NCBI RefSeq assembly: GCF_030646925.1
Contig: NZ_JAUSKL010000058.1
Location: 1-64,000 of the forward strand
Direction of reading: 5' to 3'
DNA length: 64,000 nucleotides
DNA from: Candidatus Binatus sp.
Lineage (GTDB): Bacteria > Desulfobacterota > Binatia > Binatales > Binataceae
Both the position numbers and the translations under genes were made by a program. The notes under the pieces are model-generated. The model was not told the origin of the DNA. It saw nothing but the letters and a program-made list of their open reading frames with translations, and searched no databases. Positions 1 through 64,000 of this stretch are shown here, piece by piece (position 1 is the first letter of the stretch; the number at the start of each line of letters is the position of its first letter).

Positions 1-734
1 TCGAGCTTCAACGGCTCGCCGAGGCGCGGACTCACCGTCAGCTCGAGCGGCGTCGCGCGCGCCGCCGCCCGCTCATGCTCGCGGAGTCGCGCGATCGTTG
101 TGCGCATCTCCGCGATACTCTCGGCGATCCCGTACCAGCCGTCGCCGATATTCGCGGCCCGCTTGAGCGACGGCTCGGTATGACCGCCGAGCACGATCGG
201 CGGATGAGGTTTCTGGACCGGCTTTGGCATGAACCTGATCCCTTCCACGCTAATCGTTTTGCCGTGATAGACCGGATCTTCTTTGGTCCACAGTTCCTTC
301 ATCAGCGCGACGTACTCGCGCGTGCGCAGCGCCCGATCCTTGAAGTTCATCCCGACCGTCTCGAACTCTTCCTCGAGCCAGCCGATTCCGATTCCAAAGA
401 TAAACCGCCCGCCGGAAAGTACGTCGAGACTCGCGACCGCCTTGGCGGTGGCGAATGCGTTGCGAATCGGCAGCACGTAGATTCCGGTCGCGAGCCGCAC
501 CCGCGTCGTGATACCGGCGACGTACGCCAGCGCCAGCATCGGATCGTGCAGCGGAGTCTCCGGCGGCGCGGGCATCCGTCCGCTCGAGGCATACGGATAC
601 GGCGACCGATACTTGACCGGCAGCACGATATGCTCGGGAATCCACAGCGATTCGAAATTCAGCTCTTCGGCCTTGCGCGCAATCGCGGCGAGACTGGCCG
701 GCGCCGTCTGGAACAGAAATGTCGCGAATTTCAT
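1..734 (-). CDS. LLM-class flavin-dependent oxidoreductase (3' end outside window)
   Basis: The frame is open from the left edge to an ATG at 734, so about 244 N-terminal residues are present and the C-terminus is missing. It begins MKFATFLFQTAP and shows the luciferase-like TIM-barrel pattern: FESLWIPEH at 27-35, the strand ending RLATG near 80-84, LDVLSGGR at 103-110 and GIGIGWLEEE at 114-123. Members transfer hydride with F420 or FMN; the sequence does not show which cofactor or substrate applies here. A second LLM gene lies at 42788-43870. I can support the family, not the reaction. Confidence 0.88.
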   Translation of the reverse strand, partial: MKFATFLFQTAPASLAAIARKAEELNFESLWIPEHIVLPVKYRSPYPYASSGRMPAPPETPLHDPMLALAYVAGITTRVRLATGIYVLPIRNAFATAKAVASLDVLSGGRFIFGIGIGWLEEEFETVGMNFKDRALRTREYVALMKELWTKEDPVYHGKTISVEGIRFMPKPVQKPHPPIVLGGHTEPSLKRAANIGDGWYGIAESIAEMRTTIARLREHERAAARATPLELTVSPRLGEPLKL

Positions 735-815
735 TTCATCTCACGCTCGATAAGGTTGTGCGAATGCAAATGACTAACGCCTGATGGCAATCCGAGAATG
801 TCGGTTGAGCCGGAC

Positions 816-1037
816 TCAGCTCACCGCATCACCCTCGAGCCGGAATCCGATTCGCACTTCGACCTGAAAATCGATTTCGCCGCCCTTACCCACCGCGCCG
901 CGAACCTGCCCGACCTCGAACCAATCGATATTGCGCAGCGTCTGCCTGGCCTTGGCGATCGCGTTGCGCACCGCCTCGTGGATGCTCTTGTCTGAAACGC
1001 CGACCACTTCAATGATCTTGTACGTCTTGTCGGGCAT
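816..1037 (-). CDS. Dodecin (flavin-binding storage protein)
   Basis: This 73-residue protein has the full dodecin pattern: a YKIIEVVGVS opening strand, a helix with SIHEAVRNAIAKA, the conserved Trp at 39 in IDWFEV, and the closing QVEVRIGFRL strand. Dodecins form 12-subunit shells that stack flavins against this Trp, buffering free riboflavin or FMN in the cytoplasm. The ATG at 1037 has a GAGGAG ribosome site six bases upstream. It is downstream of selA on the same strand with a 75-base gap and may be cotranscribed. Confidence 0.9.
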   Translation of the reverse strand: MPDKTYKIIEVVGVSDKSIHEAVRNAIAKARQTLRNIDWFEVGQVRGAVGKGGEIDFQVEVRIGFRLEGDAVS

Positions 1038-1112
1038 GACGTTCTCCTCGGCGCGAATCGCTTCGCGCAGTTGCCGGGGACCCGGACGCCGGGCCGCCGC
1101 TTGAAATGGAGC

Positions 1113-2534
1113 CTAGACCGAATCGTACAATACGGCGAAAACGGCCGGATCTTCCACCGTCCGCAAATCGAGCAAAAACGCGTCCTCGGCGATGCGCCCG
1201 ATTATTCTCGCGCGGCGAAACATCGCGGCGATCGAATCCGCGCTTCGCTCGCGATGAGTCACGCTGAGCGCGACGCTTGGCAGTTCCTCTTCCGGCATCG
1301 CACCCGAGCCCACCGCCGACTTCGATTCGACGATCGCAATTGTGAACTCGGCGCCGAGGCGCTCGGCCAGAATTTCACGCGCGCGCGGCGCGATTGCGCG
1401 AATCTCGCCGATACTGCGGCCGAGAAATTTCAGGGTTGGGAGTTCCGAGCTGAGATTCTCCGCGCGCAAATAAAGCCGCAACGTCGCCGACAGCGCGGCG
1501 AGCGTCAGCTTGTCGCATCTCAGCGCCCGCTTCAGCGGATTGCGTTTGATTCGATCGATCAGCGCGCGCTTGCCGACGATCACGCCGGCTTGCGGTCCGC
1601 CGAGCAGCTTGTCGCCCGAAAACGTGACGACGCCGGCGCCGGTCGTGACCCGTTCGCTGACAATCGGCTCGCGCGGCAGGCCGAACTCGCTCAAATCGAT
1701 CAGCGCGCCCGAGCCGAGATCCTCCATCACCTCGATTCCGCGCTCGCGCCCAATCTCGACCAGTTGCGCGAGCGTCACGTCGCTGGTGAACCCGACCACG
1801 CGATAGTTCGACGGATGAACCTTGAGTAGCAAGGCGGTGTCGGCGCCGATCGCGTCGGCGAAGTCGCTCGGATGAGTCCGGTTGGTGGTGCCGACTTCCT
1901 TAAGCCGCGCGCCGCTTTTCACCATCACGTCGGGCAATCGAAACGACCCGCCGATTTCGATCAGCTCGCCGCGCGAAACGATTACTTCGCGCCCTTCCGC
2001 GAGCGAGTTCAGCGCGAGCACGACTGCGGCCGCGTTGTTGTTCACGATCGTAGCGGCTTCCGCACCGGTCAGCGCGCACAATTCATCCTCGACCAGCGAA
2101 TCGCGATCGCCGCGTCCACCGGTTTCGAGATCGTACTCGAGGTTAACCGCCGAGCGCGCCGCTTCCGCGATCGCATCGATCGCCGTCTCGGCCAGGATCG
2201 CGCGGCCGAGATTGGTGTGGAGTATTACTCCGGTGGCGTTCACCACTGGCCGCAAAGACGGGAGATCCGCGGCGATCGAAGTCTCAACTGCCGCCGCGAC
2301 TGCTTCGATAATCGCGCCGCGATCGCTGCCGGTATTCGCAGTGCCGCCAAGCATTGCGCTGCGCATCTCAGAGAGCGCGCGATTCACCATCAGTTTCACG
2401 TACTCGCGCTTGAGTCCCGCGAGTGCCGGCCGCGCCGCCGCCGCACGAAGGCATTCGTCGATCGAAGGCAGCGCGCGCAGCGACACGCTGACGTCGTTCG
2501 ATCTCTCCGCTGCTCGCTTGCGCTTCTGATTCAC
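1113..2534 (-). CDS. selA: L-seryl-tRNA(Sec) selenium transferase
   Basis: SelA converts seryl-tRNA(Sec) to selenocysteinyl-tRNA(Sec) using selenophosphate and PLP. Visible family features are the N-terminal LPSIDECL segment, NATGVILHTNLGRA, the NNNAAAVVLAL block, and the PLP lysine in SGDKLLGGPQAG (about residue 309). The frame continues upstream to 2705, but that part reads through an intergenic repeat (2602-2645) and is not SelA-like, so I use the GTG at 2534; GTG at 2486 is the alternative. No selB, selD or selC is visible nearby and I found no obvious selenoprotein here. Family call firm, start uncertain. Confidence 0.93.
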   Translation of the reverse strand: MNQKRKRAAERSNDVSVSLRALPSIDECLRAAAARPALAGLKREYVKLMVNRALSEMRSAMLGGTANTGSDRGAIIEAVAAAVETSIAADLPSLRPVVNATGVILHTNLGRAILAETAIDAIAEAARSAVNLEYDLETGGRGDRDSLVEDELCALTGAEAATIVNNNAAAVVLALNSLAEGREVIVSRGELIEIGGSFRLPDVMVKSGARLKEVGTTNRTHPSDFADAIGADTALLLKVHPSNYRVVGFTSDVTLAQLVEIGRERGIEVMEDLGSGALIDLSEFGLPREPIVSERVTTGAGVVTFSGDKLLGGPQAGVIVGKRALIDRIKRNPLKRALRCDKLTLAALSATLRLYLRAENLSSELPTLKFLGRSIGEIRAIAPRAREILAERLGAEFTIAIVESKSAVGSGAMPEEELPSVALSVTHRERSADSIAAMFRRARIIGRIAEDAFLLDLRTVEDPAVFAVLYDSV

Positions 2535-2601
2535 GGCAACGCGATTATCGGAGAGCGTCCCGCGCCCGCGCAAGAGCGTAACCGGCGAGGTAATAGGAAA
2601 A

Positions 2602-2645
2602 GGATCCGGGATTCTTCGGCTGCGCAACCTTCGCCTGAGAATGAC
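2602..2645. repeat. Dispersed intergenic repeat, copy 1
   Basis: The segment has the layout GGATTCTTCGGCTGCGCAAC followed by CTTCGCCTGAGAATGAC. Read on the other strand it matches the theme of the copies at 12667, 32096 and 60470: GTCAT...GAG...GAAGG...GC. It lies in front of selA and explains why the selA frame appears to extend upstream. Confidence 0.5.
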
Positions 2646-2730
2646 AAAAATGGGGAAAGCACTCAGTACGAAAAGTTCACAGGCCCTCAAGATGATGAGG
2701 ATCAATATCGTGCGCGGTGCAGTGACGCGC

Positions 2731-2840
2731 GATCCGGCACCCTCACCTACCTCGTCGCTTGAGAGCGACTCGGCCTCCTCTCCCGTAACATAACGGGCGA
2801 GGGAAAGAGCGGCAGCCTCCGCTCATGATGACGGGAGCAG
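2731..2840. repeat. Two-copy intergenic repeat (copy A) with adjoining hairpin repeat
   Basis: Bases 2731-2752 and 2765-2813 match 51775-51796 and 51852-51900 almost base for base. The shared blocks begin GATCCGGCACCCTCACCTA and GCGACTCGGCCTCCTCTCC. The second block contains the inverted repeat CCCGT...ACGGG. Bases 2811-2840 then resemble the CTCCGCTC...GATGACGG hairpin repeat at 32096-32137. This is the gap upstream of selA. Confidence 0.65.
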
Positions 2841-2858
2841 CGAGAGATCAATTCACTT

Positions 2859-3086
2859 TTGAGTCTGGCGCAGGTAGTGGCGATGGGCCTTGGCGCGATT
2901 GCCTCACGATTGCATCGAGCACCAACGCCGCGTGCGGTTTTTGCTCTCGTCGAGAAGGAGCCAGAGGCATCGTACATCGCTTCGAACGCGGGACCGTCCT
3001 TCGGCAACTCGAGCCACGATCTCAAGGAATTCTGGCCGGCTGAGAGCTATGCGCGGCTGCTTCGCAACATCGCGGAGCGGACTTGA
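2859..3086 (+). other. Unassigned small open frame between selA and the MFS gene
   Basis: In the roughly 600-base gap 2535-3132, after the repeats, one plus-strand frame from a TTG at 2859 encodes 75 residues. Its second half (KEPEASYIASN, then FGNSSHDLKEFW) has balanced composition unlike the arginine-rich shadow frames around it. I do not recognise the family, and there is no clear ribosome site. It could be the C-terminal remnant of a lost gene. The rest of the gap holds only repeats. Confidence 0.2.
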
Positions 3087-3132
3087 TCGACGCGTCCGCC
3101 GACGCCGCGCTGAATAAAATGCTGCGGCGCGC

Positions 3133-4455
3133 TCAGGCGTTGGCCAACTCGGGTTCTTCCTGCGCGCTTGCGATCAGTTTCAGTTTCGTGAGCAGCAGGA
3201 ATCCGCAGAGGAGCGAAAATATCGCGCAGAAATAAACTGCGGAGCGCGGATTGAAATGCTCGCCGATGAATCCGACCGCGAGGCTGCCCACCGGCGCCGT
3301 GCCGATAAACGACAGCGTGTAGATACTCATCACGCGGCCGCGCAGTTCGTCCGACACGAATAGTTGCAAGAGCGTGTTGGTCGTCACCATGTGATTCATC
3401 AGGCCGGCGCCGATGAACATCTGCGCGATCAGCGAGAGCGCCATCCAGCGCGAAAAACCGAACGCGGCGACTGAGATCGCCATGCAGAAAATTCCGAACA
3501 CCAGGTTTTGCCGCAGAGCTTTTGGCGCACTCGAGCGCGAATTCATGACGACCGCGCTGGCGACCGCGCCGAGGCCTTGCGCTGCCATCAGAAAGCCGTA
3601 GCCGCGAACGCCGCTATGCAGCAGGTCGCGCGCGAACATCGGGATCAGCACGGTGTATTGCATCCCGAATCCCATGTTGATCGCGACCAGGATGAGCAGC
3701 CAGAGCGTCGGGCGATGACGCCAAACATAGCTGAGCCCGAGCCGCACCTGGCGCATCATCGTTGCGCCGAACTGGCGGCGTTCGCGGCGCGGCAAATCCA
3801 TCTGCAACAGGCTCCAAATCACCGCGATGAATGACAGTCCGTTCAGGAAAAAGCATCCGGTGACGCCGATCACTGCGATCGACAGTCCCGCGACGGCGGG
3901 ACCGACCATCCGCGCGCCGTTGAAGATCATCGAGTTAATCGCGATCGCGTTCGGCAGGTCCTCGCGCCCGACCATCTCGACCACGAACGCCTGCCGTCCG
4001 GGCATATCGAATGAACTAACCAGTCCATTCAGCGCCGCCAGAATGATGACGTACTCGACTCGCGCCGCGCCCGCCCACGTGAGCCCCGCCAAGATGAATG
4101 CGCTGATCATCAATAGGACCTGCGCGCCGATTATCAGGCGGCGGCGATCCACGTGATCGACCACGACGCCCGCGAACAGCGCAACAAGCACGATCGGCAT
4201 GTAGCTCGCGAAGGAGACGACGCCGAGCATCAGCGACGAGTTGGTGAGTTTCAGGACGAGCCACGCTTGCGCGACGGACTGCATCCAGGTGCCAATCAGC
4301 GAGATTAGTTGCCCGCCGAAAAACAGCCTGAAGTTCCGATGACGCAGCGAGCGGAACGCGGTCAGCCGGCCAGTCCATCCGCGATCGGATAGATCGCTGG
4401 CAGCTTCGTCGGCCTCGGCGGCCTCAATCTCCGGCACGGTGTCGATTGCGATCAC
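3133..4455 (-). CDS. MFS transporter (MFS_3/EntS-like exporter)
   Basis: About 440 residues with 10-12 hydrophobic segments. It has the N-terminal family pattern RHRNFRLFFGGQLIS followed by GTWMQSVAQAWLVL, and the loop motif VVVDHVDRRRLI between helices 2 and 3. The branch covers EntS-like exporters of siderophores, drugs or other small molecules; substrate unknown. The frame stays open upstream to 4566 but would then overlap the divergent GH36 gene, so I use the GTG at 4455, where a GAGGA lies directly upstream. About 90 bases separate it from the divergent start at 4547. Confidence 0.85.
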   Translation of the reverse strand: MIAIDTVPEIEAAEADEAASDLSDRGWTGRLTAFRSLRHRNFRLFFGGQLISLIGTWMQSVAQAWLVLKLTNSSLMLGVVSFASYMPIVLVALFAGVVVDHVDRRRLIIGAQVLLMISAFILAGLTWAGAARVEYVIILAALNGLVSSFDMPGRQAFVVEMVGREDLPNAIAINSMIFNGARMVGPAVAGLSIAVIGVTGCFFLNGLSFIAVIWSLLQMDLPRRERRQFGATMMRQVRLGLSYVWRHRPTLWLLILVAINMGFGMQYTVLIPMFARDLLHSGVRGYGFLMAAQGLGAVASAVVMNSRSSAPKALRQNLVFGIFCMAISVAAFGFSRWMALSLIAQMFIGAGLMNHMVTTNTLLQLFVSDELRGRVMSIYTLSFIGTAPVGSLAVGFIGEHFNPRSAVYFCAIFSLLCGFLLLTKLKLIASAQEEPELANA

Positions 4456-4546
4456 TCCTCGATGTTGGAACTTTTGTAGTTTGCCAGAGCCGATGCGTTC
4501 AATCGAGTAGTTGCCGCCGCAACCGGTCTTTGCAACGCTGGACGCG

Positions 4547-6445
4547 ATGGCCGTCGAACGCATCAAGCTGAACTATGTCGATGCCGACGGGTCTGCTCGC
4601 ACGCACGCTCTCGCGGTGCCTGCCGGCCAGCGCGAATTTTCAACCGCGCTCGATTGGATTGAGATCTCTGCACGCATCGAACATGCGTTAGGCGGAGCGA
4701 TCGTTCGCGCGTCGGTCGCGAATCACGGCGACCAACCGATTCGGCTGGTCAATGTGGTGATCGAGGTTGCGACTGGATTTGAGCGGAATTCGCCCGCGCG
4801 ATTCTTCAAGCACGGCTATCAATCGTGGAGCGGCTCCGGCGCAGTTGAAGTGAGCGGCTCTCGAACGCATCGGCGCGACGCGTCGAGCCACATCGCGCGC
4901 GTCAATCATCAGAGCGAGGCGGTGCGACCGCCGGAATTTCCCGAGGCTCACACTTCGGAGCTATTCACGATTGTCGAGAGCGCGAATTCGTCGCGGCGCG
5001 TGATGGTGGGATTCATTGGCGCCGCGACCGCGCTCACGACGATCACGGTTTCCTCACCGGATGTGGCAATCGCTCGCGCAATCCTGGATGGCGTCGCACT
5101 CCGGCCGCATTCTCATCGCGAGATCGAGCCGCTCATCATCGTCGAGAGTTCTGAATCGGCATCGCGTCTGGCGGCGCGATGGGCCGATGCGATCGGACGC
5201 CGGATGGATGCGCGAATCACGGCGCCGCATCAGCGTGGATGGTGTTCCTGGTACCACTATTTTCACGGCATCACCGAAGATGCGTTGCGCGCGAATCTCA
5301 AATCGCTCGAATCGATGCGCGCGGATTTTCCGATCGACATAGTTCAGCTCGACGACGGCTTTCAGTCAGCGCTCGGCGATTGGGATACGACCAACAGCAA
5401 GTTTCCGAGCGGGCTCAAAAAAATCGCGGCGGAAATTCACGCGGCAGGATTTAGACCCGGCATCTGGACCGCGCCGTTTCTCGCCGCGCGCGATTCGCGC
5501 GTGATGAAGCAGCATCCCGATTGGTTCATCGTTCACGAAACGACCGGCGAGCCGATGCGCGCGGGATACAATCCGAACTGGACGACGAGCGACGACGCGT
5601 ATGCGTACGCGCTCGACCCGAGCAATCCGGCGTTTTGCGCGCATCTGGAACGCGTGTTCGCAAAGCTTACGCGCGACTTCGGTTACTCATATCTGAAGCT
5701 CGATTTTCTCTACGCCGCCGCAGCCGACGGCCGCCGCCACGATCAGGATCTCACGCGCGGCGAAACCTTGAGACGCGGTCTCGAGGCGATTCGCGCCGGC
5801 GCCGGCGACGACGCACTCATCCTCGGATGCGGCTGTCCGCTGGGGCAGGCAATCGGCATTGTCGATGGGATGCGCGTCGGCCCCGACGTGTCGCCATTCT
5901 GGGGTTCGACGGCGAGCGGCGCGGGCGATCCATCGACGGTGTATGCGCTCGACGCGATCATCGCGCGCAGCTTCATGCATCGAAAACTCTGGCTCAACGA
6001 TCCCGATTGCCTGATGCTGCGTGCGCGCGAGACCAAACTCACCGCGGACGAACGCGCGGCGCTGTGCGCGATGATCGCGGCGAGCGGCGGGATGCTGCTG
6101 ATCTCCGACGACATGGCGCTACTCGAAAGTGGGGCGGCGCAACTGTTTCGCACGGCCGCCGAAATCAGCCGCGAGATCGATTCCGACGCGGCGCGCGCGC
6201 CGGTACTCCCGCTCGACCTGATGTCCATCAGCGACGTGCGCGGCCTCATCAAGCGATTGCCGCACGGCGCGATCGCGATGCTGCTGAATCGCGGCGATTC
6301 GCCGGCGCAAGTGCGGATGTCGGATTTGAGGCTCGGCATCGACGACGCAATCGCGATCGATTTGTCGGGCGGTGAAAGCGCGGTGTTCGACGAAATCGAT
6401 CTGCCGCCGCACTCCGCGCGCATCATTCGCGCGACGCGTACCTGA
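4547..6445 (+). CDS. GH36 alpha-galactosidase
   Basis: The 632-residue protein is a clan GH-D glycosidase. It has GWCSWYHYFHGIT and DIVQLDDGFQ in the barrel, the nucleophile Asp386 in LKLDFLY, and a probable acid/base Asp447 in RVGPDVSPFW, after an N-terminal beta-sandwich. GH36 enzymes release alpha-linked galactose. No signal peptide is seen, so it should act on imported oligosaccharides. It converges on galK with a 15-base gap, which fits galactoside use. The ATG at 4547 has GGA upstream; a TTG at 4511 is less likely. Confidence 0.88.
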   Translation: MAVERIKLNYVDADGSARTHALAVPAGQREFSTALDWIEISARIEHALGGAIVRASVANHGDQPIRLVNVVIEVATGFERNSPARFFKHGYQSWSGSGAVEVSGSRTHRRDASSHIARVNHQSEAVRPPEFPEAHTSELFTIVESANSSRRVMVGFIGAATALTTITVSSPDVAIARAILDGVALRPHSHREIEPLIIVESSESASRLAARWADAIGRRMDARITAPHQRGWCSWYHYFHGITEDALRANLKSLESMRADFPIDIVQLDDGFQSALGDWDTTNSKFPSGLKKIAAEIHAAGFRPGIWTAPFLAARDSRVMKQHPDWFIVHETTGEPMRAGYNPNWTTSDDAYAYALDPSNPAFCAHLERVFAKLTRDFGYSYLKLDFLYAAAADGRRHDQDLTRGETLRRGLEAIRAGAGDDALILGCGCPLGQAIGIVDGMRVGPDVSPFWGSTASGAGDPSTVYALDAIIARSFMHRKLWLNDPDCLMLRARETKLTADERAALCAMIAASGGMLLISDDMALLESGAAQLFRTAAEISREIDSDAARAPVLPLDLMSISDVRGLIKRLPHGAIAMLLNRGDSPAQVRMSDLRLGIDDAIAIDLSGGESAVFDEIDLPPHSARIIRATRT

Positions 6446-6460
6446 GCGGTTTGTGAAATT

Positions 6461-7861
6461 TCAAGCAGCGGCGAGTTCGATCGTGCTCGCGCCGTCGCCG
6501 GCGTGGAGCACCGCGCACGATTCCTCAAATGGAAGGCTGTCGGCGAGATTCGCGTAGTATTCTTGTCTGAGCCTATCGACCACGCGAGCGGCGGTTGAAC
6601 TTTCGCACAGCGCCACGATTGAGCCGCCGAAGCCGGCGCCGGTGAGCCGCGCGCCTAACGCGCCGCCGCGTCGCGCGCATTCAACCAGGCGATCGAGTTG
6701 CGCGGTGCTGCACTCGAAATCCTCGGCGAGACTGCGATGCGACTCGTTCATCAGGTCGCCCATCTCGCGGAGCCGTCCGGACTTGAGCGCTTCGACCGCG
6801 AGCATCACGCGTTCGGTTTCGCTGAGCACGTGGCGGGTGCGGCGCAGGATTTCAAGCGGACGATTTGAATCGAGCGCAATTCGATTAGCTCCGACACCGA
6901 GCACGTCATTCTCGAGCGCCGAGCGCGATTCGTCGAGGATCGCCGCCGCTTCATTCAGATCGGCGCCGAGCCGCGCGGGCGCGTTCGATTCCAGCACTCG
7001 CAGCAGGTCGCGCGAATTCCAGCGCTCGAAGTTTCGAATCACGTCGCCGAGGATTCTGACGTTGTCGAGCTTCAGTGCTCGCCCGAGGATTCGCGCCGCG
7101 ATCGCGCATTCGACGACGCGCCGATTGTACTCGGCGCGAACCGTGCCGGATTTGTCGGCAATCTGCCGGCTGTCGGCGACGATGATCGCCGCGTCCGCGG
7201 GAATCGGCACTGGATAGACGCGCAACGGCTCGAACTCGATGAACGTCGCGTGATCGCGGCGGCCAAGAATCGAGGCCGCCTGGTCCATCCCGCCCGCGCG
7301 CGTGCCGACGTACCATTCGCTGCGCGCGACCATCGTGGCGGCGTCGATACCGTCGAGTTGAAGATTGTTGATCGCCATGAAGGCCATCGCGGCCGACACA
7401 GTCAATGCTGCCGACGACGAGAGCCCCGCCGCAGGCGGCACGCGCCCATCGACGAGCATCGTCGCACCGAGCATGCGATCGACGGCGTGCCCGCGCGTGG
7501 CAAAGTGATCGATCACGCCTTGCACGGCCGCCTTGACGTAGTTGGCCCAATCGCCGGTCGGATAGGGCTCGATATTTTTTGAGATTGGGAAGCGGCGCGA
7601 AGGCCACGCCGGATCGAGATTCGACAACGCGATTTCGCGATCAGAGTTCGCTGCGGCGACGACAATCGTCGAGCGATCGATCGCGATCGGCAGAACCGGC
7701 AGGCCGCTGTAATCGGTGTGCTCGCCGATCAGATTGACGCGGCCGGGCGCGCGCGCGGCAAAGATGCGCGAATCGGCGCCGACGATAGATCGCACGTGTT
7801 TCGCCAGCGTCGCGGCACGTTGCAACTCGCGATCGTTCCAGGCTTCGGCCGTCGAGTTCAT
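6461..7861 (-). CDS. galK: Galactokinase (GHMP kinase family)
   Basis: This GHMP kinase of 466 residues carries the galactokinase signature GRVNLIGEHTDYSG at 40-53, the phosphate loop PPAAGLSSSAAL, and the C-terminal GARLTGAGFGGS motif. It phosphorylates galactose, or a close hexose, at C1 with ATP. The start ATG at 7861 overlaps the upstream nucleotidyltransferase stop as ATGA, implying translational coupling. At 466 residues it is longer than the usual 380-400, with an N-terminal extension of about 30 residues. Together with the nucleotidyltransferase and the facing GH36 it suggests galactoside breakdown and activation. Confidence 0.9.
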   Translation of the reverse strand: MNSTAEAWNDRELQRAATLAKHVRSIVGADSRIFAARAPGRVNLIGEHTDYSGLPVLPIAIDRSTIVVAAANSDREIALSNLDPAWPSRRFPISKNIEPYPTGDWANYVKAAVQGVIDHFATRGHAVDRMLGATMLVDGRVPPAAGLSSSAALTVSAAMAFMAINNLQLDGIDAATMVARSEWYVGTRAGGMDQAASILGRRDHATFIEFEPLRVYPVPIPADAAIIVADSRQIADKSGTVRAEYNRRVVECAIAARILGRALKLDNVRILGDVIRNFERWNSRDLLRVLESNAPARLGADLNEAAAILDESRSALENDVLGVGANRIALDSNRPLEILRRTRHVLSETERVMLAVEALKSGRLREMGDLMNESHRSLAEDFECSTAQLDRLVECARRGGALGARLTGAGFGGSIVALCESSTAARVVDRLRQEYYANLADSLPFEESCAVLHAGDGASTIELAAA

Positions 7862-8631
7862 AAATTGCTCGACTGGCGCGTCGCGGCCTTCGGCTTGAAC
7901 CTCGTTCGCGCGATCGCAAGCTCCTGCGGCGTCCCGATATCGCTCCAGAAGCCGGGGGTATTGATCGCGCGCACGACGCGGCCGTCTTCGATCATCTGTG
8001 CGATCGCGCCCGGCAGTTCGAGTTCGCCGCGTGGCGACGGCGCAAGTCTGTCGATGTAATCGAAGATGATGCTTCCCGAGGCGAACAGGCCGGCGTTGTT
8101 CCAATTCGTTTGCGAAGTTCCGCGCGGCGGTTTCTCGACGAGTTTTTCGACGCGCATCGATTCGCTCAGATACACGGCGGCGCCGCGATATGGATCCTTG
8201 ACGCGATTCACCGCGAGCACCAGGTCGTATTCTTCGCTTCGGGCGCCGTCGAGGAAGCGCGGATAGTTGGCGGAGTCCATCAGGATGTCGCCCCAGCCGA
8301 ACACGAACCGCGCTTCTGTGCTGACCAGATCGCGTACGGCGAGCATCGCGCCGCCAGTGCCGTCGAGTTGCAGTTGTCGCACCGTCTCAATTTTCAGGCC
8401 GGGATTCTGACCGGTGCGCATCTTCGCCCAATCTTCGACTTGCGCGTGCAAATATCCCGTCACGACGATGAAGCGCGTCACCTCCGCGGTGGCGAGCGCA
8501 TCGACGATGCGCGAAATCAGCGGCGCGCCGGCGATATCGAGCATCGGCTTCGGTGAAGATGCGGTCAGATCGCCAAGGCGCGAGCCGCGGCCAGCCGCCA
8601 GCAGGATCGCGGTTGTGATCCGATTCGGCAT
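7858..8631 (-). CDS. Sugar-phosphate nucleotidyltransferase
   Basis: The 257-residue protein has the NTP_transferase fold: LLAAGRGSRLGDLT near the start, SPKPMLDIAG with the activating lysine, VFGWGDILMD as the metal-binding aspartate strand, VEKPPRG, and NNAGLFASG. It should join NTP and a hexose-1-phosphate into an NDP-sugar. Its gene overlaps galK by four bases, so the likely substrate is the kinase product, but that is inference. The ATG at 8631 gives MPNR; a TTG two codons upstream is also possible. Confidence 0.85.
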   Translation of the reverse strand: MPNRITTAILLAAGRGSRLGDLTASSPKPMLDIAGAPLISRIVDALATAEVTRFIVVTGYLHAQVEDWAKMRTGQNPGLKIETVRQLQLDGTGGAMLAVRDLVSTEARFVFGWGDILMDSANYPRFLDGARSEEYDLVLAVNRVKDPYRGAAVYLSESMRVEKLVEKPPRGTSQTNWNNAGLFASGSIIFDYIDRLAPSPRGELELPGAIAQMIEDGRVVRAINTPGFWSDIGTPQELAIARTRFKPKAATRQSSNL

Positions 8632-8779
8632 CGTCAAGAGCCTAGCACGATGGCTAAAATCAACGCTTCAGTTTCTGCGGGTGCTCCCTCGATGGAATTC
8701 GATTGCGTTTGGCGCGCAGTGTAAAATTGCCATACGATACGGTTCAGGTCGCAGAACCTTCTGACGAGCGAATCACATC

Positions 8780-9952
8780 ATGTTCGGTGAGATAGATCCC
8801 CGCAGAAAACCGCGCGCGCCGTTCATCTCGATCGAGGAAGCGCTCGAGGAAACCCGCCGCGGCCACATGATCGTCCTGATGGACGACGAGCAGCGCGAGA
8901 ACGAAGGCGACCTCTGCATGGCGGCCGAGAAGGTCACCGCCGAAGCGATCAATTTCATGGCGAAGTTCGGGCGCGGATTGATCTGCCTGCCGATGTCGGC
9001 CGAGCGGATCGATCGCCTCGGGCTCAGCATGATGGTTGGCGACAACCAGGCGCCGCTCGGCACGGCATTCACGACCGCGATCACGGCGCGGCGCGCTGCG
9101 GGTTCCGGAATTTCGGCGCAGGATCGCGCAGTTACGATTCTGCAAGCGGTGCGCGAAGACGCGCACGGTTCGGAGTTCATCACGCCAGGCTACGTCTATC
9201 CGCTTCGCGCGCGTGACGGCGGCGTGCTGGTGCGCACCGGGCAAACCGAGGGCGCAGTCGATCTCGCGCGGCTCGCGGGGCTCAAGCCGGCCGGCGTCAT
9301 CTGCGAAATTCTGAAAGACGACGGCACGATGGCGCGGCGCGATGACCTGGTCGAATTCTCGCGCCAGCATGGACTGAAGCTCGTCACCGTCGCGGATATC
9401 ATCGAATATCGGCTCCGCAACGAAACGATGGTGCATCGAATTGCGGAAGCAAAGCTGCCGACGGCGTTCGGCGAGTTCTCCGCGATCGTCTACCGCAACC
9501 TGGTCGATTACACCGAGCATCTGGTGCTGGTGATGGGCAAGATCGATCCGGGCAAGCCGACGTTGGTGCGGGCGCATCGCGAGTATCTGCCGGGCGACGT
9601 TTTCGGCTACAGCGCGCGCAACACGCGGAGCCTGCTGCGATCGGCGATGGAGCGTATCGCGGCGGCGGGTGAAGGCGTGCTGCTCTACCTGAAGCGCGAG
9701 TCGAGCGGGATCGCGTCCGATCTCGAAGAGCCGCGATCGGCGCGGCGCTCGGCGAGCCGCTCCAATTTGCAGGAGGCGCTTTTCCGCGACTACGGAATCG
9801 GCGCTCAGATTCTGCGCGACGTCGGCGTCCGCAAAATGATCATGATGTCGGACGCGACTCCGCGGCTGGCCAATTTGCCCGGCTATGGCCTCGAGATCGT
9901 CGGTTCGGTGCCGCTCTCGACCAGCACCAAGCAAGGTGCCGCCGCCAAATAG
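8780..9952 (+). CDS. RibBA-like protein with degenerate active sites
   Basis: The 390 residues have the RibBA layout: a DHBP-synthase-like domain (about 15-215) then a GTP-cyclohydrolase-II-like domain (about 225-385). The first keeps DDEQRENEGD at 35-44, GRGLICLP and GSGISAQDRA, but the usual PGHxFPL reads PGYVYPL and the GHTEA metal histidine is Gln155. The second keeps RDYGIGAQILRDVGVRK, yet the three zinc cysteines of RibA are replaced (Tyr269, Arg280, Thr282 by alignment) and RQEGRGIG reads KRESSGIA. Either it is a non-canonical paralog or riboflavin synthesis relies on other genes. No FMN riboswitch is seen upstream. Confidence 0.8.
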   Translation: MFGEIDPRRKPRAPFISIEEALEETRRGHMIVLMDDEQRENEGDLCMAAEKVTAEAINFMAKFGRGLICLPMSAERIDRLGLSMMVGDNQAPLGTAFTTAITARRAAGSGISAQDRAVTILQAVREDAHGSEFITPGYVYPLRARDGGVLVRTGQTEGAVDLARLAGLKPAGVICEILKDDGTMARRDDLVEFSRQHGLKLVTVADIIEYRLRNETMVHRIAEAKLPTAFGEFSAIVYRNLVDYTEHLVLVMGKIDPGKPTLVRAHREYLPGDVFGYSARNTRSLLRSAMERIAAAGEGVLLYLKRESSGIASDLEEPRSARRSASRSNLQEALFRDYGIGAQILRDVGVRKMIMMSDATPRLANLPGYGLEIVGSVPLSTSTKQGAAAK

Positions 9953-10001
9953 CCGCGATCGCGCTGGACGGAACTGCCCGCGCCGACCAGTTGTTCCATT
10001 G

Positions 10002-11825
10002 ATGATGACCCGCGAAATTTCAGCGCTGCGAACCAAATCGTCCCTACTGCGAATTCGTTCGTCGATCGGCGGGGTGGCTTCCGCATCACTAATTTTGATG
10101 ATTTTGCTGATCGCCGCGTCGGTCGCATTCGCGGGGCCCAAGGCAAATGAACTTGTCAAGATTACGTCCGCGTCGATCGAGCCGTCGCTCAAGCCCGGCG
10201 GCGCCAGCACATTGAAGGTCGCGGCGCAGGTTATCGATGGCTGGCATATCAACTCGGACAAGCCACTCAGTGAAGACTATATTCCGACCAAGTTGGAGCT
10301 GAATTCGCCGGTCACAGTCGCGGCGGGAGCGGTCAAGTATCCGCCGGCGCAGACGCTGGCGCTGGAATTCGCGCCGGGCGACAAACTCGCGGTCTTCAGC
10401 GGCGATATCAAGCTGGAAGTTCCGCTCAAGGCGGGCGCGGATTTCGCGCCGAAGCCCGGCGACGTGATCACCGTCAAGATCCAGTACCAGGGATGCAACA
10501 ACACGCAATGCCTGCGACCCGCGTCAGTGAGCACCACTGTGCCGCTCGCGACAGCGCGCATCGCGGGCGCGATCGATGGGGTGGGCGCGTCGGGCGTCAG
10601 GGCACGCGGTCTTCGCGGCGACGATCGATCGGGTAGCGCGCTCGAGCACGTCTTCGATCGCGGCTGGATACTCGGATTCATCGCGGTGTTCCTCGGCGGC
10701 CTCGCGCTCAACCTGACGCCGTGCGTCTATCCGCTGATTGGCGTGACGATCGCGTACTTCGGCAATCAGGGCGGCGGCCCGCGCCGCGTGCTTATTCTGG
10801 CGATACTCTTCGTGCTCGGGATCGCGCTGATGTTCTCGTCGGTCGGTGTGGCGGTCGCGCTCTCGGGCGGACTGTTCGGCGCCGCGATGCAAAATCCGTT
10901 CGTGCTGATGGCGCTCGCGTCGATTCTGCTGATGCTCGCCGCGTCGAGCTTCGGCTGGTTCGCGCTGCAACCGCCCCAATGGATGATGCAGAGCGCGGGC
11001 GTCGCGCGTCCGGGGTACGCCGGCGCGATGCTGATGGGACTCGGCATGGGCGTCGTTGCCGCGCCCTGTATCGGACCGATCGTGCTTGGCTTGCTGTTGA
11101 TGGTCGAGCGGAGCGGCAGCGCGTTTTTCGGCTTCGCGCTGTTCTTCACGCTTGCGATCGGGCTCGGCGTGCCGTACGTCGGGCTCGCACTGGCCGCCGG
11201 CAGTATCCGCCGATTGCCGCGGTCGGGTGAGTGGCTCGCATGGATCGAACAGTTGTTCGGCTTCGTGCTGATCGGGCTCGCGATTTATTTTCTCGATCCG
11301 GTCGCGCCGAATCATCTGATGACGCGCCTGCTGCCGTACTATGCGGCGGGCGCCGGAATCTTCCTTGGTTTCATTTCACCGGCTGGAAAAAGCTGGCGTC
11401 CGTTTTTCGTGATTCGCAGCGCGCTCGGGATCGCGTCTGTCGGCGCCTTGCTGATGCTCCTGTATCCGCGGCCGGCGCGCGAATCGCTCCGCTTCGAGCC
11501 CTTCAATGTCGGCCTGGTCGCATCGGCAGCGCAGCAGCGCAAACCGGTCCTGATCGATTTCAGCGCCGACTGGTGTATCCCGTGCCGCGAGATGGAGAAC
11601 TCGACCTACATCGATCCGCTGGTGGTGCGCGAGGCGCATCGGTTCGTCCGCATGAAGGCGAATCTGACCGCGCAGGATCAGGCTAACGACGCGGTGATCA
11701 ACCAATTCGATATCCAGGGCGTGCCGACCACGCTGCTGATCGATTCGGCGGGCAAGGTGCGCCAGCGCAAGGTTGGCTACGTGGGGCCGCGCGAGCTTTT
11801 CACGGCGCTCCGCCAGGTAAATTGA
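10002..11825 (+). CDS. dsbD: Thiol:disulfide interchange protein DsbD
   Basis: The 607-residue protein has the complete three-part DsbD plan. After a signal sequence ending AASVAFAG comes a periplasmic domain with the redox pair Cys165/Cys170. An eight-helix membrane domain follows, with single cysteines at about 241 (LTPCVYPL) and 356 (AAPCIGP). The C-terminal thioredoxin domain has Cys525 and Cys528 in ADWCIPCREME. It carries electrons from cytoplasmic thioredoxin to periplasmic disulfide isomerases and cytochrome c maturation. ATG-ATG at 10002 is the likely start. The next gene begins 82 bases downstream. Confidence 0.92.
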   Translation: MMTREISALRTKSSLLRIRSSIGGVASASLILMILLIAASVAFAGPKANELVKITSASIEPSLKPGGASTLKVAAQVIDGWHINSDKPLSEDYIPTKLELNSPVTVAAGAVKYPPAQTLALEFAPGDKLAVFSGDIKLEVPLKAGADFAPKPGDVITVKIQYQGCNNTQCLRPASVSTTVPLATARIAGAIDGVGASGVRARGLRGDDRSGSALEHVFDRGWILGFIAVFLGGLALNLTPCVYPLIGVTIAYFGNQGGGPRRVLILAILFVLGIALMFSSVGVAVALSGGLFGAAMQNPFVLMALASILLMLAASSFGWFALQPPQWMMQSAGVARPGYAGAMLMGLGMGVVAAPCIGPIVLGLLLMVERSGSAFFGFALFFTLAIGLGVPYVGLALAAGSIRRLPRSGEWLAWIEQLFGFVLIGLAIYFLDPVAPNHLMTRLLPYYAAGAGIFLGFISPAGKSWRPFFVIRSALGIASVGALLMLLYPRPARESLRFEPFNVGLVASAAQQRKPVLIDFSADWCIPCREMENSTYIDPLVVREAHRFVRMKANLTAQDQANDAVINQFDIQGVPTTLLIDSAGKVRQRKVGYVGPRELFTALRQVN

Positions 11826-11907
11826 TTCGGTCGATTCGCTTCACAATCTCGCGCAGTTTTTATAGCGTCGAGAAGCCGCTGACGCGGTAATCTTTCAGGA
11901 CGAGGTG

Positions 11908-12606
11908 ATGCCGATGTCCGCGATTAGCGACGGATTCGTGCGCGAGATTTTCGCCAAGGTGAAAGAGCGGCGCTCTTTCGGACGCCATCCGCTGTGGCTG
12001 CAGATCGCCGACGGCAAGGTGTCGCAGGCGGGCATGTGCGTCTTCGCGACCCAGTTTTTTCTGCAAGTGCGCGAATTTCCGCGGGCGCTCAGCGCGTTGC
12101 ATTCGCGGTGCTTCAATTCGGAAGAGCGCGTCAAACTCGCCGAAAGCTTGTACGAAGAAGAGACCGGCAAAATTTCCGGCAGCGCGCCTCATCCCGAATT
12201 GTTCATCCGCCTCGGACTCGGACTCGGACTCAGCCGCGACGACATGATCCACGGCAAGGCGCTGCCTTCGACCGCGGCGCTGATCGATTGGTTCGAACTA
12301 TCGACCAAGGACCGCTCGTTCGCCGAAGGAATCGGCGCGATCAGTATCGCGGCGGAAGGACAGGTGCCTGGCAACTTCGCGCCATTCGCGCGCGCTCTCG
12401 AAAAGTATTACGGACTGTCGCACGAGCAGGTCGCTTTTTTCGACGTGCATGAAATCGCTGATCGCGATCACAGCGACGTCGGCGACAATATCCTGAGCCA
12501 TGCTCCGCTCAGCGAGGTCGAGCGCGCGAAAGTCTGGTCGGCAGTCGAGCGATCGCTCGACATGTGGTGGCAGTTTTTCGACGGTATCGAGCGCGCTTGC
12601 ATGTGA
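11908..12606 (+). CDS. Haem-oxygenase-like diiron oxidase (CADD/PqqC/TenA-like)
   Basis: The 232-residue, all-helical protein belongs to the PqqC/TenA/CADD fold group. Potential iron ligands follow the spacing known for haem-oxygenase-like diiron oxidases: Glu85 and His95 (EETGKISGSAPH), Glu150 (AAEGQVP), then His181, Asp185 and His188 in HEIADRDH. The distance from His95 to His181 is 86 residues. Known members cleave C-C bonds, oxidise N-groups or make p-aminobenzoate (CADD); substrate here unknown. The ATG at 11908 has AGGA seven bases upstream. It lies between dsbD and gyrB, with no pathway neighbours. Confidence 0.8.
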   Translation: MPMSAISDGFVREIFAKVKERRSFGRHPLWLQIADGKVSQAGMCVFATQFFLQVREFPRALSALHSRCFNSEERVKLAESLYEEETGKISGSAPHPELFIRLGLGLGLSRDDMIHGKALPSTAALIDWFELSTKDRSFAEGIGAISIAAEGQVPGNFAPFARALEKYYGLSHEQVAFFDVHEIADRDHSDVGDNILSHAPLSEVERAKVWSAVERSLDMWWQFFDGIERACM

Positions 12607-12626
12607 GCGTTGGCGGCTGCCAACGC
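12607..12626 (+). terminator. Hairpin directly after the diiron-oxidase gene
   Basis: Immediately after the stop codon, GCGTTGGC (12607-12614) and GCCAACGC (12619-12626) form a perfect eight-pair stem with a four-base loop. No U-run follows, so it may slow rather than end transcription. Confidence 0.4.
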
Positions 12627-12666
12627 GGGGAAGATAAGAGTGCGAAACCCCTCACGGGTGGAGTTT

Positions 12667-12737
12667 ACCCTGAGGCTTTGTCGAAGGGCGCTTCCCGTCG
12701 CACGCGAAGCCGACTTCGGGTCGCAGGGCCGAATCGC
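12667..12737. repeat. Dispersed intergenic repeat, copy 2
   Basis: Bases 12667-12690 (ACCCTGAGGCTTTGTCGAAG and onward) belong to the same theme as the repeats at 2602 and 32096. Bases 12705-12737, read on the minus strand, match 51811-51840 in the middle of repeat copy B, both containing CCCGAAGTCGGCTT. It sits in the 440-base gap between the diiron-oxidase gene and gyrB. Confidence 0.55.
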
Positions 12738-12839
12738 AATCTAGAAGATGCGCGCTACGCGCTGTTGGTAGTAGGAAAAGGACAGACTTTCGCGAATAGT
12801 CGAAACGGTCAAATATCGTTCTATATTCGTGCATCGGGT

Positions 12840-12855
12840 CGGCACTTAAGTGCCG
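12840..12855. promoter_or_regulatory. 16-base perfect palindrome upstream of gyrB
   Basis: CGGCACTTAAGTGCCG reads the same on both strands. It lies about 110 bases upstream of the predicted gyrB promoter, in the otherwise gene-free stretch 12738-13046. It could be an operator or a hairpin; no U-run follows. Confidence 0.4.
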
Positions 12856-12966
12856 GTCAAGCGGACTCCCCGCGGGTCGGAAAACTTTTAGGAAATTGAG
12901 AGATTTTATCCATAGGCAAGTTGCTAAACCGACGTTTGATATTTCTCAAAACATCGAATCACTTCC

Positions 12967-15461
<2,495 letters not shown>

Positions 15462-15524
15462 TCGATCGTGAAGGCCGCCAACGTTTTCCATCCGCGCGCC
15501 ATCCGGCGCGCAGGTCTCAAGTAA

Positions 15525-18053
15525 ATGGCTGAACCCAACGGTACCGAACCCCATCGCAACGAACCGACGCTCTTAAATATCGAAGACGACATGCGGCAGT
15601 CCTATCTGGACTACGCGATGTCGGTGAATATCGGGCGCGCGCTGCCGCAAATTCGTGACGGCCTGAAGCCGGTGCATCGCCGGATTCTGTACGCGATGTT
15701 CCGCGAGGGATTGCTCGCCAATCGGCGCTACTCGAAGTGCGCGGGCGTCGTCGGCGAAGTGCTGAAGCATTATCATCCGCACGGTGACATGTCGGTGTAC
15801 GACGCGCTGGTCCGGATGGCGCAGCCGTTCAGCCTGCGTTATCCGCTGATCGATGGCCAGGGAAATTTCGGCTCCGTCGATGGCGATCCGCCGGCTGCGT
15901 ATCGATACACCGAATGCCGGTTGACGCGACTGGCCGAGCGAATGCTGGCCGATATCGACAAGGACACCGTCGATTTCGTCGATAATTACGACGGGTCTTT
16001 TCTCGAGCCCGATATTTTGCCGTCGCAGTTTCCGAATCTGCTGGTCAACGGCTCCGATGGTATCGCGGTCGGGATGGCGACCAACATTCCGCCGCACAAC
16101 CTGACCGAAGTTATCGACGCGTTGGCCAAGCTAATCGAGAAGCCGAGCGTCACGCTCGAGGAAATTCTCGACATCATTCCCGGTCCCGATTTTCCGACTG
16201 GCGGGCAGTTGCTCGGCAAGGCGTCGATTCGCCAGGCCTATCTGACGGGGCGCGGCTCGCTCATCATGCGGGCGCTGGCCGCGATCGAAACCGACAAGCG
16301 CAGTTCGCGCGCCTCGATCATCGTGCGCGAGATTCCGTACCAGGTGAACAAGGCCCGGCTGATCGAGCGGATGGCCGAGCTGGTGAACGACAAGCGTATC
16401 GAGGGCATCAGCGATCTGCGCGACGAATCCGATCGCGATGGGATGCGAATCGTGATCGAGCTCAAGCGCGACGCGGAGCCGCGCATCGTGCTGAATCAGC
16501 TCTACAAGCTGACGCAGATGCAGCAGAGCTACGGCATCATCCTGCTCGGGATTCACGAAGGCCGGCCGAAGGAGATGAATCTCCTGCAGATGCTGCAGGC
16601 GTTTCTCGAGCATCGCAAAATCGTGCTCACGCGGCGCACGCGCTTTGAATTGAAGGAAGCGGAGGCGCGCCTCCACATCCTCGACGGGCTGCTGATCGCG
16701 CTCATAAATCTCGACGCCGTGATCGCGCTGATTCGCAAATCCAAGGATGCGGAGACGGCGCGCTCGGGCCTGATGGGGCAATTCTCGCTGACGCAGATTC
16801 AGGCGCAGGCGATCCTCGATTTGACGCTCCGCCGGCTGACTTCGCTCGAGCGCGACAAGATCGAGACCGAGCACAAGGAAACGGTCGCGCTGATCGGGCG
16901 GCTCAAAAAAATCCTCTCGGATGAAAAAGAGCTGCTCAAGCTAATCGCCGGCGAGCTTGAAGACATCAAGAAAGAATTCGGCGATGCGCGCCGCACCCAG
17001 ATCGTCGAAGCCGAAGGTGATTTTTCGATCGAGGATTTGATTGTAGAAGAAGACAACCTCGTCACTATCACGCACGGCGGGTACATCAAGCGCACGCCAC
17101 TCTCGCTCTATCGCACGCAGAAACGCGGCGGGCGCGGCAAGATCGGCGCAACCACGACCGAAGAAGATTTCGTCGAACATCTCGAGCGCGTCTCGACCCA
17201 CGACCGCCTGCTGTTCTTCACCAGCGCGGGCAAGGTTTACCAGCTCAAGGCCTACGAACTGCCCGAGGGCGGGCGCGCCGCGAAGGGCCGCTCGATCGCG
17301 AACCTGCTGAGCCTCGCTAACGACGAGACACTTGCCGCGTTCATCCCGGCGCCGCGCGAGTCCGAGGGCAAATTCGTGTTTTTCTCGACGCGCCGCGGCC
17401 GCGTGAAAAAGACCGCGCTCGACGAATACGAGAATATCCGCCGCAACGGGATCATCGCGATCAACCTCGAAGACGGCGACACCTTGGTGGACGTGCGCAT
17501 CACGGACGGCAATCAGCAGATCGTATTGTCCACGCGCGACGGCCAGGCGATTCGATTCAAGGAGGAAGAAGCGCGCCCGATGGGCCGCGCCACCGCTGGC
17601 GTGGGCGGGATGGAACTGGAATCGCGCACGCTCAAGGATGGCAAGACCGTCACGCTGATCGAAGACGAAGTGGTTTCGATGTCCACGGTGCGCGATGACG
17701 AAACATTGCTCACGATGTCGGAACTCGGCTACGGCAAGCGCACTCCCGCCTCGGACTACCGTCTGACTCATCGCGGCGGCAAAGGCGTGATCACCATGCA
17801 CGTCACCGAAAAAACCGGCCCGGTGATCAGCGTGCGCCAGGTCGGCATCGACGATCAGATGATGCTGATCACCGATAGCGGCAAAGTGATTCGTCTAGCC
17901 GTGAAGGGCGTGCGAATCACCGGCCGTAACGCGCAGGGCGTGCATATGGTGCGGCTCGAGGGCGATGAACGCGTGCGCGCCGTCGCAAAACTCTTGGAAG
18001 GCGACGACGAATACAGCAACGGCAACGGCGCCGACGACGAATCGGAGGAATAG
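15525..18053 (+). CDS. gyrA: DNA gyrase subunit A
   Basis: The 842-residue cleavage subunit has the catalytic Tyr128 in [10 protein letters not shown], the winged-helix region, a coiled coil, and a six-bladed C-terminal domain opening with the GyrA box QKRGGRG at about 532-538. The tail is acidic. In the quinolone-binding region [10 protein letters not shown], the position equal to E. coli Ser83 is Met89, while Asp93 (E. coli Asp87) is kept. Loss of that serine removes the usual water-metal-ion contact with the drug. Starts at ATG 15525, downstream of gyrB. Confidence 0.98.
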
Positions 18054-18079
18054 GCGCGTCGCCGCGCGGCGTTGAGCGA

Positions 18080-19297
18080 TCAGTCTCCGCTGGGTGGCTC
18101 GCCGGCGCCGAGTCCTTCGGCGACGTATGCCCGGTCCGCTGCGGAGAGCGCGCGTCCGCGCGAGATCTCGAATCCCATCGAGCCGAGAATCTCCTCGAGC
18201 GCGTTCAGGATCAGCATCACGTTTTCGCGCCGCGATCCTTCGCCCATCAAACCGACGCGCCAAATCTTGCCCTTGAGCGGTCCAAGCCCCGCCGCGATCT
18301 CGATATTGAACAGCCGCAACAATTCCGCGCGCACTTTCATTTCATCGATCCCGGCCGGCACCGCGATCGTCGATAGCTGCGGCAGTCGATATCCTTCCTG
18401 CGCGGCGAGTTCGAGTCCCATCGCGCGCGCTCCCGCCTGAAATGCCGCCGCGTTCGCGCGATGCCGCCGCCATCGCTTCTCCAGTCCTTCTTCGATCACG
18501 ATGCGCAGCGCTTCGTACAACGCGTAGTTCATCGTGATCGGCGCCGTATGATGGTAGAGCCGGTCCGGCCCCCAGTATTGCTCGATCAAGCCGACATCGA
18601 AGTACCACGAGCGGCACTTGCTCTTGCGCTGCTTGATCGCCGCCATCGCGCGCGCGCTGAACGTCACCGGCGAGAGACCCGGCGGCGCGCCGATGCCCTT
18701 CTGCGTGCAGCTATAGCAAGCGTCGATTTCCCACTGATCGATTTCGACCGGCACGCATCCGAGCGACGTGACCGCGTCGATCGCCATCATCGCGCCGTAG
18801 CGATGCGCCAGCTTGGATATTTCCTCGATCGGCTGATGTATCCCGGTCGAAGTTTCAGCGTGAACGATCGCGACCAGCTTTGGTTTCTTCGCGGCCTTGA
18901 GCGCGGCTTCGATTTGCGCCGGCTCGATGATGCGTCCCCAATCGGCCTCGACCTTGTGCACCTTCGCGCCGAGCCTCGACGCGACTTCCGCGAGCCGGCT
19001 GCCGAACGCGCCGTGCACGCCGACCACGGCTTCGTCGCCGTCCTCGAGCAGGTTCGCCATCACGGTTTCCATCCCGGCGGAACCGGTGCCCGACACTGGA
19101 AACGTGATCTCGTTGCTGGTGCGGAAGACGATGCGCAGCATGCGCTTGATGTCCTCCATCACCTTGACGAAATCCGGATCGAGATGGCCGACCACCGGCG
19201 ACACCATCGCTTTCATCACGCGGGGATGAACGTTCGAGGGACCGGGGCCGAGCAGGATGCGCGCCGCCGGCCTGAGTTCTGGAAATTGATCCGCCAA
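18080..19297 (-). CDS. Class V aminotransferase, alanine/serine-glyoxylate type
   Basis: The 405-residue PLP enzyme shows LLGPGPSNVHPRV at the N-terminus, PVSGTGSAGMET, the DAVTSLGCVPVEID strand and the PLP lysine Lys200 in SCTQKGIGAPPG. It transfers an amino group from alanine or serine to glyoxylate, giving glycine. The TTG at 19297 is preceded by GGAG seven bases upstream; no ATG fits as well. It is divergent from glcDEF across 188 bases. Glycolate oxidase makes glyoxylate, so the two units probably act in one glycolate-to-glycine route, perhaps sharing control. Confidence 0.9.
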   Translation of the reverse strand: MADQFPELRPAARILLGPGPSNVHPRVMKAMVSPVVGHLDPDFVKVMEDIKRMLRIVFRTSNEITFPVSGTGSAGMETVMANLLEDGDEAVVGVHGAFGSRLAEVASRLGAKVHKVEADWGRIIEPAQIEAALKAAKKPKLVAIVHAETSTGIHQPIEEISKLAHRYGAMMAIDAVTSLGCVPVEIDQWEIDACYSCTQKGIGAPPGLSPVTFSARAMAAIKQRKSKCRSWYFDVGLIEQYWGPDRLYHHTAPITMNYALYEALRIVIEEGLEKRWRRHRANAAAFQAGARAMGLELAAQEGYRLPQLSTIAVPAGIDEMKVRAELLRLFNIEIAAGLGPLKGKIWRVGLMGEGSRRENVMLILNALEEILGSMGFEISRGRALSAADRAYVAEGLGAGEPPSGD

Positions 19298-19485
19298 ATG
19301 ACTACTCCATTTTGATGAGTCGTTGCCGCGCGCATCTGAAGAGCAAGATTTCGCGCCGAATTTTATGCTCGATATTATGTCGCGTCCCGCACGACTAGAA
19401 AAACGATAGAATCGATCATCGCCGTCGAATTTTGCACGCTTCAACTCTGTGGCCGAGTTCGTGGTAGAGTCTGGGCGCAGTCCAA

Positions 19486-20919
19486 ATGAACGCAATCGAT
19501 CCAACTTTGCTCGAAGAACTGCGCGCGATTCTCGGCAGCGAAGCAATCGTCTCGCGCGCAACCGAGTTGAAAGTTTACGAGTGCGATGGATGGACCGTCG
19601 AAAAAAGTTCGCCCGACGTTCTCCTGATGCCAAGCACGACCGCTCAACTCAGCGCCGTGATGGCGGCGCTCAGCCGGCGTAATGTCGCTTTCGTCCCGCG
19701 CGGCGCCGGCACCGGACTGTCCGGTGGATGCCTGCCGCTCAACGCGCCCGCGATGATCTGCACCTCGAAGATGAATCGCATCCTCGGCATCGATTACGAC
19801 AATCGGCGCGTCGAAGTCGAAAGCGGCGTCGTCAATCTGCACGTCACCAACGCGGTGAAGGCGCGGGGTTACTTCTACGCGCCCGACCCGTCGTCGCAGG
19901 TTGCATGCACGATCGGCGGCAATATCGCCGAGAATTCCGGCGGTCCGCATACGCTTAAAAATGGCGTGACGACGAATCACGTGCTCGCGCTCGAACTCGT
20001 GTTGCCCGATGGCGAAATCGTCGAGCTTGGCGGACCTACCGAAGAGCGATGCGGCTACGACCTGGTCGGCGCGGTGGTCGGCGCCGAGGGCACGACGGGA
20101 ATCGTCGCGCGCGCAACGCTTAGACTTACACGCGAACCGGAGAATCATCGCACGCTGCTCGCCTCGTTTCCCGACGTCGATACCGCAACGCGCGCGGTCT
20201 CGATGATCATCGCGTCAGGAATTCTGCCCGGTGCGCTCGAAATGATGGATCAACTGATCATCCGCGCGGTCGAAGATGCGTTCCACGTCGGGCTGCCTGC
20301 CGACGCAGGCGCGGTGCTGATTATCGAGCTCGACGGCCTTGAAGCGGGACTCAGCGCGAGCGCGGACGCCGTCGCCCAGATGACGCAATCGTGCGGCGCG
20401 ACCTCGGTCAAGCTCGCGAGCGACGAGGCGGAGCGTGCGCTGTTGTGGAAGGCGCGCAAGCGCGCGTTCGGCGCGGTCGGGCGCCTCGCACCGAATTACG
20501 CGACGCAGGACGGAGTTGTGCCGCGCACCTGCCTGCCGCAGATTCTGCGCGTCATCACGGCGGTCAGCCGGCGCTACGATCTTCGCATTGGCAACGTGTT
20601 CCACGCCGGCGACGGCAATCTGCATCCGGTGATTTTGTACGACGAGCGCGAGCCCGGCCAGGTGCAGCGCGCGATCGACGCCGGCCGCGACATTCTAAAG
20701 GCGTGCATCGAGATGGGCGGGAGCTTGACCGGCGAGCACGGAATCGGCGTCGAGAAAATCGGCGAGATGCCGCTGCTGTTCTCTCCTGACGATCTTCGGG
20801 TGATGACGGAATTGCGCCACGTGTTTGATCCGATGAACCGTTCGAATCCGGGCAAAGTCATTCCGGAGGCAGGCGCTTGCGTCGAAGTGTCAACGCCGCG
20901 GCGCCAGGTGCCGATCTAG
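19486..20919 (+). CDS. glcD: Glycolate oxidase FAD subunit GlcD
   Basis: The 477-residue flavoprotein has the PCMH FAD-binding domain (PRGAGTGLSGGCLP; PDPSSQVACTIGGNIAENSGG; VVGAEGTTGIV) and the C-terminal FAD-oxidase domain with HAGDGNLHP and GSLTGEHGIGVEK. GlcD oxidises glycolate to glyoxylate and works with GlcE and GlcF at the membrane. D-lactate dehydrogenases look similar, but the complete D-E-F order supports glycolate oxidase. The ATG is at 19486. glcE starts 21 bases after the stop. Confidence 0.93.
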   Translation: MNAIDPTLLEELRAILGSEAIVSRATELKVYECDGWTVEKSSPDVLLMPSTTAQLSAVMAALSRRNVAFVPRGAGTGLSGGCLPLNAPAMICTSKMNRILGIDYDNRRVEVESGVVNLHVTNAVKARGYFYAPDPSSQVACTIGGNIAENSGGPHTLKNGVTTNHVLALELVLPDGEIVELGGPTEERCGYDLVGAVVGAEGTTGIVARATLRLTREPENHRTLLASFPDVDTATRAVSMIIASGILPGALEMMDQLIIRAVEDAFHVGLPADAGAVLIIELDGLEAGLSASADAVAQMTQSCGATSVKLASDEAERALLWKARKRAFGAVGRLAPNYATQDGVVPRTCLPQILRVITAVSRRYDLRIGNVFHAGDGNLHPVILYDEREPGQVQRAIDAGRDILKACIEMGGSLTGEHGIGVEKIGEMPLLFSPDDLRVMTELRHVFDPMNRSNPGKVIPEAGACVEVSTPRRQVPI

Positions 20920-20939
20920 GCTGGCGGCATCCAGCAATC

Positions 20940-22208
20940 GTGTCAGCGGACAATCACTTCGAGGAAATCGCGCATCGCGTCGAGTCGCAGTTCGGCGCCG
21001 ACCGCGTGCGCGTTCCGACGGCTCTGGAAGCCAACGCCGCGCGCGTCCTCTTCGAACCGGCCAGCGTCGAGGAGATTTGCGAAGCCGTGCGAATGTGCGA
21101 ATCCGACCGGATTACGCTGGCGGCCGTCGGCGCGATGCGTACCTTGTCGCAAATCCGGCGCGAGCCGGTTGCGCTCGGCATCTCGCTGAAGCGACTCGCG
21201 CGAATCGTCGCCTATGAACCCGACGATATGACGGTTGTCGCAGAGGCCGGCCTCACTATCAGCAATTTCAATGCAGTCGCCGCGCCTTCACGTCAGCGTC
21301 TTCCGGTCGATCCTGCCAGTCCGCAATTGACCACGCTCGGTTCCCTGATCAGCGCGTCGCACGCCGGACCTCTGCGGCTCTCGGAAGGCGCCGCACGCGA
21401 CCTGTTGATCGGGATTCGCTTCGTGGGTCACGGCGGTCGAGTGATTCATGGCGGCGGTCGCGTCGTCAAAAATGTCGCCGGTTATGATTTGATGAAGGTG
21501 ATGGGCGGTGCGTTCGGCACGTTGGGAATAATCACGGAAGCGACGTTCAAGGTGCGGCCGATTCCGCCGGAGTATTGCATCGCGATCGCGCCGTACGATC
21601 GCGCGAATGACGCATTCAGCGCGGCGGCATCGCTGAATTTTGCGCTACCGATGAGCCATCTCGAAGTACTTAGTCCTTCGCTGGCCGCGCGATTCGACGC
21701 GCCGCAAAAATTCCTGCTGGTTGCTGGCTTCTCTGGAACTGCGCAGGAAATCAGCTACCAGGCAGAAAAAATTCGCGAACTGCTCGGCGCCGCGATCGAG
21801 ATTATCGACGATCAACCCGCGCTCGCGCGCTGTGAAACGTTGCGCGATCTTGATTTTGGCTTGAGGCCGCTGGCGGCGCAGATTGCCACTCGCCCCGCGG
21901 GCCTCGAACGCGCGCTCGCGTATTGCGATGCGGAGTTCCGCGCGCATGCAGCCTCGGGTGTCGCGCAAATATTCGTCGAGACCGCGCCATCCTCCGTTGT
22001 GGCGCACAAGATCGTCGCTCGATGGCGCGAGAGTGCACATTCGGAACGCGGTCATCTGCGGATTCTCGCGGCGGCCGAATCGATTCGCGGCGATTTGGAA
22101 ATCTTCGATCTGCCGAATGAAGGCGCGCTCAAGCTGATGCGCCAACTGAAGAGCACGTTCGATCCGGCCGGCATTTTCAATCCCAAATGCTTCGTCGGGG
22201 GAATCTGA
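20940..22208 (+). CDS. glcE: Glycolate oxidase FAD-binding subunit GlcE
   Basis: About 422 residues of a second, shorter FAD-binding protein. It has the cofactor loop SPQLTTLGSLISASHAGPLR, GGRVVKNVAGYDLMKVM and GAFGTLGIITEATFKV, and ends FDPAGIFNPKCF. It is a non-catalytic partner of GlcD in the glycolate oxidase complex. I place the start at GTG 20940, just after the glcD stop; an open frame further upstream overlaps glcD and is not GlcE-like. The stop overlaps the glcF start as TGATG. Confidence 0.9.
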   Translation: MSADNHFEEIAHRVESQFGADRVRVPTALEANAARVLFEPASVEEICEAVRMCESDRITLAAVGAMRTLSQIRREPVALGISLKRLARIVAYEPDDMTVVAEAGLTISNFNAVAAPSRQRLPVDPASPQLTTLGSLISASHAGPLRLSEGAARDLLIGIRFVGHGGRVIHGGGRVVKNVAGYDLMKVMGGAFGTLGIITEATFKVRPIPPEYCIAIAPYDRANDAFSAAASLNFALPMSHLEVLSPSLAARFDAPQKFLLVAGFSGTAQEISYQAEKIRELLGAAIEIIDDQPALARCETLRDLDFGLRPLAAQIATRPAGLERALAYCDAEFRAHAASGVAQIFVETAPSSVVAHKIVARWRESAHSERGHLRILAAAESIRGDLEIFDLPNEGALKLMRQLKSTFDPAGIFNPKCFVGGI

Positions 22209-23497
22209 TGGAAGAACCCCCGACTTCTCACTCGCAGCCCGTGCGGGATGTCTGCGATTACGACTTGCTATTCGACTGCGTGCACTGCGGCCTGTGCGCG
22301 GAGGCGTGCCCGACCTATGTCGCGACGCGGCGCGAGATGGATTCGCCGCGCGGCCGCATCTACCTGATGAAGTCGCTCGCCGAGGGAAAACTGCAACTCG
22401 ACGACGACGCGGTGCGCCATCTCGATTTGTGCCTCGGATGCCGCGGCTGCGAAACGGCCTGTCCTTCCGGTGTTCACTACGGTCAGTTAATCGAAGGTGC
22501 GCGGGCATTCGTCGAACGCAATCATCGCCGCGGCGTTTTCGATCGATTGAAGCGGAGCACAGTCAGCGCGATATTCCCGTACCCATCGCGGATGCGCGCG
22601 GTGCTCGCGCCGCTGATAGTCGTCGATCGTCTCGGATTGAGACCGGCTCTGAGAGCCATCTTGCCGCGCTCGTTCCGCGACTGGCTCGATTTGTTGCCGC
22701 CGCTCGGCGCCCGCCATCCGCTCGCGCCTGACCTTCATGTCGCATCTGCCGATAACGCACCTACGGTCGTCGTGCATCATGGATGCGTCGCGCAGGTGCT
22801 CGCCAATTCCGAGAATTTGAATAGCGAACGGATGCTTGCGGCGGCCGGCTATCGAGTCGAGCATCTGGAAGAAACCGTATGTTGCGGTGCGCTCGATCTT
22901 CATTCGGGCAATTCTGCTCGCGCACTCGAGTTCGCGCGCGCCAATGTTCGCGCATTGAAAGGGTCGGGCGCGGACGCGATCGTCTCGGCGGCCTCGGGCT
23001 GTTCAACCGCGATCGCGGAATACGGCGAATTGCTGAAGCACGATGCCGAACTGGCCGCCGATGCGCGCGCCGTGGCCGGCAAGGTCAAAGATCTGAGCAC
23101 GTTGTTGCTCGCCGCAAAGTGGACGCCGGTGCGCGAATTCAGATGCACCGTCACGTACCATGACGCCTGCCATCTCGCGCATGGACTCGGCATTCGCGAA
23201 GCTCCTCGCAAATTGCTTGCATCGATTCCCGGCGTCAGGCTCGTCGAATTGACTGAGTCCGATCTCTGTTGCGGTTCGGCGGGAAGCTACAACCTGACCG
23301 AACCCGAGATGGCGCGCGAATTGGGCCGGCGCAAAGTGGACAATATAGTTGCGACCGGCGCCGATTACGTAGTTCTCGCGAATCCAGGCTGCGAGTTTCA
23401 AATCGCCGCCGAGCTCAAACGCCGCAACTCGAAGACGCGGGCGATACATCTCGCCGATTTTCTCGCCCTGGTTGCAAACAACGATCGCATCCGATGA
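22208..23497 (+). CDS. glcF: Glycolate oxidase iron-sulfur subunit GlcF
   Basis: The 429-residue protein has two 4Fe-4S ferredoxin motifs (Cys24, 27, 30, 34 and Cys75, 78, 81, 85), followed by two CCG domains with ETVCCGALD and DLCCGSAGSYN. It passes electrons from GlcD to the quinone pool. GGGGGA lies upstream of the ATG at 22208, which overlaps the glcE stop. The stop in turn overlaps the next ATG as ATGA, so glcE, glcF and the following gene are translationally coupled. Confidence 0.93.
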   Translation: MEEPPTSHSQPVRDVCDYDLLFDCVHCGLCAEACPTYVATRREMDSPRGRIYLMKSLAEGKLQLDDDAVRHLDLCLGCRGCETACPSGVHYGQLIEGARAFVERNHRRGVFDRLKRSTVSAIFPYPSRMRAVLAPLIVVDRLGLRPALRAILPRSFRDWLDLLPPLGARHPLAPDLHVASADNAPTVVVHHGCVAQVLANSENLNSERMLAAAGYRVEHLEETVCCGALDLHSGNSARALEFARANVRALKGSGADAIVSAASGCSTAIAEYGELLKHDAELAADARAVAGKVKDLSTLLLAAKWTPVREFRCTVTYHDACHLAHGLGIREAPRKLLASIPGVRLVELTESDLCCGSAGSYNLTEPEMARELGRRKVDNIVATGADYVVLANPGCEFQIAAELKRRNSKTRAIHLADFLALVANNDRIR

Positions 23498-24099
23498 ACG
23501 CCGACGATTACTCAGTCAAACTATATTTCGCGTATACCAGTCCATATAGCTATCTCGCGATTCAGCCCGCCTACGATCTGGAACGATCGCATCGCGTGCG
23601 CGTCCGCTTCATTCCGTACGGAGTGAACATCCGCAAGGTATATGGTCCGCTCGATCGCGCCGACGCCGACCGCCGCAAGGTTCGCTACCTTTATATCGAC
23701 GCACGTCGAATCGCGAAAGAACGCAGATTGATCATCTATCCGCCGAAAAAGATTTACAGCGCGCGGCTCGCATTCTACGGCGGCTTGTTTGCAGAGCATC
23801 ACGGAAAATTCCGCGATTACTCAGATCGCGTGTTCGAGCGATTCTGGAAACACGAACTCGATGTCGAAAGCCGCGACGCCATGTCCGCGATCGTCACCGA
23901 CGTCGGTCTCGACGCCGAGGAATTTCTTCAGTATGCGGATTCGACTGCGCGCGCCGACCTGGATGCGTGCTTCGCCGAGGCCGATCGCGACAAGGTGTTC
24001 GGCGTGCCGACGTTCGTCGTCGATGGCGAGCCATTTTGGGGCGAAGATCGCGTGAATTGGGTGATTCGCAAGCTCGACCAGATGGACCTGCGGCGCTGA
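23494..24099 (+). CDS. DsbA-family protein, HCCA-isomerase/kappa-GST-like
   Basis: The 201-residue protein has a thioredoxin fold with a helical insertion: VKLYFAYTSPYSYLA at the start, and KVFGVPTFVVDGEPFWGEDR near the end. The usual CxxC is replaced by TSPYSY, as in 2-hydroxychromene-2-carboxylate isomerases and kappa glutathione transferases, where the serine activates glutathione. It is coupled to glcF by an ATGA overlap, so it is made with glycolate oxidase, but its role there is unknown. The C-terminal region is shorter than in typical isomerases. Confidence 0.8.
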   Translation: MNADDYSVKLYFAYTSPYSYLAIQPAYDLERSHRVRVRFIPYGVNIRKVYGPLDRADADRRKVRYLYIDARRIAKERRLIIYPPKKIYSARLAFYGGLFAEHHGKFRDYSDRVFERFWKHELDVESRDAMSAIVTDVGLDAEEFLQYADSTARADLDACFAEADRDKVFGVPTFVVDGEPFWGEDRVNWVIRKLDQMDLRR

Positions 24100-24238
24100 A
24101 ATCAGCTCATCCCTGCGCGATCGGGATACGGAATACTCAGTTGCGTTAAGAGCAAATGGACCTTATAGCCATTTCCCGACGGCAGATAGTCATACAGCCG
24201 CTACATGCTATTCCCCGCTATACTCTGTTCCGCCGAAA

Positions 24239-25684
24239 CTATAGTTCCGGACTGGAAGGCAGAAAGGTCTCGCCCATCAGGTACGCATCGACGGCGCGCG
24301 CCGCTTCGCGCCCTTCCCAGATCGCCCACACCACCAAGGATTGTCCGCGCCGCGTATCGCCTGCGGCAAACACTCCGGGCAGGCTCGACATATAATTCTC
24401 GCAAAGCACGTTGCTGCGAGCGTCGAGCGCGAGCCCCAATTGCGAAATGATCGTGGCGGGCTCCGGCCCGAGGAATCCCAGCGCGAGCAGCACGAGGTCG
24501 CATTCGATCTCGAAGTCGCTGCCCGGGATTTGCTCCATGACCATCCGCCCGTTTTCGTTTTTCCAGTTAAGCCGAACGCCGTGGAGCTTTTCTACGACGC
24601 CGTTCTCGCCGGTGAATTTGCTCGTGTTGACACTCCAGTCGCGCTGCACGCCTTCCTCGTGCGAGCTGGATGTGCGCAGAATCATTGGCCAATCGGGCCA
24701 CGGCATCTGCTCGGTACGCCGCTCGGGCGGCATCGGGAGCAACTCAAATTGATGCACGATAAGCGCGCCTTGGCGATTCGACGTGCCGAGGCAATCAGAC
24801 CCGGTATCGCCGCCGCCGAGGATGACGACGCGTTTTCCTTTGGCCGAAATTTCGGACGCAGGATCGAGCGTGTCGCCGAAGTTGCGTTTGTTCTGTTGAG
24901 GAAGGAACTCCATCGCGAAATGGATTCCCTTCAAGTCGCGCCCCGGAATCGGCAGGTCCCGCGGATTGGTCGCGCCCATGGTCAGCACGATCGCATCATG
25001 CTTCGAGCGCAGTTGATCGCCGTGAATGTCGGTTCCGACGCGGCAGCTAGTGACTATCTCGACGCCTTCGCTGACCATTTGCTCGACGCGGCGATTGACT
25101 ATCCACTTTTCGAGTTTGAAATCGGGAATACCGTAAGTGAGTAATCCGCCGACGCGGTCGGAGCGTTCGTAGAGCGTTACCGAATGGCCGGCGCGCGCGA
25201 GTTGCTGGGCGCACGCGAGCCCCGACGGACCTGAACCAACGACCGCGACGCTCTTGCCGGTCCTGCGCGCGGCCGGTTGCGGCGCGATCCATCCTTCGGC
25301 CCAGGCGTGATCGATAATGTTCTTTTCGATCAGCTTGATAGTGACCGGGTCGTTGTTGATGTTGAGGACGCAAGCCTCTTCGCACGGCGCGGGGCAGATG
25401 CGGCCGGTGAACTCGGGGAAATTGTTGGTCGAATGGAGCCGCTCGATCGCCTCGCGCCAGCGGCCGCGATACACCAGGTCGTTCCAATCCGGGATGATGT
25501 TGCCGAGCGGGCAGCCCTTGTGGCAGAAGGGGATCCCGCAATCCATGCATCGGGCGCCCTGCGCGCGCAATTTCTCCTCGGGCATCTTGAGATCGAACTC
25601 GCGCCAGTCGTTCAGGCGTTCGCTCACGGGACGCCGCGACGGCGTTTCGCGCTTGATCTCCATGAAGCCCGTAATCTTGCCCAT
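24239..25684 (-). CDS. gltD: Glutamate synthase small subunit
   Basis: The 481-residue subunit starts [10 protein letters not shown] and carries the N-terminal cysteine clusters that bind two 4Fe-4S centres ([14 protein letters not shown] at 46-59; Cys97, 101, 105). FAD-binding follows at [18 protein letters not shown], then NADPH-binding at [15 protein letters not shown]. It feeds electrons from NADPH to GltB for making two glutamates from glutamine and 2-oxoglutarate. It follows gltB after 50 bases on the same strand. The N-terminal part is intact and the length is normal. Confidence 0.95.
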
Positions 25685-25734
25685 CTAGACCCGCTCTCCC
25701 TGATCGGTTCTGCTAATGTTTCGCTCGCGCATGC

Positions 25735-30290
<4,556 letters not shown>

Positions 30291-30291
<1 letters not shown>

Positions 30292-30854
30292 TATGAACTC
30301 CGTCTCGCATCGGGAAGCGCCGATTTCGCGGAGCCGTGACGATGACGCCGGCCGTTGGACGGCTCCTGCGACTCGCCGTTGGCGTGAACCGCGATCAGCC
30401 CGCGCTCCGTATGCGTTGAAAGCACCACCATCGTTTCGGTCCGCGCCACTCCCTCGATCGAGCGGATCGCGCTGATGAGCCGCTCGAGCGACGAAGTGTT
30501 GTCGGTTTTCACTTTCAGCAGCACGGTGTGCTGGCCGGTGACGTGGTGGCATTCGAGGACGTCGTCGAGCATCGCGACCGCATCTTCGAACAGCGCGATC
30601 GTCTTTGGATGCGCGATCGAGACGCCGATGAACGCGCCGACATCCTTGCCGAGCCGCGTGGCGTCCACCGAGGCGTGGTAGCCGGTGATAATTCCGCAGT
30701 CTTCGAGCTTTTTTACGCGCTCGTTGACCGAAGGCGCGGAGAGCCCGACCTGTTCGCCCAATTTGACGAGCGGAATTCGGCCATGTTCCTGCAGGATATT
30801 GAGAATCTGCAGGTCAATAGCGTCCAGCTCGGGGGAATCTCCGCCGAATTTCAT
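30291..30854 (-). CDS. Lrp/AsnC-family transcriptional regulator
   Basis: The 187-residue protein has the AsnC helix-turn-helix ([18 protein letters not shown], then [14 protein letters not shown]) and the RAM ligand-binding domain ([15 protein letters not shown]). A basic, low-complexity tail of about 25 residues follows and is unusual. The ATG at 30854 has AGAGGA seven bases upstream. It is coupled to gltB by a one-base overlap, so it probably regulates its own operon in response to an amino acid. Lrp controls gltBD in E. coli, though there it is not part of the operon. Confidence 0.9.
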
Positions 30855-30880
30855 AAGGCAATCCTCTTGGGGTAGCGCCG

Positions 30881-30909
30881 AACATAAGACGGGATGCTAT
30901 TCGTGTCAA
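30881..30909 (-). promoter_or_regulatory. Predicted sigma-70-type promoter of the lrp-gltB-gltD operon
   Basis: On the minus strand, a perfect TTGACA (30909-30904) is followed after 17 bases by TATGTT (30886-30881). Transcription would begin near 30874, about 20 bases before the regulator ATG. The rest of 30910-31082 shows no gene. Confidence 0.6.
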
Positions 30910-31082
30910 GGGTTTGTAAGGATAAATGTGCTTTAGAGGATCATTTAGTAAGGTTTGAGATTTGCCCACCGAGTAAGCATCGGCCGAAACCGGCCTCGGG
31001 CATAGGATCGAGAGGCCGTGCAAGCGCATTACCCATTGCAAGCGCACAGCAAATGCCTAAGCACCGGCACTCGCGCAAATCG

Positions 31083-31817
31083 CTATGGTCGAGACACTTC
31101 GCTCGGCGAATAGCCGAGACTGATTGCCAGCATCACTGCAGCCGACGCGAGGATCGCCGGATTCGGCTCGTCGCAAATCAGCTTCGAGAGAACTGTAAGA
31201 TGCTGCGCGACGGTCCTTGCGTCGTTGTCGCGGGCGCATCCGAGTGAATCGGGATCGAAGATCGCATCGATCAGCGGATTTGGATCGTATCCGGATTCGG
31301 CGAGCGCCTCGCGCACTGCCACGCGCCAGAACTCGCGCGGCTCGATACGGTCGAAGTCGGTGAGCCAATAGATTCGCGCGCGAAATTTCGGCAGCAACTC
31401 GCGGTATCGCGCATTCGCTTCGAGATGCGGCGCGACCTCCTGCGACGCGAGGAAATCGTCCACCGTGCCGATGCCTCCATACACGCCCCGCGAACCTTGC
31501 GCTGGTTCGAGTGTGATGACGCGATCATCATCACCGTCGCCGACGCGCTCGATACCAAGCGGATAGAGGCGGCAGGCAAGCGGACGTCCGCGATGCAGGC
31601 CGCATCGCACGCCGTCGAGCGCGACGCATCCACGGTGATCGATGAATTTGAGAATCGAGCCGCGCCGAATCGTGTAGCGCGCGATCGCCTCGCCGGTGGT
31701 GATTTGCATCGCGCGCGCGATTCGCAGCACGTCGTACGGCGAAATCGTGATCACCTTGTCATGGCAGCATCGCCCGCAGGCGTTGCAAGCATACGAGAAT
31801 GCGCTATTACGGTTCAT
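31083..31817 (-). CDS. YkgJ-family cysteine-cluster protein
   Basis: The 244-residue protein has the metal-binding pattern of the YkgJ/Fli B-like cluster family: FSYACNACGRCCHDKVITI near the start, then GCVALDGVRCGLHRGRPLACRLYPLG. The eight or so cysteines probably bind zinc or an iron-sulfur cluster. Homologs are annotated only by domain and the biological role is unknown. The ATG is at 31817, 42 bases from the divergent HicB-like gene. The C-terminal half is less conserved-looking and has no clear motif. Confidence 0.8.
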   Translation of the reverse strand: MNRNSAFSYACNACGRCCHDKVITISPYDVLRIARAMQITTGEAIARYTIRRGSILKFIDHRGCVALDGVRCGLHRGRPLACRLYPLGIERVGDGDDDRVITLEPAQGSRGVYGGIGTVDDFLASQEVAPHLEANARYRELLPKFRARIYWLTDFDRIEPREFWRVAVREALAESGYDPNPLIDAIFDPDSLGCARDNDARTVAQHLTVLSKLICDEPNPAILASAAVMLAISLGYSPSEVSRP

Positions 31818-31859
31818 GGTCGCGTCCGGCTATAGTACATTCAGGCGCCGATCAGACCC

Positions 31860-32126
31860 ATGCAGATATCGTTGGAATTCAGACTCCCGGCCCGCGTCAG
31901 GAAGAAGGGCAAGTGGTTCATCTCGTCATGCGACTCTTTGGACCTGCACTCGCAGGGGCAAACGCGCGAGCAGGCTGAGATCAATCTGCGTGACGCGCTA
32001 GCGACGTTTCTAACCAGTTGCTACCAGCGCGGGACTTTGGATGCCGTGATCCGGGAAGCCCGTTTTGTTCCAGTTGCTTCAACCGCTACGCAAGGTGCCC
32101 CTCCGGCAGCCCTCCGCTCGGGATGA
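31860..32126 (+). CDS. Orphan HicB-like protein with repeat-derived end
   Basis: The 88-residue protein has the HicB-type partial RNase H fold: two strands (ISLEFRLPARVRKKGKWFIS), CDSLDLHSQGQTREQAEINL and a final helix. No hicA toxin is adjacent. The last ten or so codons and the stop lie inside the intergenic hairpin repeat at 32096-32137, so the natural C-terminus has probably been replaced. Such solo HicB-like proteins are common; antitoxin activity is not shown. Confidence 0.6.
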   Translation: MQISLEFRLPARVRKKGKWFISSCDSLDLHSQGQTREQAEINLRDALATFLTSCYQRGTLDAVIREARFVPVASTATQGAPPAALRSG

Positions 32127-32137
32127 CGGAGGGGGCA
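32096..32137. repeat. Dispersed hairpin repeat, copy 3
   Basis: TGCCCC and GGGGCA at the ends and TCCG...CGGA inside form a two-part hairpin around CTCGGGATGA. The same core, CTCCGCTCGGGATG, recurs at 60470-60510 and a variant at 2811-2840. It supplies the stop codon of the HicB-like gene. Confidence 0.6.
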
Positions 32138-32261
32138 GCTAAGAATCGGGCGGACTCTTGCTCCGCACGCGCAAGGGGCGCTACTCAAGAGAGACCAGCC
32201 CGGAGCGCGCGATCAATCAACCGCATCGACCCCGACTGGCGCGATCGACGGAGAGTGCTCG

Positions 32262-33452
32262 ATGGATTTCACATGGTCTGCTGAACAAGATGCGTATCGG
32301 ATGCAGGTGCGCAATTGGCTCGAAGAAAACCGTCCGCGATCGCTCGGCCCGCGCGGCGAGGATCCCGATGCGAGCGGCGATGAGGAAAACTGGCAGCGGC
32401 TGAAGACGTGGCACAAAAAGCTCTACGCCGCGGGATGGGCCGGCCTCACCTGGCCCAAGGAATACGGCGGGCGCGGCGCGACGTTCATCGAGCAGTTGAT
32501 CTTCAACCAGGAACTGGGGCGCCTCAACCTGCCGATGGGATGCAACGTGCTGGGCGTGATCATGAGCGGGCCCGCGCTGATGCAGTGGGGTACCGACGAG
32601 CAGAAAAAGCGCTACCTGCAGCCGATTCTCGCGGGCGACGAAATCTGGTGCGAGGGCATGTCGGAGCCGGGCGCGGGCTCGGACCTCGCGTCGATTCAGT
32701 GCCGCGCCGAGTTGAAAGGTGACGAGTTTATCGTCAACGGGCAGAAGGTCTGGACGACGACCGCGCATCGCTCGCACTTCTGCCAGTTGTTCGTGCGGAC
32801 CGACCCCGAAGCGCCGAAGCATAAGGGGATGAGCGCGCTGATCGTCGATATGCACAGCCCGGGCGTGACCGTGCGTCCGCTCAAGCAGATCACCGGCGAA
32901 TCGGAATTCAACGAGATTTTTTTCGAAGACGCGCGCGTGCCGAAAGAAAATTTGCTCGGCCCGATCAACATGGGATGGCAGGTGCTGGTCGCGACGCTGA
33001 TGCATGAGCGATTCGGTATCGGCGAGACGCTCGGCGGCACCGAGCAAGTGCTGCAGCAACTCGTGCAGATCGCCAGGGCGGCGCAGGTCAACGGACGGCC
33101 TGCGATCGAAGACAAGGACATCCGCCAGCAGATCGCGCAGTTCGCGATCGAAACGACCGCCAAGAAATACAACGGGCTCCGCAGTCTGTCGAAGCGCCTC
33201 AAGGGGCAACAGCCCGGACCGGAGGCCTCGATCTCGAAGCTGCTTTCGACTGACCTCGGTCAACGGATGACGAAGTTTGTCACGCGGCTGCTGGGCGGCT
33301 ACGCGATGCTGGAGCGGCGCTCGCCGTTCGCGCCGGACGGCGACTGGATGCGGCGAATCCTTGCGTCGGAATCGATGACGATCGCGGGCGGCACCTCGCC
33401 GGTGCAGAAAAACATGATCGGCGAGCGAATCCTGCAACTGCCCAAAGGCTGA
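32262..33452 (+). CDS. Acyl-CoA dehydrogenase
   Basis: The 396-residue flavoenzyme has the three ACAD domains. Visible features are WAGLTWPKEYGG, the FAD-binding EGMSEPGAGSDLAS and VNGQKVWTTTAH, LVATLMHERFGIG, and the C-terminal GGYAMLERR and GGTSPVQKNMIGERIL. The C-terminal loop has SPVQ where medium-chain enzymes carry the catalytic TNE glutamate, so it belongs to the long-chain/branched or steroid side-chain type (FadE17-like) whose base lies elsewhere. The substrate is unknown. The start is ATG 32262, and a strong terminator follows. Confidence 0.9.
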   Translation: MDFTWSAEQDAYRMQVRNWLEENRPRSLGPRGEDPDASGDEENWQRLKTWHKKLYAAGWAGLTWPKEYGGRGATFIEQLIFNQELGRLNLPMGCNVLGVIMSGPALMQWGTDEQKKRYLQPILAGDEIWCEGMSEPGAGSDLASIQCRAELKGDEFIVNGQKVWTTTAHRSHFCQLFVRTDPEAPKHKGMSALIVDMHSPGVTVRPLKQITGESEFNEIFFEDARVPKENLLGPINMGWQVLVATLMHERFGIGETLGGTEQVLQQLVQIARAAQVNGRPAIEDKDIRQQIAQFAIETTAKKYNGLRSLSKRLKGQQPGPEASISKLLSTDLGQRMTKFVTRLLGGYAMLERRSPFAPDGDWMRRILASESMTIAGGTSPVQKNMIGERILQLPKG

Positions 33453-33474
33453 TATTTCGGCCAGTTGAATGTTT

Positions 33475-33503
33475 AAGAGGCGGTCCGGCGGGCCGCCTCT
33501 TTA
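33475..33503 (+). terminator. Rho-independent terminator after the acyl-CoA dehydrogenase
   Basis: AAGAGGCGG (33475-33483) and CCGCCTCTT (33493-33501) make a perfect nine-pair stem with a nine-base loop, followed by a short T run. It ends the ACAD gene 22 bases after its stop. Confidence 0.75.
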
Positions 33504-33603
33504 AGTTTCGCAAGTTTTTTGCTCGGTACGGGTTGTATTTTGCATTCTTTTTGGGCAGTTGTTTGCCAACCAAGCAAAGACTGCGACCCTGGAGATTGCG
33601 ACG

Positions 33604-34941
33604 ATGACCCTTGCCAAATTCCGATCGCGCGTCAATTCGGTATTGCTCACGACTGGAGGCTATCTCGCTCTAGCCTCGCCCGCGGGCGCCGAAACCACCG
33701 CCGCGCCGACTATCGACGGCGCCGATACCGCGTGGCTGCTGGTTTCATCCGCGCTCGTGCTGATGATGACGATTCCGGGGCTCGCGCTCTTTTACGGCGG
33801 ATTGGTGCGGCGTAAAAACGTGCTCTCGACCCTGATCCAGAGTTTCATACTGGTGGCGGTCGTATCGATCCAATGGGTGCTGTTCGGCTACAGCCTGGCG
33901 TTCGCACCGGGAACCGCGATCGTCGGCGGCCTCCAGTGGATCGGTCTGATGAACGTCAGCGCCGCGACGCCGTATGCGGATTACTCCGCCACCGTGCCGC
34001 ACCAGGCGTACATGATCTATCAATGCATGTTCGCCGTGATCACGCCGGCATTGATCACCGGCGCAATCGCGGAGCGGATGTCGTTCAAAGGATTTCTGGT
34101 CTTCAGCATTCTCTGGGTCACGTTCATTTACGATCCGCTGGCGCATTGGGTGTGGGGCGTCGGCGGATGGATTCGGCAGATGGGCGTGCTCGATTTCGCG
34201 GGCGGTACCGTCGTACATATTTCATCGGGCGTCGCGGCGCTCGCGGCTGCCTTGGCGATCGGTCCGCGGCGGGGCTACGGGCATGAGCCGATGCGTCCGC
34301 ACAATCTCACCATGGCGGTGACCGGCGCGGGACTGCTGTGGGTCGGATGGTTCGGCTTCAATGCCGGCAGTTCGTTGGCTGCCAACGGCCTCGCGGTGTC
34401 GGCCTTCGTCGCGACGCATCTCGGCGCTGCGTCGGCCACCATCTCGTGGCTCGCGATCGAGTGGTGGGTCGGCGGACGACCTACACTGCTCGGCGCGGCG
34501 AGCGGCGCGGTGGCGGGCCTGGTCGCGATCACGCCGGCCTCGGGATACGTCGGGCCGATGCCGGCAATCGTGATCGGCGGCGCGGCGGGACTGTTATGCT
34601 TCGGCGCGGTGCGAATGAAACAGCGATTTCATTATGACGACGCGCTCGACGTCGTCGGCGTTCACGCGATCGGCGGAATCTGGGGCGCGCTCGCAACCGG
34701 TCTGTTCGCCAGCGTTTTGGTCAATTCGGCGGGCGCCAACGGCCTCTTTTTCGGCAATCCGCGCCTGCTGATGGTGCAAGCGATCGCGGTCGTCGCGACG
34801 ATAGTGTTTTCCTTCGTCGGAAGCACGGTGCTGCTGAAAGTCACCGATGCGCTGGTGGGAATCCGCGTGATCGACGAAGACGAGGAGATGGGCCTCGATC
34901 TAAGCCAGCACGAAGAGAGCGGCTACGCCTTCGAGGGATAG
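33604..34941 (+). CDS. amt: Ammonium transporter Amt
   Basis: The 445-residue membrane protein starts with a signal-like segment (LTTGGYLALASPAGAE) and has about 11 helices. The Amt hallmarks are GLALFYGGLVRRKNVLS, FAGGTVVHISSG, WFGFNAGSS, and the DVVGVHAIGGIWGA helix with one of the twin pore histidines. It brings ammonium or ammonia into the cell. No glnK/glnB gene, its usual partner, is adjacent. The ATG is at 33604. The supply of ammonium fits gltBD at 24-30 kb. Confidence 0.95.
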   Translation: MTLAKFRSRVNSVLLTTGGYLALASPAGAETTAAPTIDGADTAWLLVSSALVLMMTIPGLALFYGGLVRRKNVLSTLIQSFILVAVVSIQWVLFGYSLAFAPGTAIVGGLQWIGLMNVSAATPYADYSATVPHQAYMIYQCMFAVITPALITGAIAERMSFKGFLVFSILWVTFIYDPLAHWVWGVGGWIRQMGVLDFAGGTVVHISSGVAALAAALAIGPRRGYGHEPMRPHNLTMAVTGAGLLWVGWFGFNAGSSLAANGLAVSAFVATHLGAASATISWLAIEWWVGGRPTLLGAASGAVAGLVAITPASGYVGPMPAIVIGGAAGLLCFGAVRMKQRFHYDDALDVVGVHAIGGIWGALATGLFASVLVNSAGANGLFFGNPRLLMVQAIAVVATIVFSFVGSTVLLKVTDALVGIRVIDEDEEMGLDLSQHEESGYAFEG

Positions 34942-34964
34942 ATTTGTTCGCAACGGCGCTGGCG

Positions 34965-35210
34965 CTAGCGCTGCATCGCCTGGAAAATGAACGGGCCCGC
35001 CTCGGCCATGATCTCGCCGACGATTTCGCCGAGCGGCTTGCTCGGCATCGCGAGCTTTTCGGTCAACGAGGTCATGACCCGCAAGTAGTGTTGCTTCATC
35101 TCGCCGCTGATGGTTTCGAGCCTTACTTGCTCCATCACCACGATGAAGCGGCGATGCATTTCGACAATTTCGATATCGGTGGGGTCGGTGAACTTCTTGT
35201 CGCGCGCCAT
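34965..35210 (-). CDS. Hypothetical 81-residue protein
   Basis: I do not recognise this protein. From ATG 35210 it reads MARDKKFTDPTDIEIVEMHR and onward, is mostly helical by composition, and ends FIFQAMQR. It has regular heptad-like hydrophobics and no cysteine or membrane segment. The frame is open upstream to 35456, but that portion has shadow-like composition. It lies between amt (convergent) and the divergent AsmA gene. Coding potential is supported by the codon pattern only. Confidence 0.55.
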   Translation of the reverse strand: MARDKKFTDPTDIEIVEMHRRFIVVMEQVRLETISGEMKQHYLRVMTSLTEKLAMPSKPLGEIVGEIMAEAGPFIFQAMQR

Positions 35211-35373
35211 TGATGCACCCGGTTGGATTCGTTGATTTAACATCGCCAGAATATCAGGCGGTGCGGCGTGGCTGAAACGACGCGCGCCCGGCGCCGTACC
35301 TTCGATGCCGCCAAGTTGCGACTCAGCCGTCGAATTGATAACGCCTCTTTGAACGGAGGAAGCCGCGATTATT

Positions 35374-37764
35374 GTGTCTGTGAGGATGCGCAGAATCCTG
35401 GTCTGGTCGGGCATCGTGGTCGGCGTTGTCCTCGCAATCGCGGGCTCGCTCACCACCTATGCATTCCTCAACCTAAGTTCGATCGTCGATTCTCATCAGC
35501 ATCGCATTCTAAGCCGCGTCAGCGCGGCGCTGGGCCGCGCGATCACGGTCGAAAAAATCCAGGCGCGTGCCGGATGGGGCGTTTCGGTCGAGTTGACCAA
35601 TCTCACTATCGCCGACGATCCGGCCTTCTCGAAAGATCCGTTTATTGTCGCCGACGAAGTATCAGCCGAGCTCGAGTTCATTCCGATTCTGAGGGGCGAG
35701 GTTAAAGTCCGACGCGTTGAATTCGTCAAAGCCGACATCCAGGTGCTGATGAACGCGACGGGCGATCTAAACCTGGATTCGCTCGGCTCAGAACCCGGCA
35801 ATTCGGCGCATCAAGATAAACCGCATCACGCTAAACAAAGATCGGCGCTGGCTGACGTCACGATCGATTCGCTGAATATCGAGGACGGATCGATTTACTT
35901 CACCGATCTTGCCGAGCAGGGCGAGCCAATTGAAGCCGATCACGTCGAGTTTGAACTCAGCAACTTCAGCGCCACCGCGCCATTCGATGTCGAGATCAAG
36001 GCCTCGGTGCTCGGCGAGGACCGGAACGCGCGGGCTTCAGGCAAGGTTGGGCCGCTGCTCAAGCACGGCGTGGTCGACCTCTCTGCGTTGCCGCTGGACC
36101 TCAAGTTCACCTGCGATCTGATGAAGCTCGATCGAATCCGTCCGCTGATTGACGTTGGCGCGGGCATCCCGAAGCAGCTATCGATCCCGGACGCGTTTTC
36201 TGTGAACGGCATTGTCAAAGGATCGTGGGCGCAAATGCCTTTCACGATCGGCTCCGATCTGACCGCGCATCGCGTTGTGTACGCAGGTGCGCTTGGTAAG
36301 CCCGCTGGTACTCGGCTCGTGGTCAACGTCAGCGGAACGCTGACCAATCAGCTCAATGTGTCGAATGTGAAGGCAACGCTGGCTGCGCTCGAGTTGACCG
36401 CGACCAACATTTCCACCGCCGACGACCGGCCTCCGAGCGCGCAAATCGATACCAACAGGTTCAACCTCGCGAGCGTCGCTCCGAGCGTGACGCCGGTGGC
36501 AAGCTACGGCATCTCCGGCGCCGGCGAGCTTCACGGCAATTTGAAACTGATAGATCACGAGCCCGATCTCGACGGAGCGGTGACGCTGAAAGATGCGGCG
36601 ATGAAGCCGGGGCCGTCGTGGCCTGCGATTTCGCATCTCAGCGGCGAGTTTCGCTTTCATCCCGGCGACGAGATCACCGAGAAAGCGACCTTCGCGATCG
36701 GGTCGTCGAATGCGTCGCTCGAAGCGCGCGTCGTCACACTGAATCCGCTGAGTGCCAGCTACACGATGCGCGCCGCGGCGTTGGATGTGGCTGATTTGTT
36801 GGGGAGCCAGCCGGCGAACGAGACGATCAATCAAATGGTGATCGCAGGTACCGCGGACGGCGCGTTGTCGGCGCCGCGGCTGAACGCAGAGATCAAGTCG
36901 CCCGAGGGCCAGCTCATCGGGATTCCCTATCGCAATCTCGATATCAGCGCCGCGTACAAGAAAGATCGGCTCGTCGCGACGCCGGTCAGGATGAATCTGC
37001 TCGACGGATCGCTCTCCGCGCAGATCGACGCGATGCTCGGCGCGAAGCCGCATTTCACGATCGCGTTCGTGATGAACAATCTCAATATCGAGCACGGATT
37101 GCGCTCGCAAAAGATCGGAGCGGCGGACACGGTTCACGGTTTTCTGAGCGGCAACGTGACGGCGTCCGGCGCCGGCTCGGCGTGGGAACGAATCAAGCCG
37201 ACGCTGCGCGGTAGCGGCCGCCTCTCGCTCGCGAACGGCAAGTTGGTGGGCGTCAATATCGTGGCGGACGCGATCAACGCGGTCGCCGCGGCGCCCGGCG
37301 TCAGTCAGATCGTCAAGGTCGCCTTCACGCCCAGCCATCGCGACTTGCTGGTCGATCCGAATACGGAACTCCGGAGCGCGAGCATGAGTTTTCAACTGGT
37401 GGGCGATCGCTTCACGACGCATGATCTGACGGCGGAATCGCCGGACTACGGAATTCGCGGTGACGGATGGTTCGACATGGATAAAAATCTCGACATGGCG
37501 GCGGACATCCTGCTGACGTTCGGGATGCAGGTGCCGATTCCGGTCGGCGTGTCGGGAAAGCTGCCCGACGTTCGCGTGCTGCCGGATATTCCGATGCTGG
37601 CCGAGCACGTCGCGATCGGCGCAGTCACCGCGCCGGGGCGAATAATCGAGGGCGGCGTGAGCGCGGTCGGCACGCTGATCCGCGGCGGATCGTCGAGTGC
37701 CTCCAATTCGAATTCGTCGTCGATGCCGAATCCGCTCGACAGCATCAAAGGATGGTTTCGCTGA
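35374..37764 (+). CDS. AsmA-family inner-membrane-anchored protein
   Basis: The 796-residue protein has a short cytoplasmic N-terminus, one membrane helix (about 9-30), and a long beta-rich periplasmic part. AsmA features are LSRVSAALGRAITVEKIQAR near the start, the repeated VRRVEFVKADIQV type strands, and a C-terminal GSGRLSLANGKLVGVNI block with DLTAESPDYGIRGDGWFD. AsmA/TamB-like proteins bridge the periplasm and are tied to lipid movement and outer-membrane order. Three close starts exist (GTG 35374 and 35380, ATG 35386) after GGAGGA at 35355. The serine- and asparagine-rich tail is flexible. Confidence 0.85.
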   Translation: MSVRMRRILVWSGIVVGVVLAIAGSLTTYAFLNLSSIVDSHQHRILSRVSAALGRAITVEKIQARAGWGVSVELTNLTIADDPAFSKDPFIVADEVSAELEFIPILRGEVKVRRVEFVKADIQVLMNATGDLNLDSLGSEPGNSAHQDKPHHAKQRSALADVTIDSLNIEDGSIYFTDLAEQGEPIEADHVEFELSNFSATAPFDVEIKASVLGEDRNARASGKVGPLLKHGVVDLSALPLDLKFTCDLMKLDRIRPLIDVGAGIPKQLSIPDAFSVNGIVKGSWAQMPFTIGSDLTAHRVVYAGALGKPAGTRLVVNVSGTLTNQLNVSNVKATLAALELTATNISTADDRPPSAQIDTNRFNLASVAPSVTPVASYGISGAGELHGNLKLIDHEPDLDGAVTLKDAAMKPGPSWPAISHLSGEFRFHPGDEITEKATFAIGSSNASLEARVVTLNPLSASYTMRAAALDVADLLGSQPANETINQMVIAGTADGALSAPRLNAEIKSPEGQLIGIPYRNLDISAAYKKDRLVATPVRMNLLDGSLSAQIDAMLGAKPHFTIAFVMNNLNIEHGLRSQKIGAADTVHGFLSGNVTASGAGSAWERIKPTLRGSGRLSLANGKLVGVNIVADAINAVAAAPGVSQIVKVAFTPSHRDLLVDPNTELRSASMSFQLVGDRFTTHDLTAESPDYGIRGDGWFDMDKNLDMAADILLTFGMQVPIPVGVSGKLPDVRVLPDIPMLAEHVAIGAVTAPGRIIEGGVSAVGTLIRGGSSSASNSNSSSMPNPLDSIKGWFR

Positions 37765-38333
37765 GACTTAATCGATCTTCCGATTCGCTACCGCACATGG
37801 CTCGTCTGCGCGACATCATTGAAGCCCGCCCGCGAATCCTGTTCGTTGGAATCAACCCGAGCCTTCGCTCCGAGCAGGTCGGGCACCATTTTGCCGGCCC
37901 GGGAAATCCATTCTGGCGCTTGCTGTATGCGTCGCGGCTGGTTCCGGTCGAACTGAAGCATGAGGAGGATACGCGTCTGCCGCAATTTGGATTGGCGCTC
38001 ACCAATCTATGCTCTCGTGCGACGCGATCCGCCGCCGAACTGACTGCCGACGAGATGAATCGCGGCGCGCGCATGCTTCCGGCGAAGATTCGACGCGCGA
38101 ATCCGCAGGTGGTCGCGTTCGTCGGCGTATCGATCTATCGCCGCTTGTTTGGAGCGGCGGCGAGCGCCGGCGCGGGTCTCAAACCCGAGACGATCGCCGC
38201 TGCACGCGTGTTCGTGCTGCCCAATCCGAGCGGGCTCAATGCGAGCTTCCCGGGCTTCAAGGACAAACTGGTCTGGTTCGAGGCGCTGCGCGAATTTGTG
38301 CGATCAGAATTTCCTGAGGCCCCGTCGAATTGA
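37752..38333 (+). CDS. mug: Mismatch-specific uracil/thymine DNA glycosylase
   Basis: The 193-residue protein has the Mug/TDG signatures: ILFVGINPSLRSEQVGHHFAG in two parts (GINPS as the first active-site loop, with PGNPFW after it) and PNPSGLNASFPG as the second. It removes uracil or thymine from G mispairs and starts base-excision repair. The ATG at 37752 overlaps the AsmA gene end by 13 bases; ATG 37797 would give a core-only protein. Neither has a strong ribosome site. Confidence 0.9.
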   Translation: MVSLRLNRSSDSLPHMARLRDIIEARPRILFVGINPSLRSEQVGHHFAGPGNPFWRLLYASRLVPVELKHEEDTRLPQFGLALTNLCSRATRSAAELTADEMNRGARMLPAKIRRANPQVVAFVGVSIYRRLFGAAASAGAGLKPETIAAARVFVLPNPSGLNASFPGFKDKLVWFEALREFVRSEFPEAPSN

Positions 38334-38347
38334 GTAGTTGCGATTAG

Positions 38348-38770
38348 ATCATTTGCGCGTTGAACTTGGCGCGGCGCGAAACTAGCATCGGCAATCGATC
38401 GCAATTGGATATCGGCGACATCGGATTCGGCATCGTCGTGCATCCGCGCGACCCCAACACCGCGTGGGTGTTTCCGATGGACGGCGCCACGGTGTGGCCG
38501 CGCACGAGTCCGGGCGGACGGCCGGCAGCGTATCGCACCATCGATGGCGGCGAGAGCTGGCGCCGGCAAGATCGCGGACTGCCGCGGCGTCACGCGTGGT
38601 TCACGGTGAAGCGGCAGGCATTTTGCGCCGACGAGTTCGATCCGGTGGGCATCTACTTCGGCACCACCAGCGGCGAAATCTGGATGAGTCCCAATGAAGG
38701 GCGCGACTGGAACCTCGTCGCATCGCATCTGCCGCATATCTATTCAGTATCGGCGGCGACGCTCTCCTGA
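38348..38770 (+). pseudogene. 5'-truncated BNR/WD40-like repeat protein gene
   Basis: An in-frame stop at 38345 precedes this frame and no good start exists. The peptide is the C-terminal third of a family of roughly 350-residue BNR/exo-alpha-sialidase-like proteins: GDIGFGIVVHPRDPNTAWVFP, then YRTIDGGESWRRQD, VGIYFGTTSGEIW and SHLPHIYSV. The N-terminal repeats are absent, and mug lies directly upstream. The stop overlaps the next gene as TGATG, which is the arrangement of an intact pair. The fragment could still be expressed, but its beta-propeller is incomplete. Confidence 0.65.
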
Positions 38771-39030
38771 TGCGAGTGACTATACCCAGTCCGCTTCGAT
38801 CATATACTCAGGGGCGAAGCGAAGTTGATACTACGGGCAATAGCTTCTCCGAGTTACTGAGTAATCTCGATACTGCTTTTCCAGGTATCCGCTTTCGCAT
38901 GATCGATGAGCAGGATCGCATCCGCCGCCATATCCGGTTCTTCGTCAATCGCGAGCAGGTGACCGATCTCGCGCAGGCGCTCCGCGACGATGACGAGGTG
39001 CAGATCCTCTGCGCCCTCAGCGGCGGCTGA
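38770..39030 (+). CDS. MoaD/ThiS-family ubiquitin-like protein
   Basis: The 86-residue protein has a beta-grasp pattern: a MRVTIPSPLRSYT first strand, LSNLDTAFPGIRFRMIDE, FFVNREQV, and the DEVQILCALSGG end. The terminal Gly-Gly is the site that sulfur carriers activate by adenylation. It overlaps the truncated BNR gene by one base. In other genomes I recall such carriers beside BNR-repeat proteins, so the pair may have been a unit. No moaA-like or moeB-like enzyme is nearby. Confidence 0.8.
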   Translation: MRVTIPSPLRSYTQGRSEVDTTGNSFSELLSNLDTAFPGIRFRMIDEQDRIRRHIRFFVNREQVTDLAQALRDDDEVQILCALSGG

Positions 39031-39040
39031 TCGTTCTGCC

Positions 39041-39829
39041 CTACTCCTGTTTCACCAGCAAGCCGCGGCGGCGCGCTGCTTCGAAAATCCAGCGGAACCC
39101 AGCGATCGCCATCGCAAAATAAATCAGGTTGAGACCCGCGGCCCACCAGAAGTGAAACCACGAAAATCCGTGACCCGCGAGCACGCTGCGCATCCCTTCG
39201 AATGAATGCGCCGTCGGGAGCATCCATGCTACTCCGCGCAAAAATCCCGGCAGCGCCGCCATCGGATAGAACACGCACGAGACCGGCTGCAGCAGTCCGG
39301 CGAAACTCCACGCGAGCCCCTGAATCTTGGTCGTGAATCGAAAAATCAGCCCCGTGATCATCACGCCCAGCGCGAGCGCGAAGAACACCAGGTTCGCCAT
39401 GTACGGCAGAAACTTCGGCATCAGCGGAAAGATGTCGAACGAGTACGCTGCCAGCGCGATCAGTGACGCAGCGACGAGACCAACCATCGTCTTCAGCAGG
39501 TTCACCATGATCAGCCCTGTCAGGTATTCCCAGACCGTGAGCGGCGTCGAGAACAGGTTGATCAAATTGCGCGACCACAACTCGTCGAGAAAGCCGACCG
39601 CCATGTCGCGCTGAAACGAAAAAAACATCCCCCACAGGATGGCGGCGCCGAGCAGAAAGCTGACCAGCCCCGGCTGCAATCGATTGCCGCGCGCGAGATA
39701 AATCGTGAAGAAGCCCCACACGATGATGTCGAGCACCGGCCAGTAAACCATGTCGGTGATGCGATCCATGTTGCGCAGCGCTTCGTAGTAGTGGCGCTGG
39801 ATCACGGCTGCGATGCGATGAATTTTCAT
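39041..39829 (-). CDS. ABC-2 type transporter permease
   Basis: The 262-residue protein has six hydrophobic segments of the ABC-2 fold, with the family's N-terminal amphipathic region followed by VYWPVLDIIVWGFFT, LLGAAILWGMFFSFQRD, and a C-terminal domain with FYPMAALPGFLRGVAWMLP. It pairs with the upstream ATPase to export a drug, lipid or polysaccharide. The ATG at 39829 overlaps the ATPase stop by four bases (ATGA). Substrate unknown. Confidence 0.9.
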   Translation of the reverse strand: MKIHRIAAVIQRHYYEALRNMDRITDMVYWPVLDIIVWGFFTIYLARGNRLQPGLVSFLLGAAILWGMFFSFQRDMAVGFLDELWSRNLINLFSTPLTVWEYLTGLIMVNLLKTMVGLVAASLIALAAYSFDIFPLMPKFLPYMANLVFFALALGVMITGLIFRFTTKIQGLAWSFAGLLQPVSCVFYPMAALPGFLRGVAWMLPTAHSFEGMRSVLAGHGFSWFHFWWAAGLNLIYFAMAIAGFRWIFEAARRRGLLVKQE

Positions 39830-40566
39830 GCGGCCTTGCCTTTGACGACGCGCATGAAGACTTCTTCCAGCGCGGGCGTCTCGCGTTCCTCTTCGAGGAT
39901 CGCTTGCGTGATTTCGATTGGGCTGCCACTCGCGATCACTTTTCCGTGATGCAGAAAAATGATGCGGTTACACATCCGCTCAACCTCGTCCATGTTGTGC
40001 GAGGTGTAGAGAATCGTGGTGCCGCGTTCGCGCTGCGCCTCAAGCAAAATTTCTTTCACTTGCCATGCGATCTCCGGGTCGAGGTAGGCAGTCGGCTCAT
40101 CGAGCAGCAGCAGGCGCGGATTGTTCATGAACGCCTTGCAGAGACCGACCCGCGTGTTTTCCCCCGACGACAATCTCGCGATCGGCTTCTTGCGCAGCTC
40201 GGTGATGCCGAACAGCTCGAGCATCTCGTCGATTCGTTCGCGCGGATTGGGCACCGCGTAGAGCCGTGCAAAAATTTTCAGGTTCTCCATCACCGTCAGC
40301 CGATAAGGAAACGCGACGTACGGCGACGTGAAATTCATCTGCGCGAGAATTTCCTCGCGATCGGTCGCGATCGACTTGCCGAAAATCTCGATCCGCCCCG
40401 AGCTCGGCGTGATCAAGCCCAGGATCATGTGAATCGTGGTGGTCTTGCCCGCGCCGTTGGGCCCGAGCAATCCAACGATTTCGCCCGCCTCGATTTGGAA
40501 GGAGACATTTTCGACGGCGGTGAAGCCGCGAAAGGACTTCGTGAGATTTTCCACTTTTACCAGCAT
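39826..40566 (-). CDS. ABC-2 type transporter ATP-binding protein
   Basis: The 246-residue ATPase has Walker A GLLGPNGAGKTTT, the signature LSSGENTRVGL (SSGEN in place of SGGQ), Walker B LLLLDEPTAYLD and the H-loop TSHNMDEV. I use ATG 40566 with AAGG just upstream. The frame is open to 40626, but that part crosses a terminator hairpin at 40609-40639. That layout puts the hairpin in the untranslated leader of this gene, so expression may be decided there. Confidence 0.92.
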   Translation of the reverse strand: MLVKVENLTKSFRGFTAVENVSFQIEAGEIVGLLGPNGAGKTTTIHMILGLITPSSGRIEIFGKSIATDREEILAQMNFTSPYVAFPYRLTVMENLKIFARLYAVPNPRERIDEMLELFGITELRKKPIARLSSGENTRVGLCKAFMNNPRLLLLDEPTAYLDPEIAWQVKEILLEAQRERGTTILYTSHNMDEVERMCNRIIFLHHGKVIASGSPIEITQAILEEERETPALEEVFMRVVKGKAA

Positions 40567-40598
40567 CGCCTTGCCTGCTTTCGACTTGTCGTCGCGAA

Positions 40599-40790
40599 AT
40601 AAAAAAAACGGCCACGGATGATTCATTCACCCGTGGCCGCCTGAACTCGTTTGTTGATCTATCAGCTAGTCAAAACTCGATGTTCGAGCACACTCCCACG
40701 GGACGATTGCCCCGGTTTCTTTCTAGTTTGTTAAACATCGTGAGGGTGTCTTTGCTAACGCCGAAGCGGTAAATCTAGCAGAGTGGCGCG
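40599..40790 (-). promoter_or_regulatory. Structured leader with terminator upstream of the ABC exporter
   Basis: On the minus strand, CGGCCACGG and CCGTGGCCG (40639-40609) form a nine-pair stem directly followed by a run of eight T at 40608-40601, a classic intrinsic terminator placed about 40 bases before the ABC ATPase start. An upstream segment CCCGTGG (40702-40696) is exactly complementary to CCACGGG in the terminator's 5' arm (40636-40630). Two further small stems (CGGG/CCCG near 40715-40700 and CTCGA/TCGAG near 40690-40676) lie between. This is the layout of an attenuator or riboswitch; I cannot match it to a known class. It could instead be a small RNA gene. Confidence 0.45.
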
Positions 40791-40858
40791 CATCAGGCCA
40801 TACCGGATAAGTTCGCCAGCAACACACCGTCGGCCTGACTCGCTCGTGCGGCGTGCCG

Positions 40859-40891
40859 AAAAAAGGCCGGGCGGGGGACCGTCCGGCCTTT
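40859..40891 (-). terminator. Rho-independent terminator after the amidohydrolase gene
   Basis: On the minus strand AAAGGCCGG and CCGGCCTTT form the stem, and the transcript continues with further T residues (the plus strand shows AAAAAA at 40859-40864). It lies 28 bases past the stop of the D-aminoacylase-type gene. Confidence 0.75.
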
Positions 40892-40918
40892 GCGATTCAA
40901 TCTAAGCTCGCGATCGTT

Positions 40919-42643
40919 TCAGGCGCTGGCGCGCGGCACCGGCTGCGGCCCGCGAATCAGCTTGCCCGGCATCGCCTCGGTCGGCCTGCCGTCCTCGAAC
41001 GTAACCTCGCCGCTTACCACCGTGAATTTGTAGCCGTCGGCGCGCTGGATCAGCCGGCGTCCGCCCGCTGGCAGATCGAACACCATCTGCGGCGGATGCA
41101 GCCGCAGACCTTCGAGATCGATCACATTCACGTCGGCCTTCATGCCCGCCGCGAGCACTCCGCGATCGTGCAGGCCGTAGAACTTCGCGGTGTCGCTGGT
41201 CTGGCGTTTGACCGCCAACTCGATCGGCAGGCGCTCGCCGCGGCTACGATCGCGCACCCAATGCGTCAGCAGATACGTCGGCATGCTCGCGTCGCAAATC
41301 AATCCGCAGTGCGCACCGCCGTCGCTCAGTCCGAGCGCTGTGATCGGATCGACCAGCATCTCGCGCAGTGCATCGAAGTTGTAGTCCGAGTAATTCGCGA
41401 ACGGCATATAGAGCAGCTCGCGGCCGTTGCGCTCGAGCATCAGCTCGTAGGTGAGCTCTTGCGGAGTTTTTCCTTGACGCTCTGCGCGCGCCGCGACGCT
41501 GGTTTCGCGCTCGGGCTCGTAGTTCGGCGGATCGCCGAGCGCGAAGTATTTTGCGAAATTCGTGAGAAAGTAATTCGTCATGCGATCCTTGACGCCCGGT
41601 TGCTCGGCGAGGATTCGTGCGCGCATTTCGGGCTCGCGCATCTTCGCGACGCGCTCATCGATCGGCAGATGCGCAATCTCGCGATACGCGGGATGCGTGA
41701 TGAACGGATGCAGCGAGCTCTCGAGGCCCATCAGCATCCCGGTCGGACGTCCGGGAATCTGCGGCACCAGGTTCGCGCCTTCCGCATTGTATTTGCGCAC
41801 GCGATCGAGCACGCGGCGAAATGCGGTCGGATCGTTGTCGGTCTGCGCCATCGCGAATGTGATCGGCAAGCCGGTTTCCGTCGAGAGCTTGATCATCCAT
41901 TCCATCGTCGCGTCGGCGCCCACCATGTCCGACGCCATCTCGAACACGCCGTGACCGACGTCGCCCATCGCGCGCCCGATTCCGAGCAGCTCCGCCTCGC
42001 TGGCGAACGTGCCCGGCACCAATTCCTTGTTTTTCGCGCGATGCAGCATGGTCCGCGACGTGGTGAATCCGAGCGCGCCGGCCTTTAGCGCATCCCGCAC
42101 CAATGCCGCCATCTTCGCGATGTCATCGGGCGTCGCTTCCTCGTTGTGCGCGCCTCGCTCGCCCATCACATACGTCCGCAGCGAGCCGTGCGGCATCTGC
42201 GTGCCGACGTCGAGGACACGCTTCATCTTCTCGATCGCGTCCATGTACTGCGGGAACGATTCCCAGTTCCACTTGATTCCTTCCGACAGCGCCGTGCCCG
42301 GAATGTCCTCGACGCCCTCCATCAGGCCGATCAGAAATTCCTCCTGCCCGCGCTGCACCGGTGCGAAGCCGACACCGCAATTCCCCATCACGATCGTCGT
42401 CACGCCGTGCCAACTCGACGGACTCAAGTATGGATCCCACGTCACCTGGCCGTCGTAGTGCGTGTGAATGTCAACCCATCCGGGTGCGACTAGCAGTCCC
42501 GCTGCGTCGATTTCGCGCCGCGCTGCGCCAGCCTTGCCGCCGACGCTCGTGATGATGCCGTCGTCGATCGCGACGTCGCCGACGAACGCGGGCGCGCCGC
42601 TGCCGTCGACAATTTTGCCATTTCGAATTACCAGGTCATGCAT
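40919..42643 (-). CDS. N-acyl-D-amino-acid deacylase-type amidohydrolase
   Basis: The 574-residue enzyme belongs to the D-aminoacylase branch of the amidohydrolase superfamily. It begins MHDLVIRNGKIVDGSG and has the metal site VDIHTHYDGQ (His60, His62), GNCGVGFAP, and the late catalytic LGLSDGGAHCG, where the aspartate polarises water. It hydrolyses N-acyl or related amide bonds of D-amino acids or hydantoin-like compounds; the natural substrate is unknown. It lies downstream of an LLM gene on the same strand and has its own terminators on either side. Confidence 0.88.
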   Translation of the reverse strand: MHDLVIRNGKIVDGSGAPAFVGDVAIDDGIITSVGGKAGAARREIDAAGLLVAPGWVDIHTHYDGQVTWDPYLSPSSWHGVTTIVMGNCGVGFAPVQRGQEEFLIGLMEGVEDIPGTALSEGIKWNWESFPQYMDAIEKMKRVLDVGTQMPHGSLRTYVMGERGAHNEEATPDDIAKMAALVRDALKAGALGFTTSRTMLHRAKNKELVPGTFASEAELLGIGRAMGDVGHGVFEMASDMVGADATMEWMIKLSTETGLPITFAMAQTDNDPTAFRRVLDRVRKYNAEGANLVPQIPGRPTGMLMGLESSLHPFITHPAYREIAHLPIDERVAKMREPEMRARILAEQPGVKDRMTNYFLTNFAKYFALGDPPNYEPERETSVAARAERQGKTPQELTYELMLERNGRELLYMPFANYSDYNFDALREMLVDPITALGLSDGGAHCGLICDASMPTYLLTHWVRDRSRGERLPIELAVKRQTSDTAKFYGLHDRGVLAAGMKADVNVIDLEGLRLHPPQMVFDLPAGGRRLIQRADGYKFTVVSGEVTFEDGRPTEAMPGKLIRGPQPVPRASA

Positions 42644-42706
42644 CGCTCAGCTCCTCTCGTTCCACTCGTTCGGTCGATGCGAAGGATTTCAGTGACTCGC
42701 GTTTTA

Positions 42707-42720
42707 CCAAACGTTCGGTC
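42707..42720 (-). promoter_or_regulatory. Possible TetR-type operator upstream of the amidohydrolase
   Basis: ACCAAACGTTCGGT is a palindrome with one mismatched pair, and resembles operators of TetR-type regulators. CGTTCGGTCGAT also recurs at 42668-42679. Both lie within 80 bases of the amidohydrolase ATG at 42643. No regulator gene is adjacent. Confidence 0.3.
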
Positions 42721-42727
42721 GATAAAC

Positions 42728-42764
42728 GCGAAAGGGCAGCCCGATCGCACGGACTGCCCTTCGC
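42728..42764 (-). terminator. Hairpin after the LLM oxidoreductase gene
   Basis: GCGAAAGGGCAG (42728-42739) pairs with CTGCCCTTCGC (42754-42764) with one bulged base. It follows the LLM gene stop by about 24 bases; only a short T run follows on the minus strand. Confidence 0.5.
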
Positions 42765-42787
42765 TTCATTGTTCTAACGAAAACAAA

Positions 42788-43870
42788 TCAGGCAGCTTCC
42801 GCCTTGATGCCGTTGAGCTTCTTCAGCTCCGGCATAACTTCCTTGGCGAACAGGTGCAGGCTCTTCTCCGCGTCATCGTACGGCATGCCCGCGTAGCTGA
42901 AGACGCCAGTGTAATGATCGGCGCCGACCTTCCGCCGAATCTCGTCGATCTTGTTGAAGCACATGTCAGGCGTGCCCCAAACCTGCAGGTTCAGGAAGTA
43001 CTCGATCGACGCGTCGGTGTTGCCGCCGAGGCTCTTCGCCATCTGCTCGTAGTACTCGTAGCCCTTGGCCTTGCCGAAATGCTCGCTCGCCATCTCATAG
43101 TGGCGCAGCGCCGTCTGCCAGTAGCCGCCGATATACTTGACCGCCATCTCACGCGCGCGATCGGCGCTCTTGTCGCAGAAGGTCCAGCCCGCCGCGATCG
43201 TCGGCAGCGGCTCGCCGCCGTTTACCTGCTTGTAGATTTGGCGATACTCGCCCAGTTCCTGCGCGACCGCTTCCCACGGCTTCTGCGGGATGATCAGGAT
43301 GCCGACGCCGAGCTTCGCCATGATGCGCGAGGATTCGGGCGATACCGCGGCGGCGTAAGTGCGGCCCTTGAACGACTTGAACGGCTTGGGCCGGATGTCG
43401 CGGCGCGGCTGCTTGATATACTTGCCGTCGTACTCGCAGTAGCCCTTCTCGAGGCCCGCGAGCAGCATCTCGGTTGATTCGATAAAGCGCTCGCGCGATT
43501 CGCCAAGCGGAACGCGGAAGCCTTCGAACTCGATTCGCGCAAGGCCGCGGCCAAGTCCGAGAATCATGCGGCCGCCCGACTGATGATCGACGACGGAGAC
43601 TTGCTCGGCAACCCGCATCGGGTCATGCCACGGCATCACGACGACCATCGAGCCAAGCTGGATCGTCTTGGTGCGGCCGGCGTAGTAGGTCAGAAATTGC
43701 AGGACGTCCGGGCACATCGTGTAGTCATCGAAATGATGCTCGACGCTCCAGATCGAATCGAATCCGAGCGGCTCGTACATATCGCCGATTCGCAGCTCGC
43801 GTTGATAAACCTCGACGTCCGAGCGTTCATTCATTGGGTTTTGAAAAATTACAGCGCCGCCGACTTTCAT
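42788..43870 (-). CDS. LLM-class flavin-dependent oxidoreductase
   Basis: The 360-residue protein is a luciferase-like TIM barrel: GFDSIWSVEHHFDDY, LGSMVVVMPWHDPMRVAEQ, and MILGLGRGLARIEFEGF in order. Such enzymes use FMNH2 or F420 and are often found beside fatty-acid or xenobiotic genes. GGAGG lies nine bases before ATG 43870. Its upstream region ends at an IS boundary (44110), so part of its original promoter region may be displaced. Substrate unknown. Confidence 0.9.
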   Translation of the reverse strand: MKVGGAVIFQNPMNERSDVEVYQRELRIGDMYEPLGFDSIWSVEHHFDDYTMCPDVLQFLTYYAGRTKTIQLGSMVVVMPWHDPMRVAEQVSVVDHQSGGRMILGLGRGLARIEFEGFRVPLGESRERFIESTEMLLAGLEKGYCEYDGKYIKQPRRDIRPKPFKSFKGRTYAAAVSPESSRIMAKLGVGILIIPQKPWEAVAQELGEYRQIYKQVNGGEPLPTIAAGWTFCDKSADRAREMAVKYIGGYWQTALRHYEMASEHFGKAKGYEYYEQMAKSLGGNTDASIEYFLNLQVWGTPDMCFNKIDEIRRKVGADHYTGVFSYAGMPYDDAEKSLHLFAKEVMPELKKLNGIKAEAA

Positions 43871-44086
43871 CTTTAAGAGCCTCCGTGTGCCGGAACTACG
43901 GTCGTCCGTCTGGACGTACCAGTGTTGGCTTGAATAACATCACATACCAATCGTTCAGGAATAAAGCAAAGCGCGAATCCGCGGCGAAATTTCAGGATTT
44001 CGCGGTTCGAGTCGAGAAGTCGCCATGATCAGATGATCAACGGCAGCTGACTGAGAACTGCCTCGACCGGATATCCTTACCGACGC

Positions 44087-44108
44087 ACGCCCGCTCCCGC
44101 GCGGGCGT
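44087..44108. repeat. Hairpin beside the left end of the mobile element
   Basis: ACGCCCGC (44087-44094) and GCGGGCGT (44101-44108) make a perfect eight-pair stem with a six-base loop, two bases outside the left terminal repeat. No U-run follows. The stretch 43871-44109 otherwise contains the LLM promoter region and no gene. Confidence 0.5.
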
Positions 44109-44109
44109 C

Positions 44110-44127
44110 GATGGTGTCCTAATTTGA
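44110..44127 (+). repeat. Left terminal inverted repeat
   Basis: GATGGTGTCCTAATTTGA. Its inverted counterpart is at 46070-46087; the inner 14 bases are identical. Confidence 0.7.
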
Positions 44128-44175
44128 AATTGCTACACGCTCGCGCCTGTGCCGCGAATCTGAGATCATGGGGAC

Positions 44176-44404
44176 ATGCCCGGTTCCAGAAAACGCCAGA
44201 ACCCATCGGATGTCAATCAGATCGCCGCCATAAGACGCCGTGGCCGGTGAACTGCCAGTCGAGGATGCGGGCAAGAATCCTGCTGCGGTCGCGCTCGGGC
44301 GACTCGGTGGTCTAAAGGGCGGAAAAGCGCGTGCAAAGAAGCTAACTGCGCGTAAACGGTCGCAGATTGCTAAAAAAGCGGCTCTTGCACGGTGGGAAAG
44401 CTGA
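44176..44404 (+). pseudogene. Frameshifted small basic (GRLGGLKGGKAR-type) gene
   Basis: ATG 44176 opens MPGSRKRQNPSDVNQIAA and then hits a stop at 44248. The +1 frame from about 44234 continues DAVAGELPVEDAGKNPAAVA, LGRLGGLKGGKARAKKLTAR, IAKKAALARW to the stop at 44402. In the widespread small-protein family I recognise, both halves occur in one chain, so one base has been lost or gained near 44228-44236. The C-terminal half alone could start at GTG 44240. The family's function is unknown; the basic motif suggests nucleic-acid binding. Confidence 0.65.
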
Positions 44405-44411
44405 ATTTTGT

Positions 44412-44460
44412 TTGCATTAGTCCCTATATTTGGAGTATGTAATATCGTATGTGATATCAC
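44412..44460 (+). promoter_or_regulatory. Promoter/operator region of the hicAB operon
   Basis: ATGTAATATC (44437-44446) and ATGTGATATC (44449-44458) are direct repeats 12 bases apart; the second forms the palindrome GTGATATCAC (44451-44460). They overlap a weak promoter, TTGCAT (44412-44417) and TATGTA (44436-44441), 18 bases apart. HicB has a ribbon-helix-helix domain, so binding here for self-repression is plausible. Confidence 0.45.
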
Positions 44461-44523
44461 ATGACGCTCAAACAAGTCGGGCGGTTGAGGGTGCGGGTTG
44501 GCAATTTGCGGCGAACAAGAGAC

Positions 44524-44769
44524 GTGAAGAGCCGCGAGATGGTGCGTCTAGCCAAGGCAATCGGCAGAGAACCGGACAATCGTACAGGTAAAGAACCGAC
44601 TTACGTTCACTCAGAATTGGGGGATCGCAGACCACTATCGATTCCGAATCATCCAACGTTGGCTCCAGGCACGAAGAATAATATCTTGGACGATTTGGAA
44701 GGCGACCTAGACGCTTATGAAGAAATCCTTACTCAAAAAATCACGACAACAAACGGCAAGCTCCGCTAA
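44524..44769 (+). CDS. hicA: HicA-like toxin of a type II toxin-antitoxin system
   Basis: From GTG 44524 the 81-residue protein begins VKSREMVRLAKAIGR and carries the HicA dsRBD-like core, with the catalytic-type histidine in PLSIPNHPTLAPGT and the closing helix NILDDLEGDLDAYEEIL. HicA toxins cleave mRNA. An ATG at 44461 adds 21 basic residues that are not HicA-like. The gene overlaps hicB by 53 bases. It belongs to a longer HicA subtype with an insert (EPDNRTGKEPTYV) between the first helix and the His strand. Confidence 0.75.
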   Translation: MKSREMVRLAKAIGREPDNRTGKEPTYVHSELGDRRPLSIPNHPTLAPGTKNNILDDLEGDLDAYEEILTQKITTTNGKLR

Positions 44770-45364
44770 AAATCGCCCTCAGGACTATCTGAAGTTGCCT
44801 TACGCTAGAATCTTGATTCCTGAGGAAGACGGCGCATTTTCGGCTGAAGTATTAGAATTCCCCGGTTGTTATTCTCAAGGCGACAACGCTGGAGAGGCGT
44901 TTGAAAACTTAGAGAAGGCAGCGGTGGCGTGGATCGAGGCGTGTCAGGAACTCGGACAAGAAATACCGCCTCCGTCCTCGAATCAGGGTTACGGAGGAAA
45001 AATCGCGCTCAGACTTCCACGAGGATTGCATCGGTTAGCAGCACATAAAGCAGAGCGGGATAGGGTCAGTTTAAATCAATGTCTCGTTACTGCAATCGCG
45101 GCTTGGGTGGGCGCAGACAATTTGTATGAGAGAATTACACACAAAATAGAAATGAACTTTGTGCAAATGACGAATTATGTTCAGATCACCGCTTTGTGGG
45201 GCCCAGGGAATCCTTCATGGGGACCAGTTAGTCCGTGGATTATGAATGCCACGAACGTGACTCCAAATCTCGCGTCGATGTATCCGGCTGGTTTGGTTCC
45301 GGCAGTAGCTCCGGTCGAGATGCCGAAGAAGCAATGGGTCACCTCTGGAGAGATTAATGGCTGA
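44717..45364 (+). CDS. hicB: HicB-like antitoxin with C-terminal extension
   Basis: The 215-residue protein has the HicB fold (YARILIPEEDGAFSAEVLEF, PGCYSQGDNAGEAFENLEKA) at about 28-80 and a ribbon-helix-helix domain (KIALRLPRGLHRLAAHKAE, SLNQCLVTAIAAWVG) at about 94-137. The first should cover HicA and the second bind the operator. A further 75 residues rich in Pro, Asn and Trp follow and are not part of standard HicB. It overlaps the next gene by eight bases. Confidence 0.8.
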   Translation: MKKSLLKKSRQQTASSAKNRPQDYLKLPYARILIPEEDGAFSAEVLEFPGCYSQGDNAGEAFENLEKAAVAWIEACQELGQEIPPPSSNQGYGGKIALRLPRGLHRLAAHKAERDRVSLNQCLVTAIAAWVGADNLYERITHKIEMNFVQMTNYVQITALWGPGNPSWGPVSPWIMNATNVTPNLASMYPAGLVPAVAPVEMPKKQWVTSGEING

Positions 45365-45611
45365 GCCAACCCAATACGTTTTTGCACACAAAGAAATTGC
45401 CGGAATTCTGGTTCAAAAGCAGGGACTCCATGAAGGCTTTTGGACGTTGGGCTTTCAACTTGGGATGGGCAACACAATCGCACCTTCGCTAACGGGCGGC
45501 GATCCAGTCCCGGCAGTAGTTGTTTCAATTCTTGCGGTAGCCTTGCAAAAAGCCGAAAAGGATGGCCCGATGACCGTAGATGCAGCGAAAGTAAATCCGG
45601 TCAAGAAATAA
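45357..45611 (+). CDS. Conserved small protein, third gene of the hicAB operon
   Basis: The 84-residue protein opens MAEPTQYVFAHKEIAGILVQ, followed by KQGLHEGFWTLGFQLGMGN and ends with LTGGDPVPAVVVS, TVDAAKVNPVK. I have a general memory of similar uncharacterised proteins but know no function. It has no membrane segment or cysteine. Its start overlaps hicB by eight bases, so it is translated with the antitoxin. It could be a third component of the module, or simply cargo. Interaction with HicB's long tail is a reasonable guess. Confidence 0.65.
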   Translation: MAEPTQYVFAHKEIAGILVQKQGLHEGFWTLGFQLGMGNTIAPSLTGGDPVPAVVVSILAVALQKAEKDGPMTVDAAKVNPVKK

Positions 45612-45651
45612 CGCGACGCGAATAGCTTCCAAGCTCAAGCCCATGACTTAG

Positions 45652-46078
45652 GTGTTATGGGGCTTTGTGGCGTACTACGGCGCGATCAAGCGGGCGTTTG
45701 AAGGCGATGTTGATTACGCTCAGATTCACAAAGTATTCGCGTCCGAACTGAATACCGGACGCGGGCGCTATTCTCCGCCGGTCATGGTGGAATGCGGGCG
45801 CGAGGAACTAATCGGATCGCCCGATCCTGACCATATCTCGACCAGCTATGTTGAACGTCAGAATTTGACGATCAGGATGCAGAATCGGCGTTTCAAGCGC
45901 CTGACCAATGCGTTCAGCAAGAAGCTGACAAATCTCAAGGCGTCGGTCGCCTTGCATTTCGCCCATTACAATCTCTGCCGCATTCACAAGACGCTGCGCA
46001 TGACGCCCGCGATGGCGGCCAATATCAGCGATCAACATTTGGACGATCGAGGAATTGATCGAGCGGGCGTCAAATTAG
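45652..46078 (+). pseudogene. 3' half of an IS1-type transposase gene, frameshifted
   Basis: The frame matches the second half of the transposase: GDVDYAQIHKVFASEL, RYSPPVMVECGREELIG, then HISTSYVERQNLTIRMQNRR with the catalytic glutamate, KLTNLKASVALHFAHYN and CRIHKTLRMTPAMA. The half with the two catalytic aspartates is missing. Near 46038-46040 an extra T shifts the frame; one frame over, the normal ending WTIEELIERASN and a stop at 46076 appear. The stop lies inside the right terminal repeat. The element cannot move by itself. Confidence 0.8.
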
Positions 46079-46087
46079 GACACTACC
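46070..46087 (-). repeat. Right terminal inverted repeat
   Basis: TCAAATTAGGACACTACC, the inverted match to 44110-44127. The transposase's original stop codon falls inside it. Confidence 0.7.
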
Positions 46088-46203
46088 CGGCCGTCACCCC
46101 GCGGTTGCCGAGCGGCGGTCGAGTCGAGTAGTTTTCCACGGATGCCGGAGGCGATTGATTCGCCAAGCCCGGCGATTGCCCAACACGAGGAGAGATGACT
46201 TCG

Positions 46204-47595
46204 ATGATGACCGGTGAACAGTACAAGCGATCGCTCAACGACAACCGCGAGACCTACTTCGAGGGCGAGCGCGTTCGCGATCTCGTGACCCATCCGCTGC
46301 TCGGCGCCTGCGTCTCACGAATCGCCGCCGGTTACGATCATTTCTATTCGCCGCAGCCCGGCGCGGTCAGCGCGCTGATGGCGATACCGCATTCGGCGAA
46401 CGAGCTGCGCGACCGGATTCCGCTGCTGCACGAGGCCGATATCGTCGCCAACGTCACCTACCAGTCGATCATGACGCTCACCACCGCGTCGATCCGAATC
46501 GCCGACAAGCTGCCGCAATATGCCGAGCGGATTCGCAATTACGTGCAGGGCGCGCAGCGCCGCGACATCCGGATCGTCGAGTGCATCACGGACGCCAAGG
46601 GCGATCGCAGCCGCCCGCCGGGCAAGCAGGACGACCCCGACGCCTACACCCACGTGGTCGATCGCCGCCCCGACGGCGTGATCATTCGCGGCGCCAAGCT
46701 GCACATCACCGGCGCCTCGATGTGCCACGAGCTGATGGTGATTCCGACCAAGGCGATGAAGCCCGGCGAAGAGAGCTACGCGATCGCCTGCGCCGTGCCG
46801 GTCAACTCTCCCGGCATCAAGATAATCGACACGACCTTCGCCCCACGCCATCACGACAGCCGCACCTTCCCGGTCTCGGCCAATATCCACATGCCCGAGG
46901 GGTTCGTGATCTTCGACAACGTGTTTGTGCCGAACGAGCGAATCTTCCTCGACGGCGAGGTCCAGCAGGCAGCTATCTTCGCGCATTCGCTGGGACTGTG
47001 GGAGCGGCTCGGCGGACTCTCGGCGATGGCGGAAGAAGGCGATCAGTTGGTCGGATTCGCGCAGTTGATCGCCGAAGCCAACGGGCTGGCCAATGAAAGC
47101 CACGTCAAGGAGAAGATCTCCGAGATGATCATCCATGCCACGCTGGTGCGCGCGGCGCTCGAGGCCGCGATCGGGAATTGCCACGTGACGCCCGAAGGCG
47201 CGTTCCCCGACGAGCTATACACCAACGCCGGCAAGTATCACGGCGCCGCGAACTACAACCTGATGGTGCGCCATCTGCACGATATCGCGGGCGGATCGGT
47301 GCTGACCGCGCCGTCAGTCGCCGATCTCGAAAACGAAGTCACCGGACCGCTGGTGCGCAAATACATGGGGACGATGAACGGCGTGGACGGCGAGTATCGC
47401 GCGCGCTTGTTCCACGCGATTCGCGATTTGACCGCCGATTCCTACGGCGGCTGGAAGGCGGTCACCAACGTGCAGGCCGGCGGCGGGCTCTACGCCCAAA
47501 GGATCGTGACGCGCCGCTACTACGATCTCAAAGGCGCCAAGCAGAAGGCGCTCCGCCTGGCCGGAGTCGACGACAAGCCGCAGTCAAACTCCTAG
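46204..47595 (+). CDS. HpaB-superfamily protein (4-hydroxyphenylacetate 3-monooxygenase-like)
   Basis: The 463-residue protein has the two-part HpaB fold: MMTGEQYKRSLNDNRETYFEGERV at its start in two blocks, ASMCHELMVIPTKAM, the PVNSPGIKII strand, IFDNVFVPNERIFLDGE, and HLHDIAGGSVLTAPS. The superfamily holds FADH2-dependent phenol hydroxylases and the 4Fe-4S/FAD enzyme 4-hydroxybutyryl-CoA dehydratase. The cluster cysteines of the latter are not present, so a flavin-only role is likelier. ATG 46204 follows AGGAG by 11 bases; ATG 46195 is possible. The next gene is an acyl-CoA dehydrogenase on the same strand. Confidence 0.85.
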   Translation: MMTGEQYKRSLNDNRETYFEGERVRDLVTHPLLGACVSRIAAGYDHFYSPQPGAVSALMAIPHSANELRDRIPLLHEADIVANVTYQSIMTLTTASIRIADKLPQYAERIRNYVQGAQRRDIRIVECITDAKGDRSRPPGKQDDPDAYTHVVDRRPDGVIIRGAKLHITGASMCHELMVIPTKAMKPGEESYAIACAVPVNSPGIKIIDTTFAPRHHDSRTFPVSANIHMPEGFVIFDNVFVPNERIFLDGEVQQAAIFAHSLGLWERLGGLSAMAEEGDQLVGFAQLIAEANGLANESHVKEKISEMIIHATLVRAALEAAIGNCHVTPEGAFPDELYTNAGKYHGAANYNLMVRHLHDIAGGSVLTAPSVADLENEVTGPLVRKYMGTMNGVDGEYRARLFHAIRDLTADSYGGWKAVTNVQAGGGLYAQRIVTRRYYDLKGAKQKALRLAGVDDKPQSNS

Positions 47596-47663
47596 CCGGC
47601 CAAGCACGCTCACGGGCTCCGCGCCAGCCCGCGGGAATCGCGCGCGACCCGAGGATCAGATCG

Positions 47664-48821
47664 ATGCGACGAGATATCTTCACCGCAGAGCACGAAATGT
47701 TTCGCGACCAGGTGCGCCGCTTCGTCGAAACCGAAATCGAGCCGAAGGTCGCGCAGTGGAATCGCAACGGCATGAGCGATCGCGAGAGCTGGCGCAAGAT
47801 GGGCGCGGCCGGCTTCCTCGGCGCCAACGCGCCCGCTGAATACGGCGGCGGCGGCGTGGATTTCATCTACGACGCGATCGTGATGGAAGAAATGTCGCGG
47901 GTGCGCGCCCACGGCCTGATGATGTCGCTGCATTCGGACATCTGCATGCCGTACATCACGAGCTTCGGCAACGAGGCACAGAAGCGGCGCTATCTGCCCG
48001 GCACGATCAGCGGCGAAATCATCCTCGCGATCGCGATGACCGAGCCGGGCACCGGATCAGATCTCGCCGCAGTGCAGACGACCGCGCGCCGCGACGGCGA
48101 CAACTACGTCCTCAACGGTTCGAAAACGTTTATCTCCAATGGCCAGATCGCCGACCTTGTAATCGTCGTCTGCAAGACCGACCCCAAGGCAAATCCGCCG
48201 CACAAGGGCGTCAGCCTGATGCTGGTGGACGCGACCAGTCCCGGCTTCGTCCGCGGGCGCAAACTCGACAAACTCGGGCTCCGCGGCCAGGACACCAGCG
48301 AACTGTTCTTCGAGGATTGCCGCGTGCCGGTCGCCAACCTGCTCGGCCAGGAAGGGCAGGGCTTCAAGATGCTGATGCAGAATCTGCAGCAGGAGCGGCT
48401 CTGCGTTGGCGTCGCATCGATAGCCAGTTGCCGCCGCACGGTCGAGGATACGGTCGCATACTGCAAGCAGCGGCGCGCCTTCGGACAGCCGATCGCCGAG
48501 TTTCAGAACACCCAGTTCAAGCTCGCCGAGATGATGACTGAAGTCGAAGTCGGCCAGGCCTTTGTCGATCGTTTGCTGGTCGCGCATGTTCGCCACGACG
48601 AAATCGTCGCCGAGGTCAGCATGGCGAAATGGTGGACCACCGACCTGCAGAAAAAGATTTCGAGCCAATGCCTGCAACTGCACGGCGGCTACGGCTTCAT
48701 GATGGAGTACCCGGTCGCGACCGACTACGCCGACGCGGCGGTGCAATCGATCTACGCCGGCACTAACGAAATCATGAAGGTGATCATCGCGCGCAGCATG
48801 GGACTGGATTCAAGAAAGTAG
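47664..48821 (+). CDS. Acyl-CoA dehydrogenase
   Basis: The 385-residue enzyme matches short-/medium-chain ACADs: AAGFLGANAPAEYGG, MTEPGTGSDLAAVQTTA, GSKTFISNGQIADL, KLGLRGQDTSELFFEDCRVP, the LQLHGGYGFM stretch and the catalytic Glu369 in YAGTNEIMK. It lies 68 bases after the HpaB-like gene and starts at ATG 47664, with GAGG upstream. The last 153 bases are duplicated at 50662-50814. Its final codons (TCA AGA AAG) are unlike the GC-rich usage of the gene, while the second copy ends in TCG CGC AAG, so the 3' end here may be imported. Confidence 0.92.
   Translation: MRRDIFTAEHEMFRDQVRRFVETEIEPKVAQWNRNGMSDRESWRKMGAAGFLGANAPAEYGGGGVDFIYDAIVMEEMSRVRAHGLMMSLHSDICMPYITSFGNEAQKRRYLPGTISGEIILAIAMTEPGTGSDLAAVQTTARRDGDNYVLNGSKTFISNGQIADLVIVVCKTDPKANPPHKGVSLMLVDATSPGFVRGRKLDKLGLRGQDTSELFFEDCRVPVANLLGQEGQGFKMLMQNLQQERLCVGVASIASCRRTVEDTVAYCKQRRAFGQPIAEFQNTQFKLAEMMTEVEVGQAFVDRLLVAHVRHDEIVAEVSMAKWWTTDLQKKISSQCLQLHGGYGFMMEYPVATDYADAAVQSIYAGTNEIMKVIIARSMGLDSRK
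48669..48821. repeat. 153-bp direct repeat, left copy (3' end of ACAD gene)
   Basis: Identical to 50662-50814 for the first 126 bases, then five differences in the last 27. It bounds the left side of a roughly 1.84-kb accessory segment. Confidence 0.9.
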
Positions 48822-48911
48822 CGACGAACTGCGGCAGCGGCGCGGAACGACAGTAGTTCGCACAACCGCGCACCCGTCCCCATATCTGCCGACCAGAATC
48901 GAGAGCGGTTG

Positions 48912-49413
48912 TCAGCGGCGGAAGGTTCCTTGGCCATGAAAGTAATGTTCAAAGTCGTTATCAGCAACGCCGCCTTGTCTGCTTGAGTCGTGGCGTATAG
49001 TAATTTCCGGTGTTTCGAACGGATCCAGATGCGGCCTGACTCCGACGACCAACCCCGTGTGATGCTCAGCCGGATTGACATAAAATATCGCCTTGTTGAA
49101 CGTAAGGTAACTCCACCGGGGTCAGTCCTTGTATCAGTACCTTAACGCGATAGGTATATCCCAGTAAGCACCGTTCGTCGGCTGCGCCTTTTTTTGTGCG
49201 TAGTTCATGAGCCAGCCAATGAGCGCAGCCAGTGCCCATAATTGGCATCCACTCGTCATCACCGTGGTACTGAATGAAGCAGTCCTTAGGTTCGATATCA
49301 CGTGTCACCTGAGTTCTGGCCAAAGTTATTCCAGTTTGGCACCGAGCGCAGTACTCAACTCGGTTGTATTCCATTACTGATTCTCGGCCGGGATGAAGCT
49401 TACATCTTGGCAT
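48912..49413 (-). pseudogene. NlpC/P60-like cysteine hydrolase gene with a frameshift
   Basis: ATG 49413 opens MPRCKLHPGRESVMEYNRVE, has two CxxC-like cysteines and the likely nucleophile in GTGCAHWLAHEL, then stops at 49066 after VQQGDILCQSG. One frame over, the reading continues NPAEHHTGLVVGVRPHLDPF, ITIRHDSSRQGGVADNDF, HYFHGQGTFRR to a stop at 48912, restoring the catalytic His region after the GDI turn. An extra T in the TTTT run near 49079 explains it. Either the gene is broken, the site slips during expression, or the read is wrong. The restored protein would be about 167 residues. Confidence 0.7.
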
Positions 49414-49440
49414 AAACGATCCTCCTCGGCGGGCGTGAAT

Positions 49441-50238
49441 TCATTGTGGGCAGTTTAGTGGTGGCGGTCCGGGCGGGCCCTCCGTTCCAGGCGCGCGATT
49501 TTCGTAATCCAGCCATACACGGACTATCTTCTGAGCATCTGGCTGCTTCACATCGCGGAAAAATTCGTCGCCTTCGAACCGCACCGGCGCGGCGGGAACA
49601 ATATAGCGGTACAGCACCTCGGTGATTGGCCATGTGTCGGGGTGCATCCGGTAGTCGGGATATCGTTTCTTTCGGAGCCTATCGACCGGCACATTCAGCA
49701 TGTCGGTGAATGCTTGCTTAATTACTTGGCCCTGATCGTCGGTCTCCGACTGTTGTTCCGCGCCATCGAGATAATCCGCCACGACGTTGCGCGGGTGCGT
49801 CGAACCGGCGACCCTCGCGCCGCCGTGATCTATCCAATCGAGCCACATACGGATTGCCTTTTGCGCGTCCGGCTTCTTCACGTCGCGGAAGAAACTTTCG
49901 CCTTCGAACTCAAACTCTGGCGGGTTGGGAACGAAATAATGAGACAGCACCAGCGTGACCGGCCATCTGCGGGGGTGCATCTCGTAATCGGGGTACTGTT
50001 TCTCGCGTAGTGTCTCGACCGGCTCATTGAGCATGTCGGTCAGGGCTTGCTTGACTACTTGTCGATGATCGTCGCCTTGGAAATGTTCTCTGGCACCGTT
50101 CAGGTAGTCCGCAACGACATTGCGTTGATCGCTCGAGTCGGCGGCCATCGGTCCGTAGCGGTCCGTCAGACAAAGCGATGAGGATACCAGAAGTACGGCG
50201 AGCGAAATGAAAACGAGACGACACTTCAGTCTCTCCAT
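49441..50238 (-). CDS. Exported protein with two tandem copies of an unknown domain
   Basis: From ATG 50238 the 265-residue protein has an N-terminal signal-like helix (LVFISLAVLLVSSSLC) and two similar units at about 39-135 and 150-245. Both share RNVVADYL, QV[VI]KQA, TDMLN, PV, YPDY, MHP, WP[VI]T, FFRDVK and PDAQK. Each ends in an R-WLD helix. I do not know the family. It should be periplasmic or surface-exposed. A start at 50280 is possible but adds 14 unusual residues. It lies 27 bases upstream of the cysteine hydrolase gene on the same strand. Confidence 0.7.
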   Translation of the reverse strand: MERLKCRLVFISLAVLLVSSSLCLTDRYGPMAADSSDQRNVVADYLNGAREHFQGDDHRQVVKQALTDMLNEPVETLREKQYPDYEMHPRRWPVTLVLSHYFVPNPPEFEFEGESFFRDVKKPDAQKAIRMWLDWIDHGGARVAGSTHPRNVVADYLDGAEQQSETDDQGQVIKQAFTDMLNVPVDRLRKKRYPDYRMHPDTWPITEVLYRYIVPAAPVRFEGDEFFRDVKQPDAQKIVRVWLDYENRAPGTEGPPGPPPLNCPQ

Positions 50239-50366
50239 TTGCGGACGCGGCGGGCCCGCACTGGAGAGTGCTAACTGCATGTCAGCATGATATCAAACAC
50301 CGCGGCCATAAAATAGCAGGCTCCAGCGGCTAATCTGAAATTCGCGCAACTAGCTCATTGTCGTTG

Positions 50367-50661
50367 TCATTCTCGGGCCGACGACGAGGCAGTCGTCGAA
50401 GCGGCACCCTGCTTTCCGCATAGCGTGTCGTTCACGTCGCACTGGGGCGTGATACCTACAGTGCGCTGGCGTGCATTCAGGTCGAAGATAGCTGTGTTGG
50501 TCTTGTCATTCGCCGCGCAGCCGCATAGCTGACTCGCACAGCAACTGCATCCGACCGCCGCCTCCAGATTGGCTATCGCCAACAGGCCCTTAGCCGGGCA
50601 GTTGGATAAGCCAGAGCAAGCTACCGAAGTAAGGTCTCGGTCATTGCATTGGCCGGTGCAT
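50367..50661 (-). pseudogene. Truncated cysteine-rich protein gene
   Basis: A minus-strand frame with no start runs from the repeat junction at 50661 to a stop at 50367. It encodes 97 residues with 13 cysteines: CTGQCNDRD, VACSGLSNCPAKGLLAIANL, GCSCCASQLCGCAANDK, then TVGITPQCDVNDTLCGKQ. The composition is protein-like all the way to the junction, where the duplicated ACAD sequence begins, so the 5' part was lost there. I cannot name the family. It precedes the exported repeat protein on the same strand by 86 bases from its stop to the 50280 frame. Confidence 0.5.
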
Positions 50662-50814
50662 TGCCTGCAACTGCACGGCGGCTACGGCTTCATGATGGAG
50701 TACCCGGTCGCGACCGACTACGCCGACGCGGCGGTGCAATCGATCTACGCCGGCACTAACGAAATCATGAAGGTGATCATCGCGCGCAGAATGGGACTCG
50801 ATTCGCGCAAGTAG
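50662..50814. repeat. 153-bp direct repeat, right copy (3' end of ACAD gene)
   Basis: Second copy of the ACAD 3' end, including the stop codon. Its last nine codons follow the genome's normal codon use, suggesting it is the original chromosomal end of the gene. Confidence 0.9.
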
Positions 50815-50827
50815 TTCTGCCGGCCGC

Positions 50828-51754
50828 CTACGGCGATTTCAGCAGATCGGAGAGACCGGCATCGATCGACACCGCCGGATACCAGCCGAGCACTTCCGCG
50901 GCCATGCTGCGATCGGCCAGCGTATCGCGCATGTCGCCCGCGCGGCCCTCGCGATGGATCACCGGCCCGCCGAACATCGCGGCGATGCGATTTACGCTCA
51001 CGTTGTCGCCGCGCCCGATATTGATCACGCGTCCATCGGCAGTCGCGCAGTCGGCCGCGAGCAGGTTGGCATTGACGACGTCGCTGACGTGAGTGAAATC
51101 GCGCGTTTGCTCGCCGTCGCCGTGAATCTCGAGCGGACGGCCCTCGCGCCGCGCGTGCATGAAAGCCGCGATCACCGTGACGTACGCTCCCTCCGACGCC
51201 ATCCGCGGTCCGTACACGTTAAAATATCGGAGCGTGAGCGTCTGCATCGCGAACAAACGGTGAAACATCCGCGTGTACTGCTCCCCGACGTACTTTTGCA
51301 GCGCGTAGGGATTCAGCGGATTCGGCGCCATCGATTCGCGCAGCGGCATCGCCGTTTGATCGCCATAAACCGACGACGAGCCCGAATAGACGACGCGGCG
51401 AACTTTCGAATCGCGCGCCGCGATCAGGACGTTCAAGGTTCCCACCACGTTCGTCATATGGGTCTCGACCGGTTGCGCGATCGACAGCGGGATGCGCGGC
51501 AGCGCCGCGACGTGAAATACCGTATCGACGCCGTCGAAGGCCTGCTTGATCGAGCACGCGTCGCGGATGTCGGCGTCGATCCATTCGGCACCGGGATTCA
51601 GATAGTCGCGGCGGCCGGTGGCGAGATTGTCGATCACCCGCACGCGCATCCCCGCGGCAATCAACGCATCGACGAGGTTCGAGCCGATGAAGCCGGCGCC
51701 GCCGGTCACGAGTATCAGGCGACCGGGATTGGGCATTTTGATAGCGTCAGTCAT
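50828..51754 (-). CDS. NAD-dependent epimerase/dehydratase (extended SDR)
   Basis: The 308-residue protein has the NAD site LVTGGAGFIGSNLVDALI, the SSSVYGD strand, the catalytic Tyr and Lys in NPYALQKYVGEQY, and RYFNVYGPRM. It is like UDP-glucose/galactose 4-epimerases and related UDP-sugar dehydratases; the exact substrate is uncertain. A GalE role would fit the galK block at 6.5 kb but the two are 43 kb apart. I use ATG 51754; 51736 is an alternative. It is divergent from metH. Confidence 0.85.
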   Translation of the reverse strand: MTDAIKMPNPGRLILVTGGAGFIGSNLVDALIAAGMRVRVIDNLATGRRDYLNPGAEWIDADIRDACSIKQAFDGVDTVFHVAALPRIPLSIAQPVETHMTNVVGTLNVLIAARDSKVRRVVYSGSSSVYGDQTAMPLRESMAPNPLNPYALQKYVGEQYTRMFHRLFAMQTLTLRYFNVYGPRMASEGAYVTVIAAFMHARREGRPLEIHGDGEQTRDFTHVSDVVNANLLAADCATADGRVINIGRGDNVSVNRIAAMFGGPVIHREGRAGDMRDTLADRSMAAEVLGWYPAVSIDAGLSDLLKSP

Positions 51755-51774
51755 CGCGAGGTGATCTGTCCGGC

Positions 51775-51900
51775 GATCCGGCACCCTCACCTATCTCTTT
51801 ATCCTGGAGCGATTCGGCCCTTCGGCCCGAAGTCGGCTTAGCGTGCGTGCGGCGACTCGGCCTCCTCTCCCGTAAAATAACGGGCGAGGTAAAGAGTGGC
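51775..51900. repeat. Two-copy intergenic repeat (copy B)
   Basis: Outer blocks 51775-51796 and 51852-51900 match 2731-2752 and 2765-2813. The 55-base centre, absent at copy A, contains GATTCGGCCCTTCGGCCCG and matches 12705-12737 in inverted orientation. It lies in the divergent epimerase-metH promoter region. Confidence 0.7.
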
Positions 51901-51956
51901 GTGACGGATTGGCGGAAAAATCCAAAATTGCTTGAGGTGCATCGCTAGGATAGCTT

Positions 51957-54900
51957 ATGGGGTCGCTCGCCGGAGAGTTTCGCGGGCTTTTTAGAATGAC
52001 CACCAACTTACACCGGATCAAGCATCTCAAAGAATTGCTCGCCGAGCGAATCCTGGTACTCGACGGCGCATTTGGCACTTTCGTTCTGGGCGAGAACCTG
52101 TCGGCCGAGGATTACGGCGGGGTCAAACTTGAAGGATGCAATGAGAACGTCGTTCGCACTCGGCCGGATTTGATCCGCCGGATGCACGCCGGCTTCCTCG
52201 AGGTCGGCGCCGACATTATCGAGACCGCGAGCTTCGGCTCGACGCCGATCGTGCTCGCCGAGTATGGACTGCAGGCCGATGCGCATGAGCTGAATCGAAT
52301 CGCGGCGATGCTCGCGCGTGAAGAGGCCGAGCGCTTCAGCACGCCGGAGAAGCCGCGCTTCGTCGCGGGCTCGATGGGCCCGACCACCAAGAGCATCTCG
52401 ATCACAGGCGGCGTGACCTTCGAGCAGATGTGCGACGCGTATCGAATCCAGGCCGAGGGGCTGATCGAGGGCGGCGTCGATGTGCTCCTGGTCGAGACAG
52501 TCAACGACACGCTGAACTGCAAGGCGGCGCTGGTCGGAATCGAGAAGGCGATCGCCAAGACTGGCAGCGCCGTTGGCGTGGCGGTCTCGGGCACGATCGA
52601 AACGATGGGGACGCTGCTGGCGGGGCAGGATATCGACGCGTTCTATTCGTCGCTGGCTCATCGCGATCTTCTGTGGATGGGCCTCAACTGCGCGACCGGT
52701 CCCGACTTCATGACCGATCATCTGCGCACGCTGTCTGAGATATCGCGCTTTTACGTGGCGTGCGTACCGAACGCCGGCCTCCCCGACGAAGAAGGGCACT
52801 ACAATGAGACGCCCGAGATGCTCGCGCGGAAGATTGGGCGATTCGCCGAGAACGGCTGGGTGAACCTGGTCGGCGGATGCTGCGGCACCACGTCCGAGCA
52901 TATCCGGCTGCTGGTGCAGGCGGTCGAGGGACGGCGTCCGCGCGAGCGCTCGACGCTCAGGCGGTCGGTAGTGTCGGGAATCGAGACGCTGGTAATCGAC
53001 GCGGATACGCGGCCGGTAATCGTCGGCGAGCGGACCAACGTGCTCGGCAGCCGCAAATTCAAGCGGCTGATCGCCGACGGCAAGTTCGAGGAGGCGTCGG
53101 AGGTGGGCCGGGTGCAGGTGCGCCGCGGCGCACACATCCTCGACGTCTGCCTGCAGGATCCCGATCGCGACGAGATGGCCGATGTCACGCGGTTCCTCGA
53201 GATCGAAGTGAAGAAAGTGAAAGTACCGCTAATGATCGATTCGACCGATCATCTGGTGATCGAAGAATCGCTCAAGCGGACGCAGGGCAAATCGCTGATC
53301 AACTCGATCAATCTCGAGGACGGCGAGGAGCGGTTTCAGAAAGTAGTGCCGCTCGCGCGGCGATACGGCGCCGCGCTGGTGGTCGGATGTATCGACGACG
53401 ACAAGCAGCAGGCGCAGGCCGTCACGCGCGCGCGCAAGCTCGAAGTCGCGCTGCGGTCGCATAAGCTGCTGACCGAGAAATACGGCGTCGAGCCGGAAGA
53501 TATCGTGTTCGATCCGCTGGTCTTCCCGGTCGGCACCGGCGACAAGAATTACATCGGCTCGGGCGTCGAGACGATCGAAGGCATCCGGCTGATCAAGCAA
53601 GCGCTGCCGCAATGCAAAACGATCCTCGGCATCTCGAACGTGTCGTTTGGGCTCCCGGAAGCGGGACGCGAAGTGCTGAACGCCGTGATGCTCTATCATT
53701 GCGTGCAGGCGGGGCTCGATCTCGCGATCGTCAATTCGGAAAAATTGCAGCGCTATCCCTCGATTCCAGAAGAGGAGCGCCGCCTCGCCGAGGATTTGAT
53801 CTGGTGGCGCGGCGACGATGCGATTGCGGCGTTTGCGGCGTACTTTCGCGCGCGCAAGAGTGCAGTCAGCGCGGAGGATCGCAAGTCGATGCCGCTCGAC
53901 GGACGGCTCGGCCGCTACATCCTGGAAGGTTCGAGGGACGGGCTGTACGAGGACCTCGATGAGGCGCTGACGACGCGCGGAGCGCTCGAGATCATCAACG
54001 GGCCGTTGATGGCGGGGATGGACGAAGTCGGGCGCCTGTTCAACGCCAATCAAATGATCGTGGCGGAGGTGCTGCAATCGGCCGAGGCGATGAAGGCCGC
54101 GGTCGCGTATCTCGAGCCGCACATGAAGACCTCGGAGAGTGCGAACAAGGGCAAGATCATTCTCGCGACGGTCAAGGGCGACGTTCACGATATCGGCAAG
54201 AATTTGGTCGAGATCATCCTCGGCAACAACGGCTACAAGATCGTGAATCTCGGGATCAAGGTTCCGCCGGAGGAACTGATTAGGGCATTTCGCGAGCATC
54301 AGCCGGACGCGATCGGTCTTTCCGGGCTGCTCGTCAAATCGGCGCAGATGATGGTGATCACGGCGCAGGATTTGAAGACGGCGGGTATCGATTGTCCGAT
54401 CCTGGTGGGCGGCGCCGCGCTCTCGAATCGATTCACTCGGCTAAAAATCGCGCCTGAGTATGACGGGCTGGTGGCGTACGCGAATGACGCGATGTCGGGG
54501 CTGGACCTCGCGAATCAGATCATGGATTACGAGCGGCGCGAGTCGCTGAAACACGTGCTCGCGGAGCAATCGAGAAAAATCGTCGAGAGCGCGCCGAAGG
54601 TCGTGGACGCGTCGCCCGAGGCGGCGTCGCGCAGGGCAACCGTGCGGCGCGATATCGAGATTCCGAAACCGCCTGATCTCAAAATTCACGTACTGCGGGA
54701 CTACGACCTCGGCGAGATCCTGCGCTACGTGAATCCGGCGATGCTCTACAGCCGGCATCTGGGGCTGAAAAACGCGGAGCAGGCGCTCGCGAGCGGCGAT
54801 CCGAAAGCGCTCGAGTTGCGCGCGGTGGTCGAATCGGTCACGGAAACGATGCTCGGTCGCAAAGACATCACGGCCAACGCGATCTACAAATTTTTTCCGG

Positions 54901-55523
54901 CCCAATCCGACGGCGATCGCTCCGTGATGATCTATTCGGCCGACGGCAACACGGTGCTCGAATCGTTTACGTTCGGCCGGCAAAGCGATGCGCCGCATCT
55001 GTGTCTGGCGGATTACGTCGCGCCGCGCGGCTCCGGCCAGACGGACTACCTCTGCATGTACATCACGACGGTCGGCGCCGGCGTGCGCGCGCTGGCCGAG
55101 CAATGGAAGAACGACGGCGAATATCTGCGCTCGCATGTCCTCCAGGTGCTCGCGCTCGAGGGTGCGGAGGCATTCGCAGAGCTGCTGCACATGAAGATTC
55201 GGCAGATGTGGGGATTCAGCGATCCGCCGGGGCTCACGAAGAAGGATCTGTTCCGGGGGCACTATCACGGCAAGCGGTTTTCGTTCGGCTATCCGGCCTG
55301 CCCGCGACTCGAAGATCAGGAACAATTATTCCGGCTGCTCGAAGTGGACAAGAACGGACTTGGCGTGAAGCTGACGGAAGGATTCATGATGGATCCTGAA
55401 AGCGCGGTGAGCGCCGTCGTGTTCCATCATCCGGAGGCGAAGTACTTCAGCCTCTCGCCGAGCGATATCGAGCGGCTGGAGCGCGAGTTCGACGATCCGT
55501 CGCGCAAGCTCGCGGCGAGCTAA
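51957..55523 (+). CDS. metH: Cobalamin-dependent methionine synthase
   Basis: The 1188-residue enzyme has all four modules. These are the homocysteine domain with zinc ligands Cys245, Cys308 and Cys309 (NLVGGCCGTT), the methyltetrahydrofolate domain (VGERTNVLGSRKFK), the B12 domain with the cobalt histidine His744 in GDVHDIGKNLV, and the activation domain near the C-terminus with YPACPRLEDQE. It methylates homocysteine to methionine. AGGA lies six bases before ATG 51957. No B12 riboswitch is seen in the 200 bases upstream. The order and size match the E. coli enzyme, slightly shorter. Confidence 0.96.
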   Translation: MGSLAGEFRGLFRMTTNLHRIKHLKELLAERILVLDGAFGTFVLGENLSAEDYGGVKLEGCNENVVRTRPDLIRRMHAGFLEVGADIIETASFGSTPIVLAEYGLQADAHELNRIAAMLAREEAERFSTPEKPRFVAGSMGPTTKSISITGGVTFEQMCDAYRIQAEGLIEGGVDVLLVETVNDTLNCKAALVGIEKAIAKTGSAVGVAVSGTIETMGTLLAGQDIDAFYSSLAHRDLLWMGLNCATGPDFMTDHLRTLSEISRFYVACVPNAGLPDEEGHYNETPEMLARKIGRFAENGWVNLVGGCCGTTSEHIRLLVQAVEGRRPRERSTLRRSVVSGIETLVIDADTRPVIVGERTNVLGSRKFKRLIADGKFEEASEVGRVQVRRGAHILDVCLQDPDRDEMADVTRFLEIEVKKVKVPLMIDSTDHLVIEESLKRTQGKSLINSINLEDGEERFQKVVPLARRYGAALVVGCIDDDKQQAQAVTRARKLEVALRSHKLLTEKYGVEPEDIVFDPLVFPVGTGDKNYIGSGVETIEGIRLIKQALPQCKTILGISNVSFGLPEAGREVLNAVMLYHCVQAGLDLAIVNSEKLQRYPSIPEEERRLAEDLIWWRGDDAIAAFAAYFRARKSAVSAEDRKSMPLDGRLGRYILEGSRDGLYEDLDEALTTRGALEIINGPLMAGMDEVGRLFNANQMIVAEVLQSAEAMKAAVAYLEPHMKTSESANKGKIILATVKGDVHDIGKNLVEIILGNNGYKIVNLGIKVPPEELIRAFREHQPDAIGLSGLLVKSAQMMVITAQDLKTAGIDCPILVGGAALSNRFTRLKIAPEYDGLVAYANDAMSGLDLANQIMDYERRESLKHVLAEQSRKIVESAPKVVDASPEAASRRATVRRDIEIPKPPDLKIHVLRDYDLGEILRYVNPAMLYSRHLGLKNAEQALASGDPKALELRAVVESVTETMLGRKDITANAIYKFFPAQSDGDRSVMIYSADGNTVLESFTFGRQSDAPHLCLADYVAPRGSGQTDYLCMYITTVGAGVRALAEQWKNDGEYLRSHVLQVLALEGAEAFAELLHMKIRQMWGFSDPPGLTKKDLFRGHYHGKRFSFGYPACPRLEDQEQLFRLLEVDKNGLGVKLTEGFMMDPESAVSAVVFHHPEAKYFSLSPSDIERLEREFDDPSRKLAAS

Positions 55524-55569
55524 CCGCTCCTGAGATTGCCTTGCCCAGCGCGCCGAGTGTCGTCGGGCT

Positions 55570-56736
55570 TCAGACCACTTTGCGGAAGGCCAGCGCCGGC
55601 GCGATCCGCGCCGCGTTGATCACCGGCACGATCGCCGCCGCGAGACTGACGATGAACGCGATCAGTATCGCCTCGATCGCAGTCTCCGGCCGCACCGCTA
55701 CGTAACCAAGCGCGCCTGTCAGCGCACCCAGCGTCATGCCGGCGCCGAAGTACCAGAGCGCGAGCGCCGCACCGATCGCCGCGCCACTCACGCCGATCAT
55801 CGCCGCTTCGCATAGCATCAGCGATGCGGCATGGACCTGCGTGAATCCAATCGCGCGCATCACCGCAACTTCGCCGACGCGATCGCGCACCATCATCGCC
55901 ATCGAGTTCGCCGCGATTAGCAGCATCGTCAGCAACACGACGATGCAGAGGCTATAGATGATCGTCCGCACGTCGCCGATTGCCGATACATAGTTCGCGA
56001 GCGTGTCCGACTCGGTGACGGATTGAGTCTCGGCCTCCGAGTTGTGAAAGTTCTCATCGATCTGATTCGCCACCAGCCCCAAATTCTCGGCGCGATCGAC
56101 GCGCACCGACATGAAGCCCGCGACATTCTGGATATTCTCGCCGTAGGCATTTTTCACCGCGTCATCGAGCAACTGGCGATTGAAGAAAAAAATCCGCGAC
56201 AGGTAGATCGTCGGCAGCTCAGCCATCGGAATAAAGGTCAGCGTCATCTTCCCGTCCGATGGATTCCTGAGCGTGATTGGCTGGCCGATTTTCCAATGAT
56301 GCTCCCGCATCAGGACGCTGCCGATCAAAGCGCCGCGCCGATCGTTCGCAAGCTGCTTCGCGATCGCGGGGGGCGGGGAGTAATCGCTGCTGCCGGTGAC
56401 CGTGTAAATGTCGTTGGTGATTCCGGTCGTCGTGATCGGATCGCGCAGATCGCGATAGATACCCGTCCACTGGATTTGCGGCGAGCAACCGAGAACGTGC
56501 GGTATCTTCCTGATCGCGGCGCAATATTTTACCGGCAGCGAGTTGTTATTGCGCTCGGTCACAATCAGCCGTATCCCGCGGGACGCATCCTCGGCGATCA
56601 GATCCATCGAGGCCGGCACCGCGATGAGCACCGTGAAGATGAATACTGCGACCGCGAATGTCAGCCCGGTCAGGATCGTGCGACGCGGCTGCCGCCACAG
56701 ATTTCTGAGCGCCATGATGAACAGCTTCAGCGCCAT
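55570..56736 (-). CDS. FtsX-type ABC transporter permease B1
   Basis: The 388-residue protein has an N-terminal helix (LTGLTFAVAVFIFTVLIAV), a periplasmic MacB-like core of about 230 residues, and three C-terminal helices including LCIVVLLTMLLIAANSMAMM, the FtsX domain's VMRAIGFTQ pattern. It ends APALAFRKVV. It is the last gene of an A-B-A-B operon and is paralogous to B2 (57999-59159). ATG 56736 overlaps the previous stop by one base. FtsX-type permeases need an ABC ATPase, none of which is adjacent. Confidence 0.88.
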   Translation of the reverse strand: MALKLFIMALRNLWRQPRRTILTGLTFAVAVFIFTVLIAVPASMDLIAEDASRGIRLIVTERNNNSLPVKYCAAIRKIPHVLGCSPQIQWTGIYRDLRDPITTTGITNDIYTVTGSSDYSPPPAIAKQLANDRRGALIGSVLMREHHWKIGQPITLRNPSDGKMTLTFIPMAELPTIYLSRIFFFNRQLLDDAVKNAYGENIQNVAGFMSVRVDRAENLGLVANQIDENFHNSEAETQSVTESDTLANYVSAIGDVRTIIYSLCIVVLLTMLLIAANSMAMMVRDRVGEVAVMRAIGFTQVHAASLMLCEAAMIGVSGAAIGAALALWYFGAGMTLGALTGALGYVAVRPETAIEAILIAFIVSLAAAIVPVINAARIAPALAFRKVV

Positions 56737-57896
56737 CAGACACCTCGGAGCGATTCGATCACGCCGATTCGTGCGGCCCGCCACGCCGGCATCAGGCCGC
56801 CCACGACGCCAATCGCAATCGCGGCGATCATGCCGGCGAAAATCGCGCCGGCCGAAGCGTGATACGAGAAATACGTGATGCCCACGTTCATCAGTCGGCT
56901 GTTCAATCCGGTCGCGCGCGCGACGATGATCGCCAGCACGCTGCCAACGACGCCGCCGGCAATTCCCAGGATCGCGCTCTCGATCACGAAGCTGCCGAGG
57001 ATGTCGCGGCGGGTGAAGCCGACGGCCCTCAGCACGCCGATTTCGCGCTGGCGGCGCGCGACCGCGGTGTACATCGTGTTCATGCCGCCGAAGATTGCGC
57101 CAATAGCCAGTGCGAGCGCGACGATCAGTCCGAGCGACCTCAGTTGATTAGCTACTTTGGATTGCGCCGCGTAGTAATCGGTTTCGGTGATCGCATCGAG
57201 CGGCATCCGCCCGTCGCTCTTCAGCGCCTGCTGGAAGGAATCGCTGCTCGCCGGCTTCAGCACGACATGAATCGAGTTGGCGCCCTGGTCCCGGTTCTGG
57301 AAATTGACGCGCAGATCTTCGCCGTCGGTCCAGATTTCCGATTCGCGGGCGCTATCGTTGTCCGCGAACGTGCCGACGATATTCCAGGTGCGCCGCCCAA
57401 AATGAAAATTCGTGCCCGCCGCGAGCGTCGGATTTCGCGCGCGCAGTTTCTGTCCGATCACCCACTCGCCATCGCCGCGCTTAGGCCATCGCCCCTCGAC
57501 AAGCCGCATGTTGCGATGCACCTGGTAGGCAATCGGCGCGACGCCGCGCAGCAACGCGAATTCCTTCACCCGCTTGTTGGGGCTGATATTCACGCCGGCG
57601 AAAATTTCGGGGGACATCAGCGCTGCTCCAGTGCTGCTTTGCGCAATCTCGGGACGCACGCGCAGAATTTCCATCTGCTCGTGTGAGATGTAACTCGAGG
57701 TTTCGTCGGGAGCGGCGCGTCTGGTTACGATCCAATTCTCCGCGCCGCCTGCGTTGAGCAGCGTCCGCTGCAAGCCGCCGATAAAGCCGAACAGGATGAC
57801 GAAGATCATCGCCACCAGCGCGACGCCGAGAATCGTCATCAGCGACGTCGCCCGCCGCTGGACCACGCTCCGCAGATTGTACCGAATCGGAATCAC
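56736..57896 (-). CDS. FtsX-type ABC transporter permease A1
   Basis: The 386-residue permease begins IPIRYNLRSVVQRRATSLM, has one N-terminal helix, a MacB-like periplasmic core and a C-terminal FtsX domain with GVLRAVGFTRRDILGSFVIE and the GLMPAWRAARIGVIESLRGV end. It is paralogous to A2 (59185-60336). The start is GTG 57896, with GGGAG eight bases upstream. It is translationally coupled to B1. Confidence 0.88.
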   Translation of the reverse strand: MIPIRYNLRSVVQRRATSLMTILGVALVAMIFVILFGFIGGLQRTLLNAGGAENWIVTRRAAPDETSSYISHEQMEILRVRPEIAQSSTGAALMSPEIFAGVNISPNKRVKEFALLRGVAPIAYQVHRNMRLVEGRWPKRGDGEWVIGQKLRARNPTLAAGTNFHFGRRTWNIVGTFADNDSARESEIWTDGEDLRVNFQNRDQGANSIHVVLKPASSDSFQQALKSDGRMPLDAITETDYYAAQSKVANQLRSLGLIVALALAIGAIFGGMNTMYTAVARRQREIGVLRAVGFTRRDILGSFVIESAILGIAGGVVGSVLAIIVARATGLNSRLMNVGITYFSYHASAGAIFAGMIAAIAIGVVGGLMPAWRAARIGVIESLRGV

Positions 57897-57998
57897 CCCT
57901 TACGCTCCCATTCGCACGGCGAAAATGAGAAAGGGCAACTACTCTGGCGACGGCGATGCTGCTGCCGGCGCCTTCCGGACTTCAGTGCCAGCGCGGCT

Positions 57999-59159
57999 TC
58001 AGACCACTTTGCGGAACGCCATCGCCGGCGGAATCCTGATCGCCGCCGCGATCGGTATCAGTCCGCTGCCGATACTCACCAGCAGCGCCGCGATCACCGC
58101 GCTCAATGCTTGCCGCGGTGTCACCCAGAGCGCGCCGTTGCCGCTGAGCACCGCGCCTAAAGTCACGCCGCCCGAGAACATCCACAGCGCCGGGATCGCG
58201 CCAAGCAGGCCGCCGGCCAGGCCGAGAATCGCGCACTCGCCGAACAGCAGGCTCGCGACGCTGCTCCGCGGAAATCCCAGCGCGCGCATGATCGCGACCT
58301 CGCCGATACGATCGCGCACCATCATCGCGGTCGAATTCGCCGCGATCAGCAGCACCGTCAGGATCACCACCGCGCACAGCGCAAAGATGATCCCGCGCAC
58401 GTTGCCCAGCGCCGACAGGCCCGACGCGAGTGCATCGCTCTCGGTCGAGGTGCGCGTCTCGTAGTCGGAATTCGCGAAGCGTTCATCGATTTGTTTGGCG
58501 AGCGGCGCCAATGCTTCCGCGCTGTCGGCGCGCACGATGATATTCCACGCGATATCCTCGTCGTAGCCGCCGTGCGCCTTGCGCGCTTCCATCAGGTAGT
58601 CGCGGCGAATCAAAAACGTGTTCGGGTACCGCTTGGACTTCATCAGTCCCATGATGATGAAAGTCATCTCCATGTGATCGGCGTCGGTCCCGCGCAGCGT
58701 CACCTGCTGGCCGATCTTCCAGCCGTATTTGCGCATCAGGACTTCGCCGACGATCGCCGAGCGCCGCTCCTTGCGCGTCGCGATTCGCTGTTCGTCCGTC
58801 ATCTCGTAGTCGGGAAACACCGCCGAAATTTCGGGACCCGCCGCGGCGCAGAAAACCGGCTCGCTCGGGCTTCGCCAGGTCGCGAACCATCCGGTGATTC
58901 CGACGCACGCCGCCGCGCCCGGCATCTTGATGATGTCGTCGCAATAGCGCGCCGGCAGATCCTGCCACGGCGCAGTCTTGTTATTGATGATCAATCGCAG
59001 CGTGCCCGACGCGTCATTGACCACCTTGTCCATCGACGCGGGAACGCAAATCAGGATCGTGTAGATAAAGGTGGCGAGCGCGATCGTCAGCATGGTGAGG
59101 ATCGTTCGCGCGAGATTGCGGCGCATGTTGCGCTCGATCAATTTGAATAACTTCAGCAT
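57999..59159 (-). CDS. FtsX-type ABC transporter permease B2
   Basis: The 386-residue protein begins MLKLFKLIERNMRRNLA and shares with B1 the ILT.LT.A.A.FI.T.LI.VPASMD helix region, MVRDR.GEVA.MRA.GF and the AFRKVV end. Even the DNA at the 3' ends agrees: GGCTTCAGACCACTTTGCGG occurs at both. The function would be export or lipoprotein/efflux work with an unlinked ATPase. It follows A2 by 25 bases and precedes A1 by 102. Confidence 0.88.
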   Translation of the reverse strand: MLKLFKLIERNMRRNLARTILTMLTIALATFIYTILICVPASMDKVVNDASGTLRLIINNKTAPWQDLPARYCDDIIKMPGAAACVGITGWFATWRSPSEPVFCAAAGPEISAVFPDYEMTDEQRIATRKERRSAIVGEVLMRKYGWKIGQQVTLRGTDADHMEMTFIIMGLMKSKRYPNTFLIRRDYLMEARKAHGGYDEDIAWNIIVRADSAEALAPLAKQIDERFANSDYETRTSTESDALASGLSALGNVRGIIFALCAVVILTVLLIAANSTAMMVRDRIGEVAIMRALGFPRSSVASLLFGECAILGLAGGLLGAIPALWMFSGGVTLGAVLSGNGALWVTPRQALSAVIAALLVSIGSGLIPIAAAIRIPPAMAFRKVV

Positions 59160-59184
59160 CTCGGTTCACCCCCACCCAGGGCGC

Positions 59185-60336
59185 TCAGACCGCGCGCAGC
59201 GAATCGATCACGCCGACTCGCGAGGCGCGCCACGCCGGCAGCAATCCGCCGAGAGCGCCGATCAGCGCGCCCGCGACCAGACCGGCCACGAAAGCGCCCG
59301 GCGTCATCTGGAACCTGAAAATAAACGATCCGACGTTCATCAAATCACTGCTGAGCCCCGTCGCGGTCGCCACCACGATGCCGAGAATTTCGCCGACGAT
59401 CGCGCCAGCAATTCCGAGCAGGATGCTCTCGCTGACGAACGAAATCAGCACGTTGAAGCGATTGAATCCGAGCGCCCGCAGCACACCGATCTCGCCGGTG
59501 CGCCGCGTCACTGCGGCATACATCGTGTTCATCGCGCCGAAGATCGATCTGATCGCGAGGATGATCGCGACCGCGAGTCCGAGCGCGCGCAACTGATCGA
59601 CGAAGTCAGTCTGGCGCGTGTAGAACTCGTGCTCGGACACCACGTCAACCCGCACGCGCGCGTCAGTCGTCAGCGAACTCTTGAACGCCTCTTCCGTGCC
59701 CGGCTTCAGAATCACGTGCAGCAAATTGAAGCCGTGGCCCATGTGAAAATCCTGCGTCAGCAAATCGAGATCGGTCAGCACTTCGGATTCGCGGGCGCTG
59801 TCGCGGTCCGAAAAAGTGCCGACAATTTTCCAGTCGCGCTTGCCGAAGCGAAAGTTGCTACCGACCGCGAGATTCGGAAATCGCGCCGCCAGTTTGCGCC
59901 CGACCACCATCTCCGCCGTGCCGCCGGTCGGCCAGCGCCCGCTCTCGAGCTTCATCCCGCGATGAACCTCGTATGCGATCGGATAGACGCCGCGCAGATG
60001 CGTAAAAATCACCTTCGAGGCCGGCTCCTCGGGCGCCGGATTGAAGCCCGTCACCATTTCCGGCGAGACCAGCGGCTGCCCCTTGGCGTTGGTCGCGATC
60101 TGCGCGCGGCTCTTGATGATCTTGTACTGATCGAGCGTGAGATAGCTGTCGGGTTCGGTCGCCGTGCCGCGGCTCAGCACGATCCACGTATCCGGCACCG
60201 CGCTTTTAAGCACGGTCTGCCTGAGGCCCGCGACGAAGCCCGACAGGATGAACAGGATCATCACCACCAGCGCGGTCATCGCCGACGTGGTTCTCCGCAC
60301 CATCAGGCTCCGCAAGTTGTAGCGAATCGGGATCAC
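59185..60336 (-). CDS. FtsX-type ABC transporter permease A2
   Basis: The 383-residue protein begins VIPIRYNLRSLMVRRTTS at GTG 60336, with a strong GGGGAGG eight bases upstream; the frame extends to 60357 but without a ribosome site. It has the same layout as A1: N-terminal helix, periplasmic core, FtsX domain with GVLRALGFNRFNVLISFVSE, and the LLPAWRASRVGVIDSLRAV end. It is the first gene of the four-permease operon. No membrane-fusion protein or ATPase precedes it. Confidence 0.88.
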   Translation of the reverse strand: MIPIRYNLRSLMVRRTTSAMTALVVMILFILSGFVAGLRQTVLKSAVPDTWIVLSRGTATEPDSYLTLDQYKIIKSRAQIATNAKGQPLVSPEMVTGFNPAPEEPASKVIFTHLRGVYPIAYEVHRGMKLESGRWPTGGTAEMVVGRKLAARFPNLAVGSNFRFGKRDWKIVGTFSDRDSARESEVLTDLDLLTQDFHMGHGFNLLHVILKPGTEEAFKSSLTTDARVRVDVVSEHEFYTRQTDFVDQLRALGLAVAIILAIRSIFGAMNTMYAAVTRRTGEIGVLRALGFNRFNVLISFVSESILLGIAGAIVGEILGIVVATATGLSSDLMNVGSFIFRFQMTPGAFVAGLVAGALIGALGGLLPAWRASRVGVIDSLRAV

Positions 60337-60469
60337 CGTCAGAGCCTCCCCGGCCACCAGGATGAATAACGAAAACAGTTAATACTTTGAAGTAGGCGAC
60401 TTTATACTCGCGCGCGCGTCCGATCCACACCGAAAATGCGGATGACAGCAGAGCAGCACGCGTCGAGAT

Positions 60470-60510
60470 CCCTCGACTCCGGCAGCCTCCGCTCGGGATG
60501 GCGGAGAAGG
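60470..60510. repeat. Dispersed hairpin repeat, copy 4
   Basis: CTCCGGCAGCCTCCGCTCGG then GATGGCGGAGAAGG follows the same theme as 32096-32137. It lies between the permease operon and the convergent-side ferritin-like gene; the rest of 60337-60578 shows no gene. Confidence 0.55.
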
Positions 60511-60578
60511 AAGTAGGTGACGAGAAGAAAAGCAGGCGCGGGCAGCGCTATCGCCGCCCGTGCCTCGATCGGAAATCT

Positions 60579-61109
60579 TCAGAACATCTTCTTCAGCAGA
60601 TCGGCCATGTCGTTCGCGTGCTCTTCTTCGGCCTTGTTGATCTGCTCGATCAGGATTCGCGTGGTCGGATCGTCATTGCCGAGCCATCGGATGATCTCTG
60701 AGTAGGTCTCGATCGCGATTCGCTCGGCGACCAGGTCCTCCTTGATCATCTCGGTCAGGTTCTGGCCCTCAACGTATTGCGCGTGGCTCCGCGTCGCGAG
60801 GCCCTCGGGATTGAAGTTCGGTGCGCCGTCAAGCTGCGTGATTCGTTCCGCCACCCAATCCGCATGCTGCTGCTCTTCGTTCGCATGCTGCAGAAATTCC
60901 CTCTTCGCGGCGTCGGCGTTGATGCCCTGGGCCGTGTAGTAGTGGCGTTTGTAGCGCAGCACGCAAACCAGTTCCGTCGCGAGCACTTCATTGAGGACCG
61001 CCAGCACTTTCTTGCGGTCAGCCTTGTATCCTTCGGTGACGGCGCCTGCTTCGATATGCGCGCGCGCGCGTTCGCGAATCGTTTTTACATCGGTCAAGAA
61101 ATCTGCCAT
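60579..61109 (-). CDS. Ferritin-like protein (bacterioferritin-type)
   Basis: The 176-residue protein has a four-helix ferritin bundle with the diiron pattern: Glu in LNEVLATELVCVLRY, the HANEEQQHADWV pair, EDLVAERIAIETY, and EEEHANDMADLL. It probably stores or oxidises iron. The heme-binding methionine of true bacterioferritins is not evident. AAGGAG lies eight bases before ATG 61109. It ends 240 bases from the permease operon on the same strand. Confidence 0.85.
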   Translation of the reverse strand: MADFLTDVKTIRERARAHIEAGAVTEGYKADRKKVLAVLNEVLATELVCVLRYKRHYYTAQGINADAAKREFLQHANEEQQHADWVAERITQLDGAPNFNPEGLATRSHAQYVEGQNLTEMIKEDLVAERIAIETYSEIIRWLGNDDPTTRILIEQINKAEEEHANDMADLLKKMF

Positions 61110-61199
61110 GGGAAAATCTCCTTGGTTACTCCGAGTAGCCTAACTCGTTTGCAGCGTTATTGGCAGGGTGCGACGGGCCGATGAAGATTTGGCCCGGTC

Positions 61200-62618
61200 G
61201 TGCTAGCGTCGGGGCGAATTTGCCGTCTGCCGGAAGTCGCTTTGGAACCTCGCATACTCGCACGCGCAGAACATCCCATCTCACGCCGAGATATCGACGC
61301 CAACGTCCTGAAGGTGCTCTATCGCCTGACCGGCGCGGGCCATCTCGCGTTTCTGGTCGGTGGCAGCGTGCGCGATCTGATGCTCTCGCGGCGGCCCAAG
61401 GATTTCGACGTCGCCACCTCGGCGCATCCGCAGCAGGTGCGCGACCTGTTCCGCAACTCGCGCCTGATCGGCCGGCGCTTCCGACTGGTGCACGTTTTCT
61501 TCGGACGGCAGAACGTCGAGGTCGCGACCTTCCGCCGCCAGAGCGAGGAAGTCGCCGATAGCGACGACCCGCTGATCCGCCTCGACAACACTTTCGGCAC
61601 GCCAGAGGAGGACGCCTTTCGCCGCGATTTCACGGTGAACGCGCTCTTCTACGACGCGCAATCCTTCCAGGTGATCGATTTTCCGGGCGGCGTGAACGAT
61701 CTCGAAGCGCGCCTTATCCGCACCATCGGCGATCCCGAACTCCGGATGCGCGAGGACCCGGTCCGCATGATGCGCGCGGTCCGCTTCGCAGCGAAACTCG
61801 GCTTCGAGATCGAGCCGGCGACGCGCGCTGCAATCGAGCGCCATCGCGCCGATTTGCGCAAAGCCTCGGTTCCGCGCCTGGTCGAAGAGACTTACCGTAC
61901 TCTAGGCCAACCCGAAGCTGCGCACGCGGTCGTACTGATGGAGGAACTCGGACTGCTCGAGTCGGTGCTCCCAATCTTGTCGGAGCATCTGAAGGCGGGC
62001 GAGGGTACGCTGGCCGAGCAGGCCACAATTCGCAATGTCTATGCGCTCGGCAAAACTATCGCCGCCGGTACGATCCCCGAGCGCTCGACGGTGCTGTCTG
62101 CCCTGATGCTCGACGTCTTCCGCGCTCAGTTCCAGCGCGAGCGATCGCGCCGAATCGATCTGCTCGCCGAACTCCGCGCTCGAGGATTCGCGCGCGGCGA
62201 CACCGAGCAGATGCGTCTGATCCTCGAGGCGTTCGAAAACCTCGCGGCGCCCACCCGCCGTACGCGGCGCCTGATGCGTCGGCCGTACTTTCCCGACGCG
62301 CGCCTGTTCTTCGAGATGACTGCGCCAACTTACAGTATCGATATCAGCCGCACGATCCGCCTGCTGGCTGACCCCGAGACCTTCAACACGATTCAGGCGC
62401 CCTCGAATGCTCAAGCTACGGGCGATCGCCGCCGGCGACGCCGTCGTCGTCGCGGCCCTCGACGCGGCGCGGCGAACCAAGCTCTGCCCGTCGCGCCGAA
62501 TGATTCAGTTAATAGCGAGGTCGGCGCCGCGACGCACCATGGTAGCAACGCCAATCAGGATGCCTCCGGCCACGCCGAACCGAACGCGGCGGTTGTCCCC
62601 GCGAAGGCCATCGACTAA
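61200..62618 (+). CDS. pcnB: Poly(A) polymerase I / CCA-adding family nucleotidyltransferase
   Basis: The 472-residue enzyme has FLVGGSVRDLMLSRRPKDFD at 52-70, with the catalytic Asp-x-Asp at 68-70, and the RRDFTVNALFYD motif typical of PcnB, followed by the neck and body helices. A basic tail of nine consecutive arginines near residues 409-417 precedes a low-complexity Ala/Asn end, fitting an RNA-binding tail. It adds poly(A) to mRNA and promotes decay. The GTG at 61200 is tentative; TTG 61242 is the alternative. Confidence 0.9.
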   Translation: MLASGRICRLPEVALEPRILARAEHPISRRDIDANVLKVLYRLTGAGHLAFLVGGSVRDLMLSRRPKDFDVATSAHPQQVRDLFRNSRLIGRRFRLVHVFFGRQNVEVATFRRQSEEVADSDDPLIRLDNTFGTPEEDAFRRDFTVNALFYDAQSFQVIDFPGGVNDLEARLIRTIGDPELRMREDPVRMMRAVRFAAKLGFEIEPATRAAIERHRADLRKASVPRLVEETYRTLGQPEAAHAVVLMEELGLLESVLPILSEHLKAGEGTLAEQATIRNVYALGKTIAAGTIPERSTVLSALMLDVFRAQFQRERSRRIDLLAELRARGFARGDTEQMRLILEAFENLAAPTRRTRRLMRRPYFPDARLFFEMTAPTYSIDISRTIRLLADPETFNTIQAPSNAQATGDRRRRRRRRRGPRRGAANQALPVAPNDSVNSEVGAATHHGSNANQDASGHAEPNAAVVPAKAID

Positions 62619-62712
62619 CTAATCCGCATCTACTAACTTTGACGATGCAATAACCGACGCGTCGCGTTTATCGCGCGCAGTCTTCGTCCAACCGTCCCGA
62701 CGAGAGGCGAGG

Positions 62713-63648
62713 GTGAAATCCTTGGCGGCCAACAATTTACGCTCCGACAAAATCTGGATGGACGGCGCGATGGTGCCCTACGATCAGGCCACCGTGCACG
62801 TCCTCACCCACAGCCTGCACTATGGCCTCGGCGTATTCGAAGGGATGCGCTGTTACAAGACCGATAACGGCCACTCGGCTATCTTCCGCGCCCGCGAGCA
62901 TATCCGCCGCCTGATCGAATCGGGCCATATCGTCGAGATGAAAGTACCCTACAGCCAGGAGGAATTGCTCAAAGCCTGCGCCGATATCGTGCGCGTGAAC
63001 AAATTCGCCGAGTGCTACTTGCGGCCGCTGGTGTTCTTCGGCGAAGGCGAGATGGGACTGTCGGCGCGCGGCAACAAGATTCGCGTCTCGATCGCCGCGT
63101 GGCCGTGGGGCGCGTATCTCGGCCAGGACAGCGCCGAGAAGGGCGTGCGGCTCAAGACTTCGTCGTTCGTGAGATTTCATCACAACTCGATGATGCCGGC
63201 GGCCAAGGTCACCGGCCATTACGTCAATTCGATCCTCGCCGGTTACGAAGCACGCCGCGGCGGTTACGATGAAGCGCTGTTGCTCAATACTGAAGGCTTT
63301 GTCGCGGAAGGCAGCGGCGAGAACGTGTTTGTGATTCGCGACGGCATCGTCGTGACGCCGCCGCTGACCTCGGTGCTGGCGGGAATCACTCGCGACGCGG
63401 TCATCAGAATCCTGCGCGATTTGAGCATTGAGGTGCGCGAGCAATCCTTCGCGCGCGACGCGTTCTACATCGCCGATGAAGCATTCATGACCGGCACCGC
63501 CGCGGAGGTGACGCCGGTGGTCGAACTTGACGATCGCAAAATCGGCTCGGGGCGCCCCGGTCCGCTCACTGCCAAAGTGATGTCGGTTTTTCAGGATGCG
63601 CTCCGCGGCCGCGATCCACGTTATCGCGAATGGCTCTACCAGGTGTGA
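62713..63648 (+). CDS. ilvE: Branched-chain amino acid aminotransferase
   Basis: The 311-residue class IV PLP enzyme has VLTHSLHYGLGVFEGMRCY, the PLP lysine Lys165 in PAAKVTGHYVNS, EALLLNTEGFVAEGSGENVF and MTGTAAEVTPV. It makes leucine, isoleucine and valine from their keto acids with glutamate. GTG 62713 is preceded by GAGG, and the length is normal for the family. Confidence 0.95.
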   Translation: MKSLAANNLRSDKIWMDGAMVPYDQATVHVLTHSLHYGLGVFEGMRCYKTDNGHSAIFRAREHIRRLIESGHIVEMKVPYSQEELLKACADIVRVNKFAECYLRPLVFFGEGEMGLSARGNKIRVSIAAWPWGAYLGQDSAEKGVRLKTSSFVRFHHNSMMPAAKVTGHYVNSILAGYEARRGGYDEALLLNTEGFVAEGSGENVFVIRDGIVVTPPLTSVLAGITRDAVIRILRDLSIEVREQSFARDAFYIADEAFMTGTAAEVTPVVELDDRKIGSGRPGPLTAKVMSVFQDALRGRDPRYREWLYQV

Positions 63649-63700
63649 TCGATGATCGAGCTTCGCGGCTGATGAATGCTGATGCGTTAGCGGCGCGAGT

Positions 63701-64000
63701 ATGAAGATGTTCATTCTCGGCGTCGTTGCGATCGTGCTCATCGCCGGAGCGATCGCGCTGCGGCCGCGAATCGCTCGCGCCGACCTGGTCAAGGAAGGTC
63801 AGTTCGCGCCGCCATTTTCGACCCAGATGATCACCGGTGATCAACAGACGCCGGTCTCACTGGCGGATTTTCACGGCAAGAAAGTCATCCTCTATTTTTA
63901 TCCTAAGGACGACACCCCCGGATGCACCAAGGAGGCGTGTGCATTTCGCGACGGTTACGCGCGCTTTCAGAACGCGGGCCTGGTGGTGCTTGGATGCAGC
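63701..64000 (+). CDS. Peroxiredoxin (BCP/AhpC-TSA type), 3' end outside window
   Basis: The first 100 residues are present. A membrane-anchor or signal helix (FILGVVAIVLIAGAIAL) is followed by the PRX domain: EGQFAPPFST, VILYFYPKDDTPGCTKEAC with the peroxidatic Cys and a second Cys five residues later, as in atypical two-Cys BCP enzymes, and FRDGYARFQ. It should reduce peroxides at the periplasmic side. The start at ATG 63701 is 53 bases after ilvE. Confidence 0.88.
   Translation, partial: MKMFILGVVAIVLIAGAIALRPRIARADLVKEGQFAPPFSTQMITGDQQTPVSLADFHGKKVILYFYPKDDTPGCTKEACAFRDGYARFQNAGLVVLGCS

Follow-up and report, generated by a model that had tools for sequence, protein, structure and literature searches.

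A small gene on the minus strand, between 48912 and 49413 of the window (the whole 64-kb stretch of DNA analysed here), with the look of a gene for a cysteine-dependent hydrolase of the cell wall, is broken into two reading frames, and we put at about even the chance that it is a protein-coding gene recently inactivated by a one-base indel. In the proposed course of events, the ancestral protein would have been ~166 residues long and encoded in a single frame, with Cys...GD...His arranged as in papain-like hydrolases of the NlpC/P60 or CHAP type. The gene, which is stranded in a rearranged patch of the genome of an uncultured bacterium, would then have gained or lost a single base within 49121-49066, and translation would now end at the TGA at 49068-49066. 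Because this stop lies upstream of the putative catalytic His, the 115-residue fragment that is left should be inactive. Taken as a whole, the locus most probably holds nothing more unusual than a dead gene or an error of the draft.

Two reading frames and their junction

Frame A (49066..49413, minus strand) opens with the ATG at 49413 and runs for 115 codons to the TGA at 49068-49066. It encodes the N-terminal part of the protein, with an MPRCK start, a putative catalytic Cys in GTGCAHW and a GDI turn (..GTGCAHWLAHEL..QQGDILCQSG, then the stop), and a strong Shine-Dalgarno sequence, GAGGAGGA at 49427-49420, lies 6 nt 5' of its ATG. Frame B, the +1 frame (48912..49121, minus strand), encodes the C-terminal part with HHTGLVV (..VNPAEHHTGLVV..NDFEHYFHGQGTFRR) and stops at 48914-48912; its end matches a fragment found in a genome of another class, G509 (see below). 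Since the last upstream stop in frame B starts at 49124, the frame transition falls within the 56 nt of 49121-49066 on the minus strand, where the only runs of four or more are CCCC (49121-49118) and TTTT (49085-49082). Frame B contains no ATG, GTG or TTG start upstream of HHTG, and is thus not an independent ORF under these common starts. Its openness counts for little, as the third frame is likewise free of stops here: an ATG at 49081 begins a 109-codon ORF (48752-49081). A codon-usage scan trained on 25 genes of the window clearly favoured no frame across the junction stretch.

The original prediction named no strand; its first frame ending soon after GDI and its next frame holding HHTGLVV are both read on the minus strand, and the frame break that it described is sound. 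Its statement that a TTTT run marks the site was an over-reading, as runs of exactly four occur 91 times for T and 81 times for A within the 64-kb window. Several observations speak for inactivation: the match of the frame B end in G509, the state of the surrounding patch and the lack of homologs in the genus and class, all taken up below, and two features of the frames themselves. First, frame A begins at a start codon served by a strong Shine-Dalgarno sequence and stays open, 27 nt behind a 279-residue gene. Second, the GD of frame A and the HHTG of frame B succeed one another as they do in the family. Against inactivation, both frames look undamaged apart from the shift, and a base-calling error would fit this as well.

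The rearranged patch around the split gene

The 279-residue gene and the split gene sit in a rearrangement scar, which has the following marks. First, an acyl-CoA dehydrogenase gene has its final 156 bp (48666..48821, plus strand) repeated 1993 bp downstream, in a headless duplicate (50659..50814, plus strand) that is 96% identical. The right copy ends as in the gene of a congener, G003 (GATTCGCGCAAG); in the left copy, different codons specify these residues. Second, a fragment of a 447-residue Cys-rich gene lies on the minus strand at 50382..50658, abutting the duplicated dehydrogenase tail, with 88% identity over 277 nt to part of the intact copy elsewhere in this genome (G000:C21, locus L102). 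In G003 the 447-residue gene adjoins the dehydrogenase, before a thiolase, and in another congener, G001, a homolog of the 279-residue gene adjoins the same kind of thiolase. Third, the G+C content is 53-57% in the patch versus 62-64% beside it. The neighbouring metH and epimerase genes are kept together in five congeners (L039-L043) and in two further genomes (L045, L046); in the eight epimerase stretches inspected, this dehydrogenase never adjoins. An integrated element with att-like repeats, spanning 48822-50658, was considered and dropped once the fragment of the 447-residue gene had been recognized; a rearrangement scar would explain this interval better. No Rfam family reached its gathering score between 44000 and 52000, and the 64-kb window contains no tRNA.

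A dispersed short intergenic repeat (CTCTCCCGTTACTTTACGGGAGAGGAGGCC...GGTAGGTGAGGGTGC) is present at 51849-51895 of the window and in several copies near the locus of the intact 447-residue gene (L102: 4995-5032, 6768-6862 and 7189-7283). At 44250-46250 the G+C content is low; this stretch carries a gene for a HicB-like antitoxin (44717-45364) and an ORF with weak likeness to transposases (45652-46131), and it adjoins an HpaB-family gene whose neighbours vary among relatives.

This setting bears on the question whether the break exists in the cell at all. That the gene is intact there, and that the draft genome has a one-base slip, is the foremost rival explanation, though a doubtful one: the draft consists of 126 contigs and no second lesion is seen across the 166 codons, yet runs of four T are common in the window and are, to our knowledge, not a usual error site, and the surrounding gene fragments suggest real decay. 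A survey of prokaryotic frame transitions expects, in the passages drawn on here, that BLASTp-validated singletons are sequencing errors and not indel mutations (PMC3711429), which would favour a slip, but the split gene has no validation of the BLASTp type. The singletons that these passages class as indel, error or overlap resemble the split gene in that it occurs in one genome with no conserved site, and differ in that its family is too rare for BLASTp validation. The original prediction had offered a dead gene and a sequencing error side by side, and both remain. The local context favours a dead gene, by virtue of the one-sided gene fragments, the duplicated tail and the lack of relatives of the gene in the genus, and we infer that the indel is probably real and not a base-calling or assembly slip.

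Hydrolase-like motifs and the search for relatives

Read across frames A and B, the split gene has the motif order Cys (GTGCAHW), GD (QQGDI) and His (HHTGLVV), in which QQGDI (49098-49084, frame A) precedes the putative catalytic His of HHTG in frame B. The GD motif is common to NlpC/P60 and CHAP enzymes according to part of the text of PMC10318531, and the split gene is like these enzymes in this order and in its small, single-domain size. It differs from them in giving no profile match, in having the His in the other frame, in the unusual abundance of Cys near its N-terminus (MPRCK..CARC) and in HDSSRQGGVADNDF at its C-terminus. The read-through protein that joins frames A and B (P0003) gave a single row against Pfam, DUF5867, with an E of 0.17, below the cut-off, and zero matches against PADLOC, PHROGs and NCBIfam or against the PDB sequences. 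For profile A4, the best match among the PDB sequences was a penicillin acylase (E 0.063), which we took as chance. The AlphaFold model of P0003, made from the single sequence, was too poor for a fold search (pLDDT 28.7). Because the tests of profile membership failed, the papain-like hydrolase is a reading of motifs and not of membership; the 'cysteine hydrolase' of the original prediction is consistent with the Cys, GD and His motifs and gained no profile or library match. The isochorismatase-type cysteine hydrolases (PF00857), of which this genome has three copies elsewhere, were rejected as a candidate, none being at the locus.

Searches for relatives mostly returned the gene itself. The frame A protein (P0001) was found in this genome only among 145 near genomes, and so was P0003 among the 148 genomes of the class. 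Across the phylum, 19 of 395 genomes gave a match to P0001 at E<=0.1; with the gene itself set aside, the best E values were 0.0096, for a match on contig C109 of its own genome, and 0.0113. The C109 match was rejected on reading, as it has no credible frame. In the genome_contigs and viral_contigs collections, 30 and 13 stretches, respectively, fitted a P0001 pattern and none was confirmed, and tblastn with P0001 against plasmids and phages found nothing, only weak matches (E>=0.4) appearing at E up to 10. Neither a full-length homolog nor one that spans the junction came out of these searches, and there is accordingly no alignment to prove that both frames were ever one protein.

The frame B piece matched 7 of the 395 genomes of the phylum at E<=0.05, its own included. 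Two of the six non-self matches, those in G509 and G170, were inspected, and the G170 match was set aside after its ORFs had been listed. The match in G509 has an E of 0.00182 for one genome, with 395 searched. The G509 fragment (L066 125-220) reads TKKITIKHCSSGQYGVVENDFAYFKCSGAFYR and then stops as frame B does; 18 of 32 residues (56%) are identical. Counting the stop, 33 codons can be paired; they differ 11 times at the first position, 9 times at the second and 18 times at the third, and 11 of the identical residues are encoded synonymously, a pattern as would be expected for protein-level constraint. A shuffle test anchored at the stop (score 74) puts the number of matches expected by chance over the full search at ~0.68, so that the G509 match, borderline once multiple testing is allowed for, is by itself no proof. 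An ATG 64 nt from the G509 fragment, on the opposite strand, opens MPKCKNYDSERT (MPKCK), a frame that runs off the contig. MP[KR]CK follows 11 of the 13,636 ATGs in the loci examined, and these 11 rows come from two places only, the split gene (8 rows) and G509 (3 rows), although this coincidence was spotted post hoc. The stretch G509:C6 1-220 (L066) shows head-to-head remnants resembling the same small family, with the MPKCK start on one strand and the C-terminal fragment on the other. Being a remnant without the HHTG part, the G509 piece cannot show the junction of an intact gene. The 'conserved-looking end' of the original prediction is shared by one remote fragment and by nothing further. 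In the class of G509, profile A2 found 1 of 46 genomes, G509 itself; in viral_contigs it gave 55 stretches, none confirmed, and a scan of the same collection for a GCAHW-type DNA motif gave zero. The pattern H-SS-Q-GV-NDF matched once in viral_contigs and twice in genome_contigs, and all three matches were unrelated on reading.

These comparisons also bear on whether frame A is a complete short protein with its natural end at 49068-49066, the likeness in frame B being due to chance, which we consider rather unlikely. Frame A has no homolog to show where it naturally ends, about 0.7 chance matches like that in G509 are expected in the genomes searched, and the third frame is open there as well. 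On the other side, HHTGLVV comes close behind GDI, as in a papain-like enzyme, the stop position is common to frame B and the G509 fragment, and the codon differences between the two are mostly at the third position. That frame A is translationally coupled to another ORF further downstream, in the third frame, is very improbable: the ATG at 49081 and its 109-codon ORF are near the frame A stop, but the ORF has no HHTG and runs antisense into the 3' end of the dehydrogenase gene, and frame B for its part lacks any of the common start codons upstream of HHTG.

Least probable of all is a programmed +1 ribosomal frameshift or a transcriptional slippage that yields the full protein. At the T run TTA comes after ATT, and the stop of frame A is TGA, but no P-site codon in the 56-nt stretch retains its first two bases when shifted by +1, and the CTT-TGA context of the prfB frameshift site is absent at the junction. 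The likeness to the prfB-type frameshift, as described in part of the text of PMC12421855, is that the junction is +1 with a TGA stop in the zero frame; the difference is that it has no slippery codon, no stimulator that we could see and no conserved site among the genomes searched. The T run is only four long, whereas many genomes show evident selection against slippage at runs of 9 nt (passages of PMC1088944) and the slippage cases known to the passages of PMC3711429 used here have Tn, n>8. The latter survey, in the same passages, required at least five frame-shifted homologs with a conserved site, and our searches of the genus, class and phylum found no homologous frame-shifted copies. The slippage switch put forward in the original prediction finds no support, given the short T4 run, the lack of a +1 re-pairing codon and the lack of such copies, and an inactivated gene remains our preferred explanation.

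The 279-residue neighbour and a possible family

The frameshift is itself ordinary and of slight consequence for annotation, where automatic gene prediction would yield a truncated hypothetical protein at this locus. The part with some novelty is the rare family alone, which gave no match over the cut-off in the libraries searched; together with its double-repeat partner, likewise without such a match, it may deserve attention when intact copies turn up. The partner gene (49441..50280, minus strand), located 27 nt upstream of frame A, encodes 279 residues with two repeats of ~107 residues (60% identical) and an N-terminus judged hydrophobic by eye. Pfam gave no row over its cut-off for this protein, and the plasmids gave zero matches. 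One repeat was modelled as all-helical (pLDDT 69.8, pTM 0.68), and a fold search of this model against the PDB returned nothing at E<=0.001 or at Z>=5. Homologs were found in 2 of 58 near genomes and in 2 of the phylum's 395 genomes; each time the two were this genome and the congener G001.

It is conceivable, albeit improbable, that the split gene represents a small undescribed papain-like family, with an MP[KR]CK Cys-rich start and an ITI-H-SS-Q-GV--NDF end, which travels with a tandem-repeat, helical and probably exported immunity or regulator partner. According to the passages of PMC3695027 cited here, Tae effectors are NlpC/P60 amidases whose genes share bicistronic operons with those of immunity proteins; the comparison of effector and immunity genes also draws on part of the text of PMC3482391. 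Like Tae/Tai pairs, the locus presents as a bicistron in which the gene for a putative amidase accompanies one for a helical protein whose N-terminus is signal-like, and the layout, as far as it can be read from the DNA, is that of two genes on the same strand with a 27-nt gap. The locus differs from them in that the searches gave the pair no sequence or fold match to known pairs, the partner gene comes first, and no delivery genes were recognised near the locus. In G001, the homolog of the 279-residue gene (L044 7227-8039) adjoins the thiolase gene and no hydrolase gene was seen beside it, so that the partner may survive there without the hydrolase, as orphan immunity genes do.
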